NCBI RefSeq assembly: GCF_004342425.1
Contig: NZ_SLWQ01000003.1
Location: forward strand, 372,001 to 436,000
From: Dokdonella fugitiva
GTDB taxonomy: Bacteria > Pseudomonadota > Gammaproteobacteria > Xanthomonadales > Rhodanobacteraceae
Reading direction: 5' to 3'
Length of the DNA stretch: 64,000 bases
Shown: positions 1 through 64,000 of the stretch, piece after piece
How positions within the stretch are numbered: the first letter of the stretch is position 1
Layout of the letters: every line of letters starts with the position of its first letter
Translations under genes and position numbers: made by a program
The notes under the pieces: model-generated
The model's input: only the letters and a program-made list of their open reading frames with translations
What the model was told of the DNA's origin: nothing
Databases searched by the model: none

Positions 1-180
1 AGAATTGCCTTCGGCGCCATCGCCGCCGGCCTGGTCGTTGTTCGGGGTGCGCGCTTCGGCATTCGCCGGCGCTGCATCCTGCTGTTGCGGCTGCTGGCCA
101 CGCGGGCCGCGCTGCCGGGGCTCGGGACGGCCTTCGGCGGCGGCACCCTGGCCGCTATCGTTCGTTTCGTTTTCGGACAC
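1..180 (-). CDS. rho: Transcription termination factor Rho, N-terminal fragment
   Basis: Only the first 60 codons are inside the window; the gene runs off the left edge. The reading frame starts with GTG at 180-178, preceded by a GAGGA ribosome site 6-7 bases upstream, and encodes a polar, disordered stretch rich in Gly, Pro, Gln and Arg (MSENETNDSG, then PRQRGPRGQQ). No RNA-binding or ATPase domain is visible yet. The call rests on this kind of N-terminal extension, which precedes the Rho core in Lysobacterales, and on the position downstream of trxA with rhlB beyond, a conserved neighbourhood in that order. It is therefore an inference from start sequence and context. Confidence 0.65.
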   Translation of the reverse strand, partial: MSENETNDSGQGAAAEGRPEPRQRGPRGQQPQQQDAAPANAEARTPNNDQAGGDGAEGNS

Positions 181-312
181 GGGCAATCCTCGCTGGGCGC
201 CGTTGCAAAGCTGGGGAGGGAAGGAGATCGAAGGAGAAGCGGGCGGAGCAGCGTGGTACTCCGGGCGCTGGGACTACGTTAGCACCGCGATTTGCGGGCG
301 TAAAGCGTCAAG

Positions 313-428
313 GCCGGGAACGGGGGAACTGGAATGGGGAATCGTCTGAAGCCCGGTTCACCAAAGCGGACCGGCGAGCGGGCAGCGAGTTGCTCGCCAT
401 TCCCGATTCTCCATTCCCAATTCCCGGC
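313..428. repeat. GGGAATGGGGAAT palindromic intergenic element, copy 1
   Basis: The left arm (313-345) is built from GGGAA/GGAATGGGGAATCG units. The right arm (396-428) is their inverse (CCATTCCCGATTCTCCATTCCC), so the 116-bp element can fold into a long imperfect hairpin around a loop of about 50 bases. It sits just past the trxA stop codon, between trxA and rho. A second copy with the same arms but an unrelated loop lies at 14632-14741. It may also act as a transcription attenuator here, which is an inference. Confidence 0.7.
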
Positions 429-432
429 GTCT

Positions 433-762
433 TCAGGCAATCGCCTTGTCGATGATCTGCGCGAGCTGGGTCTTGCTCACCGCGCCGATCTGCGTGGCCT
501 GCACCTTGCCGTCGCGGAAGATCATCAGCGTCGGGATGCCACGCACGTTGTAGTTGCGCGGCGTCTTCTGGTTGTGGTCGATGTTGATCTTGGCGACCTT
601 GAGCTTGCCCTGGTAACTCTGGGCGAGATCGTCGAGGATCGGCGCGATCATCTTGCACGGGCCGCACCATTCGGCCCAGAAATCGACCAGCACGGGCTCG
701 CTGGACTTGAGGACCTGGTCCTCGAACTGGTCATCGCTCACGTGCGCAATGTGTTCGCTCAC
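433..762 (-). CDS. trxA: Thioredoxin 1
   Basis: The 109-residue protein is a full-length classical thioredoxin, a cytoplasmic dithiol-disulfide reductant recycled by thioredoxin reductase. The WCGPCK active site puts the redox pair at Cys33 and Cys36. The cis-proline loop (RGIPTLMIF) and the C-terminal helix are in place. The start is GTG at 762-760 with a GGAG site 7 bases upstream; the longer upstream reading frame has no thioredoxin homology and would be abnormal. The gene lies upstream of rho on the same strand and is divergent from rhlB. A repeat hairpin follows the stop codon. Confidence 0.96.
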   Translation of the reverse strand: MSEHIAHVSDDQFEDQVLKSSEPVLVDFWAEWCGPCKMIAPILDDLAQSYQGKLKVAKINIDHNQKTPRNYNVRGIPTLMIFRDGKVQATQIGAVSKTQLAQIIDKAIA

Positions 763-1066
763 GGGATTACTCCAAAAAACAAGGGATTGGGGGCGACCGC
801 GCGCGTCGGGCGGCGTTCCGCTACACTCATGCGGTTGCGTCGGTGCAGACGGGACTTGCGAAGGGGGTGCGGAAGCACGACCCATTTGAGCCCAAACGGT
901 CCACTGGCGCAAGTTGGGGACGCCGTCGCGCCTTTGCAAGAGCGGGCCAGCGCCGCCATCCGGCCGCCCGTGCGCCGCGTCCAGCCGGCGCTCCAGCAGG
1001 ATCCGCCACGCCATCGCGGGCGCGGAATCGCAGGGGGCGCCTCATCGCCATCCTAGTGATTCCATC
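763..1066. other. Divergent trxA/rhlB intergenic region
   Basis: This 304-bp spacer must hold the promoters for trxA (leftward) and rhlB (rightward). The only recognisable element is a -10-like TACACT at 822-827 in the rhlB direction, without a convincing -35 box. I see no inverted repeat or reading frame that looks coding. Confidence 0.4.
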
Positions 1067-2803
1067 ATGTCCCAGCACCCGATCACCGACATAACCTTCG
1101 AAAGCTTCGACCTCCATCCCAGCCTCCTGTCCGGCCTGCATGCCGCCGGTTTCACGCGCTGCACGCCGATCCAGGCCCTGACCCTGCCGCTCGCGCTCGC
1201 CGGGCGCGACGTCGCCGGCCAGGCACAGACCGGCACCGGCAAGACCGGCGCGTTCCTCGTCGCCGTGCTGAACCGCCTGCTGACCCGGCCCGCGGTCGCC
1301 GATCGCAAGCTCACCGACCCGCGCGCGATCGTCATCGCGCCGACGCGCGAGCTGGCGATCCAGATCGACAAGGACTTCCGCAACATCGGCCGCGACACCG
1401 GCCTGCGCTCGGCGCTCATCTACGGCGGCGTCGACTACGACAAGCAGCGCGACCTGCTCAAGGCCGGTTGCGACCTCATCATCGCCACTCCCGGTCGCCT
1501 GATCGACTACCTCAAGCAGCACGTGTTCTCGTTCAACGCGATCGAGGCGGTCGTGCTCGACGAGGCCGACCGCATGTTCGACCTCGGTTTCATCAAGGAC
1601 ATCCGCTTCCTGTTCCGCCGCATGCCGCCGCGCGAGCAGCGCCAGAGCATGCTGTTCTCGGCGACCCTGAGCCACCGCGTGCTCGAGCTCGCCTACGACC
1701 ACATGAACGAGCCGGAGAAGCTCACCGTCGAGGCCGACAACGTCACTGCCGACCGCGTGCGCCAGCTCGTCTACTTCCCGGCCAAGGAAGAGAAGCAGCC
1801 GCTGCTGATCAACCTGCTGTCGCGCATCGACGCGCATCGCAGCATCGTGTTCGTCAACACGAAGATCGCCGCGGAGAAGATCACGCGCTCGCTCGAGCGG
1901 CAGGGCTTCACCGTCGCGACGCTGTCCGGCGACGTGCCGCAGGCCAAGCGCGAACGGCTGCTCGGCCGTTTCCAGAAGGGCGAGATCGAGATCCTCGTCG
2001 CCACCGACGTCGCCGCGCGTGGCCTGCACATTCCCGACGTCTCGCACGTGTTCAACTACGACCTGCCGCACGATGCCGAGGACTATGTGCATCGCATCGG
2101 CCGCACCGCGCGCCTCGGCGCCGAAGGTGATGCGATCAGCTTCGCCTGCGACCTGTACGCGATGAGCCTGCCGGACATCGAGCGCTACATCGAGCAGAAG
2201 ATCCCGACCGCCCCGATCACGCCCGACCTGCTCGTCGTGCCGCCGCCGCGCGCGCGCGCGGTGAAGGCGGTCGTCGAGGGCGAGGACGAAGCCGCCGACG
2301 ACGCGCGCAACACCGCCGGGCCGCCGCCGAAGGCCGGCCCTTCGCGTTCGCGCGGCCGCGACGGCGAGCGCCGTGGCGAACGCGGCGATCGCGGCGGTCG
2401 CCGCGAAGGTCGCGCGCCCGGCGAGCGTCGCCGTGAAGACGCGTCGCCGAAGCCGGCCGAGGCCGCGCCGGTCGCCGCCGCGACACCGGCGCCGCGCGCG
2501 CCTGCAGGCGACGGCGGCCCGCAAGAGGGTGCGCCCGGCGATGCGCCGCGCAAGCGCCGACGTCGTGGCGGTCGCGGTCGCAACAAGCGGCGCGAGGGCG
2601 GCGACGCCGCCGCGGCGACGCCCGCGCCGAACACCGCGCCACGCGGCCAGGGCGGCCGCGGCGAGCGCGGTCCGCAGCCACAGCGGATCGTCGAGCGCAA
2701 GCCGCACCCGCACGCGGCAGCCGCGCAGGCGGCGGCGAGCGATGCGCATCCGCCCAAGCCCGGCTTCTTCCGCCGCATCATGCGCATGTTCGGCCGCCAC
2801 TGA
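1067..2803 (+). CDS. rhlB: DEAD-box ATP-dependent RNA helicase RhlB
   Basis: This 578-residue helicase unwinds RNA duplexes and in E. coli is the helicase of the RNase E degradosome. It has a Q motif (CTPIQ), Walker A (AQTGTGKT), the DEAD box ([10 protein letters not shown]), motif III (SAT) and the arginine-finger motif ([12 protein letters not shown]) in the usual order within the first 390 residues. The remaining 180 or so residues are a low-complexity Arg/Gly/Ala/Pro tail, longer than in E. coli RhlB (421 residues) and probably an RNA- or RNase E-binding extension. ATG at 1067 begins [11 protein letters not shown], where the conserved sequence starts; the longer upstream frame crosses the promoter region. 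Confidence 0.94.
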
Positions 2804-2818
2804 GGCGGCCCCGCGCGT

Positions 2819-5536
2819 TCAGTCCGCCTGCAGCAGGCGCTCGACCTCGGCGAACTCCGGCGTGCGCTGCGCGTTGAGCGCGGCCAGCAGGGCCTTCGCA
2901 GCAGCCGCGTGCGTGCGCGCGGCGGAATGCTCGCCGGTCGCGACGGCGAGCCGCGCCCGCTCGAGCCGCAGGCCGGCGCGCGCGCGTTGGCCGAGCTTAT
3001 CCCCGGGTAGCGCCGCCTCGTCGAGCGAGTCGCGCGCGTCGGCGAACTCGCCGAGCGCGCGTTGCGCGGCGGCGAGCGCCGTCAGCAGCGGCGCCAGCTG
3101 CGCTGCATCGCGTGCGCGATATTCCGGCGCCAGCGCGGACGCCTCGGCCTTCGCCTCGGCGGCGCGGCCGAGCCCGGCCAGCGCCTGGACGTGCATGACG
3201 CGCGCCTTGTCCTGCACGTCCGTGCGCCCCGCGAGCCGTCCGCGTTCGAACGCTTCCGTGGCCAGTGGCAATACGGCCGCGAACTCGCCGTTGCGCAGCA
3301 GCGCGGACGCGAGGTCGCACAGCATGAGCGGCAGCAGCGGATGGTCCGGTGCGTTCGCCCGTGCGAGCGCGACCGCCTCGCGCAGCGTGTCGCGCGCGGC
3401 GACGAGCTCGCCGCCGTACAGCTCGGCACTGCCGAGCAGCTGCAGGCTGCGCATGTACTTGGTGCCCTCGCGTCCGTAGATGCGCGCGACGAGATCGCGC
3501 GCGCGACGCAGCGGCGCCACCGCCTCCGCATCGCGGTCGGCGGCGGCCAGCGCGTTGCCGAGTGCCCACAGCGCGCGCGTCACGACCGGCGCGTCGCCGC
3601 CGGGATGCAGGCGCTCGAGCGCGCGCAGCGCGTCCGCGGCCACCGCGACGGCGTCGGCCGGGGCCGCGGACGCGGCGAGGAAGTAGCTGAGCTCCATCCG
3701 CGCGGCGGCCTCCGCCTCGCTGCCGCTGCCGTGCACCCGGCCCGCGATCGCCACCGCCCGGCGCTGCGCGTCGAGCGCGTCGGGAAAGCGCGACTGCAGG
3801 TAGTACGCGGTCGCGAGCACGTTGCAGGCGACGACCAGCGTGGCCGACGGCGGCGCGTGTTCGAACAGCGCGATCGCGGCGGACGCCTCGGCCTCGGCTT
3901 CGGCGGTTTCGCTGCGCGACATCAGTGCGCGCGCGTACTCGACGTGCGCGGCGGCGCGTGCCTCGATCGACAGCGTCGCGTCCGCATCGGCCTGGCGCGC
4001 CGACTCGCGCAGAAGCGCCATGCCCTGCTCGAATTCGCCGAGGTCGTTGTAGGTGCGCCCGATCAGGGTGGACATCTCCAGTCGCAGCTCGGGATCGGCG
4101 CCGAGTTCGTCGCGGATGCGCGCGCGTGCGCGCTCGAGCACCTCGCCGACCGTCGTCCGCGGCGAGCCGCCGCTTTCGGGCGAGGCATTGCCGAGCAGCG
4201 AGGCGAGGAAGTCGCGTGCGGCGAGCGCGCGCGTCGCCTCCACGCGCGCGGCCGCAGCCGCGACCCCCGCACGGCGCGCCTGCCACAGCGACACGGCCGA
4301 GCCGGCCAGCAGCGAGGCCACGGCGAGCGTGCCGAGCGCCACCGCGACGCGGTTGCGCGCAACGAACTTGCGCGCGCGGTAGCCGAAGCGGTCGCCGGAC
4401 ACGCGCACCGCTTCGCCGCGCAGCCAGCGCGAGAGGTCGTCCGCGAGCGCCTGTACGCTGGCGTAGCGGCGCGCGGGCTCCTTCGCCAGCGCCTTGTCGA
4501 GGATGCGCGTGAGGTCGCCGCGGACCTGGCGCCGCCATGCGCGCGCGTTCGTGTGCCGAGCGGCAAGGCGTGCGTTCGCCGCGTCCGCGCCGTCGCGTGC
4601 GATCGACTGCGTCGGCGACTGTGCCGGCCGTTCGCGCACCGCGCGCTCGGCCGCGACGAGGTCGCCGCGCTCGAACGCGTAAGGCAGCGTGCCGGCGACC
4701 AGTTCGTGCAGCACGACGCCGAGCGCATAGACGTCGGTCGCGACGCCGGCGGCCTCGCCGCGGAACTGCTCCGGCGCGGCGTACTCGGGCGTGAGCAGGC
4801 GGCCGCCCGCGAGCGTGGTCGGCGCGGCCGCGTCGTCGTCGTCGAGCAGGCGCGCGATGCCGAAGTCGAGCAGCCTGACGCGACCGCCGGCGTCCACCAG
4901 CACGTTGGCCGGCTTCAGGTCGCGGTGCACGACGAGCTGCGCGTGCGCGTACTGGACCGCCGCGCAGACGTCGAGGAACAGGCGCACGCGCGCGTGCAGG
5001 TCGAGCCGCTCCGCGTCGCACCAGCGCGTGATCGTTTCGCCGCGCACGAACTCGAGCGCGAACCAGGGGCGGCCATCCGGCGCGATGCCACCGTCGATGA
5101 AACGCGCCAGGTTGGGATGGTCGAGCCGGGCCAGGATGCGCCGCTCGCGCAGGAAGCGCGCGCGCACGTCGTCGAAATCGAAGCCGCGCCGCACCAGCTT
5201 CAGCGCGACCTCCTGCTCGAAGTCGGCCTCTTCGCGCTGGCCGCGGTAGACCACGCCCATGCCGCCGCGACCAATGCGTTCGACCACGCGAAACGGGCCG
5301 AGCCGCGTGCCGGTCAGCGCGTCGCCGTCGTCCGCGGCACGCGCCGGTGCGGGCGCCGCTTCGGCCTCCGCCGCGAGCGCGCGCGCGATCAGGCGTTCGA
5401 CGCGCTCGTGCAACGCGGCGTCGGCGCCGCAGCGTTCGGCGAGGAACGCCGCGCGCTGCGCGTCCGTGTCGAGGTCGAGCGCGGCCCGCAGCAGCGTAAC
5501 GGCGAGTCGTTCGCGCGCATCGGGCGTGTCCTTCAT
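2819..5536 (-). CDS. Membrane Ser/Thr protein kinase with C-terminal TPR-like domain
   Basis: The 905-residue protein carries a complete Hanks-type kinase domain: glycine loop IGRGGMGVVY (88-97), ATP lysine in ALKLV (113), catalytic HRDLKPAN (204-211), DFG (224-226) and APE (254-256). One transmembrane helix follows at about 396-418, then roughly 485 residues of alanine-rich helical repeats resembling TPRs, predicted to be periplasmic. ATG at 5536 has a strong GAGGGGA site; an upstream in-frame ATG lacks one. It lies 31 bp after the ECF sigma gene on the same strand. In the known EcfP-PknS pair of Xanthomonas the kinase activates the sigma factor by threonine phosphorylation, so an external signal sensed by the repeat domain is a plausible but unproven input. 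Confidence 0.88.
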   Translation of the reverse strand: MKDTPDARERLAVTLLRAALDLDTDAQRAAFLAERCGADAALHERVERLIARALAAEAEAAPAPARAADDGDALTGTRLGPFRVVERIGRGGMGVVYRGQREEADFEQEVALKLVRRGFDFDDVRARFLRERRILARLDHPNLARFIDGGIAPDGRPWFALEFVRGETITRWCDAERLDLHARVRLFLDVCAAVQYAHAQLVVHRDLKPANVLVDAGGRVRLLDFGIARLLDDDDAAAPTTLAGGRLLTPEYAAPEQFRGEAAGVATDVYALGVVLHELVAGTLPYAFERGDLVAAERAVRERPAQSPTQSIARDGADAANARLAARHTNARAWRRQVRGDLTRILDKALAKEPARRYASVQALADDLSRWLRGEAVRVSGDRFGYRARKFVARNRVAVALGTLAVASLLAGSAVSLWQARRAGVAAAAARVEATRALAARDFLASLLGNASPESGGSPRTTVGEVLERARARIRDELGADPELRLEMSTLIGRTYNDLGEFEQGMALLRESARQADADATLSIEARAAAHVEYARALMSRSETAEAEAEASAAIALFEHAPPSATLVVACNVLATAYYLQSRFPDALDAQRRAVAIAGRVHGSGSEAEAAARMELSYFLAASAAPADAVAVAADALRALERLHPGGDAPVVTRALWALGNALAAADRDAEAVAPLRRARDLVARIYGREGTKYMRSLQLLGSAELYGGELVAARDTLREAVALARANAPDHPLLPLMLCDLASALLRNGEFAAVLPLATEAFERGRLAGRTDVQDKARVMHVQALAGLGRAAEAKAEASALAPEYRARDAAQLAPLLTALAAAQRALGEFADARDSLDEAALPGDKLGQRARAGLRLERARLAVATGEHSAARTHAAAAKALLAALNAQRTPEFAEVERLLQAD

Positions 5537-5567
5537 GCCGTCCCCTCGGCGCAGCGCCAAACGAGGT

Positions 5568-6140
5568 TCACGCCGGCCGCTCGAGGCGCTCGCGCAGCCA
5601 CTCGCGTGCCGCCGCCCAGTCGCGCCGCGCCGTGCGCTCGTTGACGCCGAGCGCCGCGGCGATCTCGTCGACCTCGAGCCCGACGAAGTAGCGCAGCTCG
5701 ACCACCTTGGCCATGCGCTCGTGCGCCGACTCGAGCTCGTTCAGGGCGAGGTCGAGCGCGACGAGGTCGGTGCTTTCAGGGATCGGCAGCTCCAGCGCCG
5801 CCTCGAATCCGTCGCGCAGCCAGCCGCCGCCGCGCTTGTCGCTGTGCGCCTTGCGCGCGCGATCGACCAGCACCTGGCGCATCATGCGCGCCGACGCGTT
5901 GAGCAGGTGCGCGGTGTTCTCGAACTGCGCCGGCGCGCGGCCGAGCAGGCGCAGCAGCACGTCGTGCACGAGCGCGGTCGTCTGCAGCGTGGCGTGCCCG
6001 GGCGTCGCCCCGAGCACACCGGTCGCGATGCGGCGCAGGTCGGCGTAGACCAGCGGCAGCAGGCGTTCGAGCGCCTGCGCGTCGCCCTCCTGCCATCGGT
6101 GCAGCCACTGGGTGACCCCGTCGTCGCGTGCGCTTCCCAT
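5568..6140 (-). CDS. ECF sigma factor, kinase-linked (ECF43/TIGR02999-like)
   Basis: This 190-residue sigma factor has region 2 (about residues 12-95, including LQTTALVHDVLLRLL) and region 4 (about 130-185, with VNERTARRDWAAAREWL as the recognition helix). No anti-sigma gene lies nearby; instead the downstream gene is a Ser/Thr kinase. That arrangement is typical of ECF43-type factors, which are switched on by kinase phosphorylation of a threonine in region 2 rather than by release from an anti-sigma factor. Thr51, Thr54 and Thr55 lie in that area, but I cannot assign the site. The start is ATG 6140, at the beginning of conserved sequence. Confidence 0.88.
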   Translation of the reverse strand: MGSARDDGVTQWLHRWQEGDAQALERLLPLVYADLRRIATGVLGATPGHATLQTTALVHDVLLRLLGRAPAQFENTAHLLNASARMMRQVLVDRARKAHSDKRGGGWLRDGFEAALELPIPESTDLVALDLALNELESAHERMAKVVELRYFVGLEVDEIAAALGVNERTARRDWAAAREWLRERLERPA

Positions 6141-6179
6141 GCCGCGAACGTAGCGCGCCGCGCCGCGCGATGCCAGCCG

Positions 6180-6203
6180 GGGCGCCGGCCTCCGCCGGCG
6201 CCC
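6180..6203. terminator. Strong hairpin, possible terminator
   Basis: A perfect 10-bp stem (GGGCGCCGGC and its inverse) closes a CTCC loop. It lies after the stop codon of the leftward secreted-protein gene and before the sigma-factor gene. There is no T-run on either strand, so intrinsic termination is uncertain; it could instead separate the two units or stabilise a mRNA end. Confidence 0.45.
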
Positions 6204-6235
6204 GCGCCCCTGCGCGTGCATGCGCGCACGCGGCA

Positions 6236-8002
6236 TCAGTCGAAGCCGTCGCGGAAGATCGTGTCGTCGCTGGTCAGGCCGACCTGGATCTGCGTGCGCG
6301 CGGTCGTGGCCGCGATCGACGCGTCGATCGCTTCGCCGACGCCGACGACGTGGCGGGTGTCGCGCACGCCGATCCCGTTGAAGCGGCCCTGGCTGTAGCC
6401 CGAGGGGAACGTCGCGAGCTGGAGCAGCGCGCCGGTGCCGCGGTCGACGCGTGCGAACAGTGGCGTCTCGGTGTCGTTGCCGCCGATCACGAAACCCGGG
6501 CCATATCGATAGCCGACGATGGCGATGTCGTCGCCGACGATGGCGAGGTCGGCGGGCATGTGCGCGTTGTGGCCGATCGGTGGCAACACGGAGCAGCCCT
6601 CGCCCACGCCTCCCTCGCAGCCGCCGAACAGCATGCGTCCCCCGCCCAGGCCGTGGCTGTCGCCGCCGAGTGCACCGAACGAAGACTGGTCGACGCGGTC
6701 GAGCAGGGACCACACGCCGATGCCCGGGCGACCCGAGCGCGCCACCGAAACCAGCACCTGCACGCCCTCGTGCACGGTGAGCGTCGCGAAGTCCTGCCAA
6801 CCGAGGGTCACCAGCGCAACCGCGCGGTCGGTCAGGCCCGAGCCGGGGCGGTCGAACGGCTTGCAGCGCACCCCGGCGCCACCGAAGCTCGTGTCCGGCT
6901 CGTGCGCCGCAGTGACCCCGAGCAGGCACGGGTCGTAGTCGACGTCTTCGGCATTGCTGCTGAACTTGCGCGAGTACAGGACGTAGTAGCCCGGGTTTGC
7001 CGGCGGCAGCAGGCCGACGCGGCGGAATGCGATGTCGACCGGTTCCGCGCGCGCTTGCCCGGCCGGCGCCGGGAAATTGCCGAAGGTCGGGTCGACCAGC
7101 GAACCGTCGGACGCGATCGACCATTTCACGGTCCAGAAGCCGCCGCTTTCGCCGAGCGAATGCCGGCCGAGCACGACCAGGCGGTCGCCGAGGATGTCCA
7201 TCGCGACGGCGTCGTTGACCACCGAACCGGCCGAGTAGTACGCAAACCACCAGCCACAGCTCGCGCCATTGGCGTCGAAACAGACGACGGCGGGCGCGTA
7301 GGTCTGCGGCGACGTCAGGCGGACGGTGGCGAGCGCGTAGATGCGGTTGGATCGCACCCTCACGTCGTGCACAGAAAAGACCTCGGGCGCGGCCGCATCG
7401 TTGTACGGCCACACGATGTACTGGCCGCCGTAGACGCTGTACGGGGGCGCGACGTCGCTCCACGCGACGCGCGTGCCGCTGGCATCGCGCTTGGTGATGC
7501 CGAGGTAGGTTGGGCTGCTCGGCGACAGCCGCACCTCGCCGACGGCGACCTGCAGCCCGCCGGACAGCGCCGCCGCCTTGATGCCGCGGTAGGTGCCGCC
7601 GTCCGGCCCGGCGTAGCGGTCCGGCGCGATGCCGGCGTTGCCCCAGGTCGTGTCGAGCACGAAGTCGCCGGCTGCGGCGACCGACGGCCCCGGGTGGTCT
7701 ACCTGGGCCGCCCGCAGGGCGGCAAGGGCGACCGGATCGTCGGCGGAAAGGCCCAGAGCCTGCAATGCCGCGCGTTCGGTCGCGATTGCGTCGGCGCCAC
7801 TGATCGCGAGGTCGTCGAGCATCGCGGCGCGACGACGCTCGCGCAGCGCGGCCTCTTCGGCCTGCGTCGGCAGGCGCGTGGCTCCGGTTTCCGGAACGTC
7901 CGGTTTGGCCGTCGCTGCGCCCGTCGCGAGCGCCAGCACGAGGCTGGCGAGCAGGCGGGCCGTACGGCTTCGACGGTGTGCGAATGGATGGGGGCGGGAC
8001 AT
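6236..8002 (-). CDS. Secreted beta-propeller-like protein with IFRDGFD C-terminal tail
   Basis: The 588-residue product begins with a signal peptide (basic MSRPHPFAHRRSR, then a hydrophobic run ending ATGAATA around residue 32). I do not recognise a family. After a helical stretch (about 35-100) come blocks that look like delta-60/WD-type repeat strands, with phrases such as DTTWGNAGIA, ITKRDASG, VVCFDANG and LFARVDRGTG, which suggests a beta-propeller. It ends SDDTIFRDGFD, matching the tails of other exported proteins in this window. ATG 8002 fits the signal peptide. The gene is transcribed away from gspC and leads toward the ECF/kinase pair after a strong hairpin. Confidence 0.75.
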   Translation of the reverse strand: MSRPHPFAHRRSRTARLLASLVLALATGAATAKPDVPETGATRLPTQAEEAALRERRRAAMLDDLAISGADAIATERAALQALGLSADDPVALAALRAAQVDHPGPSVAAAGDFVLDTTWGNAGIAPDRYAGPDGGTYRGIKAAALSGGLQVAVGEVRLSPSSPTYLGITKRDASGTRVAWSDVAPPYSVYGGQYIVWPYNDAAAPEVFSVHDVRVRSNRIYALATVRLTSPQTYAPAVVCFDANGASCGWWFAYYSAGSVVNDAVAMDILGDRLVVLGRHSLGESGGFWTVKWSIASDGSLVDPTFGNFPAPAGQARAEPVDIAFRRVGLLPPANPGYYVLYSRKFSSNAEDVDYDPCLLGVTAAHEPDTSFGGAGVRCKPFDRPGSGLTDRAVALVTLGWQDFATLTVHEGVQVLVSVARSGRPGIGVWSLLDRVDQSSFGALGGDSHGLGGGRMLFGGCEGGVGEGCSVLPPIGHNAHMPADLAIVGDDIAIVGYRYGPGFVIGGNDTETPLFARVDRGTGALLQLATFPSGYSQGRFNGIGVRDTRHVVGVGEAIDASIAATTARTQIQVGLTSDDTIFRDGFD

Positions 8003-8137
8003 GGCGTACTCCGTTGCGGCCCGGCAGGGGGCGGGTTCGCTGGGGGGTACGCGAAAGCCGTCGCGGGGCGGACATCGCGCCGACGCTGCCGAGCGGCGTT
8101 TTGTTACCCTTGCCGACTGAATCCCGGCCCCCTGCGC

Positions 8138-9025
8138 ATGCCCGTAGCCTTTCCCGCCCACGACCGCGGTCGCGTCGCCCTGCTGGCGGCGAACCTCTGC
8201 TGCGCCTTGCTCGCGGTGCTCGCGCTGTGGCTGCTGGTGCGCCTGCTGTGGGCACTGGTACCCGGCGACGACGCCGCGATCGCCCCCGCGCCGGTGCCGG
8301 CCGGCGTCGCGAGCGCGGCCGCGCCGGCACGTTCGATCGCGCAATGGCACCTGTTCGGCAGCGCGCCGGCCCAGCGCGGCGGCGACGGCCCGTCGACGAC
8401 CTCGCTGATCCTGCGCGGGACGCTCGCCGATGCCGATCCGAAGGCCGGCATCGCGGTGATCGCCGACGCCGGCAACGGCGAGCGCAGCTGGCGCGTGGGC
8501 GAGGAAGTGAGTCCCGGCGTGCGCCTCGCGCGCGTCTATGCCGATCGCGTCGTCGTCACCCGTGACGGCACCGAAGAGACGCTGGCCTTGCCGCGTGACG
8601 GCGATCTTCGCCCCGCCTCCGTACCGCGCGGCGCGCCCGGCACCGCCTCGTCCCACGCGGCGCGTGCGAACACGACGACGTCGACGAACACCCCGGCGCC
8701 GCGCGCGCGCGCGCCGACGAGCCTGCAGGCGCAGATCGAGCGCCTGCGGCAGAACCCGGCCGAACTCATGAAGCGCGTGCAGGTCGTGCCCGTGCTCAGC
8801 GACGGCCATCTCTCCGGGGTGCGCGTGTCGACCGGCACCGACACCGTGCTGCTGAGCCAGCTCGGTTTCGAGCAGGGAGACGTCGTCACCGCGGTCAACG
8901 GCACGCCGGTCGATTCGATCGAACGCGGCCAGCAGATCATGTCGAGCCTCGGCAGCGCGAGCTCGGTGCGCGTGACCGTGCTGCGTGCGGGCAAGCCGAC
9001 CGAGATCACGGTCGGCCTGCGATGA
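8138..9025 (+). CDS. gspC: Type II secretion system protein GspC
   Basis: This 295-residue inner-membrane protein links the cytoplasmic/inner-membrane assembly to the outer-membrane secretin. A short cytoplasmic end is followed by one transmembrane helix (about 14-38), the HR domain (about 65-150, containing WHLFG and LRGTLAD), a Thr/Pro/Ala-rich linker and a C-terminal PDZ domain (about 200-295, [17 protein letters not shown]). ATG 8138 is chosen because the transmembrane segment follows at once. The TGA stop overlaps the first possible ATG of gspD, so the genes are cotranscribed and probably coupled. Confidence 0.9.
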
Positions 9026-9054
9026 ACCCGATTCCCACCAAGGAACCCCTCGTG

Positions 9055-11121
9055 ATGCGTCGACTTCTCGTTCCGGCGATCGCCGGCGCCCTCGCCGTGC
9101 TGTCGGCTTCCGCGCAGACCGTGCAGGGCGGCGCTGCGGACGTGCCCGCGGGGCACGCCACGACCGCCGATGGCCGCCACACGCTCAACCTCAAGGATGC
9201 CGATATCCAGGCGCTGATCGCCACGGTCAGCGAGATCACCGGCAAGAACTTCATCATCGGCCCGAACGTGGAAGGCAAGGTCACGGTGGTGTCGGCGCGG
9301 CCGATGAAGCCGGACGAGATCTACGACGTGTTCCTGTCGGTGCTGCGCGTGCACGGCTTCGCCGCGGTGCCGGCCGGCAGCATGGTCAAGATCGTGCCGG
9401 AGACGATCGCGCAGCAGGACGGGTCGACCGGCGTCAACGGCCTCGGCACGCGCGCGGCCGACGAGCTCGTCACCGAGATCGTGCCGGTGAAGCACGTCTC
9501 CGCGGCGGAACTCGTGCCGATCCTGCGCCCGCTGATGCCCCAGGGTGGCCAGCTCGTCGCGCACGCGAGCTCGAACTCGCTGGTCGTGTCCGACCGCGCC
9601 GGCAACGTGCAGCGCCTCGCCGACATCATCCGGCGCATCGACACGGTGTCGGACGCGGAAGTCGAGATGATCCCGCTGCGCCACGCCAACGCGGCCGAAC
9701 TCGCGCGCACGCTGACGATGCTCGGCGACGACAAGGGAGCGGCGGCGAACGGCGAAGCCGCGCGCGTGTTCGCCGACACGCGCACCAACTCGATCCTGCT
9801 CGCCGGCGCGAAGAACGGCCGCCTGAAGATGCGCGCGCTGATCGCGCACCTCGACACGCCGGTCGACAACGGCGGCGACACGCAGGTGATCTACCTGCAC
9901 TACGCGAACGCGAAGGACCTCGTGCCGATCCTGCAGGGCGTCGCCGCGACGCTCACCGGCATCGCGCCGCCGACCGCGGCGAAGGCGGGCGACGGCGCCG
10001 GCGCGAACGCGTCGCCGGCGACGATCCAGGCGCATGCGGAAACCAATGCGCTCGTCATCAGCGCACCGCCGGCGATCTTCCGCTCGCTCGCCCAGGTCGT
10101 GCGCCAGCTCGACATCCGCCGCAACCAGGTGCTGATCGAGGCGGTCATCGCCGAAGTCGCCGACCAGACCGCGAGCGAGATCGGCGTGCAGTGGCAGATG
10201 CCGCTCGGCAAGGACGGCCAGCACGTGGTCGGTGGCACCAACTTCACCGGCACCTCGCCCGGCAACAACATCATCGCCGCCGCGCAGAACCCGCTCGGCG
10301 TCGGCAATGGCCTCAACCTCGGCTACATCGACGGCAGCGTGACGATCGGCCGCAACACGATCTTCCAGCTCGGCGCGCTCGTCACCGCGCTGCGTGGCGA
10401 CGGCAAGTCGAACATCCTGTCGACGCCATCGGTGCTCACGCTCGACAACCAGGAAGCGGAGATCAAGGTCGCGCAGGAAGTGCCGTTCCTCACCGGCCAG
10501 TACTCGACCAACGCGGTGCAGGCGACCACCACCGGCACGACCAATGCGGGTATCACCAATCCGTTCCAGACGATCGAGCGCAAGGATGTCGGCCTCGTGC
10601 TCAAGGTGAAGCCGCAGATCAACGAAGGCGAGGCGGTGCGCCTGGACATCCACCAGGAAGTCTCCTCGATCGCGCCGAGCGTGAGCGGCGCGGTCGACCT
10701 CGTCACCAACAAGCGCGAGCTCACCACCAGCGTGCTGGTCAAGGACGATTCGCTGCTCGTGCTCGGCGGCCTGATCGACAACCAGGCGAAGGACAACGTG
10801 CAGAAGGTGCCCGCGCTCGGCGACATCCCGCTGCTCGGCAACCTGTTCCGCTACCGCACCAACGACCGCTCGAAGAAGGACCTCATGGTGTTCCTGCACC
10901 CGAAGATCCTGCGCGACGCGGCCACCGAAGCGGCGGTGTCGAGCGAGAAGTACAACTACATGCGCACCGAGCAGCTGCAGATGCGCCAGCAGGACTGGCC
11001 GATCACGCCGCGCTCGGAGCGGCCGATGCTGCCCGAGGTGCACGACTTCCTCGCCAGCCCCAGCCTCGACGGCCGGCCCGGTCTCGCCGATCCGCAGCCG
11101 CGCCCGGAGCGCTCGCGGTGA
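9055..11121 (+). CDS. gspD: Type II secretion system secretin GspD
   Basis: GspD forms the multimeric outer-membrane channel for folded exoproteins. The 688-residue precursor has a signal peptide ([20 protein letters not shown]), an N0 domain and three N repeats (about 35-370), and the secretin domain with VPFLTGQYS and the closing [16 protein letters not shown] motif near residue 600. ATG 9055 (or GTG 9052) has AAGGAA 7-10 bases upstream, which decides the start. An in-frame ATG at 9022, overlapping the gspC stop, would add 11 polar residues before the signal peptide and has no clear ribosome site. The stop overlaps gspE. Confidence 0.93.
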
Positions 11122-12605
11122 GCGAAGCCGCGCGCCCTTCGCGTCCCTCGTTCGGTTATGCGCGCCGCCACGGCGTCGCGCTGACCGGCTGGAAGGACGG
11201 CACGGCCGAGATCGCCTGCCGCGCCGGCGTGCGCAACGACGTGCTCGCGGAACTGCGCCGCCACCTGCGCGCGCCGCTGCATTTCACCGCGCTCGCCGAG
11301 AAGGACTTCGAACGCCTGCTGCGCGAGCTCTACGAGCAGGGCGACGACGCGCGCGCGATGGTGTCCGACCTCGACGAGCGCATGGACCTGCGTGCGCTCG
11401 CCGACGAACTGCCCGAACCCGAGGACCTGCTCGAGAGCGACGACGACGCGCCGATCATCCGCCTCATCAACGCGCTGCTCACCGAAGCGGTCAAGGAAGG
11501 CGCGTCGGACATCCACATCGAGCCGTACGAGAACCGGCTCGTCGTGCGCTTTCGCATCGACGGCGTGTTGCGCGAGGTGCTGAGCCCGCAGAAGGCGATT
11601 GCATCCGCGGTCGTCAGCCGCATCAAGGTGATGGCCAAGCTCGACATCGCCGAGCGGCGCCTGCCGCAGGACGGCCGCATCGGCCTGCGCATCGCCGGCC
11701 GCCCGGTCGACGTGCGCGTATCGACGATTCCCGCCGGTCGCGGCGAGCGCGTCGTGCTGCGCCTGCTCGACAAGCAGGCCGGCAAGCTCGACCTCGCCCA
11801 GCTCGGCATGGACGACGCCGCGCGCGCGAAGCTCGAGGACCTCATCGCGCGCCCGCACGGCATCCTGCTCGTGACCGGCCCGACCGGCTCGGGCAAGACC
11901 ACCACGCTGTACGGCGCGCTGCTCCAGCTCAATGACGCGTCGCGCAACATCATGACGGTCGAGGACCCGATCGAGTACTACATCGACGGCGTCGGCCAGA
12001 CCCAGGTCAACACGCGCGTCGACATGACGTTCGCGCGCGGCCTGCGCGCGATCCTGCGCCAGGACCCGGACGTCGTCATGGTCGGCGAGATCCGCGACCT
12101 CGAGACCGCCGAAGTCGCGGTGCAGGCATCGCTGACCGGCCATCTCGTGCTGTCGACCCTGCACACGAACTCGGCGATCGGCGCGGTCACGCGCCTGCGC
12201 GACATGGGCGTCGAACCGTTCCTGCTGTCATCGTCGCTGATCGGCGTGCTCGCGCAGCGCCTCGTGCGCGTGCTCGATCCCGCGACGCGCGAGGCGTACG
12301 CGGCGACGCCGGCCGAACTCGCCGCGTTCGGCAAGCCGGCCGACCAGCAGGCGACCCTGTACCGCCCGCGCGCCGACCTCGCCGCGCAGGGCCGCGCGAG
12401 CGGCTACAAGGGCCGCACCGGCATCTACGAACTCGTCGCGCTCGACGACGCGCTGCGCCGCCTCGTGCACGAGGGCGCGTCCGAAGCCGACCTCGAACGG
12501 CGCGCGCGCACGCGCTCGGCCTCGATCCTCGAGGACGGCTGGCGCAAATGCGTCGCGGGCATCACCTCGACCGAGGAAGTGCTGCGCGTGACGCGCGAGG
12601 AATAG
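11118..12605 (+). CDS. gspE: Type II secretion system ATPase GspE
   Basis: This 495-residue hexameric cytoplasmic ATPase powers pseudopilus assembly. The N1/N2 domains are followed by Walker A (GPTGSGKT, 254-261), the Asp box (VEDPIEY), Walker B ([12 protein letters not shown], 316-327) and the His box (LHTNSA). The start is GTG 11118, overlapping the gspD stop as GTGA. Unusually, the zinc-binding tetracysteine module normally present between about 385 and 428 is degenerate: the segment [12 protein letters not shown]...[12 protein letters not shown] has no cysteines, although its length and the following [10 protein letters not shown] are conserved. Some close relatives may share this loss. 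Confidence 0.94.
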
Positions 12606-12674
12606 GGCCGCCGACATTGCCCTCGGCCCTCGGCCAGCCCTCGGCCCTCATCGGCCCGACCGCCCCGCTGCGCG

Positions 12675-13067
12675 TCAAGGCGTGCACCGACACGCCGGCA
12701 GCGGCCGCGTTTCGATCCACGTGATGTTGTTGGTGTAGCTCGTGAAGCCTTTCTGCCGGCCGCACAGGCGCAGCAGGCATCCCTCGTCCGTGGGTTCGAC
12801 GAAGAGGGAGTAGTCGGTGCCGGACGGCGCCGACACCATGAACGGCCGCGGGCCGAGCGCGATGCTCGCGAGCATCGCGCGCGTGCTCGCCGCGAGGGCC
12901 TCGGCGTCGGCGCTGCTTTCGTGCTGCGCGACGAGGATCGAGGCGAGTTCGCGCTCGAACGCCGCGCTGCAGGACGGGTCTTCGATGTTGCGCACCTGCC
13001 CCACGGTCGTGCAGCCCGCCAGCGACAGCGCGAATGCGATCGACGCGGATGTTCCGGGTACCCTCAT
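12675..13067 (-). CDS. Small lipoprotein facing the gsp genes
   Basis: The 130-residue precursor has a type II signal peptide with lipobox SLAGC, giving a lipidated Cys19. The mature part is predicted to be periplasmic, with further cysteines at CLLRLCGR and at the C-terminus (CRC), which could form disulfides. I do not recognise the family. ATG 13067 has an AGGGGA site about 8 bases upstream. It is convergent with gspE (69-bp gap containing tandem CCTCGGCC repeats at 12621-12658) and divergent from gspF, so it interrupts what would otherwise be a gspCDEF series. A role in secretion is only suggested by location. Confidence 0.75.
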   Translation of the reverse strand: MRVPGTSASIAFALSLAGCTTVGQVRNIEDPSCSAAFERELASILVAQHESSADAEALAASTRAMLASIALGPRPFMVSAPSGTDYSLFVEPTDEGCLLRLCGRQKGFTSYTNNITWIETRPLPACRCTP

Positions 13068-13417
13068 GGCGCGGTTCCCCTGCTTGCGCAGGTCACTGTA
13101 GCGCGAATGCGGCGCGTGATCGACGCCGGTATTGCAGCGTGGCGTATGGCCCCACCGGCCCGGATCGGCGGTGCCTGCCGCCGCAAGCGCGTTGCGGACG
13201 CGCGGAACCGTGGCCGGGAGAGCATCGCGATTTCCGTCACTCCCACGGGAGCAGCGCCGCGCGCCGGAGTACTCGGGACGGTCGCGGAACACGCCGCCGT
13301 CGGTTTACTCTCTGTGGGAGTCGCGCAAGCCGCGATGCTCTTCGGCCGGTCCGGCGAGCATCGCGGCTTCCACCGCTCGCACGAAATCCGGACAAGTCCA
13401 TCCCAACACGGTTGCCG
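13068..13417. repeat. 350-bp intergenic region with REP-like inverted repeats
   Basis: A pair of inverted REP-like units occupies 13314-13380: GTGGGAGTCGCGC leads into AAGCCGCGATGCTC (13327-13340), and after 15 bases its exact inverse GAGCATCGCGGCTT (13356-13369) and a degenerate CCACCGCTCGCAC. A partial unit (GAGCATCGCG, then ACTCCCACGGGAG) lies at 13220-13252. Related units occur at 41032-41059 and 42679-42771. The rest of the region shows no coding sequence that I trust and no clear promoter for gspF. Confidence 0.75.
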
Positions 13418-14629
13418 ATGCCCGCATTCGCGTACCAGGCGCTCGACGCCGCCGGCAAGACCCAGCGCGGCGTGCTGCAGGGCGATACCGCGCGCGCGGT
13501 GCGCGGGCTGCTGCGCGAGCGCGGGCTCAATCCGCTCGTCGTCGACGAGGTGCGCGACGGCGCGCCCGCCGGTGGCGCGGTACGGCTGCGGCGCGGGCTG
13601 TCGGGCACGCAGCTCGCGCTGCTCACGCGCCAGCTCGCGACCCTGATCGGCGCCGGCCTGCCGATCGACGAGGCGCTCGGCGCGCTGTCCGAGCAGGCCG
13701 AGAACGAACGCCAGCGCGCGCTCACGGTGTCGCTGCGCGCGCGCGTGATGGAAGGCGCGAGCCTCGCCCAGGCGATGGCCGAGTTCCCGGATGCGTTTCC
13801 CGAGATCTTCCGCGCGACCGTCGCCGCGGGCGAGCAGTCGGGTCGGCTCGACGGCGTGCTCGAAAAGCTCGCCGACTATGCCGAGGCGCGCGACGCGCTC
13901 GGCCAGAAGATCCTTGCCGCGCTCGCCTATCCGCTGCTTCTCACGCTCGTCGCCGTCGCGGTCGTCGCCGGGCTGCTCACCTGGGTCGTACCGCAGATCG
14001 TCGGCGTGTTCCAGAACCTGCACCAGGGGCTGCCGCTCGCGACGCGCCTGCTGATCGGGCTGTCCGCGTTCCTGCGCGCCTGGGGCTGGCTGATCCTGCT
14101 CACCGTGCTCGCCCTGGTCGCGGCCGCGCGTGTCGCCCTGCGCGGCGAAGCGGTGCGCGCGCGCTGGCATGCCTGGCAGCTGCGCCTGCCGCTGGCAGGC
14201 AGGCTCGTGCGCGCGGCGAACACCGCGCGCGCGACGCGAACGCTCGCGGTGCTCGCCGGCAGCGCGGTGCCGCTGCTCGACGCGCTCGGCATCGCCGCGC
14301 AGGTGGTGTCGAACCTGCCGATGCGCGATGCCCTCAAGCGCGCCGCGCTCAAGGTGCGCGAGGGCGGCGCGTTCTCGCGCGCGCTCGGCGAGAGCGGCCA
14401 GTTCCCCCCGGTCGCGCTGCGCCTGATCGCGAGCGGCGAGCGCTCCGGCGAACTGCCCCGCATGCTCGAGGAAGCCGCCGCGCAGCAGCAGCGCGAACTC
14501 GACCGCTGGCTGACCGCCCTCACGGCAGTGCTCGGCCCCGCGGTGATCCTCGTCGTCGGCGCGATCGTGCTGTTCATCGTGCTGGCGATCCTGCTGCCGA
14601 TCTTCAATCTCAATCAGATGGTCAAGTAG
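13418..14629 (+). CDS. gspF: Type II secretion system inner-membrane platform GspF
   Basis: This 403-residue polytopic protein is the inner-membrane platform that couples the GspE ATPase to pseudopilin assembly. It begins MPAFAYQALDAAGK, the standard GspF/PilC start, has two repeated helical T2SSF domains (about 70-190 and 270-395, with the GLPIDEAL and GSAVPLLDAL motifs) and three transmembrane segments (about 170-190, 220-245, 372-395). No pseudopilin gene (gspG-K) follows; ftsE is next. A REP pair separates it from the lipoprotein gene and a GGGAATGGGGAAT element follows it. A PilC role in type IV pili is a less likely alternative given gspCDE upstream. Confidence 0.9.
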   Translation: MPAFAYQALDAAGKTQRGVLQGDTARAVRGLLRERGLNPLVVDEVRDGAPAGGAVRLRRGLSGTQLALLTRQLATLIGAGLPIDEALGALSEQAENERQRALTVSLRARVMEGASLAQAMAEFPDAFPEIFRATVAAGEQSGRLDGVLEKLADYAEARDALGQKILAALAYPLLLTLVAVAVVAGLLTWVVPQIVGVFQNLHQGLPLATRLLIGLSAFLRAWGWLILLTVLALVAAARVALRGEAVRARWHAWQLRLPLAGRLVRAANTARATRTLAVLAGSAVPLLDALGIAAQVVSNLPMRDALKRAALKVREGGAFSRALGESGQFPPVALRLIASGERSGELPRMLEEAAAQQQRELDRWLTALTAVLGPAVILVVGAIVLFIVLAILLPIFNLNQMVK

Positions 14630-14631
14630 CC

Positions 14632-14741
14632 GAGAATGGGGAATGGGGAATGGATAGGGGCCGTGCCGCAAGTTGCAGCCCAGCCCGTACAATCGGAAGC
14701 GCCCGTTCGAACCATTCCCGACTCCCCATTCCCCATTCCCC
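14632..14741. repeat. GGGAATGGGGAAT palindromic intergenic element, copy 2
   Basis: The left arm (14632-14656, GAGAATGGGGAATGGGGAATGG) and the right arm (14711-14741, inverse of the same unit) flank an 54-base loop. The element fills the space between gspF and ftsE and ends 6 bases before the ftsE start. The loop contains a -10-like TACAAT at 14688-14693, possibly the ftsE promoter. The arms match those of the element at 313-428. Confidence 0.72.
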
Positions 14742-14747
14742 GCCTGC

Positions 14748-15425
14748 ATGATCCGCTTCGACAACGTCAGCAAGCGCTATCTCACCGGGCTCGATGCGCT
14801 TGCCGAGGTCAGCTTCGAGATCGAGGCGGGCGAGATGGCGTTCGTGACCGGGCATTCGGGCGCGGGCAAGAGCACGTTGCTGAAGCTCGTGAGCCTCGCC
14901 GAGCGGCCGACGCGCGGCCACGTCACCGTCAACGAGCGCGAACTCGCGCGCGTGCGCCGGCGCGGCATCCCGCAGCACAGGCGCGGCATCGGCATGGTGT
15001 TCCAGGACCACCGCCTGTTGACCGACCGCAGCGTGTTCGACAATGTCGCGCTGCCGCTGCTGATCGCCGGCACCTCGCGCGCGGAGATCGCCAAGCGCGT
15101 GCGCGCGGCGCTCGACAAGGTGGGCCTGCTGGCGCGCGAGAAGGCGGCTCCGCTCGCGTTGTCGACCGGCGAGCAGCAGCGCGTCGGCATCGCGCGCGCG
15201 ATCGTCGCCAAGCCGCCGCTGATCATCGCCGACGAGCCGACCGGCAACCTCGATCCGCAGCTCTCGCTCGAGATCATGAACCTGTTCGCCGAGTTCGGTG
15301 CGGTCGGCACCACCGTGCTCATCGCCAGCCACGACCTGCTGCTGCTCAAGCGCATGCAGAAGCGCGTGCTCGTGCTCGACCACGGCCGCCTCGTCGACGA
15401 CTACCGTCCGGTGCGCGCCGCATGA
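14748..15425 (+). CDS. ftsE: Cell division ATP-binding protein FtsE
   Basis: FtsE is the cytoplasmic ATPase of the FtsEX complex, which regulates septal peptidoglycan hydrolysis through periplasmic activators. The 225-residue protein has Walker A (GHSGAGKST), the Q-loop (MVFQDHRLL), an ABC signature (LSTGEQQR) and Walker B ([12 protein letters not shown]). The Q-loop DHRLL is characteristic of FtsE. ATG 14748 gives [11 protein letters not shown], the normal beginning; there is no clear ribosome site because a repeat arm abuts the start. Its last bases overlap ftsX. The usual upstream neighbour ftsY is absent, replaced by gspF and a repeat. Confidence 0.95.
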
Positions 15426-16417
15426 GCGCGCAGGCCGAGCGCCGCGCCGCGCCACCGGCGAAGAAGGGCGCCGAACCACGGGGTCCGCGGGCCCCGCTCG
15501 GCGAACGGCTCGCCGCCTGGCGCGACCAGCACTTCTACAGCTTCTTCTCGAGCCTCGGCCGTCTCGCCGCGCGGCCGTGGGCGACCCTGCTGACCGTGCT
15601 CGTGCTCGGCTTCGCGATCGCGCTGCCGCTGCTGTTCTGGCTCGTCTTCGACAACGCGCGCGAGCTCTCGGGCGGGCTGCGCGAGGCGCGCGAAGTCACC
15701 TTGTTCCTGCAGCCCTCGCTCGGCCCGGAGCAGGCGGAGTCGTTCGCGGCCGAACTGCGCCGGCGCGACGACGTCGCCGCGGTGTTGCTGCGCACCCCCG
15801 AGCAGGGACTGGCCGAGTTCCGCGACCTCTCGGGTTTCGGCGAGGCGCTCGATGCGCTGCAGTCCAACCCGTTGCCGAGCGTGCTCGTCGTCACGCCGCG
15901 CGAGAGCGGCGCGGACGAGGATCCGCCGCTCGTTGCGGCGATGCAGGCGGACAGGCGCGTCGATCTGGTGCAGTATGACGCGGCGTGGCGACGCAAGCTC
16001 GGCGGTATCCTCCATTTCGGCGAGCGCGTCGTCGCGGTGGTCGCGGTGCTGCTCGCGCTGGCGACGCTGCTCGTGATCGGCAATACGGTGCGCATGGACA
16101 TCCAGGCGAGGTCGGCGGAAATTTCGGTGATGCAGATGATCGGCGCGAGCAACGGCTTCGTGCGCCGTCCGTTCCTTTATGCCGGCTTCTGGTACGGCCT
16201 GCTCGGCGCGCTGCTCGCGCTGCTCGTCGTTGTCGTGGTCGAACTCGCGCTCGCCGAGCCGGTCGCGCGGCTGGTCGAGAGCTACGCGCACCGGTTCGCG
16301 CTGCACGGGCTCGGCGCCGGCGTGGCCGCCGCGGTCGCCGGCGCGAGCACGCTGCTCGGCTGGTGCGGCGCGTGGATCGCGACCGCTCGCCATCTCGCCG
16401 CGGGGCGCCCGGCATGA
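15422..16417 (+). CDS. ftsX: Cell division protein FtsX
   Basis: This 331-residue inner-membrane partner of FtsE has a basic cytoplasmic N-terminus with a proline/alanine-rich stretch, transmembrane helix 1 (about 52-78), a periplasmic domain (about 80-195) and three C-terminal transmembrane helices, with SAEISVMQMIGASNGFVRRPFLY before the third being typical of FtsX. It starts at ATG 15422 inside the ftsE stop (ATGA) and its own stop overlaps the response-regulator start in the same way, so translation is coupled through the set. Confidence 0.94.
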   Translation: MSAQAERRAAPPAKKGAEPRGPRAPLGERLAAWRDQHFYSFFSSLGRLAARPWATLLTVLVLGFAIALPLLFWLVFDNARELSGGLREAREVTLFLQPSLGPEQAESFAAELRRRDDVAAVLLRTPEQGLAEFRDLSGFGEALDALQSNPLPSVLVVTPRESGADEDPPLVAAMQADRRVDLVQYDAAWRRKLGGILHFGERVVAVVAVLLALATLLVIGNTVRMDIQARSAEISVMQMIGASNGFVRRPFLYAGFWYGLLGALLALLVVVVVELALAEPVARLVESYAHRFALHGLGAGVAAAVAGASTLLGWCGAWIATARHLAAGRPA

Positions 16418-17268
16418 GCGCCGACGTTTCGCTGACCCGGCACATCTCGAGCGACCAGCCGCGCGTGCTAGTCGTCGACGGTTCGCGCGTCGTGCGCCAG
16501 CTGATCGAGCGCGTGCTCAAGGCCGAGCTGCCGAACGCGATCGTGATCGGCTGCGGCAGCGGGGCCGAGGCGCAACGCCATCTCGCCGACGGCGTGATCG
16601 ACCTCGTCACGACCGCGCTGCGCCTGCCCGACATGGACGGGCTCGAACTCGCCCGCCTCGTGCGCGAGAGCGGCAACCAGGCCTACATCCCGGTCATCGT
16701 CGTCTCCGGTGACGTGCAGGAGCGCCTCGTCGCGCGCACGCTGTCGAGTCACGTGACCGATTACTTCGACAAGGCACTCGGTTTCGACGCGCTTGCCGCG
16801 TTCATCCGCGGCTACGTCAAGCCGGCCGAGCAGATCGACGGCGAGGTGCTGTACGTCGAGGACAGCCGCGTTGTCGCGCTGGCGACGCGACGCATGATGG
16901 AGAAGTGCGGCTTCAAGGTCTCGCACGTGGTCAGCGTCGAGGATGCGCTCGCGCTGCTCGAGACCGCGCGCGCGCAGGGCCGCGGCCCGGGTGCCGACCT
17001 CGTCCTCACCGACGTCAACCTCAAGGGCGAGCTCAGCGGTGGCGACCTGCTCGAGCGCATCCGCGGCACGTTCGGTTACGGCAAGGGCGAATTGCCGGTG
17101 CTCGTCATGACCGGTGACGACAACCCGGCGAACCAGGCCGGCCTGTTGCGCGCGGGCGCCAACGACCTCGTGCACAAGCCGATCGAGGAACGCCTGCTCG
17201 TCAACAAGCTGCAGTTCCAGTTGCGCGTCGCGCGCCGCCTGCGCGAACAGGCGGGCGGCAACGCGTGA
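16414..17268 (+). CDS. Double-receiver response regulator with degenerate first receiver
   Basis: The 284-residue protein consists of two CheY-like receivers and no output domain. Receiver 2 (about 143-275) has all key residues: Glu149-Asp150, phosphoacceptor Asp200 (DLVLTD), Thr233 and Lys255. Receiver 1 (about 16-138) has Asp22-Gly23 in place of the acid pair and Ala68 where the phosphoacceptor aspartate should be (DLVTTA, immediately before LRLPDMDG), while Lys120 remains. It is thus likely a protein-interaction module. The gene overlaps ftsX and ung by 4 bp each. No sensor kinase lies nearby, so the input is unknown. Confidence 0.88.
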
Positions 17269-17987
17269 GCGGGGACCGCGTCCGGCTGGAGCCGTCGTGG
17301 AAGGCGCGCGTCGGCAGCGCGTTCGACGGGCCCGACATGCTCGCGCTGGCGGAATTCCTGCGCGCCGAGAAGCGCGCGGGCAAGATCATCCATCCCTCCG
17401 GCCCGCGCATCTTCGCCGCGCTCGACACGACGCCGTTCGAGCAGGTCAAGGTCGTCATCCTCGGCCAGGACCCGTACCACGGGGCGGGGCAGGCGCATGG
17501 CCTGTGTTTCTCGGTGCCGCCGGGCGTGCAGCCGCCGCCGTCGCTCGAGAACATCTTCAAGGAACTCGCGCGCGACCTCGGCATCCCGCGCCCGGACCAT
17601 GGCTGCCTCGAGCCGTGGGCGAAGCAGGGCGTCTTGCTGCTCAATGCGGTGCTCACGGTCGAGCACGGCCTTGCCGGCTCGCACCAGAACAAGGGCTGGG
17701 AGGGCTTCACCGACCGCTGCGTCGACGCGCTCAACCGCGAGCGCGACGGGCTCGTGTTCCTGCTCTGGGGCAGCTACGCGCAGCAGAAGGGGCGGCTGAT
17801 CGACCGCCAGCGCCACCTCGTGCTGAAGGCGCCGCATCCGTCGCCGCTTTCGGCCCATCGCGGCTTCATCGGCTGCGGGCACTTCTCGCGCGCCAACGAG
17901 TACCTGCGCCAGCGCGGCCAGGCGCCTATCGAGTGGCGCCTGCCGCCGCGCGCCCTGCTCGAAAACCCCGCCCCGACGCCCGCGTGA
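17265..17987 (+). CDS. ung: Uracil-DNA glycosylase
   Basis: Ung removes uracil from DNA to start base excision repair. The 240-residue protein has the catalytic water-activating motif [13 protein letters not shown] (Asp69) and the DNA-intercalation motif [18 protein letters not shown] with the catalytic histidine, plus [10 protein letters not shown] in the uracil pocket. Length and motifs match family 1 enzymes. The start is GTG 17265, overlapping the response regulator stop as GTGA. It is the last gene of the ftsEX transcription unit. Confidence 0.97.
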
Positions 17988-18098
17988 GCGGCCGTCGCGC
18001 ATGACCTTCGCCACTGGCCAAGGAAAATCAACGAGTTAGGATTTCGGCGCGGGACACACTGTTTCGCTGCCGGTAACGCTATTTAGAAAACTTCCTAG

Positions 18099-18104
18099 TA
18101 CAAT
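18099..18104 (+). promoter_or_regulatory. Possible upstream rpoH promoter (-10 TACAAT)
   Basis: TACAAT preceded by TAG lies 111 bases before the rpoH ATG, in a locally AT-rich stretch (18076-18125) that contrasts with the surrounding GC. The matching -35 position (around 18076-18081) is poor. It may be a housekeeping promoter; the assignment is weak. Confidence 0.35.
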
Positions 18105-18144
18105 ACCGCCAAGTTCAATAAATGGGCCGGCGGGATCGTCGGTC

Positions 18145-18172
18145 GGAACTCTGGCCGTTCTTAGCACTCAAA
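18145..18172 (+). promoter_or_regulatory. Sigma-E-like promoter of rpoH
   Basis: GGAACTC at 18145-18151 and TCAAA at 18168-18172, separated by 16 bases, fit the extracytoplasmic sigma-E pattern (GGAACTT, 16, TCTGA/TCAAA). The -10 and the expected start point (about 18178) lie within the CIRCE operator. E. coli rpoH also has a sigma-E promoter. The assignment is by pattern only. Confidence 0.55.
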
Positions 18173-18187
18173 GGAGCCGAGTGCTAA
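18161..18187 (+). promoter_or_regulatory. Perfect CIRCE operator (HrcA site) upstream of rpoH
   Basis: TTAGCACTC (18161-18169), nine bases, then GAGTGCTAA (18179-18187) is an exact match to the consensus CIRCE inverted repeat bound by the heat-shock repressor HrcA. It ends 28 bases before the rpoH ATG and covers the -10 and probable start of the sigma-E-like promoter, an arrangement expected to give repression. CIRCE is normally found before groESL, dnaK or hrcA. Confidence 0.93.
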
Positions 18188-18215
18188 AGTGGGTAGCAGT
18201 GAGGAGTCCAGACGA

Positions 18216-19079
<864 letters not shown>

Positions 19080-19200
19080 ACCTTGCGATCGCCCTGATCC
19101 CTGCTTCGCGGCCGGTTGTCGAACAGGGCAATCGGCCCGCCATCCGGAAGTCCAGGGCGTCGCCCACGGCCGCGGTCGACATAAGCCAAATGCGACAAGC

Positions 19201-19227
19201 AACGGCCCGCCTCTGCGGGCCGTTTGC
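19201..19227 (+). terminator. Terminator after rpoH
   Basis: AACGGCCCGC and its exact inverse GCGGGCCGTT form a 10-bp stem with a CTCT loop, followed by TTTG. It lies between the convergent rpoH and beta-helix genes and, with A-rich flanks on one side and T-rich on the other, could serve both directions. Confidence 0.7.
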
Positions 19228-19243
19228 GTCCGGGGCTCCGGGG

Positions 19244-20521
19244 TCACGCGTCGTAGCCGTTGGCGAAGATCGCGTCGCCGACTTCCCACGCGCCGATATC
19301 GACCGCCGGGCCGACGATGCGCGTCTCGCCGTCGAGATCGACCGCGATGCCTGCCGCGTACAGCGAATTGCCGGCGTCGCGGGCCGGTGAGTCGGCGCGC
19401 AGGCGCCAATCGCCGCCGCCGACGAAGGCTGGATCGGCCTCGACGGTTCCCGCGCCGGGCGTGAAGTCGTTCGGGCCGTTGTCGAACACGAGGTTGTGCT
19501 CGTTGGCGAAACCGCCGCCCGCGGCGGCGCCGATGACGACGCCGTGCGAATCGTTGCCGGCGACGAGCGTATTGGCGAGCGTGCCGGTCAGGCTCGCGCC
19601 GGTGCTCACGCTCGCGATGAAGCCGGTGTGGTTGCCGACGAGCGTGTTGCCGAACACGTCGGCGTGCAGGCTGCCCGCGTTCGCGCGCAGCGAGACGGCC
19701 GCGGGCTGCGGGCCCATGACACCGACGGTTCCGGTCACGAGATTGTTGAACACGCGCGCATCGAGCGTGCCGCCCGCGCCGTACTGCACGAGCACGATGC
19801 CGCCGTTGTAGCCGGTCGCCTCGATACGGTTGTGCTGCAGCAGCACGTCGGCCGCACCATCGTCGTTGTTCACGAGGATCGCGCCCAGCGTGCTCCACGA
19901 GCCACCGTCGAGGATCATGTTGCGCTCGATCGCGCCGGTCGTCGCGCCGGGCAGGTCGTCGATGCCGATCGCCGCGATGTCGTCACCGTGCAGGAAGCCG
20001 AGCCGGACGTCGTTGTCGGTGATGGCGAAGTCGACCGGCCCGGTCGGCGCGGCGCCGAACGTGGTCACGCTGATCGCGGTGCGGTTCGCATCCAGTCCTT
20101 CGGCCTCGACCACGTTGCCGCGGATCGTCACGTCGAACGCGCCGCTGCCGGCCTGGTACGCCGTGATCGAGCCGCCGCGGACCGTCAGGCCCTCGATCAC
20201 GATCGTGACCTGCGAGTTGCCGCCGAAGGCGTCGATCACGTCGGTGGACGATCCCGCCTGCAGCACCGGCGTGAAGCCCTCGGCTGCGCGCAGGGTCAGG
20301 CTCTTTCCCTGGATCTCGAGCGACGCCTCGATCGGGCCGTCGCTGGCGATCTCCACGACATCACCCGCGCCGGCGCCCGCGATGCACGCCTGAAGTGTGG
20401 TCGCGCATGGAGGCGCTCCGGGCCAGGTCAGCGTGGTTGCGCCGGCCGGGGCGATCGCGAGCAGCGCGGCGAGCGCGGAAGATGCGTGGCGGGACCTCAC
20501 GCGAAACGGGTGGGGAAGCAT
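19244..20521 (-). CDS. Secreted right-handed beta-helix protein with IFANGYDA tail
   Basis: The 425-residue precursor has a signal peptide (MLPHPFRVRSRH, hydrophobic core to ATT near residue 30) and then repeated short strands rich in Asn, Gly, Val and Asp (ITDNDV, IERNMI, LQHNRI, FNNLV, FGNTLV, ANTLVAGN), the pattern of a parallel beta-helix. Near the end comes DSPARDAGN and VDIGAWE, which resembles the end of choice-of-anchor Q proteins, followed directly by GDAIFANGYDA. It is probably an exported surface or extracellular protein of unknown ligand. It is divergent from the regulator gene at 20658, which may control it. Confidence 0.8.
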   Translation of the reverse strand: MLPHPFRVRSRHASSALAALLAIAPAGATTLTWPGAPPCATTLQACIAGAGAGDVVEIASDGPIEASLEIQGKSLTLRAAEGFTPVLQAGSSTDVIDAFGGNSQVTIVIEGLTVRGGSITAYQAGSGAFDVTIRGNVVEAEGLDANRTAISVTTFGAAPTGPVDFAITDNDVRLGFLHGDDIAAIGIDDLPGATTGAIERNMILDGGSWSTLGAILVNNDDGAADVLLQHNRIEATGYNGGIVLVQYGAGGTLDARVFNNLVTGTVGVMGPQPAAVSLRANAGSLHADVFGNTLVGNHTGFIASVSTGASLTGTLANTLVAGNDSHGVVIGAAAGGGFANEHNLVFDNGPNDFTPGAGTVEADPAFVGGGDWRLRADSPARDAGNSLYAAGIAVDLDGETRIVGPAVDIGAWEVGDAIFANGYDA

Positions 20522-20657
20522 GCGGGCGCCTCATGGACGTGAAGCCCCGGGTAACGCCGTCGCGCGCTCGAGACGGACACCGCGCGTCGCGAACGCGCCG
20601 CCCCGTCGTCGCGCGCGTTCCTCGTCAGCCTGCGCCGCGCGCGCTAACCTCTGGCGG

Positions 20658-22988
20658 ATGACTGCACCTGGTTTCGAATTCGGCGAGTACCGCTTCCTGC
20701 CGTCCGCACGCGAGTTGTGGCGCGGCGCGCGCCGCGTGACCTTGCCGCGCCGCACGTTCGAGTGCATCGAGCACCTGATCGCGCACCGCGATCGCGCGGT
20801 TGGTCGCGACGAACTCGTCGCCGCGGTGTTCGGCCGCTCCAACGTCTCCGACGCGCAGCTCGGCCAGATCGTGCTGCGCGCACGCCGCGCCCTCGGCGAC
20901 GACGGCAACGTGCAGCACACGATCCGCACGATCGCGGGCTACGGCTACCGCTGGGTCGCCGACACGCGCGAGATCGAAGCCGAAGCCGGCGAGGTCGGCG
21001 TGGCCGCGGTCGCACCCGTGCCGAGGCCGGCCGCGCCGCGATGGGCGCGCCGTGGCATCGCCTTCATGGCAGCGGCGCTCGCGGCGCTCGCGCTCGCCGC
21101 CGCATTGATCGCGCGCCGTGACGCGACGCGGCCGGATACGCACGGCATTGCCGGCAGCGAAACGCTGGCGGTGCTGCCGATCCAGGTCGACGGCCTGCGC
21201 GAGGATGCCTGGGTGCGTCTCGGCGCGATGGACCTCGTCGCCGAGCGCCTGCGCCAGGCCGGGCTCACCGTGCCACCGAGCGAGAATGTGCTCGGCCTGC
21301 TCACCGCCCCGCCCGAGGGCAATGCCGAAGCCGGCGTGCGCGACGCCACCGGCGCGCGCTACCTCGTGCGGGGTCGCGCGCATCACGACGCCGGTGGCTG
21401 GCGCGTCGAACTCGCCGCGGAGCCCGAGCACGGCATCGCGATCCCGGTCACGTTCGCTGCGCATGACGCGATCGATGCCGCGCGCGGCGCGGGCGACCTG
21501 CTGCTCGCGGCGCTCGGCCGGCGCGCGCCCGCGGCGGCGCGCGAGTCCGACACGGCGCTCGACGAGGCGCTGCAGCGCGCGCGTGCGGCGATGCTCGCCA
21601 ACGAGCTGGACACCGCGCGCGAGATCCTCGGCGCGTCGCCGCAGCTCGCCGCGCAGCCCGCGCAACTGGCCTGGCGCCTCGCCCAGGTCGACCTGCGCGC
21701 AGGCCGGCTCGATCGCGCCGAAGCGGCGCTCGACGGCGTGCTCGCGCAAGCGGCGACGCAAGCCGATCCGCGCCTGCGCGCCGACGTGCTCGTTGCGCGC
21801 GGCTCGACGCGGATCCGGCGCGGCGCGTTCGAGGACGGCGGGCGCGACTTCGACGCCGCGCTGCTCCTGCTCGGCGAGCAGCACGCGCTCGCGCGTGGCC
21901 AGGCGTTGCTCGGTCGCGCCAACAGCCGCGTCGCGGCGCATCGCTACGATGAAGCACTGGCCGACTTCGGCGCCGCGCGCGTCGACCTCGAAGGCGCGGG
22001 CGACGCGCTCGGCGTCACGCGCGTCGACGCCAACCTCGGCATGCTCGAACTCTATCGTGGCCGACCTGCTGCCGCGCTCGACTACCTGCCCGGTGCAGCG
22101 GACCGCTTCCAGTCCTACGGCGCGCTGCACGAACTGTTGCTGACCCTGACCGGCATCGTCGAGGCGCAGCTCGCGATGCTGCAGCGGGACGACGCGTGGG
22201 CGACGGTCGAGCGCGCGTCGGCGCTGCGCGAGCGCATCACCGATCCGGACCAGCGCGTCGACCTGCTGCTCAATCGCGCGCAGGTGCTCGACGGCGCGGG
22301 CCGTCATCGCGAAGGCCGCGCCGCCCTGCAGCAGGCGGCGGCGATCGCGACCTCGGGCAACCGCGTGCTGCAGGCACGCCTGCGGGCGCTCGAAGCCGAT
22401 CTCGCCGTGCGTGAGCAACGCTGGGCCGATGCCGGGCGCGCGGCCGCCGAGGCGCTCGCCGACTGGCCGGCGTCGGGCGCCGACGGCGATCGCAACGCGG
22501 TCGTCCGGCTGCGCCAGCGCGCGCTGCTCGCGCTCGATCGCGCCGGCGAGGCGCAGGCCTTGCTCGACCGCCTGCGCGAAGCGCCGGCGGCCGCCGCGAC
22601 CGAACCGGGCGCGGTCGACGACGCGCTCGCGATGGCAGAATGGTGCATCCACCGGCGCGACGGCGCCGGCGCGCGTGCGTGGCTGCAATTCGCCGCCGCG
22701 ACGGCCGACCGGCGCGGCGTGCCCGCCGAGATCGTCGCGGTCGCCACGGTGCAGGGCCCATTCCTGCTCGAGGCGGGCGAGCGCGACGACGCGGTCGCGG
22801 TGATCGGCCGCGTCGCACCGTGGGCCGGGCGCGACTTCGACAGTGCACTGCTGCAGTTGCGCCTGTTCCGCGCCCTCGGGCCGCGCGAGGCCTGGTTCAA
22901 CGCGTTGCGCCAGGCGCAGGCGCTCGCCGGCGAACGCGAGATCCCGGCGCTGCTGCTGGCCCCGCCGGACGCTCCAGCCGCGCGATGA
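20658..22988 (+). CDS. ToxR/CadC-like membrane regulator with TPR-type sensor domain
   Basis: The 776-residue protein opens with an OmpR-type winged helix (about 8-102; LPRRTFECIEHLI, DAQLGQIVLRARRALGD and TIAGYGYRW are the recognisable parts). A single transmembrane helix follows at about 133-152, then some 620 residues of helical repeats resembling TPRs, expected in the periplasm. This places DNA binding and sensing in one membrane protein, as in CadC. The start is ATG 20658, at the first residue of the winged helix. It lies between two genes for exported proteins that share an IF tail, one divergent and one downstream (112-bp gap), which are candidate targets. Confidence 0.85.
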   Translation: MTAPGFEFGEYRFLPSARELWRGARRVTLPRRTFECIEHLIAHRDRAVGRDELVAAVFGRSNVSDAQLGQIVLRARRALGDDGNVQHTIRTIAGYGYRWVADTREIEAEAGEVGVAAVAPVPRPAAPRWARRGIAFMAAALAALALAAALIARRDATRPDTHGIAGSETLAVLPIQVDGLREDAWVRLGAMDLVAERLRQAGLTVPPSENVLGLLTAPPEGNAEAGVRDATGARYLVRGRAHHDAGGWRVELAAEPEHGIAIPVTFAAHDAIDAARGAGDLLLAALGRRAPAAARESDTALDEALQRARAAMLANELDTAREILGASPQLAAQPAQLAWRLAQVDLRAGRLDRAEAALDGVLAQAATQADPRLRADVLVARGSTRIRRGAFEDGGRDFDAALLLLGEQHALARGQALLGRANSRVAAHRYDEALADFGAARVDLEGAGDALGVTRVDANLGMLELYRGRPAAALDYLPGAADRFQSYGALHELLLTLTGIVEAQLAMLQRDDAWATVERASALRERITDPDQRVDLLLNRAQVLDGAGRHREGRAALQQAAAIATSGNRVLQARLRALEADLAVREQRWADAGRAAAEALADWPASGADGDRNAVVRLRQRALLALDRAGEAQALLDRLREAPAAAATEPGAVDDALAMAEWCIHRRDGAGARAWLQFAAATADRRGVPAEIVAVATVQGPFLLEAGERDDAVAVIGRVAPWAGRDFDSALLQLRLFRALGPREAWFNALRQAQALAGEREIPALLLAPPDAPAAR

Positions 22989-23100
22989 ATGCGTTCGTCA
23001 TGCGGCGCGGACGCGCTCGTCATGCGCTTGGAACGCGCTTGGAGTGACCCTGCGGCGGCGCGGACGGAAGCTGGCCGGACCCCACTGCCGGAGCCGTTCC

Positions 23101-24300
23101 ATGATCGCGTCGACGTCCCACCTCCGCCCGTTCCTGCGTCCGCTGTGCGCGGCCGTGCTGCTCTGCGGCGCGTCCGGCGCCGTCGCCGATTCGGTCACGC
23201 TGGTCGAACTGCCCGCGCCCGATGGCTATCCGGTCGCCGGCGCGACCAACATCACCGCGGACGGCACGGTCATCGGCGTCGCCTATCCGGAAGGCCTCGT
23301 CGTGCGCTGGCAACCGGGCGCCGAACCCGAGGTGCTCGGTGGCGGCATGACGTTCACGCTCGACAACATCACCCCGGTCGTCTCCAAGGACGGCGCCGTG
23401 ATCGCGACGACCGGCTACTTCGACGAGGGCGGCGATGCGCCCGTCGCGGCGCCTGAAATCTGGACCGGCGGCACGGACTGGGCGCGCATCACGGGCGCGA
23501 GCGCCGAGCTCGGCAGCGCGTCGGTATTCGGCATCTCCGCCGACGGCAACGTGCTGACCGGGTCGGCGGAGCCAGCCGTGCCACCCGCGGAAGGTCCGTG
23601 GCCGCAGCTGCCATGGATGTGGACCGCGGCGGACGGCCAGGTCCGGCTCGCGCTGCCGGCCGACGCATTCAGCGCGCAGGCATGGGCCGCATCGAACGAC
23701 GGCCACGTCGTCGCCGGCTTCGGCCGGACGTCCTCGGGCGACTTCACGCGCTACGCCCTGCGCTGGGACGATGGCGTGCCGAGCTGGATCACGGACGCGA
23801 ATGGCCAGCGTGTCGGCCAGGTGATCGGCTGCAACAGCGACTGCTCGGTCATCGTCGGCGCCGGCGTCGAGAACGGCCAGGGCGATCCGCGCGCGTGGCG
23901 CTGGCGGGCCGGCGTCGGCCTCGAATACCTCGACCTCCCCGAAGGCGCGCAGGCGGGCGCGGTCACCTACGCCTTCGAATCGAGCGAGGACGGCAACGTC
24001 ATCGTCGGCAGCTACGTCGTGTTCGACCCGAACCTCGGGCCGACCAACCACGGCTTCTACTGGACCGCAGCCGATGGTCCGCAGGACATCACCGGTTTCC
24101 TCGCCGGCTGGGGCATCGACTTCGGTGCGGCGGACTGGATCGACCTGCTCGTCGTCGGCGTCACGCCGGACGGACGTACCCTGCTGCTCAACGGATTGGA
24201 CGCGGACTACCAGCGTCGTCGCGCGGTCGTGCAGGTGCAGCAGGACGACTGGATCTTCGCCGACAGCTTCGAGGGATTCGGGCCGCTGCGCGCGGACTGA
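23101..24300 (+). CDS. Secreted HAF-type repeat protein with IFADSFE tail
   Basis: The 399-residue precursor has a signal peptide (MIASTSHLRPFLR, hydrophobic, ending GAVAD near residue 30). The mature protein holds about seven beta-strand repeats with the pattern (S/A)xDGxVxxGxxxxxxGxxxxAxRW, for example SNDGHVVAGFGRTSSG and SEDGNVIVGSYVVFD, like the HAF extracellular repeat family. It ends DDWIFADSFEGFGPLRAD, close to the other IF tails but with Ser in place of Gly and an 8-residue extension. Function unknown. It follows the ToxR-like regulator gene and is convergent with priA. Confidence 0.8.
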   Translation: MIASTSHLRPFLRPLCAAVLLCGASGAVADSVTLVELPAPDGYPVAGATNITADGTVIGVAYPEGLVVRWQPGAEPEVLGGGMTFTLDNITPVVSKDGAVIATTGYFDEGGDAPVAAPEIWTGGTDWARITGASAELGSASVFGISADGNVLTGSAEPAVPPAEGPWPQLPWMWTAADGQVRLALPADAFSAQAWAASNDGHVVAGFGRTSSGDFTRYALRWDDGVPSWITDANGQRVGQVIGCNSDCSVIVGAGVENGQGDPRAWRWRAGVGLEYLDLPEGAQAGAVTYAFESSEDGNVIVGSYVVFDPNLGPTNHGFYWTAADGPQDITGFLAGWGIDFGAADWIDLLVVGVTPDGRTLLLNGLDADYQRRRAVVQVQQDDWIFADSFEGFGPLRAD

Positions 24301-24319
24301 GCGCAGCGGGCGCCGCGCG

Positions 24320-26491
24320 TCAGTACAGATCGACCGGATCGACGTCGATCGACCAGCGCACGCGGCGCTCGTCCGGCAGCGCGCGCACCGCGTCGAGCCA
24401 GGCGGGCAGGAACGCCTGCAGCGGCGCGCGCTCGCCGGCCTCGACGAGGATCTGCGCGCGCCAGGCGCCGGCGCGGCGTGGCATCGGCGCGGCAAGCGGA
24501 CCGTGCAGGTTCACGCCGCTCGCCCTGCCGGCGGCGGCCGCGGCCGCGCGCAGGAAGCGGTCGAGCAGGTCCTGCTGCGGCGCCTCCGCACGCAACAGCG
24601 CGAACTGCACGAACGGTGGCAGGCCCGCGTCGCGCCGTTCCTGCAGCAGGCGTGAGGCGAGCGCGCGGTAGCCGCCGTTGAGCAGCACCTCGAGCAGCGG
24701 GTGCGCGGGGTCGTGCGTCTGCAGGATCACGCTGCCGGGACGATCGGCGCGCCCGGCGCGGCCGGCGACCTGCACGACGAGCTGGCCGAGGCGTTCGCCG
24801 GCGCGGAAGTCGACGCTGTAGAGCCCTTCGTCGACACCGACCACGACCACCAGGGTGAGGTGCGGGAGGTCGTGGCCCTTGGCGAGCATCTGCGTGCCGA
24901 CGAGGATGCGCGCGCCGCCTTCCGGCAGGCTGTCGAGCAGCGCGTCGCGCAGGCGCCGCCCGCGCGTCGTGTCGCGATCGACGCGCACGACCGGCACGCC
25001 GGGGAACTGCGCACCGAGTGCGTCCTCGAGCCGTTCGGTGCCTTCACCGAGTGCATGCAGGGCGAGCCCGCTGCACGACGGACATGCGGCGGGCACGCGC
25101 TCCTCGTGGCCGCAATGGTGGCAGCGCAGCCGGCCTTCGCGCTTGTGCAGGGTGAGCGCGCGCTCGCAGTCGGGGCAGCGGGCGCTCCAGCCGCAGTCGT
25201 GGCAGAGCAGCACCGGCGCATAGCCGCGTCGGTTGCGGAACACGAGCACCTGTTCGTCGCGCGCGAGGCAGGCCGCGATCGCCTCCAGTGCGGTGCGGGC
25301 GAGACCGTGTTGCAGGCGCTGCCGGCGCAGGTCGACCACTTGCAGCGTCGGCGGCCGCGCGCGACCCGCGCGCTGGTCGAGGCGGAGCAGGCGGTAGCGC
25401 TTCGCCTCGACGTTGGCGAGGCTTTCGAGCGAGGGCGTCGCGGAACCGAGCACGACCGGGATGCCGAGCGCCTTGGCGCGCACGAGCGCGAGATCGCGCG
25501 CGTGGTAGCGGAAGCCTTCCTGCTGCTTGTACGACCCGTCGTGCTCCTCGTCGACGATGATCACGCCGGGGCGCGCGAGCGGCACGAGCACGGCCGAGCG
25601 CGTGCCGAGCACGAGCGGCGCCTCGCCGCGCGCGGCGGCGAGCCAGGCGCGCGCGCGCTCGACCTCGCCGAGGCCGGAATGCAACGCGGCAACGTCGACG
25701 CCGAGGCGTTCGCGGAAACGGCGCAGTGCCTGCGGCGTCAGCGCGATCTCCGGCACGAGCACGAGCGCCTGGCGGCCGCGCGCGAGGCAGTCGCGGATGA
25801 TCTCGAGGTAGACCTCGGTCTTGCCGCTGCCGGTGACGCCGTCGAGCAGGAATGGCGCGAAGCCGCCGCCCGCGCCGATCACCGCCTGCGCCGCCTCGCG
25901 CTGCGCGTCGTTGAGCGGCGGACCGGCGCTCGCCGCGGCAGCCTGCGCGGGCGTGGCGAGGCGGCAGCGGGCGATCCAGCCGCGCGCGAGCGCGTTGCGC
26001 CGCGCCGCCGCGCCCGCGAGGGCGTCGAGCCGCGTCGTCGCGAGCGGCCCGGCGACGAGGGCTTCGAGCAGGCTCGCGATGCGCGTGCCGCGGCGCGGCG
26101 TCGCGGCGGCGAGCGCCGCGGCACCGGCCGGCGTGAGTTCGGCCGCGGCGATGCCGCCGGGTGGCAGCGCACGTGCGTTGCGCAGGCTCGTCGGCAGCGC
26201 CGCGAACAGCACTTCGCCGAGCGGATGCTGGTAGTAGCGTGCCGCCCAGCGCAGGGTCGCGAGCAGCTCGCCGCCGAGCAGGGGCGCCTCGTCGAGCACC
26301 TCGCCGGCGACCTTGAGGCGAGCCTCGTCCAGGGTCGAGGCGTCCACGCGCTCGGTGACGATCCCGACCCGCTCGCGCCGTCCGAACGGCACGCGGACGC
26401 GGCTGCCGACCGCCGCGCGCGCGGCCCCCTCGCGGTAGTCGAACAGGGTGTGCAATGGCACGGGCAGGGCGACGCGCAGGATCGAAGTCAT
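24320..26491 (-). CDS. priA: Primosomal replication helicase PriA
   Basis: PriA restarts stalled replication forks by recognising fork structures and loading the replicative helicase. The 723-residue protein has the N-terminal 3'-DNA-binding domain (about 1-105), Walker A (GVTGSGKTE), the DEEH box (IIVDEEHD), an eight-cysteine zinc module (CHDCGWSARCPDC ... CHHCGHEERVPAACPSC, about 425-465) and helicase motif VI (VAGRAGRADRPG). Length matches E. coli PriA (732). ATG 26491 gives MTSILRVALPVPLH, the usual start. It is divergent from the ECF gene across an AT-rich region carrying DnaA boxes. Confidence 0.96.
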   Translation of the reverse strand: MTSILRVALPVPLHTLFDYREGAARAAVGSRVRVPFGRRERVGIVTERVDASTLDEARLKVAGEVLDEAPLLGGELLATLRWAARYYQHPLGEVLFAALPTSLRNARALPPGGIAAAELTPAGAAALAAATPRRGTRIASLLEALVAGPLATTRLDALAGAAARRNALARGWIARCRLATPAQAAAASAGPPLNDAQREAAQAVIGAGGGFAPFLLDGVTGSGKTEVYLEIIRDCLARGRQALVLVPEIALTPQALRRFRERLGVDVAALHSGLGEVERARAWLAAARGEAPLVLGTRSAVLVPLARPGVIIVDEEHDGSYKQQEGFRYHARDLALVRAKALGIPVVLGSATPSLESLANVEAKRYRLLRLDQRAGRARPPTLQVVDLRRQRLQHGLARTALEAIAACLARDEQVLVFRNRRGYAPVLLCHDCGWSARCPDCERALTLHKREGRLRCHHCGHEERVPAACPSCSGLALHALGEGTERLEDALGAQFPGVPVVRVDRDTTRGRRLRDALLDSLPEGGARILVGTQMLAKGHDLPHLTLVVVVGVDEGLYSVDFRAGERLGQLVVQVAGRAGRADRPGSVILQTHDPAHPLLEVLLNGGYRALASRLLQERRDAGLPPFVQFALLRAEAPQQDLLDRFLRAAAAAAGRASGVNLHGPLAAPMPRRAGAWRAQILVEAGERAPLQAFLPAWLDAVRALPDERRVRWSIDVDPVDLY

Positions 26492-26960
26492 GGTCGTGGG
26501 AAGCGGAAAACCCGCGCAGGATGCCGTGTATTCGGGGCGAGCGCAGCCGGCCGGACCGCTTGCCGTCGGTTTCTCACGTAACTTTCAGAACTTCACCCTA
26601 AGTCACCATGGCAGCGGGGAAAACATGCTTATCCACAACATGTGTGGATAACTCTGTGGATCACTGTGCCGCGAGCCCTGCCCGAGGCGCGAAACCAAGC
26701 CGTGCGATACGGGTTGGTGAAAGTTTAATCAATCTGTAATGACCCTTTCGTTTCAAATACTTGCATGCACGGCCCGGCTCCGCGACAGGGATCTTCACGT
26801 GCTTTCGCAGCATCGGAGCGCCGATCGCGCACGGCTGTGTACAACCGCTTGACACCGGCGTCCGCTGTCGTTCCTCGACGCAGGCTGCGGATGGGCCGTC
26901 AACCGATCCGCCGCAGCCGCGTTGGATCGCAGCGAAAGCCCCCGGAAAGGCCGTTGCACG
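26492..26960. other. 469-bp AT-rich region between priA and an ECF sigma gene
   Basis: The stretch 26570-26765 is clearly less GC-rich than its surroundings. It holds the DnaA boxes listed separately, an AT-rich run (AAAGTTTAATCAATCTGTAATG, split here as 26720-26730 and 26731-26741) with a -10-like TGTAAT at 26735-26740, and a TTGACA at 26849-26854 with no matching -10. No reading frame here looks coding. It must include the promoters for priA and the sigma factor, and it resembles replication-origin sequence in composition. Confidence 0.6.
26629..26663. other. DnaA-box cluster
   Basis: A perfect DnaA box TTATCCACA (26629-26637) faces a second perfect box in inverse orientation, TGTGGATAA (26643-26651), with 5 bases between them. 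A third site TGTGGATCA (26655-26663) has one mismatch and lies 3 bases further on. The spacing and orientation are like those in gammaproteobacterial origins, but no dnaA, dnaN, rpmH or mnmG gene is in the window. Confidence 0.8.
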
Positions 26961-27551
26961 ATGCTTCCTGTCTCCCTGATGGCGATCCCCGGCGAGCGCA
27001 TGACCGATGACGCCCGGCGCCTCGACGCTTCACGCACGATGGACCGCTTCCTGCGCGCGGTCGAACGGCGCGCGCTGCGCATGGCCGAGCTCGCGACGCG
27101 CCAGCGCGAGGATGCGATCGACCTCGTCCAGGACGCGATGTTCGGCTTCGTGCGCAGCTACGGCACGCGCGACGCCAGCGAATGGCCGCCGTTGTTCTGG
27201 CGCGTGCTCGACAGCCGCATCCACGACTGGCACCGGCGCCAGCGCGTACGCGGGCGCTGGTTCGCCTGGCTGGATCGGCGCGAGGACGATGAGGATCCGC
27301 TCGCCGCGGTGCCCGATGCGCGCGAACCGGGGCCGCTCGCGCGGCTCGCCGATGGCGAGGCGGCGCGGGCGCTCGACGCGGCGCTGCAGGCGCTGCCGTT
27401 GCGCCAACGCCAGGCCTTCCTGCTGCGCCTCTGGGAGGGCTTGGACGTCGCCGCCACAGCGACCGCAATGCGCTGCAGCGAAGGCAGCGTCAAGACCCAT
27501 CTGTCGCGCGCGCTCGCGAACCTGCGCAACCGGCTGGAGCCGCATCGATGA
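26961..27551 (+). CDS. ECF-type RNA polymerase sigma factor
   Basis: The 196-residue protein has sigma region 2 (REDAIDLVQDAMFGFVRSYG, then LFWRVLDSRIHDWHRRQRVR) and region 4 (LPLRQRQAFLLRLWEGLDVAATATAMRCSEGSVKTHLSRALANLR). ATG 26961 has GGAAAGG about 10 bases upstream; ATG 27000 (MTDDARRLD) is a good alternative. Its stop overlaps the next gene by 4 bp (ATGA), and that gene encodes a small single-span membrane protein, so a sigma/anti-sigma pair is likely. This set differs from the kinase-linked ECF at 5568. Confidence 0.88.
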   Translation: MLPVSLMAIPGERMTDDARRLDASRTMDRFLRAVERRALRMAELATRQREDAIDLVQDAMFGFVRSYGTRDASEWPPLFWRVLDSRIHDWHRRQRVRGRWFAWLDRREDDEDPLAAVPDAREPGPLARLADGEAARALDAALQALPLRQRQAFLLRLWEGLDVAATATAMRCSEGSVKTHLSRALANLRNRLEPHR

Positions 27552-27907
27552 ACACGCCCCCGCGCGAACCCTGGCTCGATCGTTCGCTCGCCCTGCTCGA
27601 CCAGTCGGCCGAATCGCTCGATGCGGCGACCCTGTCGCGCCTCAACCGCGCGCGCCAGGCCGCGCTCGTGCAGCCGACCCTGCGCCACTGGCGCGTCGGC
27701 CTCGCACTCGCCGGCACGGCCGCGCTCGCGCTCATGATCGGCATCGGCCATCGTGCGCTCGCGCCCGCGACGCGGATGCCGCCGGAGCACGTCACGGGCC
27801 AGGCCACGGCGCTGGACGTGCTCGCCGACGACGATGGTCTCGAACTCTCCGAGGATCTCGACTTCTATGCATGGTTCGATGCCGAGCAGGACGATGTCGA
27901 CGGCTGA
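27548..27907 (+). CDS. Small membrane protein, probable anti-sigma partner
   Basis: The 119-residue protein has a soluble N-terminal part (1-48, beginning MNTPPREPWLDRSLALLDQS), one transmembrane helix (about 49-66, VGLALAGTAALALMIGIG) and an acidic C-terminal end (DDDGLELSEDLDFYAWFD). The topology, size and overlap with the ECF gene suit an anti-sigma factor or similar regulator, but there is no zinc-binding HxxxCxxC motif of the ZAS type and I do not recognise the family with certainty (DUF3619 is possible). It overlaps the DUF3106 gene by 14 bp. Confidence 0.65.
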   Translation: MNTPPREPWLDRSLALLDQSAESLDAATLSRLNRARQAALVQPTLRHWRVGLALAGTAALALMIGIGHRALAPATRMPPEHVTGQATALDVLADDDGLELSEDLDFYAWFDAEQDDVDG

Positions 27908-28598
27908 TGCGCGCGTGATGCTGCGCCTGCTGCTCGCGGCGCTGTTCGCCGCGTGCGGACTCGTCCATGCCGGCGAGCCACCCCCGGTGGTAGCGCCCGA
28001 ACCGGTGCGGATCGCGTGGTCGCAGCTCGCGCCCGCGGAGCAGGGCGTGCTCGCGCCGATGCAGGCGCAATGGGATGCACTCGCACCGGACCAGCAGCAA
28101 CGCCTGCGCGACATCGCCGCGCGCTGGCAGGCCGCGCCACCGCTGCGGCGCGTGGCGATCGAGCGGCGCATCGCGCGCTGGGCGGCGCTCACGCCCGCGC
28201 AGCGCCGTGACCTCGCCGCGCGCTACGAGGCATTCCGCCAGCTGTCGCCCGAGCGGCAGCAGGAACTGCGCGAGGCGTTCCGCCGCTTCCGCGCGTTGCC
28301 GCCGGAGCAGCGCGCGGCGCTGCGCGAACGCTACGAAGCGATGTCGCCGGACGAGCGGCGCGCGTTCTTCGCCGGCGCGCAGGAGCACCGTGGCGGCTGG
28401 CGGCGCCTGCTCGCCGACATGCCGCCCGCGCAGCGACCGGCGTTGCGCACGATGTGGCAATCACTGACGCCCGACCAGCGCCGTGCCTTGCGCCGCCATG
28501 CGCAATCGCTGTCGCCCGACGCGCGCGCCGACCTGCGTCGGCGCCTGCTTGCGATGACCCCGGCCGAGCGCGACGCCTTCATCGCGGCATTGCCGTAG
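27894..28598 (+). CDS. Secreted DUF3106 protein with internal PxxR repeats
   Basis: The 234-residue precursor has a signal peptide (MLRLLLAALFAACGLVHA after a short leader). The mature part contains about eight imperfect 16-22-residue repeats built on (L/M)(S/T/P)P(E/A/D)(Q/E)RxxLRxR, giving a strongly basic, all-helical protein of the DUF3106 type. ATG 27894 has AGGA close upstream; ATG 27918 would give the signal peptide directly. Such proteins commonly sit downstream of this sort of ECF gene in Lysobacterales; a periplasmic role under control of the sigma factor is an inference. Confidence 0.75.
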   Translation: MSTADARVMLRLLLAALFAACGLVHAGEPPPVVAPEPVRIAWSQLAPAEQGVLAPMQAQWDALAPDQQQRLRDIAARWQAAPPLRRVAIERRIARWAALTPAQRRDLAARYEAFRQLSPERQQELREAFRRFRALPPEQRAALRERYEAMSPDERRAFFAGAQEHRGGWRRLLADMPPAQRPALRTMWQSLTPDQRRALRRHAQSLSPDARADLRRRLLAMTPAERDAFIAALP

Positions 28599-28688
28599 GG
28601 CCTTCGCCCACCGTTTTCGTACCGAAGCGCGCTCGTCGTTTCGGGGCGACCGGACCGCCGTAGTGCATTGCGGTGGGCCAGGGCCGCC

Positions 28689-29903
28689 TCATGCGATCGT
28701 GAGGCTCGCGATCGCAGCGCCGGCAAGGCCGAATGCGAGCAGGAACAGGTAGCAGAAGCCAACCAGGCAGAACTTGAACGTCGTCATGAACCAGCCCTGG
28801 TGATAGACGCGCCGGGCCATCAGGAACAGATAGATCGGCAGCCACGTCCACGCCGCCGCGCGCAGCAGGTTCAGCACCGGCACGAGCCACGTCGCGCTCG
28901 CCCCGGCCCAGCCGATCAGCAGGTGCAGCGAGACGATCACCAGCAGCGACATGAAGATGAACGCGTGGCTGTGCAGCGCGACCATCAGATGTTCCATGTA
29001 CAGCCGGCGCTTGAAGATGTAGGCGATCTTCAGCAGCAGGGCGAACAGCGGCATCAGCACGAACAGCGTCTGCGGCAGCACCGAGAACAGCCGCGCGATC
29101 GCCTCGCCCGGATGCTTGCGCGCGGCATTGATGTTGTCCTTCGCGTGCTGCGCCATCGAATTGAGCTTCGCGTTGGCGAACGCGGGCAGCCAGCCGACCG
29201 CGATCGGATGCGTGACCGGGTCCCACGGCGTGCCGTCGATCGACAGCGTGCCGTCGTCGTCGTCCGCCGTCGGGTCCGGCGGCGCCGGCCGGCCGGCCGC
29301 CTTCGCTTCGTCGCGGCGCTGGATCCAGGCGAGGCGTTCCTGGGCCTTCTGGTGCAGCTGCGCCTCCACCTTCTCGATCTTCGCGACCGCCTTGGCGCGA
29401 TGGCCCGCCGCCGAGCGCGCCGCGGCGAGGCCCTCGAGCGACTCCTGCAGGCGCGTGTCGACTTCGGCCGCGGTCTGCGCGCGCTCGATGCCACCGGACT
29501 GGCCTTCGCCGACGAAATTGAAGTTCGCGTCGTCGAGGTCGAGGCTCAGCTGGATCGCGAAGAACGAGATCACGCAGAGGAAGAAGAACAGCCGGAACGG
29601 CGTGACGTAACGCGTGCGCCGGCCCGCGAAGTATTCGTTGGTGAGGAAGCCGGGGCGGAAATACAGCGGCAGGATGCTGCGGAAGATGCGCGAATCGACG
29701 TTGAAGATCGTGTCGGCGACGTCGGCCATCACGCTCGCGAGGTGGCGGATCATGCCCTTTTCGGGCTGGCCGCACGCGTAACAGAACGGGCCGTACATCG
29801 GCGCGCCGCAGTTGCCGCAATGCTTGGGCGGCGCAGGTGGCCCGGAGGGCACGCTCACCGCCGGTCGCGCGGCGGCGGTTTCCGTCGCTTCTTCGTGATT
29901 CAT
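28689..29903 (-). CDS. DUF3667-type membrane protein with zinc ribbon
   Basis: The 404-residue protein begins with a soluble zinc ribbon, Cys29-x2-Cys32 and Cys41-x2-Cys44 (CGNCGAPMYGPFCYACGQ). A conserved segment (ILPLYFRPGFLTNEYFAGRR) and a first transmembrane helix (about 95-115) follow. A hydrophilic, predicted coiled-coil insert covers about 120-250, then four transmembrane helices to the end. The ribbon plus this membrane core is the DUF3667 layout; function is unknown. ATG 29903 fits the start before the Pro-rich leader. The gene is divergent from the MATE transporter. Confidence 0.8.
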   Translation of the reverse strand: MNHEEATETAAARPAVSVPSGPPAPPKHCGNCGAPMYGPFCYACGQPEKGMIRHLASVMADVADTIFNVDSRIFRSILPLYFRPGFLTNEYFAGRRTRYVTPFRLFFFLCVISFFAIQLSLDLDDANFNFVGEGQSGGIERAQTAAEVDTRLQESLEGLAAARSAAGHRAKAVAKIEKVEAQLHQKAQERLAWIQRRDEAKAAGRPAPPDPTADDDDGTLSIDGTPWDPVTHPIAVGWLPAFANAKLNSMAQHAKDNINAARKHPGEAIARLFSVLPQTLFVLMPLFALLLKIAYIFKRRLYMEHLMVALHSHAFIFMSLLVIVSLHLLIGWAGASATWLVPVLNLLRAAAWTWLPIYLFLMARRVYHQGWFMTTFKFCLVGFCYLFLLAFGLAGAAIASLTIA

Positions 29904-29999
29904 GCGTCGCGCAAGCTCCGTCGATCGAAGGGCGGCACCGCGTCGCGCGGCAGGCAGGGGCCCGCGTGCTCGGCTAAGATGCCGCGCACAGGTTCCCCG

Positions 30000-31403
30000 A
30001 TGCCGACCATTTTACATCGCCACCAGCCGCGTCTCGCGCGCGAGCTGAAAGACACGCTGCGTCTCGCGGTGCCGCTCGTGCTCGGCCAGTTGTCGGCGGT
30101 CGGCATGAACCTCATCGACGCGTTGCTCGCCGGGCACCTCGACGCCCACACGCTCGGATCGGTCGCGGTCGGCGCGAGCGTCTGGTCGCTCGCGCTCGTC
30201 GCCGCGATCGGCGTGATGATGGCGCTGCCGCCGTCGGTCGCCCAGCTCGCCGGCGCCGGCCGGCGCGAGGCGATCGGTCCGCTGTTCCGCCAGGCGGTCT
30301 GGCTTGCGCTCGTGCTCGGCCTCGTCCTCGGCATCGCCGTGCACGAGGGCGGCGCCGTGCTCGTCGCGCGCATCGGCATCGACGCCGAGCTCGTGCCCGA
30401 CGTGATCGGTTTCCTGCACGCGGTCGCGTGGGGCGCCCCGGCGCTCGCGCTGTTCTTCGCCCTGCGTGGTCTCGGCGAAGGCATCGGCCTGACCCGGCCG
30501 ACGATGTACTTCAGTGGCCTCGGCCTGCTCCTGCTCGGGCCGATCGGCTACGTGCTGATGTACGGCCGCCTCGGCCTGCCCTCGCTCGGTGCGCGGGGCA
30601 GCGGCATGGCGACCGCGCTCGTGCTCTGGCTCGAGATGATCGCGTTCGCGACTTACGTCGTGCGCAGCCGCCACTACCGCGACCTGCGCCTGTTCGAGCG
30701 CTGGGAGCGGCCGAACCCGCACGCGCTCGCCGAGCTGCTGCGCATCGGCGTGCCGATGGGCGTGTCGTTGTTCATGGAGGCGAGCCTGTTCGTCGCGGTC
30801 GCGCTCGTCATCGGCACGCTCGGCACCGACGTCGTCGCCGGGCACCAGGTCGCACTCAACGTCGCCTCGGTGACGTTCATGGTGCCGCTCGGCCTGGCGA
30901 TGGCGACGACCGTGCGCGTCGGCCATGCGGTCGGCCGCGGTGATGCCCAGGGCGTGCGCGACGCCGGCCTCGTCGGCATCAGCCTCACCCTGCTCGCGCA
31001 GACCGTATCGGCCGGTGCGATGCTGCTGCTGCCGCGTGCGATCGCGATGCTCTACACCGACGATGCCGTGGTCATCGCGCTCGCCGCGCAACTGCTCGTG
31101 CTGGCCGGCCTGTTCCAGTTTTCCGACGGCATCCAGGTCGCGGCGAACGGCGCGCTGCGCGGGCTCAAGGACACGCGCATCCCGATGCTCATCACGACGT
31201 TCGCCTACTGGGGGGTCGGCATGCCGGTCGGCTGGTGGCTCGCGTTCCCGCACGGTTTCGGCGCGCGCGGCATGTGGATGGGCCTGATCGCCGGACTCAG
31301 CATGGCCGCGCTGCTGTTGTCGTGGCGCTTCTGGAAGCTCGCCCGCGGCCCCCTGCCGGGCACCGCCGGCGCCGCCGCCGCGTCGCCGACCCTGTTCCAC
31401 TGA
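30000..31403 (+). CDS. MATE-family multidrug efflux transporter
   Basis: The 467-residue protein has twelve predicted transmembrane helices in two homologous halves, each beginning with a typical MATE segment (AVPLVLGQLSAVGMNLIDALLAGHL and RIGVPMGVSLFMEASLFV). The family exchanges Na+ or H+ for cationic drugs across the inner membrane; NorM-type members are closest by eye. ATG 30000 is preceded by a weak ribosome site, and the C-terminus is a short alanine-rich tail. sppA follows after 137 bp containing two copies of GCGCGTGCCTGCG. Confidence 0.9.
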   Translation: MPTILHRHQPRLARELKDTLRLAVPLVLGQLSAVGMNLIDALLAGHLDAHTLGSVAVGASVWSLALVAAIGVMMALPPSVAQLAGAGRREAIGPLFRQAVWLALVLGLVLGIAVHEGGAVLVARIGIDAELVPDVIGFLHAVAWGAPALALFFALRGLGEGIGLTRPTMYFSGLGLLLLGPIGYVLMYGRLGLPSLGARGSGMATALVLWLEMIAFATYVVRSRHYRDLRLFERWERPNPHALAELLRIGVPMGVSLFMEASLFVAVALVIGTLGTDVVAGHQVALNVASVTFMVPLGLAMATTVRVGHAVGRGDAQGVRDAGLVGISLTLLAQTVSAGAMLLLPRAIAMLYTDDAVVIALAAQLLVLAGLFQFSDGIQVAANGALRGLKDTRIPMLITTFAYWGVGMPVGWWLAFPHGFGARGMWMGLIAGLSMAALLLSWRFWKLARGPLPGTAGAAAASPTLFH

Positions 31404-31540
31404 GAGGCGCGCGTGCCTGCGATGCACGCGGCAGGCCGCGCGTGCCTGCGGCGGCCGTGACCGATGCGCCATGCCGCACTGCAGCGGATGCGGTAGGCTG
31501 CCGCCATGCCTGTCGACCCGATCGACATCGAGGAATTCCG

Positions 31541-33385
31541 ATGCCCAGCCAGCCCGGCGTGATCCGCCGTTTCTTCCGCGCACTCTGGGACGCGCTCAAT
31601 TTCACGCGCCGTCTCGTCTTCAACCTGGTCTTCCTGCTCGTGCTGCTCGCGTTCTTCGGCGCGTTCTTCGCCTCGCGCCCGCTGCTCGCGCCGCGTACCG
31701 CGCTCGTGCTCGACCCGAGTGGTGCGATCGTCGAGCAGTATTCGACCGACCCGACCCAGCGCGCGCTGTCCAGCATCGCCGGCAACGAGTCGCCGGAGGT
31801 GCAGCTGCGCGACCTGCTGCGCGTGATCGACGCCGCGGCGAAGGATGCGCGCATCGAACGCATCGTGCTGATCCCGGACGAGATCACCGGGCTCGGCCTC
31901 GCCACCGCGCGCGAACTCGGTGCCGCGCTCGACCGCTTCAAGGCGGGCGGCAAGGAGGTGATCGCGGTTTCCGCCGGCATGGGGCAGAACGAATACCTGC
32001 TCGCCGCGCATGCGAACCGCATCCTGCTCGATCCCGAGGGCGCGGTGCTGCTCGAGGGTTTCGCGAACTACCGCAGCTACTACAAGGATGCGCTCGACAA
32101 GCTCGGCGTCCAGGTGCACCTGATCAAGGTCGGCACGTTCAAGTCGGCGGCCGAGCCATACGTGCTGAACCAGGCGTCGGATGCGGCGAAGGAAGCCGAT
32201 GCGTACTGGATGGGCGGCATCTGGCAGGAATACCTCGGCGAAATCGCGGCGCTGCGCAAGATCGACGCGGCGGTGATCGCCGACGACATCGCGCATTACG
32301 ACGAGCGCGTCGCCGCGCACGACGGTGACCTCGCCAGGCTCGCGCTCGAGCAGAAGCTCGTCGACCAGCTCGCGACGCGCGCCGAGGTGCGCGAGCAGCT
32401 GCGTTCGCTCGGCGCGGCCGAAGGCGACGAGGGATTCCGCCAGGTCGGCTTCCGCCAGTATCTCGCGACGCTCGCGCCGTCCAAGCTTCCGCGCGTCGGC
32501 AGCGACGTCGCGGTGATCGTCGCGCAGGGGGAGATCGTCCCGGGTGAACGGCCGCCCGGCATGGTCGGCGGCAAGTCGACCGCGCAACTCGTGCGCGCCG
32601 CGCGCGAGGACGACGGCGTCAAGGCGATCGTCCTGCGCGTGAACTCGCCCGGCGGCGACGCGTACTCGTCCGAGCAGATCCGGCGCGAACTCGCGCAGGC
32701 GCGCGAAGCGGGCAAGCCGGTCGTCGTTTCGATGGGCGACGTCGCCGCGAGCGGCGGCTACTGGATCTCGATGGCGAGCGACGAAATCTGGGCCGAGCCG
32801 AACACGATCACCGGCTCGATCGGCATCTTCGGCCTCGTCATGACCGTGCCCGACACGCTCGCCAAGCTCGGCATCCATACCGACGGCGTCGGCACGACGC
32901 CGCTCGCCGGCACGCTCGACATCCGCCGGCCGCTGTCGCCGCAGCTCGAGGCGATCATCACGAGCGTGATCAAGCGCGGCTATGGCGAATTCATCGGCAA
33001 GGTCGCGCAGGCGCGCGGCAAGACGCCGGCCGAGGTCGACGCGATCGCACAGGGCCGCGTGTGGAGCGGCGCGCAGGCGAAGGAGCGCGGGCTCGTCGAC
33101 AAGCTCGGCGGCCTCGACGACGCGATCGCCGCGGCCGCTTCGCGCGCGAAGCTCGGCGAGCACTACCAGGTGCGCTACATCGAACGCGAGATGACGACGT
33201 GGGAGCGCCTCGCGCTGAGCTTCAGCGACAGCGAGGCGATGACCCGCATCGCGCGCTGGACCGGTTTCCGCCTGCCGGCCGGGATGTTCGACGGCGCCGA
33301 ACTCAGGCAGGTAGCGGCGACGGTCGAGTCGCTGCGCGGCAAGCGTTATGGTGCGTTCGCGCATTGTTTTTGCGAACTGCACTGA
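31541..33385 (+). CDS. sppA: Signal peptide peptidase SppA, 67K type
   Basis: SppA is an inner-membrane serine protease that degrades signal peptides left by Sec export. The 614-residue protein is the long, duplicated form: a transmembrane anchor (about 20-45), an N-terminal half with the catalytic lysine in TFKSAAEPY (Lys201) and a C-terminal half with the nucleophile in VAASGGYWIS (Ser404). These correspond to Lys209 and Ser409 of the E. coli enzyme (618 residues). ATG 31541 has GAGGAA 7 bases upstream. The region after the stop is convergent with korB and holds repeats. Confidence 0.94.
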   Translation: MPSQPGVIRRFFRALWDALNFTRRLVFNLVFLLVLLAFFGAFFASRPLLAPRTALVLDPSGAIVEQYSTDPTQRALSSIAGNESPEVQLRDLLRVIDAAAKDARIERIVLIPDEITGLGLATARELGAALDRFKAGGKEVIAVSAGMGQNEYLLAAHANRILLDPEGAVLLEGFANYRSYYKDALDKLGVQVHLIKVGTFKSAAEPYVLNQASDAAKEADAYWMGGIWQEYLGEIAALRKIDAAVIADDIAHYDERVAAHDGDLARLALEQKLVDQLATRAEVREQLRSLGAAEGDEGFRQVGFRQYLATLAPSKLPRVGSDVAVIVAQGEIVPGERPPGMVGGKSTAQLVRAAREDDGVKAIVLRVNSPGGDAYSSEQIRRELAQAREAGKPVVVSMGDVAASGGYWISMASDEIWAEPNTITGSIGIFGLVMTVPDTLAKLGIHTDGVGTTPLAGTLDIRRPLSPQLEAIITSVIKRGYGEFIGKVAQARGKTPAEVDAIAQGRVWSGAQAKERGLVDKLGGLDDAIAAAASRAKLGEHYQVRYIEREMTTWERLALSFSDSEAMTRIARWTGFRLPAGMFDGAELRQVAATVESLRGKRYGAFAHCFCELH

Positions 33386-33664
33386 GAGTCTCGTCGCGCA
33401 AGATGTGCGCCCATTTCCGTTCGCGCCGGGCGCATCCCGCGAAGCGGGCGGAGTCGAAGCGCCCGCTGTCGAGGCGACGGCTCTCGGCCCGGGCCTGCGG
33501 TCTGCGCCACGGACGAACGGATGAGCCCGTCGTGCGTGCCGTGTTTCCGCGGGAGCGATGATCTGCGCGAAGTGCTTCGTCGTTTCGCCTGCAGGAGCCC
33601 AACCTGGAGTGGCGTCGCGGCTTCCGCCGCCCCCACGGGGTAACCTCGGTAGCGCAATCCGCGG
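33386..33664. repeat. Repeat-rich region between convergent sppA and korB
   Basis: At 33428-33464 a hairpin-forming unit reads GGGCGCATCCCGC, GAAGCGGGCGGAGTCGAAG, CGCCC; its CGGAGTCGAAG core recurs at 41115-41125. A degraded REP-like unit (GGAGTGGCGTCGCGGCTT, then CCCCCACGGGG) lies at 33605-33640. Nothing here looks coding, and no T-tailed terminator is visible, although the hairpins may terminate transcription. Confidence 0.6.
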
Positions 33665-34720
33665 TTAGCGCAACGATGCGTTGATCCGGTCGAGCGTCGC
33701 CGCGCCCGGGCAGAGCGTGGTTGCGTCGAGCGTGTTGAACGGCGTCGCGACCGTGTTGAGATGGCCGTGCAGGTCGTGCGCGGCGCTGTCGACGTAGAGC
33801 AGGCCGGTCACGACCTCGCCTTTCGCCTGGTGCGCGTTGACGTAGTTCATCGCGGCGACGCGGTCGGTCGGGTCATGGCTCGCGTCGAGCTTGCGCAGGC
33901 GCAGCACGCTGCCGTCGTGCTGCTCGACCTCGACGACGTCGCCGGGCGCGATCTCGGCGACGATCTCGGCGCGTGGCTCGATGAAGTCGAGGCGGTTGAC
34001 CGCGTCGTTGTGCTCGCGCACGTACTCGTAGCTCTTCGTGCTGCCGGCATGGTTGTTGAATGCCACGCACGGGCTGATCACGTCGATGAATGCTGCGCCG
34101 CGGTGCGCGATCGCGGCCTTGATGATCGGCACGAGCTGCTGCTTGTCGCCGGAGAAACCGCGCGCGACGAAGCTCGCGCCGAGCTGCATCGCGAGGCCGA
34201 CGAGGTCGATCGGTGAATCGGTATTCGCGACGCCCTTCTTCGACACCGAACCCTGGTCCGCGGTCGCCGAGAACTGGCCCTTGGTGAGGCCGTACACGCC
34301 GTTGTTCTCGACGATGTAGACCATGTTCACGCCGCGGCGGATCGCGTGCACGAACTGGCCCATGCCGATCGAGGCGGAATCGCCGTCGCCCGACACGCCG
34401 AGGTAGATGAGGTCGCGGTTGGCGAGGTTCGCGCCGGTCAGCACCGACGGCATGCGTCCGTGCACGGTGTTGAAACCGTGCGACTGGCCGAGGAAATAGT
34501 CGGGCGTCTTCGAGCTGCAGCCGATGCCGCTGAGCTTGGCCACGCGGTGCGGTTCGATCGCGAGTTCCCAGCACGCGTGGATGATCGCGGCGGAGATGGA
34601 GTCGTGGCCGCAACCCGCGCACAGGGTCGAGATCTTGCCCTCGTAGTCGCGACGCGTGAAGCCGATCGCGTTGCAGCCGAGGGCGGGGTGGTGCAGCTTG
34701 GGCTTGGCGATCCAGGTCAC
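33665..34720 (-). CDS. korB: 2-oxoacid:ferredoxin oxidoreductase beta subunit
   Basis: The 351-residue subunit binds thiamine diphosphate (GVSGDGDSASIGMG and VENNGVYGLTKGQ) and a [4Fe-4S] cluster through cysteines in STLCAGCGHDS, GIGCSSK and ISPCVAFNNH. With KorA it converts a 2-oxoacid, most likely 2-oxoglutarate, to an acyl-CoA while reducing ferredoxin. Translation starts at GTG 34720, overlapping by 4 bp a gene for a small exported protein. korB is the last gene of the operon; three small genes separate it from korA, which is unusual. Substrate choice is inferred from close similarity to KorAB-type enzymes, and pyruvate or branched-chain oxoacids cannot be excluded. Confidence 0.9.
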   Translation of the reverse strand: MTWIAKPKLHHPALGCNAIGFTRRDYEGKISTLCAGCGHDSISAAIIHACWELAIEPHRVAKLSGIGCSSKTPDYFLGQSHGFNTVHGRMPSVLTGANLANRDLIYLGVSGDGDSASIGMGQFVHAIRRGVNMVYIVENNGVYGLTKGQFSATADQGSVSKKGVANTDSPIDLVGLAMQLGASFVARGFSGDKQQLVPIIKAAIAHRGAAFIDVISPCVAFNNHAGSTKSYEYVREHNDAVNRLDFIEPRAEIVAEIAPGDVVEVEQHDGSVLRLRKLDASHDPTDRVAAMNYVNAHQAKGEVVTGLLYVDSAAHDLHGHLNTVATPFNTLDATTLCPGAATLDRINASLR

Positions 34721-35217
34721 GGCGTCTTCCTCGGCCGCGTCGCGCGCGCGGCGTCGCGGTGCATGCGATAGATCACGTTGTCGAGCGCGAACAGCAATTC
34801 GTCGTCGCCGGTCGCGTGGAAATCGATCGCGCCCTCGCAGCCGGTGTCGAGCGTCGCGATCGGGCGCCCGTTGAAACCGAGCCGCGTCGCGAGCGTGTCG
34901 GCGTCGACCGCATGGTCGCCGTATTCGGCGAGGCCGCCCTGGAACAGGCCTTCGGCCGGCACGTCCTTGACGACGTAGCGCGGTGCCGTGCAACCGAGCG
35001 GATCGGGCCCGCGGATGCGCTTCGCCTCGAACGTGACGCGCTGGCCGACGAGGCGCTTCACTTCGGCCGGGTCGACCGCGCCACCGGCAGCGGCCCAGGG
35101 CGCGGGCTCGGCGCGCGCGATCGTCCAGCGGCCCGCATAGCGATCCTGCGCCGGCGCGGCCGCCGCGAACAGGACCGCGGCGACGAGCCACCACGGTGCA
35201 TGCCGGCGCTCAGTCAC
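34717..35217 (-). CDS. Small exported protein inside the kor operon (1)
   Basis: The 166-residue precursor has a signal peptide (MTERRHAPWWLVAAVLFAAAAPAQ). The mature protein has two cysteines (LGCTAPRYV and DTGCEGA) about 60 residues apart, which could form a disulfide, and ends with a short basic tail. I do not recognise the family. The likely start is GTG 35217, inside the end of the preceding gene (8-bp overlap); a longer frame to 35289 would overlap far more. Its stop overlaps the korB start. The tight packing shows that it is translated as part of the kor operon, but its connection with oxidoreductase function is unknown. Confidence 0.7.
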   Translation of the reverse strand: MTERRHAPWWLVAAVLFAAAAPAQDRYAGRWTIARAEPAPWAAAGGAVDPAEVKRLVGQRVTFEAKRIRGPDPLGCTAPRYVVKDVPAEGLFQGGLAEYGDHAVDADTLATRLGFNGRPIATLDTGCEGAIDFHATGDDELLFALDNVIYRMHRDAARATRPRKTP

Positions 35218-35725
35218 AGTCGTCCCCCGGTGCGACGTAGCCGTCGACGAAGCGCTGGCCGTAACCGATCTCGAACGAGCGCGTGTCACGCTTGTAGTCG
35301 AGACCGTCGAGGTCGTGGTTCACGGCGCGGAACGCGTAGGCCTTGCCCGGCTTGCCGTCCACGGGCTGCTCGAAGTACACCTCGATGCTGGCCACGTGCT
35401 TCGGATCCTTCTTCGGCACGATCGTCGCGCCGCCGCACCACTTGGACCCGGCGTCGATCGGATTGCCCGGATTGGCGAGCGTGCAGGCGCCACCACGCCA
35501 GGTCACGCGCGCGGTGTCGCCGACCGCGTCGTCGAGCCAGGCCTCGACCGTGCGCTCGTCGCCGCATTCGCCGCGCACGTAGTCGATGTCGGCGACGCGC
35601 GCCACGCGCGCTGCACGGGCGAGTTCCGCGTCGCCCACGCCGCGCCCCGTCGCGGCGAGAACGCCCTGCGCGGGCGCGAGCAGTGCGAGGACGAGGACTG
35701 GCGAAGCGAAGCGCAGGCAGGGCAT
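35210..35725 (-). CDS. Small exported protein inside the kor operon (2)
   Basis: The 171-residue precursor begins with a signal peptide (MPCLRFASPVLVLALLAPAQGVLA). The mature part has five cysteines (RGECGDE, GGACTLA, SKWCGGA, DDCD at the end) and is rich in aromatic and acidic residues, so it is likely a disulfide-bonded periplasmic domain. The family is unknown to me. ATG 35725 lies 2 bp after the stop of the small membrane protein gene, and the 3' end overlaps the next gene by 8 bp. Its role in the kor operon is unclear. Confidence 0.72.
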   Translation of the reverse strand: MPCLRFASPVLVLALLAPAQGVLAATGRGVGDAELARAARVARVADIDYVRGECGDERTVEAWLDDAVGDTARVTWRGGACTLANPGNPIDAGSKWCGGATIVPKKDPKHVASIEVYFEQPVDGKPGKAYAFRAVNHDLDGLDYKRDTRSFEIGYGQRFVDGYVAPGDDCD

Positions 35726-35727
35726 GG

Positions 35728-36006
35728 TCAGCGCTTCCCGTTCACTTCGATCGCATAGCCGAGCAGGCCGACCGCGAACACGAGCGCCGACAAGGTCCAT
35801 GCCGACAACATCAGAGGCGCGGAGTGCAGGAGATCGGGCATGAGCGTCAGCGCGAAACGGAACAGGAGCCCGACTGCTTCCGCGCCGAGCGCGACGACCA
35901 GCCACGCGGAGCGGTCGCGTCGCCAGAGCAGGACCAGTGCGGCGAGCACCAGCGCCGGGATGATGATCGAGAACAGCGACTGCAACGACGGTGACAATGC
36001 GTTCAT
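35728..36006 (-). CDS. Three-helix membrane protein directly after korA
   Basis: The 92-residue protein is mostly hydrophobic with three predicted transmembrane helices (about 8-27, 33-55 and 64-86) linked by short charged loops (WRRDRSAW). Its start codon at 36006 adjoins the korA stop codon with no gap, so translation is probably coupled. No family recognised. Together with the two exported proteins downstream it may form an envelope unit transcribed with the oxidoreductase. Confidence 0.72.
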   Translation of the reverse strand: MNALSPSLQSLFSIIIPALVLAALVLLWRRDRSAWLVVALGAEAVGLLFRFALTLMPDLLHSAPLMLSAWTLSALVFAVGLLGYAIEVNGKR

Positions 36007-37884
36007 TCAAGCCACCTTGTCCGCTTCGCGCGGCTGCTGCACGCCGATCCGGCCTTCGATCGCGCGCGTGATGAAGCGCGCGGTGATCGGCGTGCCGTCG
36101 TAGTGCAATACCGGCACGAGCCGCGCGGGGTCGATGCCGAACTCGTTGACGAGCATCGAGCGCAGCTGCGCATCGCGGTTCTGCTCCACGACGAACACGC
36201 GTTCGTGCGCGGCGATGAACTCGGCAACCGCGTCGGCGAACGGGAACGCGCGCACGCGCAGGGTGTCGAGGTGCACGCCGTTGCGCTCGAGCGCGACGAT
36301 CGCCTCGTCCATCGCCGGCGCGGTCGAGCCGAAGTGGATCGCGCCGAGTGTCGTCGGCTGCGCCGCCTTGCGCAACAACGGCTGCGGCACCAGCGACTTG
36401 GCGGTCTCGAACTTCTTCAGCAGGCGCTCCATGTTGTAGACGTAGTCGGGGCCGCGCTCGGAATAGCGCGCGTACGGATCGCGCGAGGTGCCGCGCGTGA
36501 AGTACGCGCCCTTGTCCGGATGCGTGCCCGGGTAGGTGCGGTACGGGATGCCGTCGCCGTCGACGTCCTTGTAGCGACCGAAGTCCTTGCCCGACTCGAG
36601 CTCGGCCGCGCTCATCACCTTGCCGCGGTCGTACGTGCGCGCATCGTCCCACGTGAACGGCGCGCACAGGCGCTGGTTCATGCCGATGTCGAGGTCGGTC
36701 ATCACGAACACCGGCGTCTGCAGGCGATCGGCGAGATCGAGCGCGTCGGCCGAGAACGCGAAGCACTCGGTCGGGTCGCACGGGAACAGCAGCACGTGCT
36801 TGGTATCGCCGTGCGAGGCGTAGGCGCAGGCGACGAGATCGGCCTGCTGCGTGCGCGTCGGCATGCCGGTCGACGGGCCGCCGCGCTGCACGTCGATGAT
36901 CGTGACCGGGATCTCGGCGAAGTAGGCGAGGCCGATGAACTCGGTCATCAGCGAGATGCCCGGGCCCGAGGTCGCGGTGAACGCGCGCGCGCCGTTCCAG
37001 CCGGCGCCGACGACCATGCCGATCGAGGCGATTTCGTCCTCGGCCTGCACGATCGCGAAGCGGTTCGCGCCGGTTCCGGGATCGACGCGATACTTCATGC
37101 AGTACTTCTGGAACGCCTCGGCGAGCGAGGACGACGGCGTGATCGGATACCACGCGCAGACGGTCGCGCCGCCGTAGACGCAGCCGAGCGCGGCGGCGCT
37201 GTTGCCGTCGACGAAGATGCGGTCGCCGACCCCGTCGGCGTGCTGCACGCGCAGGCCGAAGTGCTCCTTGTCGAAAAGCCCGGCCGTGGAGGGCCGGTCT
37301 GTCGCGGACGGATCCGCATGAAGGAAATACTCGCGCCCGAGGTGCAAAGCCTGCTTGTTGGCGTCGAGCAGCTTTTCCTTGCCCTTGTACTGTTCGCCGA
37401 GCAGGCGCTCGATGATCGCCACGTCGATGTCGAGCAGCACCGACAGGGCGCCGACGTACATGATGTTCTTGAACAGCTGGCGCTGGCGCGGATCGGTCCA
37501 GCTGCGGTTGCAGATCTCGGTGAGCGGGATGCCGATCGCGTGCACGTCGTCGCGGAACTTCGACTTCGGCAGCGCGCGCGTCGAGTCGTGGACGAGGTAG
37601 CCGCCGGGCTCGATCTCGCGCACGTCGGCGTCCCAGGTCTGCGGGTTCATCGCGACCATGAGGTCGACCCCGCCACGCCGGCCGAGCCAGCCTTCGCCGC
37701 TCACGCGCACTTCGTACCAGGTCGGCAGGCCCTGGATGTTCGACGGGAAGATGTTGCGCGGGCTGACCGGTACGCCCATGCGCAGGATCGCCTTCGCGAA
37801 CAGCTCGTTCGCGGAGGCCGAACCGGAACCGTTGACGTTGGCGAACTTGACGACGAAGTCGTTGACTGCGCAGATCGGGTTCAT
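36007..37884 (-). CDS. korA: 2-oxoacid:ferredoxin oxidoreductase, fused gamma-alpha subunit
   Basis: The 625-residue subunit carries the gamma domain first (about 1-190, VNGSGSASANELFAKAILRMG) and the pyrimidine-binding alpha domain after it (WYPITPSSSLAEAF, QAEDEIASIGMVVGAGWNGARAFTATSGPG). This is the fused form found in aerobic 2-oxoglutarate:ferredoxin oxidoreductases such as the mycobacterial KorA. It pairs with KorB. ATG 37884 has conserved sequence from its first residues. The upstream gene for the ferredoxin/oxidoreductase subunit ends 55 bp away on the same strand; the downstream gene starts immediately. Confidence 0.92.
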   Translation of the reverse strand: MNPICAVNDFVVKFANVNGSGSASANELFAKAILRMGVPVSPRNIFPSNIQGLPTWYEVRVSGEGWLGRRGGVDLMVAMNPQTWDADVREIEPGGYLVHDSTRALPKSKFRDDVHAIGIPLTEICNRSWTDPRQRQLFKNIMYVGALSVLLDIDVAIIERLLGEQYKGKEKLLDANKQALHLGREYFLHADPSATDRPSTAGLFDKEHFGLRVQHADGVGDRIFVDGNSAAALGCVYGGATVCAWYPITPSSSLAEAFQKYCMKYRVDPGTGANRFAIVQAEDEIASIGMVVGAGWNGARAFTATSGPGISLMTEFIGLAYFAEIPVTIIDVQRGGPSTGMPTRTQQADLVACAYASHGDTKHVLLFPCDPTECFAFSADALDLADRLQTPVFVMTDLDIGMNQRLCAPFTWDDARTYDRGKVMSAAELESGKDFGRYKDVDGDGIPYRTYPGTHPDKGAYFTRGTSRDPYARYSERGPDYVYNMERLLKKFETAKSLVPQPLLRKAAQPTTLGAIHFGSTAPAMDEAIVALERNGVHLDTLRVRAFPFADAVAEFIAAHERVFVVEQNRDAQLRSMLVNEFGIDPARLVPVLHYDGTPITARFITRAIEGRIGVQQPREADKVA

Positions 37885-37939
37885 GCACCGACTCCCGGCA
37901 TCGCCGATGCCGCGGCGCGCAGTGATGCCGGCCGCGCGC

Positions 37940-39769
37940 TCATGCGGCCTTCTCCTTCGGCCCGCCGGAGCGGCAGCCCTCGCCGGCGTGCGTGATGCCG
38001 AGCAGGAACTTCTGCATGTCCCACGCGCCGGTCGGGCAGCGTTCGGCGCACAGGCCGCAGTGCAGGCAGACGTCTTCGTCCTTGACCATCACGCGGCCGG
38101 TCTTGAGCGGCCCCGACACGTAGAGATCCTGCGTCGCGTTCAGCGCCGGCGCGGACAGGCGCGTGCGCAGCGCGGCCTCGTCGCCGTTCTGCGTGAACGT
38201 GATGCAGTCCATCGGACAGATGTCGACGCAGGCGTCGCACTCGATGCAGACGCGCTCGGTGAACACGGTCTGCACGTCGCAGTTGAGGCAACGCTGCGTC
38301 TCCTTCCAGGCGGTTTCGGTGTCGAAGCCGAGCTCGACTTCGAGCGAGATGCTCCTGAGCGTCCTCCCCGCGTCGGCCCATGGCACCTTGTAGCGCTCGT
38401 CGGGCGAGACGTCGTTGTCGTAGCTCCACTCGTGGATGCCCATCTTCTGCGAGATCATCTCGACCGCGGGCGCGGGCCGCGCGCGCACGTCGCCGCCCGA
38501 CAACAGTGCGTCGATCGACACCGCGGCTTCGTGCCCGTGCGCGACCGCCCAGATGATGTTCTTCGGGCCGAACGCCGCGTCGCCGCCGAAGAACACGTGC
38601 GGCAGGCTCGATTGCATCGTCACGCTGTCGACGACGGGCATGTCCCAGCGCGGGTCGAACGCGATGCCGATGTCGCGTTCGATCCACGGGAACGCGTTTT
38701 CCTGGCCGACTGCGATCAGCACTTCGTCGCACTCGAAGAAGTCGTCGGCTTCGCCGGTCGGCACGAGCGTGCGCCGGCCGTTCGCATCGCGCTCCGCGCG
38801 CACCTTCCCGAACGTCATGCCGGTCAGCCGGCCGCCCTCGTGCACGAATGCCTTCGGCACGCGGTAGTCGAGGATCGGGATGCCCTCGTGCATCGCGTCC
38901 TCCTTCTCCCACGGGCTCGCCTTCATCTCGTCGAAGCCGGAGCGCACGATCACCTTGACGTCGTCGCCGCCGAGGCGGCGCGCGGAACGGCAGCAGTCCA
39001 TCGCGGTGTTGCCGCCGCCGAGCACGATCACGCGCCGGCCGACCTTCGCGACGTGGCCGAAATAGACCGAGGCGAGCCAGTCGATGCCGACGTGGATGTG
39101 CGCGGCCGCTTCGCGCCGGCCGGGCAGGTCGAGGTCGCGCCCGCGGGGCGCGCCACAACCGACGAACACCGCGTCGTAGTTCTCGGCGAGCAGCGCCTTC
39201 AGCGATTCGATTCGGCGGCCGCCGACGAAGTCCACGCCGAGGCCGAGGACGTAACCGGTCTCCTCGTCGATGACGTGCTCGGGCAGGCGGAAGCGCGGTA
39301 CCTGGGTGCGCATGAAGCCCCCCGCCTTCGCGTCGGACTCGAACACGGTCACGTGGTAGCCGAGGGGCGCGAGGTCGCGCGCGACGGTGAGCGAGGCGGG
39401 TCCGGCGCCGATGCAGGCGACGCGCTTGCCGTTGCGCTGCGCGGGCGCTTTCGGCAGGCGCGGGCGGATGTCGTCCTTGAAGTCGGCCGCGACGCGCTTG
39501 AGGCGGCAGATCGCGACGGGCTCGGGCTTGCCGCCCGCGCTCGCCTCGACGCGGCCGCGCCGGCATGCGGGTTCGCACGGGCGATCGCAGGTGCGCCCGA
39601 GGATTCCCGGGAACACGTTCGACTTCCAGTTGACGAGATAGGCGTCCGAATAGCGGCCGGCCGCGATCAGGCGGATGTATTCGGGGACCGGCGTATGGGC
39701 CGGGCAGGCCCACTGGCAATCGACGACCTTGTGGAAATAGGCGGGGTCACGCGTATCGGTCGGCTGCAC
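37940..39769 (-). CDS. GltD-like FAD oxidoreductase fused to 2x[4Fe-4S] ferredoxin
   Basis: The 609-residue protein has an N-terminal Fe-S domain of the glutamate-synthase small-subunit type (CQWACPAHTPV and CDRPCEPACRRG), two dinucleotide-binding folds (CIGAGPASLTVARDLA near 115 and VIVLGGGNTAMDC near 245), and two C-terminal [4Fe-4S] motifs (CIECDACVDICPMDC and CLHCGLCAERCPTG). It can therefore pass electrons between NAD(P)H, FAD and ferredoxin-type clusters, and probably serves as electron partner of KorAB. The start is GTG 39769 with AGGGGA upstream. It is the first gene of the operon, behind a promoter with an overlapping palindrome. Confidence 0.88.
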   Translation of the reverse strand: MQPTDTRDPAYFHKVVDCQWACPAHTPVPEYIRLIAAGRYSDAYLVNWKSNVFPGILGRTCDRPCEPACRRGRVEASAGGKPEPVAICRLKRVAADFKDDIRPRLPKAPAQRNGKRVACIGAGPASLTVARDLAPLGYHVTVFESDAKAGGFMRTQVPRFRLPEHVIDEETGYVLGLGVDFVGGRRIESLKALLAENYDAVFVGCGAPRGRDLDLPGRREAAAHIHVGIDWLASVYFGHVAKVGRRVIVLGGGNTAMDCCRSARRLGGDDVKVIVRSGFDEMKASPWEKEDAMHEGIPILDYRVPKAFVHEGGRLTGMTFGKVRAERDANGRRTLVPTGEADDFFECDEVLIAVGQENAFPWIERDIGIAFDPRWDMPVVDSVTMQSSLPHVFFGGDAAFGPKNIIWAVAHGHEAAVSIDALLSGGDVRARPAPAVEMISQKMGIHEWSYDNDVSPDERYKVPWADAGRTLRSISLEVELGFDTETAWKETQRCLNCDVQTVFTERVCIECDACVDICPMDCITFTQNGDEAALRTRLSAPALNATQDLYVSGPLKTGRVMVKDEDVCLHCGLCAERCPTGAWDMQKFLLGITHAGEGCRSGGPKEKAA

Positions 39770-39808
39770 TACGGTCCCCTCTGGAAACGCACAGTGTTGC
39801 GGTCGCCG

Positions 39809-39837
39809 AGACTAGACCTAGTCCCGGCGTGGTGCAA
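39809..39837 (-). promoter_or_regulatory. Probable kor operon promoter with overlapping palindrome
   Basis: Read leftward, TTGCAC (39837-39832) and TAGTCT (39814-39809) are separated by 17 bases and lie 40 bases before the first gene's GTG. A dyad, GACTAG-2 bases-CTAGTC (39810-39823), covers the -10 box, so a dimeric regulator could repress here. The regulator is not known. Confidence 0.5.
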
Positions 39838-39896
39838 AGCGCAGCGCACCAAATGCGCGCATGGCGCGAACCGCGGAAGCGACGTTCCGCGCGCGG

Positions 39897-40148
39897 CTAT
39901 CCGTCGCCGTTCTCCTGCGCCTCGATGTCGCGGTCGTGCTTTTCCTTCTCCTGCTGCAGTTGCTGCTCGACGCCCTTGGCCTTGTCGATCGCCTTGAGCT
40001 GGTCGTCGAACACGGTCTTCTGCCTCGGTGCAGGCGGCGCGGGCGCGTCGGCCCTGGTGGCATCCGCCTTGGCGGCGTCGGCGTCGTGCTTGCCGCCGCA
40101 GGCGGCGAGGGCGAGCAGCGCGCCCGCGAGCAGGATGGTGCGGTTCAT
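39897..40148 (-). CDS. Small coiled lipoprotein
   Basis: The 83-residue precursor has a lipoprotein signal ([19 protein letters not shown]; lipidated Cys17). The mature 67 residues are highly polar, Ala/Pro-rich at first and then a charged helix ([29 protein letters not shown]) likely to form a coiled coil. ATG 40148 has GGGAG a few bases upstream. It is divergent from the SDR gene. Function unknown; it is too short for any family I know. Confidence 0.75.
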
Positions 40149-40223
40149 GGCGGACTCCCGGTGGCGGTATCCGCTAGAGTCTGCGCCGCGGCCGGCGCCG
40201 GCCACAAGCAGGAGGAAGCACGC

Positions 40224-41003
40224 ATGGCGAATCCGTCACGTTGGCGGCTCGATGGCCGCGCCGCGCTCGTGACCGGCGCGAGCCAGGGCATCGGTTACGC
40301 GTGCGCGCGCGAGCTCGCCGCGCTCGGCGCGGACGTGCTGCTCGTCGCGCGCGACGAGGTGCGCCTCGAGCAGGCGCGCGCGGAACTGGCGGAGGAATTC
40401 CCGGACGGCGCGTTCTTCGCGTGCGACGCCGACCTGGCCGTGCAGGAACAGCGCCTCGAAGTGTTCGACTGGATCGCCGACCTCGACGTCGACCTGTCGC
40501 TGCTCGTCAACAACGTCGGCGGCAACGAGTCGAAGCCCGCGCTCGACTACACGCTCGACGAGGTGCGCGCGCTGGTCGACCTCAACGTGCTCAGCGCATT
40601 CGAACTGTGCCGCCTCGCGCACCCGCACCTCGCCGAACACGGCAATGCGGCGATCGTCAACGTCGGTTCCGTGTCCGGCCTCGTGCACGTGCGCACCGGC
40701 GCGCCGTACGGCCTGACCAAGGCGGCCCTGCACCAGCTCACGCGCAACCTCGCGTGCGAATGGGCCGAGGATGGCATCCGCGTCAACGCGGTCGCGCCGT
40801 GGTACATCCGCACGCGCCGCACCGAGGGCAAGCTCGCCGACCCGGACTATCTCGATGACGTGTTGTTGCGCACGCCGATGGGCCGCATCGGCGAACCGGA
40901 AGAAGTCGCGGGCGCAGTCGCATTCCTGTGCCTGCCCGCATCGAGCTACGTGACGGGCGAGTGCATTGCAGTCGATGGTGGGTTCCTGCGTTACGGGTTC
41001 TGA
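40224..41003 (+). CDS. Short-chain dehydrogenase/reductase
   Basis: The 259-residue protein is a classical SDR with cofactor motif TGASQGIG (17-24), NNVGG (96-100), catalytic Ser149 and the YGLTK pair Tyr162/Lys166. The phrase [15 protein letters not shown] and the overall pattern are like tropinone-reductase-type SDRs, a group named after plant enzymes whose bacterial substrates are mostly unknown; I make no substrate claim. ATG 40224 has a strong AGGAGGA site. A REP-like unit and a second palindrome follow the stop codon. Confidence 0.9.
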
Positions 41004-41031
41004 GCGGGGGCCGATGGCTGGTCGGGCTGAA

Positions 41032-41127
41032 GAGCATCGAGACCCGCGCCGCTCCCACGGGAGCCGTGCTCCGCGCAGGCTTTAACCGTTCGCCCTGAGC
41101 GCAGGACCGCAGGCCGGAGTCGAAGGG
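41032..41127. repeat. REP-like unit plus CGGAGTCGAAGGGC palindrome
   Basis: 41032-41059 is an inverted REP-like unit (GAGCATCGAGACCCGCGC then CGCTCCCACG). 41087-41127 is a second type of unit: CGTTCGCCCTGAGCGCAGG, then CGGAGTCGAAGGGCG, whose ends pair (CGCCCT with AGGGCG) and whose core matches 33428-33464. They fill the gap between the SDR and alkA genes. Confidence 0.65.
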
Positions 41128-41197
41128 CGTCCGGGTGACTGGCAACCACAGCCGAAAACGGCGAGTCGCGCCTGTCCACCTGCGCTAGCATCGTCGC

Positions 41198-42664
41198 ATG
41201 CAAGCCGCCGCCGTACCCGCCACGTCCCTTGATCCGCGCGTCTGCGACCAGGCGCGCCTCACGCGCGATGCGCGTTTCGACGGCCTCTTCTACGTCGCGG
41301 TCACGTCGACCGGGATCTATTGCCGCCCGGTCTGTCCGGCGCCGTCGCCGCGCGTGAAGAACATCCGCTACTACGACAGCGCGGCGGCCGCGGCGGCCGC
41401 GGGTTTCCGACCGTGCCTGCGCTGCCGGCCGGAGGCGGCGCCGGGCTCGCCGCTGCATCGGGCGAAGAGCGAACTCGTCGCGGGCGCATTGCGGCTGATC
41501 GAGCAGGGTGCGCTCGACGATGGCTCGTTGCCTGAACTCGCCGCGCGCGTCGGCGTCGGCGAGCGCCACCTGCGCCGCGTGTTCGCGGAGGAACTCGGCG
41601 CGAGCCCGCTCGACGTCGCCGCGACGCGTCGCCTGCTTTTCGCCAAGCAGCTGCTGACCGAAACCGCGATGCCGATCGCGCGCATCGCGGAAGCATCCGG
41701 CTATGCGAGCCTGCGCCGCTTCAACGCCGCGTTCGTCGCGACGTACGGCAAGCCGCCGCGCGATTTCCGGCGCGGCCGCGCGGCGGCGGACGCCGGCGCG
41801 GACGAGCTCGTGCTGCGCCTGCCGTACCGCGCGCCGTACGATTTCGACCACCTGCTGGGCTTCTACGGCCGCCGCACGATCCCCGGCGTCGAGGCGGTCG
41901 ACGATCGCAGCTACCGGCGCAGCGTCGTCGTCGCCGGCGTGCCCGGCTGGTTCGACGTCGCCGCGCTCCCCGGCGACGACGCGCTCGCGCTGCGCGTGCA
42001 TCATCCGTCGAGCAGCGCGGTCGGCACGATCGTCGCGCGCGTCAAGCGCATGTTCGACGTCGATGCGGACCCGCGCGCGCTCGAACTCGCGCTGCGCGGC
42101 AGCGCATTGCTGAAGCCATTGGTCCGGCGCTGGCCCGGCCAGCGCCTGCCGGGCGCATGGGACGGGTTCGAACTCGCGGTGCGCGCGGTACTCGGCCAGC
42201 AGGTCAGCGTCGCCGCGGCGCGCACGTTCGCGGCGCGCGTCGCGGCGACATACGGCACGCCGTATGCGGACGGCGAGGCCCACGGCGTCGGCGTGCTGTT
42301 CCCGACGCCGGAGCGGCTCGTCGATGCGCCGCTGGAGCAGCAGGGCATCATCCGCGCCCGCGCATCGACGATCCGCGGCATCGCACGCGCGGTGCTCGAC
42401 GGCCGGCTCGCGTTCCGCGCCGAGCAGCCGCTTGCCGCGTTCGAGCGCGACCTCGTCGCGTTGCCCGGCATCGGTGCGTGGACGGCGCACTACATCGCGA
42501 TGCGCGCGCTCGCCCAGCCGGACGCATTTCCGGCCGCCGACCTCATCCTGCGCCGCGCGGCGGGGCAGGGCCGGACCCTGTCCACGCGTGAACTCGAGCG
42601 GCTCGGGGAGAACTGGCGACCGTGGCGCGCGTACGCGGTGATGCTGCTGTGGCGCAGCAGCTAG
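41198..42664 (+). CDS. Ada-type regulator fused to AlkA 3-methyladenine glycosylase
   Basis: The 488-residue protein has an N-terminal Ada zinc domain (about 1-85) with Cys42, Cys46, Cys73 and Cys76 (YCRPVC and PCLRC), an AraC-type helix-turn-helix (about 88-195, IARIAEASGYASLRRFNAAF), and a C-terminal AlkA domain with the helix-hairpin-helix LPGIGAWTAHYIAMRAL and the catalytic aspartate in FPAADLILR. It likely senses methyl phosphotriesters on DNA, activates its own regulon and excises alkylated bases. Fusions of this form are known in actinobacteria and proteobacteria. The O6-methylguanine repair gene follows after a REP region, so the two may be functionally paired. Confidence 0.93.
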   Translation: MQAAAVPATSLDPRVCDQARLTRDARFDGLFYVAVTSTGIYCRPVCPAPSPRVKNIRYYDSAAAAAAAGFRPCLRCRPEAAPGSPLHRAKSELVAGALRLIEQGALDDGSLPELAARVGVGERHLRRVFAEELGASPLDVAATRRLLFAKQLLTETAMPIARIAEASGYASLRRFNAAFVATYGKPPRDFRRGRAAADAGADELVLRLPYRAPYDFDHLLGFYGRRTIPGVEAVDDRSYRRSVVVAGVPGWFDVAALPGDDALALRVHHPSSSAVGTIVARVKRMFDVDADPRALELALRGSALLKPLVRRWPGQRLPGAWDGFELAVRAVLGQQVSVAAARTFAARVAATYGTPYADGEAHGVGVLFPTPERLVDAPLEQQGIIRARASTIRGIARAVLDGRLAFRAEQPLAAFERDLVALPGIGAWTAHYIAMRALAQPDAFPAADLILRRAAGQGRTLSTRELERLGENWRPWRAYAVMLLWRSS

Positions 42665-42678
42665 GTTCCTGCGGAGGG

Positions 42679-42771
42679 GGAGCATCGCGGCCGGAGCCAC
42701 GCCCGCGGTGCTCGTTCCGCCGCATCGTCCGCAATGCCGTGGGAGCGGCTTCAACCGCGATTCGACACCCC
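42679..42771. repeat. Inverted pair of REP-like units
   Basis: An inverse unit GAGCATCGCGGCCGGAGCCAC (42680-42700) is followed by GCCCGCGGTGCTC and, 40 bases on, by a direct unit GTGGGAGCGGCTTCAACCGCGA (42739-42760). The paired, inverted layout and the sequence match those at 13314-13380. It lies between alkA and ogt. Confidence 0.65.
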
Positions 42772-42785
42772 GGAGTCCCGAGGCC

Positions 42786-43289
42786 ATGACCGTCAATTAC
42801 GACCATCTCGATACGCCGATCGGCCGCCTGCTGCTCGCCGCCGACGAAGCCGGCCTGCGCCACGTCGGATTCGAACGCGCGGACCGGGGCGAGCGCATCG
42901 ATCCGTCGTGGCGTCGCGGTCGCCGCGGCCTCGAGAACGCGATCGCGCAGCTTCGCGCGTATTTCGCCGGCGAGCTGCACGCGTTCGACCTGCCGCTCGC
43001 GGCCGAAGGCACGGCCTTCCGCAAGGCGGTCTGGGACGCGCTCGTGCGCATTCCCTACGGCGAAACGATCAGCTACGGCGAACTCGCGCGCCGCATCGGC
43101 GACCCGTCGGCGAGCCGCGCGGTCGGCGCCGCGAACGGCGCGAACCCGCTGCCGATCATCGTGCCCTGCCATCGCGTGATCGGCGCCGACGGCAAACTCA
43201 CCGGCTTCGGCGGCGGCCTGCCCATCAAGCAATGGCTGCTCGCCCACGAACGCCGCCACGCCCCGCGCGCACCGTTCGCGCTGGCGTAA
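42786..43289 (+). CDS. ogt: Methylated-DNA-protein cysteine methyltransferase
   Basis: The 167-residue protein removes alkyl groups from O6-alkylguanine onto its own cysteine, a one-use repair reaction. The active site is PCHRV with Cys128; the preceding helix (SYGELARRIGDPSASRAVGAANGANPLPIIV) is the DNA-binding helix-turn-helix containing the arginine finger. Length fits the Ogt type without an Ada domain. ATG 42786 precedes MTVNYDHLDTPIG, where homology starts. It lies downstream of the Ada-AlkA fusion gene, separated by REP units. Confidence 0.94.
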   Translation: MTVNYDHLDTPIGRLLLAADEAGLRHVGFERADRGERIDPSWRRGRRGLENAIAQLRAYFAGELHAFDLPLAAEGTAFRKAVWDALVRIPYGETISYGELARRIGDPSASRAVGAANGANPLPIIVPCHRVIGADGKLTGFGGGLPIKQWLLAHERRHAPRAPFALA

Positions 43290-43338
43290 CCCAAGCCGAA
43301 GCCTTTGGCTTGGGAGCCTGGCTCCGGAGCGAAACGCG

Positions 43339-43971
43339 TCAGCAGCCGCGCAGGCGTTCGCGTAGCTCGGCCTGCTCCTGTTCGAGCCGGGCCTCGGTGT
43401 CGCTGAAGGCGCGGCGCAGTTGGCCGGTGACCTTGTCGAGTTCGTTGCGAAGGTAGGCGCAGGCTTCGACCGCGTCGGCGTGGTGGCAGTCGTCGACGAC
43501 CCAGACCCAGCTCGCGCCGAGCGGGTCGGCATGCGCGGGGATCGACGACGGATGCTGCAGTTCCGGAGCCGAGACGCCGATGCCGCCGGGGCCGTACGCC
43601 TGCGCGAGGCTCCGGCCCGAGTCGGCGAGCATCGCGTACGGCACGAGGCTGCGGCGGCCGATGCCGTCTTCGCTGACGTAGCGGCTGCCATCGGTCGCGA
43701 CGCAGAGGTAGAACGACGGAGGCGGTATCGCCGGCACCGCCGTCGGCGGCGGCGCCGGCGCAGCGGGCGGCGCCGGTTCTTCATCGACCACATCGGATGG
43801 CGCAGCCTGGACCACCGGCGGTGGATCGGCGAGGTGGATCACCGACTGGCCGCGCGCATCCGCGCACGGCGTGTCCTGGTAACCGATGCCGTCCGGACCC
43901 GTGCAGCGGTACACCTCGGTCGCCGCGGCGGCGAGCGGGAAACAGGCGAGCAGGAGCAGCAGGCGTGGCAT
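43339..43971 (-). CDS. Exported DUF4124-type protein with coiled tail
   Basis: The 210-residue precursor has a signal peptide (MPRLLLLLACFPLAAAA). A DUF4124-type domain follows (TEVYRCTGPDGIGYQDTPC), then a Pro/Ala linker, a second Cys-containing repeat of similar kind (FYLCVATDGSRYVSEDG) and a charged helical tail ending in Cys (LEQEQAELRERLRGC). Such proteins are periplasmic and of unknown function. ATG 43971 matches the signal peptide. It is divergent from the threonine aldolase gene and convergent with ogt. Confidence 0.8.
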   Translation of the reverse strand: MPRLLLLLACFPLAAAATEVYRCTGPDGIGYQDTPCADARGQSVIHLADPPPVVQAAPSDVVDEEPAPPAAPAPPPTAVPAIPPPSFYLCVATDGSRYVSEDGIGRRSLVPYAMLADSGRSLAQAYGPGGIGVSAPELQHPSSIPAHADPLGASWVWVVDDCHHADAVEACAYLRNELDKVTGQLRRAFSDTEARLEQEQAELRERLRGC

Positions 43972-44065
43972 GCGCGCATGGTACGCCCGTGCATGACGGG
44001 CGGCGCGTCCCGGCGCGGGCGGAATCGGACTACGATGCGCGTCTGCCACCCTGCTGGAGATCCGG

Positions 44066-45121
44066 ATGACCGTCGCCGATTTCATCGACCTGGCCAGCGA
44101 CACGAAGACGCGCCCGACGGCTGCGATGCGTGCGGCGATGGCGGCGGCCGAGGTCGGCGACGAGCGCGCGCACGAGGATCCAAGCGTGAACCGCCTGCTC
44201 GAGCGCTGCGCCGCGCTGCTCGGCAAGGAAGCCGCGGTGTTCCTGCCGTCCGGCACGATGGCCAACGAAATCGCACTCGCCGTGCACTGCCGGCCCGGCG
44301 ACGCCGTGCTGTGCGATGCGACGTCGCACCTGATCGGCTTCGAAGGTGGCGGCCCCGCCGCGCTCGCGGGCGTGATGATCGAGCCGATCGCCGGCCGGCG
44401 CGGCATCTTCGACGCGTCGGCGCTGCGCGCGGCGATCCGCGCCGACGTGCCGCATGCGCCGCGCCAGCGCCTCGTCGTCGCCGAGCAGACGTCGAACCTC
44501 GGTGGCGGCGCGGTATGGCCGCGGGCGACGCTCGACGAGGTCGCCGCGACCGCGCACGAAGCGCGGCTCGCGACGCACATGGACGGCGCCCGCCTGCTCA
44601 ACGCCTGCATCGCGAGCGGCGTCGCCGCGGCCGAGCATGCGCGCGGTTGGGACTCGGTCTGGATCGACTTCAGCAAGGGGCTCGGCGCGCCGGGTGGTGC
44701 CGTGCTCGCGGGCACCCGCGCGTTCTGCGACGAGGCGTTCCGCATCAAGCTGCGCTGGGGTGGCGCGATGCGCCAGAGCGGCATCATCGCCGCCGCGTGC
44801 GAGTACGCGCTCGACCACCATGTCGAACGCCTCGCCGAGGATCATGCGAATGCGCGCCGCTTCGCCGGGCTGATCGCGGGCGCAGCGGGGATCACGATCG
44901 CAGCGGACGATGTCCAGACCAACCTCGTCTACTTCGATGTCGAGGCCGGCGGTGCCGGTGCGTTCGTCGCTGCGCTGCAGGCGCGTGGCGTGCGCATGGT
45001 CGCGATGGGCCCGTCGCGCGTGCGCGCGGTGACGCACCTGGACGTCGATGCGGGCGCCATCGAACGGGCCGCGGCGGTGGTTCGGGCATTGTGCGAGGAA
45101 AAGCGACGAAACGCGTCATGA
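44066..45121 (+). CDS. ltaE: Low-specificity L-threonine aldolase
   Basis: The 351-residue PLP enzyme cleaves L-threonine and L-allo-threonine to glycine and acetaldehyde. The start motif DLASDTKTRPT, the substrate-pocket histidine in PSGTMANEIALAVH, the PLP-stacking and phosphate residues, and the Schiff-base lysine in DFSKGLGAPGG (Lys204) are all present; length is normal for the family. ATG 44066 with GGAGAT upstream is the start. It precedes a diguanylate cyclase gene by 66 bp, with no evident functional link. Confidence 0.92.
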   Translation: MTVADFIDLASDTKTRPTAAMRAAMAAAEVGDERAHEDPSVNRLLERCAALLGKEAAVFLPSGTMANEIALAVHCRPGDAVLCDATSHLIGFEGGGPAALAGVMIEPIAGRRGIFDASALRAAIRADVPHAPRQRLVVAEQTSNLGGGAVWPRATLDEVAATAHEARLATHMDGARLLNACIASGVAAAEHARGWDSVWIDFSKGLGAPGGAVLAGTRAFCDEAFRIKLRWGGAMRQSGIIAAACEYALDHHVERLAEDHANARRFAGLIAGAAGITIAADDVQTNLVYFDVEAGGAGAFVAALQARGVRMVAMGPSRVRAVTHLDVDAGAIERAAAVVRALCEEKRRNAS

Positions 45122-45187
45122 CGCAGGGTTTCTGACTGGCCCGCGATTTGCTTTCCCTGGGGGTGAGGCAGCGAAGAAGGGCGTGTC

Positions 45188-46912
45188 TTGGATGATCGTT
45201 CACGAAGGTCGGGGTGGCTGGGCCACGCAGTGATGGCGTTGCTGCTGCTCGCCGTGCTGCGAGCCGGGGCGAGCGAGGCGCCGATGTTCGTGGCGCGGCT
45301 CGAGCCGCCGCTGCCGCGCGAAGCCGCCGCGCGCATCGTCGCCGGGGCCGAGGACGCCCACTTCGTCGCCGAGCCGTACGCGGCCGCGACGCCGTCGCGC
45401 CTCGCCGGCGTCTGGTACCGCCTGCGGCTCGCCAGCGACTGGCGCGATCCGCGCCCACCGGTGCTCGACATCGCCGATCCGCAGGGACTCGAAGTCACCG
45501 TCTTCCTGCCACCCGCGTACGCCGGCGTGGAGCGCAGCGTCTACCGCGCCGACGGCGGCGAGTTCACGCGCCATGCGATCTCCATCGTGCTGCCGGACGA
45601 CCTGCGCGCGGACCAGCCGGTGTACCTGTGGTTCGGGCCGGCGAGTGCCGTGCCGCGCCGGCTCGCGATCACCGACATGGCGCAGGCGCGTACGCGCGAC
45701 CTCGTCAGCGCGCGGCTCGACATCCTGTTCCCGGCGATCCAGCTGGCCACGCTGCTGGTCATGCTGAGCTTCTTCATCGTGCTGCGCGAACGCGTGTATG
45801 CGTACTTCGTCGGCCAGATGCTGTTCATCGTGCTGTTCGAGTTCTACGAGTCCGGCGTCGGCTTCGAGTACGCCCCGCTCGCCTGGCTCGCGCCGCTCGG
45901 CATCCGCGCGACCTGGCTGATGTCGCTGCTCGCGGCGATCCTGTCGACCGATTTCGCGCGCCAGTTCCTCGACCTGCCGCACGGCGCGCCGCGGCTCGAT
46001 CGCGTGCTCGCGGCCGCGAGCTGGCCGCTCGTCGCGCTCGCGTTGCTCGTGGTCGCGCCCGGGATCGAAGCGACCGGCTGGCTCGAGGACGTGCTGTCGT
46101 TCGCGTTCCTGCTGCTCGCGCCGCTGCTGCTCGTCGCCGGACTCCTCGCCTGGCAGCAGGGCGGTCGGCGTGGCGGCTACTACCTGTGCGCGTGGGTGCC
46201 CGGCCTGCTGCTCGTGATCCTGCGCGCGCTCCAGCTGACCTTGCACTGGCCGCAGCCGGTGTGGCTCGAATTCGCGCTGCCGGCCGCGTTCGCGTTCGCC
46301 GCCATCGTGCTCGCGTTCGGCCTTGCCGACCACATCGTGTCGATCCGCCACGAGCGCGACATCGCGCACCGGCTCGCCGAGCACGACATGCTCACCGGCG
46401 TGCTCAGCCGCCGCGCGATCGTCGCACGCCTGCGCAGCGCGTTCGTCGTCGCGCGCGCGCAGGAAAGGCCGCTCGCGGTGCTGTTCCTCGACCTCGACCA
46501 CTTCAAGCGCGTCAACGACAGCTACGGCCATCGTGCCGGCGACCAGTGCCTGCGCGCGGTGATCGCGCCGATCGCGACCGAATTGCGCCAGGGCGATGCG
46601 CTCGGCCGCTACGGCGGCGAGGAGTTCCTCGTCGTGCTGCCCGGCGCGACGGTGGCCAACGCCGAAGGCGTCGCCGAGCGCATCCGCCGGCGCGTCGAGG
46701 AGATGCCGATGCTGATATCCGGCGTGCGCGTGGGGCTCACCCTCAGCATCGGCGTCGCCACGCTCGAGCCGGACGTGGCGACGCCGGACGACCTCATCGA
46801 GCGCGCCGACGCGGCCCTGTACCTGTCCAAGAGCGGCGGCCGCAACCTCGTCAGCACGCACCGCGGCCCACTGGCGCCGGCTGCCGAAACCGCGCACGGC
46901 CCGGCCGAGTGA
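45188..46912 (+). CDS. Diguanylate cyclase with 7TMR-DISM sensor
   Basis: The 574-residue protein has a signal sequence/first hydrophobic segment, a periplasmic domain of the 7TMR-DISMED2 type (about 40-180, WYRLRL and VYLWF), seven transmembrane helices (about 185-390) and a GGDEF domain. The active loop is GGEEF (476-480), competent for c-di-GMP synthesis, and an inhibitory I-site RQGD (467-470) lies exactly 5 residues upstream. The reading frame begins with TTG 45188, preceded by GAAGAAGGG; GTG 45230 or ATG 45233 are alternatives that would give a cleaner signal peptide. The periplasmic ligand is unknown. Confidence 0.9.
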   Translation: MDDRSRRSGWLGHAVMALLLLAVLRAGASEAPMFVARLEPPLPREAAARIVAGAEDAHFVAEPYAAATPSRLAGVWYRLRLASDWRDPRPPVLDIADPQGLEVTVFLPPAYAGVERSVYRADGGEFTRHAISIVLPDDLRADQPVYLWFGPASAVPRRLAITDMAQARTRDLVSARLDILFPAIQLATLLVMLSFFIVLRERVYAYFVGQMLFIVLFEFYESGVGFEYAPLAWLAPLGIRATWLMSLLAAILSTDFARQFLDLPHGAPRLDRVLAAASWPLVALALLVVAPGIEATGWLEDVLSFAFLLLAPLLLVAGLLAWQQGGRRGGYYLCAWVPGLLLVILRALQLTLHWPQPVWLEFALPAAFAFAAIVLAFGLADHIVSIRHERDIAHRLAEHDMLTGVLSRRAIVARLRSAFVVARAQERPLAVLFLDLDHFKRVNDSYGHRAGDQCLRAVIAPIATELRQGDALGRYGGEEFLVVLPGATVANAEGVAERIRRRVEEMPMLISGVRVGLTLSIGVATLEPDVATPDDLIERADAALYLSKSGGRNLVSTHRGPLAPAAETAHGPAE

Positions 46913-46969
46913 TGCGCTGCGCGGCGGCGCGATGCCGGCGGGACTCGGCGCCGTGCGGCGCGACCCTCC

Positions 46970-47632
46970 CTACGGCGATGCGGCGCCCTCGGCATGCGCG
47001 GCGCGCGCACGCTCGACGCCGACCGGCAGCGCGGCGATGCGCCGGTATTCCGCGCCGTCGAACAGGCGCGGATCGGCGAGCCAGGCCTCGATCATCGGCG
47101 TCGCATCATTGCCCCAGAAGAGTTCGCCTCCGAGTGCGAGCGTCGGCACGCCGAACACGCCGGCCGCGAGCGCCGCATCGGTGTTCGCGCGCAGGCGGGC
47201 CTTGGCGTCGTCCGCGGCGATCGCCGCGGACGCATCGTCGATGCCGAGCGCAGCGGCGACGTCGGCGAGTTCGCCCGCGCTCGTCCCGCTGCGGCCATCG
47301 CGCCAGAGATGTTCGAAGATCGCGGTCACGGCATCCCAACCACCGCCCGCGGCGATGCACAGGCGCAGCGCGGCGAGCGAATTGAAGGGATGCGCGGGCG
47401 GGAAACGCAAGCCGATGCCGGCGCGCCCGGCTTCCCACTGCACGAAGCGGTAGGTGAACTCGCGCTTGCCCGCGATCTCGGCCGGGCCGAGCTGCCCGTG
47501 CCGCGCGAGCACGGCACCGAACACGATCGGCACCGGCTCGATCACGAGGCGTTCGCGCAGGGCGCGCAGCGCGGGCAGCTGCAGGTACGCGAACGGCGAA
47601 ACGAAATCGAAATACCAGCTGGCGGTGGGCAT
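46970..47632 (-). CDS. DsbA-superfamily 2-hydroxychromene-2-carboxylate isomerase-like protein
   Basis: The 220-residue protein has the kappa-class GST/DsbA fold. It begins with WYFDFVSPFAYLQ, where the serine of SPFAY is the glutathione-activating residue in HCCA isomerases and there is no CxxC, so it is not a disulfide oxidase. The GVFGVPTLALGGELFWGND segment near 165-185 contains the cis-proline. The true substrate is unknown; no naphthalene pathway genes are near. Its stop-start spacing with the fadE gene is 2 bp (fadE starts upstream on the same strand), so they may be cotranscribed. Confidence 0.85.
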   Translation of the reverse strand: MPTASWYFDFVSPFAYLQLPALRALRERLVIEPVPIVFGAVLARHGQLGPAEIAGKREFTYRFVQWEAGRAGIGLRFPPAHPFNSLAALRLCIAAGGGWDAVTAIFEHLWRDGRSGTSAGELADVAAALGIDDASAAIAADDAKARLRANTDAALAAGVFGVPTLALGGELFWGNDATPMIEAWLADPRLFDGAEYRRIAALPVGVERARAAHAEGAASP

Positions 47633-47634
47633 CG

Positions 47635-50055
47635 TCAGTGCAATGTCTTGTAGGTTTCGGGATCGAACGCGTCGACCGCGATCACTTCGTCGCGCGCATC
47701 ACGCGCATCGTTGAGCAGCTCGTACTCGGCGCCACTGATCACGCCCGCCGTGACGCCGAGCTCGTCGAGCAGGTAGCCTGGCGCGCGGTCGAGCTTGCCC
47801 GCGCGTACCGCGTCGCGCAGCTTGGTCTCGATCGGGATCGCGCGCACCGCCTTGTCGAGTGCGGCTTCGAGCGAGCCGAGGCCGGGTTCCCCGGGCGGCG
47901 GCACGAACACGTCGGCGGTGAGCGTGGTGCGCGCCTCGCGGTTCTCGAGGATGTCGCGCGCGACCTCGCTGCCGAGGCGGTCGGACGGGGGGCGGAAGCG
48001 CGCGCCCAGGGGGAAGATCGCGAGCTTGAGCAGCACCGCGGCCCAGCGCACCGGCAGGTTGTCGAGCACGCCGAGCAGGGCCTCCTGGATGCGGTACAGG
48101 CACAGCTCCGCCGACCAGCACGCGAGCGCGTGGTTGGGCCGCGTTTTCGGCTCGTCGTGGTAGCGCTTGAGCGCGGCGCTGGCGAGGTAGAGGTAGGCGA
48201 GCGCGTCGGCGAGGCGGCCCGACAGCTTCTCGCGGCGCTTGAGCGAGCCGCCGAGCGTGCCCATCGCGGTATCCGACACGATCGTGAACGCGGCCGAGAA
48301 GCGCGACAGGTGCTGGTAGTAGCGGTGCGTGTCCTCGGTGCGCGGCACGCCGGCGAGGCGCGCTCCGCTCCACGCGAGCAGCTTCGCGCGCACCGCGCGC
48401 GTGACGAACAGGTTGACGTGGCCGAAGATCGCGCGGTCGAATGCGACGAGGTCGTCCTTCGCGACCGCGTCGATCTCCTTCTGCACGAACGGATGGCAAC
48501 GGATCGCGCCCTGGCCGTAGACGATCATCGAGCGCGTGAGGATGTTCGCGCCCTCGACCGTGATGCCGATCGGCACTGCGTCCCACGCTCGCGCGAGCGC
48601 GTTGCGCGGGCCACGCTGGATCGCGCTGCCGGCGCGGATGTCCATCGCGTCGGCGACCACGCCGCGCATCGCTTCGGTCAGGTACGCCTTGCAGATGTTG
48701 CCGATCACCGCGGGCTTCTCGCCCGCATCGAGCGCACCGCAGGTGAGCGTGCGCGCCGCGGTCATGAGGTAGGTCGTGCCGGCGATGCGCGCGAGCGGTT
48801 CCTCGATGCCTTCGAAGCGGCCGATCGGCGTGTCGAACTGCTCGCGCACGGTCGCGTAGGCGCCGCAGATGCGCGTGGCGAGTTGCGCGGCACCGATGGA
48901 CAGTGCCGGAAGCGAGATCGAACGACCCGCGGCGAGTGATTCCATGAGCATGCGCCAGCCGCGACCGATCTGCTCGCGTCCGCCGATCACCGCCTCGTCG
49001 AGCGGAACGAACACGTCCTTGCCGACGATCGGCCCGTTCATGAACGGCACGCCCATCGGATCATGGCGCAGGCCGATCTCGATGCCCGGCGTCGCACGCG
49101 GGATCAGCGCGCAGGTGATGCCGCGGTCTTCCTGCTCGCCGATCAGCCGGTTCGGATCCTTGAGGCGGAACGCGAGGCCGATCAGGGTCGCGACCGGAGC
49201 GAGCGTGATGTAGCGCTTCTTCCACTCCAGGCGCAGGCCGAGCACCTCGACGCCGTCGACGACGCGCTTCTCGACGACGCCGACCGACTGCGTCGCCGCC
49301 GCGTCCGAGCCCGCCTCCGGGCCGGTCAGCGCGAAGCACGGGATCTCTTCGCCGCGCGCGAGCCGCGCGAGGTACTTCCGCTTCTGCGCTTCGGTACCGT
49401 AGTGCAGCAGCAGTTCACCCGGGCCGAGCGAATTGGGCACCATCACGGTGACTGCCGCGGTGATCGATCGGCTCGCGAGGCGCGTGACCACGCGCGAATG
49501 GCCTATCGCCGAGAAGCCGAGCCCGCCGTGCTCCTTCGGGATGATCATGCCGAGGAAGCGCTGCTCCTTGATGTACTGCCAGATCTCCGGCGGCAGGTCG
49601 CGCCGCTGGTACACGTCCCAGTCGTCGAGGCGCCGGCACAGTTCCTCGACCGGACCGTTGAGGAACGCCTGTTCCTCGGCGCTGAGCGGCGCCGGCGCGA
49701 AGTCGAGCAGCTTCTGCCAGTCGGGCATGCCGCCGAACAGGTCGCCGTCCCACCACACCGTGCCCGCTTCGAGCGCGATGCGTTCGGTGTCGCCGAGGCG
49801 CGGCAGCACCCTCGCGAACACCGGCATCACGAAGCGCGAGACGAGTGCGCGCCGCAGCAGCGGCACGCCGAAGACGAGCGCGAGGACGAGTGCGACGAAC
49901 ACGCAGGTGGCGAACAGGGTCGGGTGCGTGACGCCGGCGAAGCGCCAGCCGAGCAGCCAGGCTGCCGTGGCGGCGACCCAGGCGAGGAAGCCGAGGCCGC
50001 GGAACGCGAGCGCCGCGAACAGCGCGAGCGCGAGGAGCAGGACGATCCAGATCAT
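47635..50055 (-). CDS. fadE: Acyl-CoA dehydrogenase FadE
   Basis: FadE carries out the first oxidation of fatty-acid beta-oxidation. At 806 residues it is close to E. coli FadE (814) and shares its plan: two N-terminal hydrophobic helices (about 1-75) that anchor it to the membrane, the acyl-CoA dehydrogenase core (about 90-500, with ALTGPEAGSDAAA for flavin and substrate and GITVEGANILTRSMIVYGQGAIRCHPF) and a long C-terminal domain (DUF1974-like). ATG 50055 has GGAGGTGG upstream; the longer frame to 50115 is unlikely. It is divergent from the unknown membrane-protein gene at 50157. Confidence 0.94.
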   Translation of the reverse strand: MIWIVLLLALALFAALAFRGLGFLAWVAATAAWLLGWRFAGVTHPTLFATCVFVALVLALVFGVPLLRRALVSRFVMPVFARVLPRLGDTERIALEAGTVWWDGDLFGGMPDWQKLLDFAPAPLSAEEQAFLNGPVEELCRRLDDWDVYQRRDLPPEIWQYIKEQRFLGMIIPKEHGGLGFSAIGHSRVVTRLASRSITAAVTVMVPNSLGPGELLLHYGTEAQKRKYLARLARGEEIPCFALTGPEAGSDAAATQSVGVVEKRVVDGVEVLGLRLEWKKRYITLAPVATLIGLAFRLKDPNRLIGEQEDRGITCALIPRATPGIEIGLRHDPMGVPFMNGPIVGKDVFVPLDEAVIGGREQIGRGWRMLMESLAAGRSISLPALSIGAAQLATRICGAYATVREQFDTPIGRFEGIEEPLARIAGTTYLMTAARTLTCGALDAGEKPAVIGNICKAYLTEAMRGVVADAMDIRAGSAIQRGPRNALARAWDAVPIGITVEGANILTRSMIVYGQGAIRCHPFVQKEIDAVAKDDLVAFDRAIFGHVNLFVTRAVRAKLLAWSGARLAGVPRTEDTHRYYQHLSRFSAAFTIVSDTAMGTLGGSLKRREKLSGRLADALAYLYLASAALKRYHDEPKTRPNHALACWSAELCLYRIQEALLGVLDNLPVRWAAVLLKLAIFPLGARFRPPSDRLGSEVARDILENREARTTLTADVFVPPPGEPGLGSLEAALDKAVRAIPIETKLRDAVRAGKLDRAPGYLLDELGVTAGVISGAEYELLNDARDARDEVIAVDAFDPETYKTLH

Positions 50056-50156
50056 GTCGCCACCTCCGTCGTCGGAACGATGATTATGCCCGTTGCGGCC
50101 GCTGGCCGTGGCCATGCCCTGCGTAGAATGCGCGCTCGAACCGGGGGAAACGTCGC

Positions 50157-51494
50157 ATGCGCATCATCGCCCTGCTGCTGCTCGGCCTGACCGTGTATTT
50201 CGCCGTCGGATTGTTCCGGCCCGCGCGTTACGAGGGGCCGCGCTACGTGCCGCCGGCTGCGGCAGACAGCCCGGCGATGCGCGCGTTGCGTGCGCGCCCG
50301 CTGCCCGCCGACGACGCCGCGCGCGACGACGTCTTCGTCGAACTGGTCGCGTTGCAGCAGCACGAGGACGCGACCGCCTATGCGCGCTGGATGCAGGCGC
50401 GCGCATGGCGTGCATTCCTCGGTCGCCCCGAGCCTGCGCTCGCCGACGTCGGCGCGGCGATCGACGCCGGTCGCGACGGCGAGGCCGGGCTCGCCGCGCT
50501 GCGCGCCGACGTGCTCGCCGCGGTCGTCGCGGTGCGCATCGAAACCGCGCTCGCGCCGGCCCTGCTCGACCTGTACGTCGCCGGCGAGGACATGTCGCGC
50601 GGGCGCGTGCTCACCGCGGTCGCGCCCGGGTTGTGGAGCATCGATGCGGGCCGTTTCCACGCCTACCGCGTCGCGGTCAAGGTGCGCAATCTTTCCCGGG
50701 CACCGATCGTCGGCACGCCGCTCGCGCCGCTTCGCCTCGTGATCGCGTGGGACGGCGAGCGCGACAAGAGCGTACGCTGCGAGTCGCCGCGCGAACCGCG
50801 CCTCGAGCCGGGCATCGAAGTCACGTTCTGGTGCAGGAGCATGGCCGACCTCGGCTGGACGACCGCCGAGGAGCCGGTCGAATGGCTGCGCAGCGGCGCC
50901 GCCGCCGACGATCATCGCCTCGAGCTCGTCGCCGAGGCCTCCTCGCTCGCGATTCCTGCGCTCGGCCTCGCGCTGCGCCGCGGTGGCAACGACTATCGCA
51001 CGCCCGAACTCGACCGTGCCGCCGAGTTCGCGCGCCATCGCGCGGGCGAGCGCGGTTGCCACGAGCGCGGTACCTGCCTGCGCGACATGTTCGCCCGCAC
51101 CGGCCAGTGGCGCGCGACGTGCGCATGGGCTCTCGCCGCGCTCGCCGTATGCGCGGCCGCGGCGACGCTCGGCCGGTGGCGCGCGACCGCGGTGCTGCTC
51201 GCGCTGCTCACGACGGTCAGCGCCGGCATGCGCGCACTGGTCGCGGGCGCAGGCGACGTGCATCCGCTCCGGCCGCTGCATGCAGCGGTCTGGATCGCCG
51301 CGTGCGCCGGGCTCGTCGCGCTCGCGTGGTCGTTGCGTGCGCCGTTGTCGGACTGGCGTGCAATGCGCACCCGCCCCCATCCCGCGGTAATCCACGCGCG
51401 CTGGGCCGCGGCCGCGGGCGCGCTGGCGGTGATCACCGCGATCGCCTACGCCGTGCTCGCGTCGTGGGCGCTGTGGTCGGCGTTCCGCCGCTAG
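50157..51494 (+). CDS. Unknown membrane protein with a large soluble domain
   Basis: The 445-residue protein begins with one hydrophobic segment (MRIIALLLLGLTVYFAVGLF) and a predicted periplasmic region (about 25-325). A central part (about 165-265, FHAYRVAVKVRNLSRAPIVGTPLAPLRLV) resembles a beta-sandwich. Three transmembrane helices close the protein (about 325-345, 350-365, 375-395, 415-440), the exact number being uncertain. Two cysteines occur in CESPRE and WCRS, and a pair in GCHERGTC. I do not recognise the family. ATG 50157 follows GGGGAAACG. Neighbours do not suggest a role. Confidence 0.65.
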   Translation: MRIIALLLLGLTVYFAVGLFRPARYEGPRYVPPAAADSPAMRALRARPLPADDAARDDVFVELVALQQHEDATAYARWMQARAWRAFLGRPEPALADVGAAIDAGRDGEAGLAALRADVLAAVVAVRIETALAPALLDLYVAGEDMSRGRVLTAVAPGLWSIDAGRFHAYRVAVKVRNLSRAPIVGTPLAPLRLVIAWDGERDKSVRCESPREPRLEPGIEVTFWCRSMADLGWTTAEEPVEWLRSGAAADDHRLELVAEASSLAIPALGLALRRGGNDYRTPELDRAAEFARHRAGERGCHERGTCLRDMFARTGQWRATCAWALAALAVCAAAATLGRWRATAVLLALLTTVSAGMRALVAGAGDVHPLRPLHAAVWIAACAGLVALAWSLRAPLSDWRAMRTRPHPAVIHARWAAAAGALAVITAIAYAVLASWALWSAFRR

Positions 51495-51639
51495 CGAAGC
51501 CCGGCGTTTCCGCGGGCGCCGCAACGCCTGCCGGGGTGCCGCGTGGGCGGGAACGACGCGGCTCCGGCCCGTTCGGGCCGCACCGTGCCGCGCCGCGCGA
51601 ACGTTGCGACGCGCCGCGGGAAGCTGCGAAGATCCGTCG

Positions 51640-52428
51640 ATGAAGAACAAGTCCGACATCGTCAACAACTGGCTGCCTCGCTACACCGGATCGCCGCTCG
51701 ACCGCTTCGGCGAGCACGTCCTTCTCACCAACTTCGGCCACTACGTCGAGTTGTTCGCGCAATGGCACGACGTCGAGGTGCAGGGGCGCGACCGGCCGAT
51801 GCCGAACGCGACCGCGGACGGCATCACGATGATCAACTTCGGCATGGGCAGCCCGAACGCGGCGACCGTGATGGACCTGCTGTCGGCGATCGGGCCGAAG
51901 GCGGCGCTGTTCCTCGGCAAGTGCGGCGGCCTCAAGAAGAAGAACCAGCTCGGCGACCTCGTGCTGCCGATCGCCGCGATCCGTGGCGAAGGCACGTCGA
52001 ACGACTACCTGCTGCCGGAAGTGCCGGCGCTGCCCGCGTTCCAGCTGCAGCGCGCGGTGTCGACGATGATCCGCGACCTCGGCCACGACTACTGGACCGG
52101 CACCGTCTACACGACCAACCGGCGCGTGTGGGAGCACGACCTCGCGTTCAAGGAATACCTGCGCAAGACGCGCTGCATGGCGATCGACATGGAGACCGCG
52201 ACGGTGTTCGCGGCCGGTTTCGCCAACCATATCCCGACCGGCGCGTTGCTGCTCGTGTCCGACCAGCCGATGATCCCGGAGGGCGTGAAGACCGAGGCGA
52301 GCGACAAGCTGATCACCGCGAACTTCGTCGAGGCGCACATCAAGGTCGGCATCGAGGCGCTCAGGCTCGTGCGGCGCAACGGCCGCAGCGTGAAGCACCT
52401 GCGTTTCGAGGACGACAACGACGCCTGA
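51640..52428 (+). CDS. AMP nucleosidase, short form
   Basis: The 262-residue protein belongs to the nucleoside phosphorylase superfamily and matches the short AMP nucleosidase form (TIGR01721 type), which hydrolyses AMP to adenine and ribose-5-phosphate. Recognisable parts are ITMINFGMGSPNAATVMDLL, FLGKCGGLKKKNQLGD, and the MAIDMETATVFAAGF catalytic segment. The phosphate loop and Asp of the family sit in these stretches. ATG 51640 begins MKNKSDIVNNWLPRY, where homology starts. Purine salvage is completed by apt at 53427, 1 kb away on the other strand. Confidence 0.88.
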   Translation: MKNKSDIVNNWLPRYTGSPLDRFGEHVLLTNFGHYVELFAQWHDVEVQGRDRPMPNATADGITMINFGMGSPNAATVMDLLSAIGPKAALFLGKCGGLKKKNQLGDLVLPIAAIRGEGTSNDYLLPEVPALPAFQLQRAVSTMIRDLGHDYWTGTVYTTNRRVWEHDLAFKEYLRKTRCMAIDMETATVFAAGFANHIPTGALLLVSDQPMIPEGVKTEASDKLITANFVEAHIKVGIEALRLVRRNGRSVKHLRFEDDNDA

Positions 52429-52471
52429 TCGATCGCGTCGACGCGCGCCACGGCGAACCGGAGCCCCGCAC

Positions 52472-53182
52472 ATGCCCAGACGCAAGCGCACCACCCGCCA
52501 CAGCGAGCGTCACCGCAGCGAACACATCGGCTGGCTGCGCGCCGCCGTGCTCGGTGCGAACGACGGCATCCTGTCCACCGCAGGCCTCGTCGTCGGCGTG
52601 GCGAGCGCGCAAGCCCCGAAGAGTGCCGTGATGCTGGCCGGATTCGCCGGCCTCGTCGCGGGCGGCTTCTCGATGGCCGCGGGCGAGTACGTTTCGGTGA
52701 GTTCGCAGACCGACACCGAAACCGCCGACCGCACGCGCGAAGAGCATGAACTGGCGACCGATCCCGCGGGCGAACGCGAGGAACTCGTCAACATCTACGT
52801 CGGGCGCGGCCTCGACCGCGCACTCGCCGGCAAGGTCGCCGACCAGATGATGGCGCACGACGCGCTCGGCGCGCACCTGCGCGACGAGCTGGGGCTCAGC
52901 GAGACGCTGCGCGCGCGGCCGATCCAGGCTGCACTGACTTCGGCCGCGACGTTCGCCGCGGGGTCGGCACTGCCATTGCTCGCGGTCGTCCCGGCGCCGG
53001 TCGACCATGTCGCGACGGTCGTCGCGGGCGTCGCGCTGTTCGCCCTCGGCGTACTCGGCGCGGTCGCCGCGCGCGCGGGCGGCGCGCCGGCGATCACCGG
53101 TGCCGCGCGCGTGCTGTTCTGGGGCGCGCTCGCAATGGCCGCCACCGCGGCGATCGGCAGGCTGTCCGGCGTCGCGGTGTGA
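52472..53182 (+). CDS. VIT1/CCC1-family iron/manganese transporter
   Basis: The 236-residue protein has five predicted transmembrane helices. The first pair carries the family signature (LRAAVLGANDGILSTAGLVVGV and MLAGFAGLVAGGFSMAAGEYVSVSSQTD). The central soluble region (about 85-145, with Glu-rich EREELVNIY) corresponds to the metal-binding domain. Family members move Fe2+ or Mn2+ across a membrane; substrate and direction here are not known. ATG 52472 begins with a basic cytoplasmic leader. It follows the AMP nucleosidase gene by 43 bp and may be cotranscribed. Confidence 0.88.
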   Translation: MPRRKRTTRHSERHRSEHIGWLRAAVLGANDGILSTAGLVVGVASAQAPKSAVMLAGFAGLVAGGFSMAAGEYVSVSSQTDTETADRTREEHELATDPAGEREELVNIYVGRGLDRALAGKVADQMMAHDALGAHLRDELGLSETLRARPIQAALTSAATFAAGSALPLLAVVPAPVDHVATVVAGVALFALGVLGAVAARAGGAPAITGAARVLFWGALAMAATAAIGRLSGVAV

Positions 53183-53218
53183 TTCCCGGTGGCCGGAAAG
53201 CAGGCAGGGCCGAGGCCC

Positions 53219-53380
53219 GAAACACGAAGGACACGAGGGAAAAACGGAATCAGGAAAAAAAGCTCCGGACACGGAGCGCGGGGCAAGGAAGAGCGATTTC
53301 CATTGGAGGGCTCTTCCTCCGCGTGCCCCGTGTTCCAGTCCTTGGACTGCTCTCTTTTCCTTCGTGTGCGTCGTGTTCCA
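53219..53380. repeat. CACGAAGGACACGA nested inverted-repeat element
   Basis: The outer left arm GAAACACGAAGGACACGAGG (53219-53238) pairs with the inverse at 53352-53380 (TTTTCCTTCGTGTG, CGTCGTGTTCC). Inside, ACACGGAGCG, GGGCAAGGAAGAGC (53269-53294) pairs with GCTCTTCCTCCGCG, TGCCCCGTGTT (53310-53334). The 162-bp element thus forms two stacked hairpins in the convergent gap between the VIT1-type and apt genes. A related sequence occurs at 59793-59930. Confidence 0.7.
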
Positions 53381-53426
53381 GGCGTGTGCTCGGCTTCCCA
53401 TGCCGACGCGCGAAGCGGCGCGATGA

Positions 53427-53942
53427 TCAGTACGACAGCAGGGCGTGCAGGGGGGCGTTGCCCCAGCGGGCGCGGCCGGGGAGGGCGGCGAGTTCGATGA
53501 GGACGCTCGCGCCGAGAACGGTCGCGCCGAGGCGCTCGACCAGCGCGCGGGCGGCGCACAGCGTGCCGCCGGTCGCGAGCACGTCGTCGGCGATGAGCAC
53601 GCGCTCGCCCGCGCGCAACGCGCCCTCGCGCGCTTCGAGGCGATCGCGCGCGTATTCGAGTTCGTAGTCGACCGCGACCACCGGTGGCGGCAGCTTGCCG
53701 GGCTTGCGCAGCGGCACGAAGCCGGCGCCGAGCGCGGTCGCGAGCGCGGCGCCGAAGATGAAGCCACGCGCCTCGATCGCGCACACGGCCTGCACCCGCG
53801 CGTCACGCCAGGGCTCGGCCAGCAGGGCGATGCAACGCGCGAACTCGCCCGCGTCGGCGAGCAGCGGCGTGACGTCACGGAACACGATGCCCGGTGTCGG
53901 GAAATCCGGCACGGCGCGGATCAGGCTGGCGAGCTTCTGCAT
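53427..53942 (-). CDS. apt: Adenine phosphoribosyltransferase
   Basis: Apt converts adenine and PRPP to AMP in purine salvage. The 171-residue protein has the start region IRAVPDFPTPGIVFRDVTPLL typical of Apt, the substrate loop, and the PRPP-binding motif VLIADDVLATGGT (115-127). Length fits the family (about 170-180). ATG 53942 begins MQKLASLIRAV; the upstream in-frame extension lacks homology. It lies 120 bp downstream of the glutaredoxin-fusion gene on the same strand. Confidence 0.95.
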   Translation of the reverse strand: MQKLASLIRAVPDFPTPGIVFRDVTPLLADAGEFARCIALLAEPWRDARVQAVCAIEARGFIFGAALATALGAGFVPLRKPGKLPPPVVAVDYELEYARDRLEAREGALRAGERVLIADDVLATGGTLCAARALVERLGATVLGASVLIELAALPGRARWGNAPLHALLSY

Positions 53943-54062
53943 GGGTACGTCCGGACACGCGAAGAATGGCGGGTAGGGCGGGTCGAGGCACGTAGCGGCG
54001 AGTCCCGCCGTCACGTAGCGGCGGCACGCGCGCTGCGCGTACCGCCCTGCGCGGCCTGGCGC

Positions 54063-54986
54063 TCAATAGCGCGGAACGGACGGATCGATCTCGACCGACC
54101 AGGCGTCGATGCCGCCTTCGACGTTCCACAGGTTGGTGAAGCCGTGCTCGCGGAAATGCTCGGCGGCGTTGCGGCTGGAGTTGCCGTGGTGGCAGATGAA
54201 GGCCAGCGCCGTGTCCTTCGGCAGCGACGTCAGGCGCGCATGCGTTTCCGGCTTGAACACCTCGGCGCCGGCGAACGGGGCGAACGCACGGTCCTGCTCG
54301 GGGCGCACGTCGATGACCATGATGTCGCCCGCCTGCATGCGCTGCCTGAGCTGGTGCACGTCGAGCGAGCGGATCGCCTGCGGCGCCTGCGGCAGGAAGA
54401 TCGCGAGGCCTTCGCCGTGTGGCGTGCGCGTCCAGTCGATGCTCGCGCCGCGCGCGCGCTGCGCGCTCGCCGCGTCGAAGCGCACTTCGAGGCCATTGGC
54501 GACGGTGACGATGTCGTGGTCGCCCGCCTCGCGCAGCTGGAACTGCGGCTGGAAGCGACCGTCGACGACGAGGAACAGCTTGGCGTCGCCGGCATCGGCG
54601 AGCGCGGCGCGCACCTTCTCGACGGCGGCGTCGGAAATCGTCAGCTGCGGCGGCGTGCGATCCGGCTCGGCCACGCCGAGCAGGCGATGCAGTTCGCCCG
54701 AATCGAACATCGACTGCACGATGTCGGAGCCGCCGACGAGTTCGCCACCGACGTACAACTGCGGAATCGTCGGCCACTGGCCGAATTCCTTGATGCCTGC
54801 GCGGATTTCCTCGTCGGCGAGCACGTCGACGCTGTGGTAGTCGTCGAGCAGCGCGTTGAGGCGGTCGGCCGCGGCGGCGGAAAACCCGCATTGCGGCGCG
54901 TGGCGCGTGCCCTTCATGAACAACACGACGGGGTGGGCGGCGAGCAGCGCTTCGATGCGCGCGCGCGTGGCGGGAGAGAGCGACAT
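54063..54986 (-). CDS. Monothiol glutaredoxin-A-type-rhodanese fusion protein
   Basis: The 307-residue protein has three domains. Residues 3-107 form a monothiol glutaredoxin with CGFS (Cys33) and the glutathione-binding WPTIPQLYVGGELVGGSDI, as in Grx4/GrxD. Residues 114-200 look like an A-type Fe-S carrier (LTISDAAVEKVRAAL start) but contain no cysteine, so the three ligands of IscA are missing. Residues 204-307 form a rhodanese domain with active-site Cys265 in CHHGNSS. ATG 54986 begins with MSLSPATRARIEALL. It is divergent from the OmpA-like gene. A role in iron-sulfur and sulfur trafficking is an inference. Confidence 0.88.
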   Translation of the reverse strand: MSLSPATRARIEALLAAHPVVLFMKGTRHAPQCGFSAAAADRLNALLDDYHSVDVLADEEIRAGIKEFGQWPTIPQLYVGGELVGGSDIVQSMFDSGELHRLLGVAEPDRTPPQLTISDAAVEKVRAALADAGDAKLFLVVDGRFQPQFQLREAGDHDIVTVANGLEVRFDAASAQRARGASIDWTRTPHGEGLAIFLPQAPQAIRSLDVHQLRQRMQAGDIMVIDVRPEQDRAFAPFAGAEVFKPETHARLTSLPKDTALAFICHHGNSSRNAAEHFREHGFTNLWNVEGGIDAWSVEIDPSVPRY

Positions 54987-55235
54987 GGCAGGTTCCGTGG
55001 GGCGGGTCGGCAATGATACCGGCGCGCGGGCCGCGGCGGCCGGGGGACGGCCGCATATTTATGGGCGATAATCGGCACCGCAAGACGCCGCGCCGGACGC
55101 GCGGCGGCCAGGGCAGGGGCAGGGCCGCAAGGCCCGCAATACGCAGCACAGGCTCGGAATCCGTCCGCCGCGAGGCGGCCGGCGGCATCGCGCCGCGGAT
55201 TCCGCATGGATCGGCGCAAGCTGGGGAGGAGTGTC

Positions 55236-57275
55236 ATGGTTCGTCGCAAGTCGCTCACGGTCGCGGTCGCGACCGCGCTGTCCACGTTCACCGGATCGTC
55301 CGCGTTCGTCGCCTGGAGCGCCCACGCGCAGCCCGCGCCGCCGGCCGAAGGCGTCGTGCCTATCACCTATGTCGGCGCCAATGCGCGCGTCTCGCTCGGC
55401 GTCGACGACGACGGCGACGTGCTCGGTGAAATCCTCGGCATCCTCGGCAAGACCGACGACCACGCCTGGCTCGCCCAGCTCTGGCTCGGCCAGGGTGGCG
55501 CCGGCGGCGTGCAGGTCGACTACCACCGGCTGTGCGGGTCGCGGGCGACGGACGGCGGACCGGATCATCGTGGCGTCTGCAAGGCGTTCGGTGCGTTCGA
55601 CCAGAACGCGTGGAAGGACCGCAAGGCGACGCTCGGTGTCGGCTGGGAGAAGAACGACTTCTCGATCGACGCCTACGCCAGCCACGCGACCTCGGGCGCG
55701 CGTCATGCGGGTTCGACCCTCGTCACCGACGTGATCCAGCTGACCGGTACCGACGAGCACGGCGACTACACCCAGACGCAGACGATCGACACCTTGACCG
55801 AGGCGTTCGAGCACCCTTACGACAACGGCGTCGGCGTACGCTTCGGCAAGTACTTCGACGATCCGCTGCTGCGCGTGCGAGGCGGCCTCGACTACGAGCG
55901 CGGCAAGTACGATTCGGACCAGTGGACCGTGTCGCTCGGCCTCGACAAGTATTTCGCGAACACCGGTTTCAGCGTCTCATTGCTCGGCGAGAGCCTGCAC
56001 AAGGGTGGCAAGTTCGAGCGCGACAGGAACGACACGCGCGGCTGGCTCCTGCTGCGCTACGACATCGGCCAGAACTACCGTGCGCGCGAACCGTATCGCA
56101 TGGTGCAGGTCGAGCGCGCCGCTGCGCCGGCCGTTCCACCCGAGCCGCAGGTGGTGCGCAACGAGGTCAGGCTCGACGGCGATGCGTTCTTCGACTTCGA
56201 CCATTCGGACCTCCGCCCCGACGCGCGCGCAGCGCTCGACGAACTCATCGCGCGGCTGAAGTCGGTCGACCGCGTGAGCCGAATCGCCGTCGTCGGCCAC
56301 ACCGATTCGATCGGCACCGTCGCCTACAACCAGAAGCTGTCCGAGCGGCGCGCGGCGAGCGCCAAGCGCTATCTCGTCGCGCATGGCATCGATGCGGCCG
56401 AGATCGACACGCGTGGCGAAGGCGAGTTGAACCCGTCGCATCCGAACGACACGCCGGCGAACCGCCAGAAGAACCGCCGCGTGGACATCGGATTCCTCAC
56501 GATCGAGGAGACGACGACGCAACCGCCCGCGCCGCCGCCGACGCCCGAGGTCGAGTGGGTCAGGGAACCGGTGGCCGCGCCGCCGGCATGGATCGAGCGC
56601 GCGCTGCGCAATCCGGCCGAGCACAAGCGCACGGTCGACGTGTACCGCTTCGAGAAGACAACGAAGACGACCACGCTCGGCCCGCGCAACTACACCAACC
56701 ACCCGCCGGTGGCGCAGGACGATGCCGTCACCGTCGAACAGGATGCGCCCGCGACGCCGATCGCGGTGCTCGCCAACGACAGCGATCCCGACGGCGATAC
56801 GCTCGTCGTGACCGCGGTCGGCGCCGCCGCGCACGGCGTCGCGGTCGCGACCGCGGCAGGCGTCGACTACACGCCGGCCGCGGGCTATCTCGGCGACGAC
56901 AGCTTCACCTACACGATCAGCGACGGCCGCGGCGGCAGTGCGGGCGCGACCGTGCACGTGAGCGTGACCGCGCCGAACCATCCGCCCGTCGCCGGGCCGC
57001 TGTCGGTGCGCGTGCTCAAGGGTGCATCGATCGACATCCCGGTGCTGCAGGCTGCCTCCGATCCCGACGGCGATCCGCTCACGGTGATCGCGGTCAACCA
57101 CACCGGCCCGTTGCCGGACAACACGGTCACGATCAACCCGGACTACACCGTGCACTACACGTCGATCCACGGCTGGTTCGGCCAGGACTACTTCGAGTAC
57201 ACCGTGTCCGACGGCAAGGGCGGCACCGCGACCGGGACGATCGCGGTCTACGTGTACGAGCGGCCGCCGTACTGA
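55236..57275 (+). CDS. OmpA-family protein with barrel-like N-terminus and Ig/cadherin-like C-terminus
   Basis: The 679-residue precursor has a signal peptide (to AHAQ, about residue 32). Residues 40-295 show alternating strands with aromatic ends, suggesting an outer-membrane barrel. The OmpA peptidoglycan-binding domain spans about 310-427 (FFDFDHSDLRPDARAALDEL; VVGHTDSIG; LSERRAASAKRYL). After a Pro-rich linker, two cadherin/VCBS-like domains follow (about 488-580 and 585-679; NDSDPDGDTLVVTAV and ASDPDGDPLTVIAV). Their position after the periplasmic OmpA domain is odd for adhesion modules. ATG 55236 has GGGGAGGA upstream. Confidence 0.85.
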   Translation: MVRRKSLTVAVATALSTFTGSSAFVAWSAHAQPAPPAEGVVPITYVGANARVSLGVDDDGDVLGEILGILGKTDDHAWLAQLWLGQGGAGGVQVDYHRLCGSRATDGGPDHRGVCKAFGAFDQNAWKDRKATLGVGWEKNDFSIDAYASHATSGARHAGSTLVTDVIQLTGTDEHGDYTQTQTIDTLTEAFEHPYDNGVGVRFGKYFDDPLLRVRGGLDYERGKYDSDQWTVSLGLDKYFANTGFSVSLLGESLHKGGKFERDRNDTRGWLLLRYDIGQNYRAREPYRMVQVERAAAPAVPPEPQVVRNEVRLDGDAFFDFDHSDLRPDARAALDELIARLKSVDRVSRIAVVGHTDSIGTVAYNQKLSERRAASAKRYLVAHGIDAAEIDTRGEGELNPSHPNDTPANRQKNRRVDIGFLTIEETTTQPPAPPPTPEVEWVREPVAAPPAWIERALRNPAEHKRTVDVYRFEKTTKTTTLGPRNYTNHPPVAQDDAVTVEQDAPATPIAVLANDSDPDGDTLVVTAVGAAAHGVAVATAAGVDYTPAAGYLGDDSFTYTISDGRGGSAGATVHVSVTAPNHPPVAGPLSVRVLKGASIDIPVLQAASDPDGDPLTVIAVNHTGPLPDNTVTINPDYTVHYTSIHGWFGQDYFEYTVSDGKGGTATGTIAVYVYERPPY

Positions 57276-57288
57276 GCGTTGCGGCGCC

Positions 57289-57311
57289 GGCGGCGGCCCG
57301 CGGCCGCCGTC
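57289..57311. terminator. Hairpin between convergent genes
   Basis: GGCGGCGGCC and GGCCGCCGTC pair over 10 bp (one G-T pair) around a CGC loop, 14 bases after the OmpA-family stop and before the aldo/keto reductase stop. No T-run follows, so efficiency is unclear. Confidence 0.45.
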
Positions 57312-57329
57312 GCGCCGGCAGGCACGCGC

Positions 57330-58271
57330 TCACGCGCCGACGTCGAGGCGTCGCATGTCCTCGTCGGACAGGCGCAGGCGCACCGCGCCGGCGAGTTCGG
57401 CGACCTGCGCCGGCGTCGTCGCGCTCGCGATCGGCGCGGTGATGCCCGGGCGCGCCATCGCCCAGGCGAGGGCGACCTGCGCGGGCGTCGCGTCGTGGCG
57501 CCGCGCGACGTCGTCGAGCGCGGCGAGCACGCGCAGTCCGTGGCCATTGAGGTACTTGCCCGCCGCGCGGCCGCGCGCGGCGCTCTTGCCGAGGTCGTCC
57601 TCGCTGCGGTACTTGCCGGTGAGGAAGCCGCTCGCCAGCGCGTAGTAGCAGACGACGCCGACGCCGGCGTCCTGCACGAGCGGCGCGAGCGACGTCTCGT
57701 ATTCCTTGCGCGCGACGAGGTTGTATTCCGGCTGCAGCACTTCGTAGCGCGGCAGGCCGAGCCGCGCGCTCGTCGCGAGCGCTTCGGCGAAGCGCGCCGC
57801 GGTGTAGTTGGACGCGCCGATCGCGCGCACCTTGCCGCGCTCGATCAGGCGCGAGAATGCACCGAGCGTGTCGGCGAGCGGCACGCCCGCATCGTCTTCG
57901 TGCGCGAAGTAGAGGTCGATCGTGTCGATGCCGAGGCGCCGCAGCGAATCGTCGGCGGCCGCTTCGATGTTCGCCGGCGAAAGGCCGGGATGGCGCGCCC
58001 ATTTCGCGACCTTGGTCGCGACGACGACGCGGTCGCGCTTGCCGCTGCGCGCGAGCCAGCGGCCGATCATCGTCTCCGATTCGCCGCCCTCGTTGCCGGG
58101 CACCCAGGCGGGGTAGGCGTCGGCGGTATCGAGCAGGTCGAGGCCGGCATCGACGAACGCGTCGAGTACGGCGAACGCGCCGGCCTCGTCGACGCTCCAG
58201 CCGAATACGTTGGTGCCGAGCGCGAGCGGCGCCACGGACAGGCCGGAACGGCCGAGCGGTCGTCGATTCAT
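57330..58271 (-). CDS. Aldo/keto reductase
   Basis: The 313-residue NADPH-dependent oxidoreductase has the full catalytic tetrad: Asp48 (DTADAY), Tyr53, Lys87 (ATKVAKW) and His124 (LYFAHEDD). It belongs to the bacterial group of AKRs that includes YajO-like and YghZ-like enzymes, with broad and mostly unknown carbonyl substrates. The cofactor-binding segment (ALASGFLTGKY and ITAPIASATTPAQV) lies in the C-terminal third. ATG 58271 begins MNRRPLGRSGLSVAPLALG, the family start. It lies 76 bp downstream of the NlpC/P60 gene on the same strand. Confidence 0.92.
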   Translation of the reverse strand: MNRRPLGRSGLSVAPLALGTNVFGWSVDEAGAFAVLDAFVDAGLDLLDTADAYPAWVPGNEGGESETMIGRWLARSGKRDRVVVATKVAKWARHPGLSPANIEAAADDSLRRLGIDTIDLYFAHEDDAGVPLADTLGAFSRLIERGKVRAIGASNYTAARFAEALATSARLGLPRYEVLQPEYNLVARKEYETSLAPLVQDAGVGVVCYYALASGFLTGKYRSEDDLGKSAARGRAAGKYLNGHGLRVLAALDDVARRHDATPAQVALAWAMARPGITAPIASATTPAQVAELAGAVRLRLSDEDMRRLDVGA

Positions 58272-58347
58272 TGCACGCGACTCCTGGCGAACGGGCGCGC
58301 ACTGCGCGCCGGGGTCGCGACGCCGCGGGCGCGGCGGCGCAGCGGGA

Positions 58348-58950
58348 TCAGGACAGCACGTCGGGGCGCTTGGCACCGACGTAGCGACGCGTCCAGTAGC
58401 TCTCGTCCAGCCGGCTGATGCTGACCGACTTGCCGGTCGAAGGCGAATGGATGAAGCGGCCCTCGCCGAGGTAGATGCCCACGTGCGAGACGCGCTTGCC
58501 GCGGGTCTTGAAGAACACGAGATCGCCGACCTTGAGGTCGGCGCGCGCGACATTGATGCCGGCGCGATACTGGCTCGCCGAGTCGACCGGCAGGTCCACG
58601 CCGGCGCTGTGGCGGAACACGTAGCGGACGAAGCCGCTGCAGTCGAAGCCGGTCTTCGGATCGCGGCCGCCGCGGCGGTAGCGGATGTTCTGCAGGGTCA
58701 TCGAGAAATCCGCGAGCAGCCTGCGCAGGCCGGTCGGAGCCGCTTTCGGCTGCGCCGGCGCGGCATCGGTGGTCGCCGGGCTGTCGACGAGCCACTGGCC
58801 GGAGGCCGGCCAAGGGGTCGAAGCGATGGCGGAGGCGGATTCGAGCTGCCACGGGCGAACATCGACGGCCGACGGCGCGGCGACGGCTTCGCTGCCCTGC
58901 ATCGCGGCAAAAGCGAGCAAAAACAAGGCCGTCATTCGCTGGAATGGCAT
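58348..58950 (-). CDS. NlpC/P60-family peptidoglycan hydrolase
   Basis: The 200-residue precursor has a signal peptide (MPFQRMTALFLLAFAAMQGSEAVA) and a linker to about 75, then an NlpC/P60 domain with the catalytic Cys104 (GFDCSGFVRYVF), His156 (SHVGIYLG) and His168 (RFIHSP). Members cleave peptide links in peptidoglycan. The domain is complete and no binding module is attached. ATG 58950 has GGAG upstream. A dyad TTGGCT-7 bases-AGCCAA lies 100 bases upstream (59050-59068), a possible operator. Confidence 0.92.
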   Translation of the reverse strand: MPFQRMTALFLLAFAAMQGSEAVAAPSAVDVRPWQLESASAIASTPWPASGQWLVDSPATTDAAPAQPKAAPTGLRRLLADFSMTLQNIRYRRGGRDPKTGFDCSGFVRYVFRHSAGVDLPVDSASQYRAGINVARADLKVGDLVFFKTRGKRVSHVGIYLGEGRFIHSPSTGKSVSISRLDESYWTRRYVGAKRPDVLS

Positions 58951-59131
58951 CGGTACGCTCCGTGGATCGACAGGGAGGCGATACCGCATGCGCAGTCCGG
59001 CCCACCCCCGTGGAGCGGGGAAAGTAGCAAACGACATGCACGGAGTTGTTTGGCTCGCGTTAAGCCAACGGCGATTCCAGCCGATTTCCGTGACGCGGTT
59101 CCGCTCGCGGGTGCGAACCGGCTGGCGGAAA

Positions 59132-59752
59132 TCAGGCTGGAGCGGCGGCGAGCAGGGCCCGCGCGACCGGGACGATTTCGTCGGTCCACAGCGCATATTG
59201 CGCGGCGGACGGATGCAGGCCATCGGCGACGAGCATCGCCTCGGCGTCGCCGGCGTCACGCGACGCGGCGGTCACGTCGACGAACGGGATGCCCGCGTCC
59301 GCGGCAATCGCACGGGCGGCCGCGTTGAACGCGTCGATCTCGGCGCCGACCGCCGCGCCATCGCGGCCCTCGGCGCGTGCGAAACGCGTCACGCCCCAAT
59401 CGGGGATCGACACGACGAACACGCGCGCCGGCGATCCCGCCAGCGCGACGGCGCGCCCGAGCAGGGCGCCGAACTGCGCGCGGTATTCATCGAGCGGGCG
59501 GCCGCGGTACTGGTTGTTGACGCCGATGAGCAGGCTCACGAGCGCATACGGCGGCGCGAAGGTCGCGGCATCCATCGCGGCCGAGAGTTCGTCGGTGGTC
59601 CAGCCGGTGGTTGCGACGAGCGCGGGATCGGCGAGCGCGACGCCGTGCGCGCGCAGGCGCCGCGCGAGCTGCGCCGGCCAGCGCTCGCCCGCTTCGACGC
59701 CTTCGCCGATCGTGTAGGAGTCGCCGAGGGCGAGATAGGTCGCGGTATTCAT
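59132..59752 (-). CDS. SGNH/GDSL hydrolase without signal peptide
   Basis: The 206-residue protein has the SGNH blocks: GDSYTIGEG with the nucleophile Ser12, block II Gly around residue 50, the GVNNQ block III near 77-81 and DGLHPS with the Asp/His near residue 185. Family members are lipases or esterases acting on varied acyl or acetyl groups. No signal peptide is visible from ATG 59752 (preceded by GGGACC); an upstream in-frame extension to 59830 would add a hydrophobic stretch but crosses a repeat element and has poor support. It is 181 bp upstream of the NlpC/P60 gene on the same strand. Confidence 0.85.
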   Translation of the reverse strand: MNTATYLALGDSYTIGEGVEAGERWPAQLARRLRAHGVALADPALVATTGWTTDELSAAMDAATFAPPYALVSLLIGVNNQYRGRPLDEYRAQFGALLGRAVALAGSPARVFVVSIPDWGVTRFARAEGRDGAAVGAEIDAFNAAARAIAADAGIPFVDVTAASRDAGDAEAMLVADGLHPSAAQYALWTDEIVPVARALLAAAPA

Positions 59753-59792
59753 CGAGGTCCCGGCAATGGCGGTGGTGGCAACGGCTACGGCT

Positions 59793-59930
59793 GAGATTGA
59801 AGCACGAAGGACCCGAAGGACAAGAAGCACGCAACAAAGATTGAAACACCGAGCACACGGAGCACACGGAGAGGAAAAGAAAAGAGCGTGGCGATACCGC
59901 CCCCTACCGCATGCTCGGTGCGTTCCGTGC
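59793..59930. repeat. GAAGCACGAAGGAC repeat region
   Basis: The stretch contains GATTGAAGCACGAAGGACC (59795-59813), a second GATTGAAACACCGAGC (59840-59855) and the tandem GAGCACACGGAGCACACGGA (59852-59871). An inverted partner (TGCTCGGTGCG, TTCCGTGCTTCC) lies at 59912-59934. The core matches 53219-53238. It fills the gap between the SGNH hydrolase and aminotransferase genes. Confidence 0.6.
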
Positions 59931-59941
59931 TTCCGCCGGCT

Positions 59942-61180
59942 TCAGGCCACGCGCCGCGCGGCGTTGCGTGCGATGCGCGCGAGTTCGCGCTCGATGCGCG
60001 CGAGTGCATCGGCGAGCACGGCGGGTTCGGGCAGCAGGGTAAGCCGGAAATGGTTGCGCGCGGCGATGTTGAAGCTCGATCCGGGCACGAGGATGATCTG
60101 CTCGTGCTCGAGCAGGTCGAGCGCGAACGCGGCATCGTCGAAGCCGGGCAGCCGTTCGGGATCGACGCCCGGGAACGCATACAGCGCGCCGTCGGGCGCG
60201 ACCATGCGCAGGAATTCGCTGCGCTCGACCGCGTCGACGACCGCCGCGCGGGCGGCGTGCAGGCGACCGCCGGGGCGCGTGAGCGCGCCGATTTCGTTCG
60301 GTCCCTCGAGCGCGGGCCTGATCGCCCACTGCGCGGTCACGTTGCTGCACAGGCGCAAGCTGGCGAGCAGGTCGAGCGCGCGCACGAGATCGTGCACGCG
60401 GTGCTCGTGGCCGGTGACCGACAGCCAGCCGACGCGGTAGCCGCAGGCGAGGTGCACTTTCGACAGGCCGCCGTAGCTGATGCACGGCGTCTCGCCCGCG
60501 AGCGGCGCGAGCGGCGTGAATGCGGCGCCGTCGTAGAGCACGCTGTCGTAGATCTCGTCGCAGAGAAGAACGAGACGGTGGCGGCGCGCGACGTCGACGA
60601 GCGCGGCGAGCAGTTCGCGCGGGTAGACCGCGCCGGTCGGATTGTTCGGGTTGATGATGACCAGCGCGCGCGTGCGCGGCGTGACCATCGCCTCGATCTC
60701 GGCCGGGTCGGGCAGGTGCGCGCGCTCGGGCGGGCACGGGTAGTGCAGCGGCACGCCGCCGTTGAGGCGCGTCGCCGCGGTCCACAGCGGGTAGTCCGGC
60801 GCGGGCACGAGCACTTCGTCACCGGCGTCGAGCAGCGCGCGCAGGCTGAGGTCGATCAGCTCGCTGACGCCGTTGCCGATGAATACGTGCTCGGGCCGCG
60901 CTTCGGCACCGTTGCGGCGATGCTGGGCGGCGACCGCCTCGCGCGCTTCGAGCAGGCCCTGCTGGTGGCAGTACGCCTCGCTCTTCGGCAACGCGGTCGC
61001 GATCGCGTCGCGCAGGTGCTGCGGCACGCGGAAACCGAACAGGCCGGGGTTGCCGATGTTGAGGCGCAGGATCGGCTTGCCCGCGGCTTCCAGTTCGTGT
61101 GCGCGACGGCTGAGCGGCCCACGGATGTCGTAGCGCACGTCTTCGAGGCGACGGCTGGTCGCGACCGTTGGATGCGGCAT
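59942..61180 (-). CDS. Class I/II aminotransferase, AlaA/YfbQ-like
   Basis: The 412-residue PLP enzyme has the family features IGNPGLFGFRVPQHL near the start, the cofactor-anchoring INPNNPTGAVYPRELL, the LCDEIYDSVLYDG motif and the Schiff-base lysine in YGGLSKVHLACGYRVGWLS. The last, together with the length, is most like AlaA/YfbQ, the glutamate-pyruvate aminotransferase used in alanine synthesis. ATG 61180 has a strong GGGAAGGGA site and gives MPHPTVATSRRLEDVRYDIRG; the longer frame to 61237 is less likely. It is divergent from rsgA. Confidence 0.9.
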   Translation of the reverse strand: MPHPTVATSRRLEDVRYDIRGPLSRRAHELEAAGKPILRLNIGNPGLFGFRVPQHLRDAIATALPKSEAYCHQQGLLEAREAVAAQHRRNGAEARPEHVFIGNGVSELIDLSLRALLDAGDEVLVPAPDYPLWTAATRLNGGVPLHYPCPPERAHLPDPAEIEAMVTPRTRALVIINPNNPTGAVYPRELLAALVDVARRHRLVLLCDEIYDSVLYDGAAFTPLAPLAGETPCISYGGLSKVHLACGYRVGWLSVTGHEHRVHDLVRALDLLASLRLCSNVTAQWAIRPALEGPNEIGALTRPGGRLHAARAAVVDAVERSEFLRMVAPDGALYAFPGVDPERLPGFDDAAFALDLLEHEQIILVPGSSFNIAARNHFRLTLLPEPAVLADALARIERELARIARNAARRVA

Positions 61181-61345
61181 GTCCCTTCCCGGCATTGAAC
61201 GTCGGACGATCCTAGCAGCGCGTTTGCTGCGCCGCACGCACGCCGCGCGCGGTTCGTGGCGTGAGTAGCGTCATGTGCTTCCGCCGGCCCGGCGCTCCAT
61301 CCGGGGCCGCACGGGCAGGGGCGCCGCCTTGCTAGAATCGGCGCG

Positions 61346-62416
61346 ATGCCGATCAAGGATCCCCCACAGCGTCTCGCCCGCATCGGTTGGCGTGCGCAGG
61401 CGCTGCCCGAGGATGTCGATCCCGCCGCGATCGCGCGCGTCGTCGCCCAGCATCGCACCGGCTACCAGCTGCACGACGGCGAGGACACGTTCAATGCGCA
61501 GCCCGCCGCGCGTTTCCTCAAGCGCGACGTCGACCCGACCGCGCGACCCGCGGTCGGCGACTTCGTCGTCGTCGCCGCCGGCTCGCCGCCGACGATCGAA
61601 CGCGTGTTGCCGCGGCGCACCGAGCTCAAGCGCGGCGCCGCCGGCGAAAGCCACCAGCGCCAGCTCATCGCCGCCAACGTCGACGCGGTGTTCGTGCTGA
61701 GCGGGCTCGACCACGACTTCAACCCCGCGCGCATCGAGCGCTACCTGCTGCTGATCCAGGGCAGTGGCGCGACGCCCGTGCTCGTGCTCACCAAGGCCGA
61801 CCGCGCCGAGGCGGTCGACACGATCGCGGACGACCTGCGTCGCCGCGTGCCCGGCGTCGAGGTGCATGCGATCAATGCGAAGTCGGCCGCCAGCGTCGAG
61901 CCGCTGCTCGCCCACCTCGGGCCCGGCCACACCGCGGTGCTGGTCGGCTCCTCCGGTGCCGGCAAGTCGACGCTGACCAACACGCTGCTCGGCGAATCAC
62001 GCCAGGCCACCGGTGCCGTGCGCGAACACGACAGCCGCGGTCGCCATACGACGACGCACCGCGCGCTGATCCTGCTGCCGAGCGGCGGCTGCCTCATCGA
62101 TACGCCGGGCATGCGCGAGCTCAAGCTCACCGGCGAGGAGCAGATCGACCGGGGCCAGTTCGCCGACATCGACGAACTCGCGCAGTCGTGCCGCTTCGGC
62201 GACTGCGCGCACGCGAGCGAACCCGGCTGCGCGGTGCAGGCCGCGCTCGCCGACGGTCGCCTCGATCCGGACCGCTGGCGCAACTACCTCAAGCTCCGCG
62301 ACGAACTCGCCGCGACCGCCGACACGCTCGAGGCGCAGCTGCGTCGGCGCAGCGAGGCGAAGGTGCTCACCAAGGCGCTCGGCAAGCGCCTCGGCGAGAA
62401 GTACGGGCGGCGCTGA
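61346..62416 (+). CDS. rsgA: Ribosome small-subunit GTPase RsgA
   Basis: RsgA is a circularly permuted GTPase that checks maturation of the 30S subunit. The 356-residue protein has an N-terminal OB fold (about 35-105), the G4 motif TKAD before G1 ([10 protein letters not shown]), G2 (RGRHTTTHR) and G3 (DTPGMREL), and a C-terminal zinc-finger domain with cysteines and histidine in SCRFGDCAHASEPGC. Length and motifs match the family. The start is ATG 61346. It is convergent with the beta-helix gene, whose stop codon lies 4 bases beyond its own. Confidence 0.96.
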   Translation: MPIKDPPQRLARIGWRAQALPEDVDPAAIARVVAQHRTGYQLHDGEDTFNAQPAARFLKRDVDPTARPAVGDFVVVAAGSPPTIERVLPRRTELKRGAAGESHQRQLIAANVDAVFVLSGLDHDFNPARIERYLLLIQGSGATPVLVLTKADRAEAVDTIADDLRRRVPGVEVHAINAKSAASVEPLLAHLGPGHTAVLVGSSGAGKSTLTNTLLGESRQATGAVREHDSRGRHTTTHRALILLPSGGCLIDTPGMRELKLTGEEQIDRGQFADIDELAQSCRFGDCAHASEPGCAVQAALADGRLDPDRWRNYLKLRDELAATADTLEAQLRRRSEAKVLTKALGKRLGEKYGRR

Positions 62417-62420
62417 GCGA

Positions 62421-64000
62421 TCACGGCACCGTCATGCCCCGCGCCCGCACCATGAACGCCGCCGGCAGCGCGACGTACTGCGGATCGTCGTTGCGCGTGC
62501 CGAATGGTGCGGCAGCAAGGTCGTCGATCGTCGCGGCGATGTCGGGCGCGTAGAAGAACCAGGAATCGTGCCCCGACGCGCTGGTGTCGGCGCGCGCGGG
62601 GCGGTCGGCGCCGCCGTCGAGCTTCGCGCTCGCGCCGACGAAGAAACCGCCATGTACCCAGGTCGGCGGGATGTCGACCTCGAAGAACGTGTCGTTGAAC
62701 ACGTTCGGCGTGCCGTACGTGCTCGCGACGACGTGCGCGTTGCGCGGATCGCCGTCGGCGTCGTCGTCCTCGAGCAGCCAGAACGTGACCGGGCCGTTCG
62801 CGAGCGCCGGGAAAGTCGGGCCGAACGCGACCGAGATGCGCGTGACGATCTCGCCGCCGGGCGCGGCGAGGAAATAGTTGCCCCACAACATGTCCGGGTC
62901 GAACGTCGACGGCGGGCCCTGGTTGGTATCGCCGTCGCCGTCGTCGTAGAGGTGGTCGACGACCGTCGGCACGATCGCGCCGTCGAAGCCGTCCTCGAAG
63001 ATCGTGTCGCTGGCCGGCAGCTGCGTCTCGAACGCACCGATGTCGGCGGCGGTGCCCGACACGCGCGCGAAGCCCGTGCCGCGCTGGTCGAACGCGAGCG
63101 CGTCGTCGTTGCTGCCGGCATCGCGCGCGGGGCTCGTCGCCGTGAGCGCGTGCGTGCGCGTCGGCCCGCCGTTCCAGGCGAGCGGGAACAGCTCGGGGTC
63201 GTCGGCGATCGTGTCCGCGGGCAACGCGATCGCCGTGTCCGCGGCGCCGACGAGCGCATGCGATCCCGTCACGGCCACGGTGCCGTCCGCGCCGAGGTCG
63301 GCCGCGAACGCGGGCGACGGGCCGGCCGTGTTCGTCGCGATGATCGAGCTGCGCAGGTCGAGCACGCCTTCGGCGTCGTAGATGCCGGCGAGGCGGAACA
63401 TCACGCCGCCGCCGCCGGATGCGCCGGTGTTGAACGCGACCGTGCTGTTGGCGAGCGTGAGCGGGCGCGCGCTCGCGATGCCGCCGCCGCGCGCGGCGGA
63501 ATTGCCGGAAAACGTGCTGTCGTGGACGACGAGTTTCGTGTCCTGCGGCGGCGGCGGATCGCCGTAGACGCTGAACACCGCCTTGTAGACACCGCCGCCG
63601 TCGCCGTCGGCGCCGTTGCCGTCGATCGTCGATCCGGCGATCGTCGCGACGCCGCGCACGTACACGCCGCCGCCGTTCGCGGCCTGGCCATCGAGCGTCG
63701 CTTCGATCGTGTTGCCGGAGATCGTGCTGTCGACCAGCGACAGTTCGCCGCGCGAATAGAGGCCGCCGCCGACCGTCGCGTAGCCGTCGTAGGACGCGTA
63801 CGGCGCGACGACCGCGTTGCCGGAGATCGTGCTGCGCACGAGCGTCGCGCCGTCGCTCGCGTAGGCGCCGCCGCCGGCGCCGGTGCCGTGCGCGCCGGTC
63901 GCGGCCAGGGTCGAATTCGTGATCGTGCTGTCGGTCATGACCAGGGTCGTCACGTCGACCGCGCCGCCGAACACGAGCGGGTAGGTGCCGCTCGCGTGGC
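62421..64000 (-). CDS. Surface beta-helix protein with choice-of-anchor Q domain, 5' end missing
   Basis: The open frame runs to the right edge without a start codon that can be accepted (residues HASGTYPLV precede the first Met/Val codon), so only the last 525 or so residues are seen. About the first 300 are parallel beta-helix repeats (STISGN, STIDGN, STFSGN, STVAFN). They end in the choice-of-anchor Q signature SPARDAGSNDD, FDQRGTGFAR, ADIGAFE. This is followed by ASDTIFEDGFDGA, the IF motif, here internal, and then a further domain of about 170 residues (DGDTNQGPPSTFDPDMLWGNYF onward) with a beta-sandwich look. It is likely exported; function unknown. Confidence 0.8.
   Translation of the reverse strand, partial: HASGTYPLVFGGAVDVTTLVMTDSTITNSTLAATGAHGTGAGGGAYASDGATLVRSTISGNAVVAPYASYDGYATVGGGLYSRGELSLVDSTISGNTIEATLDGQAANGGGVYVRGVATIAGSTIDGNGADGDGGGVYKAVFSVYGDPPPPQDTKLVVHDSTFSGNSAARGGGIASARPLTLANSTVAFNTGASGGGGVMFRLAGIYDAEGVLDLRSSIIATNTAGPSPAFAADLGADGTVAVTGSHALVGAADTAIALPADTIADDPELFPLAWNGGPTRTHALTATSPARDAGSNDDALAFDQRGTGFARVSGTAADIGAFETQLPASDTIFEDGFDGAIVPTVVDHLYDDGDGDTNQGPPSTFDPDMLWGNYFLAAPGGEIVTRISVAFGPTFPALANGPVTFWLLEDDDADGDPRNAHVVASTYGTPNVFNDTFFEVDIPPTWVHGGFFVGASAKLDGGADRPARADTSASGHDSWFFYAPDIAATIDDLAAAPFGTRNDDPQYVALPAAFMVRARGMTVP

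Follow-up and report, generated by a model that had tools for sequence, protein, structure and literature searches.

In the window, i.e. the whole 64-kb stretch of Dokdonella fugitiva DNA analysed here, the gene of the heat-shock sigma factor sigma-32 (rpoH) lies downstream of ung on the forward strand, and its leader carries a perfect CIRCE, the operator of the repressor HrcA, intertwined with promoter-like elements. The features of the locus are as follows:

17265-17987, forward strand: ung, upstream neighbour of rpoH
18099-18104, forward strand: -10-like TACAAT, a weak candidate seen from its sequence only
18145-18151, forward strand: sigma-E -35 element GGAACTC, identified by its sequence and by a conserved register relative to CIRCE
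18161-18187, no strand: CIRCE operator, predicted HrcA site, TTAGCACTC-N9-GAGTGCTAA, an exact match that is kept in relatives and lost with hrcA
18168-18172, forward strand: sigma-E -10 element TCAAA, spanning the last bases of the left CIRCE arm and the first of the spacer, identified by its sequence and by the A at CIRCE position 12
18182-18190, forward strand: candidate extended -10 element TGCTAAAGT of sigma-70 type, pointed to by the T at position 30, with promoter use proposed
18201-18206, forward strand: Shine-Dalgarno GAGGAG of rpoH, recognised by its sequence
18216-19079, forward strand: rpoH, heat-shock sigma factor sigma-32, 287 amino acids (TIGR02392, 408 bits for a cut-off of 323)

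The operator reads TTAGCACTC-AAAGGAGCC-GAGTGCTAA at 18161-18187 with 0 mismatches, and 28 bases separate its end from the rpoH ATG at 18216, exactly as the original prediction had it. The same prediction placed the -10 of a GGAACTC-16-TCAAA promoter within the left arm and spacer of CIRCE, and the coordinates agree to the base: this promoter, which combines the GGAAC-type -35 and the TCnnA-type -10 of sigma-E promoters at the usual distance of 16-17 bases, spans 18145-18172, with its -10 overlapped by the operator. On the other side of the dyad, the right arm together with the three bases 3' of it forms TGCTAAAGT (18182-18190), which displays the TGnTAnnnT of sigma-70 extended -10 promoters. 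A consensus scan for classical sigma-70 promoters upstream of rpoH returned none, including at TACAAT (18099), which is therefore ranked as a weak candidate only; used as a -10, it would place CIRCE within the leader of the resulting transcript. No second CIRCE with up to 3 mismatches occurs in the 64-kb window, and 100 dinucleotide shuffles of the window produced 0 matches at this threshold. Further upstream, positions 16412-17268 encode a double receiver-domain protein that lacks an evident output domain, located between an FtsX-like gene and ung.

Joining HrcA to rpoH, as originally predicted, called for an hrcA gene in this genome and for a CIRCE before rpoH in relatives within the Lysobacterales, and both were found. 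The hrcA gene is present and intact (G000:C16; TIGR00331, 320.6 bits), with a GrpE-like open reading frame behind it, and rpoE is encoded as well (G000:C5:129442-130005; TIGR02939, 330 bits, above cut-off). Across the 4.28-Mb genome, a single further CIRCE-like site with up to 3 mismatches was detected, TTGGCACTC-N9-AAGTGCTAA, located 47 bases 5' of groES and differing from the consensus by 2 mismatches. The region before hrcA itself (L003:1100-1174) holds no CIRCE with up to 3 mismatches, so that the self-repression through CIRCE found in many bacteria is probably absent here, and inspection by eye revealed no convincing sigma-32 promoter before hrcA. With one site before groES, one before rpoH, and an hrcA gene devoid of its own CIRCE, the predicted HrcA regulon of Dokdonella fugitiva therefore consists of groESL and rpoH.

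Conservation in the order was first approached with a strict pattern (CIRCE followed after 10-40 bases by an ATG, with the conserved IQEGNI codons at the expected spacing), which was matched in 75 of the 398 genomes. This pattern undercounts, as g16 leaders have TTAGCACTC/GACTGCTAA and those of family f2 mostly TTAGCAGTC/GACTGCTAA. We then inspected the rpoH leader in each of 80 Lysobacterales genomes, picked mostly for failing the strict pattern, and searched hrcA in the same 80: most of the failing leaders carry a CIRCE with one to three mismatches. Allowing up to 3 mismatches, CIRCE precedes rpoH in 67 of the 73 genomes with hrcA vs 0 of the 7 without (Fisher p = 5e-7, a guide only given that the genomes are related; the seven genomes without hrcA represent seven different genera). 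In these seven leaders, the best match has 6-8 mismatches, and shuffled leaders give 6-9. A degraded site, or none, was found in six hrcA-bearing genomes (G008, G091, G335, G255, G319 and G286). The TTAGCAGTC-N9-GACTGCTAA operator, present in many family f2 leaders (L111-L136) and in some g16 leaders (L097, L102), is that of named Stenotrophomonas and results from a symmetric change in both arms that preserves the dyad. Named records also place the other groups: f1, the family of the window, includes Dyella (G072 is identical to Dyella flagellata), and Luteibacter and Rhodanobacter are the nearest to g16 and g22. As a side observation, the new G in TTAGCAGTC also yields a GTC 5' of the -10, and promoter and operator may therefore pull on one base.

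These comparisons bear on the nature of the repeat, which could instead act as a 5' hairpin of the mRNA, transcribed from a promoter further upstream and influencing stability or translation in the manner of an RNA thermometer. Such a hairpin, its 9-base stem closing a 9-base loop, would lie 28 bases 5' of the ATG, its pairing would survive the matched changes seen at positions 7 and 21, and TACAAT at 18099 might supply the upstream start. However, the arms are conserved in their actual letters and not only in their pairing, the same letters occur 5' of groES, the repeat vanishes along with hrcA, and a start at the sigma-E promoter would exclude most of it from the transcript, making the hairpin a quite improbable substitute for a DNA operator.

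The operator extends far beyond the order. In an even sample of 369 genomes across the class Gammaproteobacteria (as GTDB defines it, former beta-proteobacteria included), CIRCE was found before rpoH in 65, covering 52 genera, with hrcA in 61 of these 65 vs 268 of the 369 overall (p = 5e-6). Three of the four matching genomes without detected hrcA are only 72-77% complete; G639 (family f146), 97% complete, has a CIRCE before rpoH and no detected hrcA. Named records among the matches listed include Dyella, Stenotrophomonas, Rhodanobacter, Luteibacter, Pseudoalteromonas, Rheinheimera, Alishewanella, Methylococcus, Nitrosomonas, Thiobacillus, Thauera, Polynucleobacter and a Desulfuromonadaceae genome. 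The RpoH box is present in 200 of the 208 retrieved loci; among the 8 others, seven encode proteins 51-61% identical to RpoH of Dokdonella fugitiva, and the remaining one, a MAG locus (L251), reaches 38%. In Catenovulum (L240), a second TTAGCACTC half stands within ~10 bases after the rpoH CIRCE, perhaps forming a tandem operator. We found no support for reading the CIRCE before rpoH as a chance sequence or a functionless leftover, and this carries a vanishingly small probability against the absence of any match in shuffles, the persistence of the site across dozens of families, and its absence from Lysobacterales devoid of hrcA.

As the 208 loci were retrieved by CIRCE itself, only the bases outside its arms are informative about the promoters. 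GGAAC is located exactly 16 or 17 bases 5' of CIRCE in 121 of the 208 loci, which are partly non-independent, vs 0.13% in shuffles, and once near-identical leaders were removed, GGAAC or TGAAC occupied -16/-17 in 54 of 58 Lysobacterales. CIRCE position 12 contributes the A of the sigma-E -10; 34 of 47 rpoH families have an A there, vs 4 of 24 groES families. Position 30, the third base 3' of the right arm, is a T in 43 of 47 rpoH families vs 2 of 24 groES families (p = 3e-12). Together with the TGCTAA of the right arm, this T composes TGCTAAnnT, an extended -10 that keeps its most conserved positions, from which we infer a second promoter at TGCTAAAGT. The CIRCE before rpoH would consequently be an operator that incorporates two predicted, overlapping promoters. 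The conserved site, the presence of rpoE and the fixed register of the -35 support the further proposal of the original prediction, namely that the HrcA, sigma-E and sigma-32 circuits are joined at one predicted site.

Relatives deprived of hrcA offer a natural experiment on this arrangement. In G244, where hrcA is absent, the rpoH leader retains GGAACTT, CAGTCCAA and GACTGCTAAGAT, i.e. both predicted promoter elements, but has lost the outer left arm and has a spacer of 10 bases; in G253, from the same genus, hrcA is present and the TTAGCAGTC-N9-GACTGCTAA dyad is intact. Similarly, G243 is devoid of hrcA, retains GGAACTT and TGCTAAAAT, and has no left arm. As read from these two leaders, operator-only bases decay without hrcA while the predicted promoter bases persist.

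Beyond the site, its promoter elements, their conserved register, the co-occurrence with hrcA and the presence of hrcA, rpoE and groES, all directly established, we infer HrcA binding, promoter use and a link to GroEL, known for HrcA of other bacteria. The site is very probably a functional HrcA operator inside the rpoH promoter, gating the sigma-E and extended -10 starts through a GroEL-sensing HrcA. In unstressed cells, GroEL-supported HrcA on CIRCE would sit over the -10 and the transcription start region of both the sigma-E promoter and the extended -10 promoter, keeping rpoH transcription weak. The occupation of GroEL by unfolded proteins, established as releasing HrcA in Bacillus and others, would inactivate the repressor and derepress rpoH and groESL together, with the freed promoters being read by sigma-E or sigma-70 and envelope stress contributing sigma-E-driven transcription at the same place. 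Once GroEL is refilled, HrcA would become active again and close rpoH, so that the feedback would act on transcription. Accounts of the heat-shock response usually treat HrcA and sigma-32 as separate controls running in parallel; the conserved operator suggests that the two systems are probably wired together.

The strength of such control deserves caution. The sigma-32 level of E. coli is controlled mainly post-transcriptionally, through translation, stability and chaperone binding, and if the same holds here, HrcA might bind but barely affect rpoH, as a weak fine-tuner. The essentiality of rpoH in X. campestris (PMC6085468) goes in this direction and implies that any repression by HrcA must be partial. 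Likewise, under nitrogen starvation in X. fastidiosa, hrcA went up, groESL down and rpoH up two-fold (PMC3224663), a pattern at odds with strong repression of rpoH by HrcA in that species, and the degraded sites of some hrcA-bearing genomes are also compatible with a minor role. Conversely, a site kept near-unchanged across dozens of families argues for a selected effect, and we regard mere fine-tuning as unlikely, while granting it more weight than the hairpin.

If HrcA does gate rpoH, repressor release and sigma factor activation would form one cascade, in which GroEL would act as a transcription-level sensor and envelope stress would feed in as a second signal, and which could be tested in any hrcA-bearing gammaproteobacterium. 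The locus resembles rpoH of E. coli, transcribed from the sigma-E (RpoE) promoter P3, in its GGAAC-type RpoE promoter. The E. coli control of our hrcA search gave no match, so that P3 would function without an HrcA layer. The operator and its two overlapping promoters could accordingly represent the ancestral rpoH control unit across wide-sense Gammaproteobacteria, with HrcA placed over sigma-32 in most of the lineages retaining hrcA and the HrcA-less E. coli state derived, a scenario for which we see evenly balanced chances; it would suggest the loss of one layer from the much-studied circuit of E. coli.

No description of a CIRCE before rpoH in Gammaproteobacteria was found in the open full-text literature searched; the Permina and Gelfand survey of beta- and gamma-proteobacterial CIRCE may already list some rpoH sites. 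Within the literature searched, a single 46-base stretch uniting CIRCE, the sigma-E overlap and a third element, with class-wide conservation, appears undescribed. The original prediction knew of no described case in this order and needs one correction: a CIRCE had been predicted in 2004 before rpoH of Geobacter sulfurreducens (PMC545781, Table 8), so that only the sigma-E overlap and the wide scope look new. Both leaders carry a perfect CIRCE, starting at -51 from the translation start in Geobacter sulfurreducens and at -55 here, but the former is a single genome of another phylum, without described sigma-E promoter overlap, and G. metallireducens has no listed rpoH site (PMC545781). Compared with the CIRCE of the groESL, dnaK and hrcA operons, the rpoH operator shares the same letters, spacing and presumed repressor, but its target is a sigma factor gene, and its spacer and flank bear promoter elements that are absent from groES sites.
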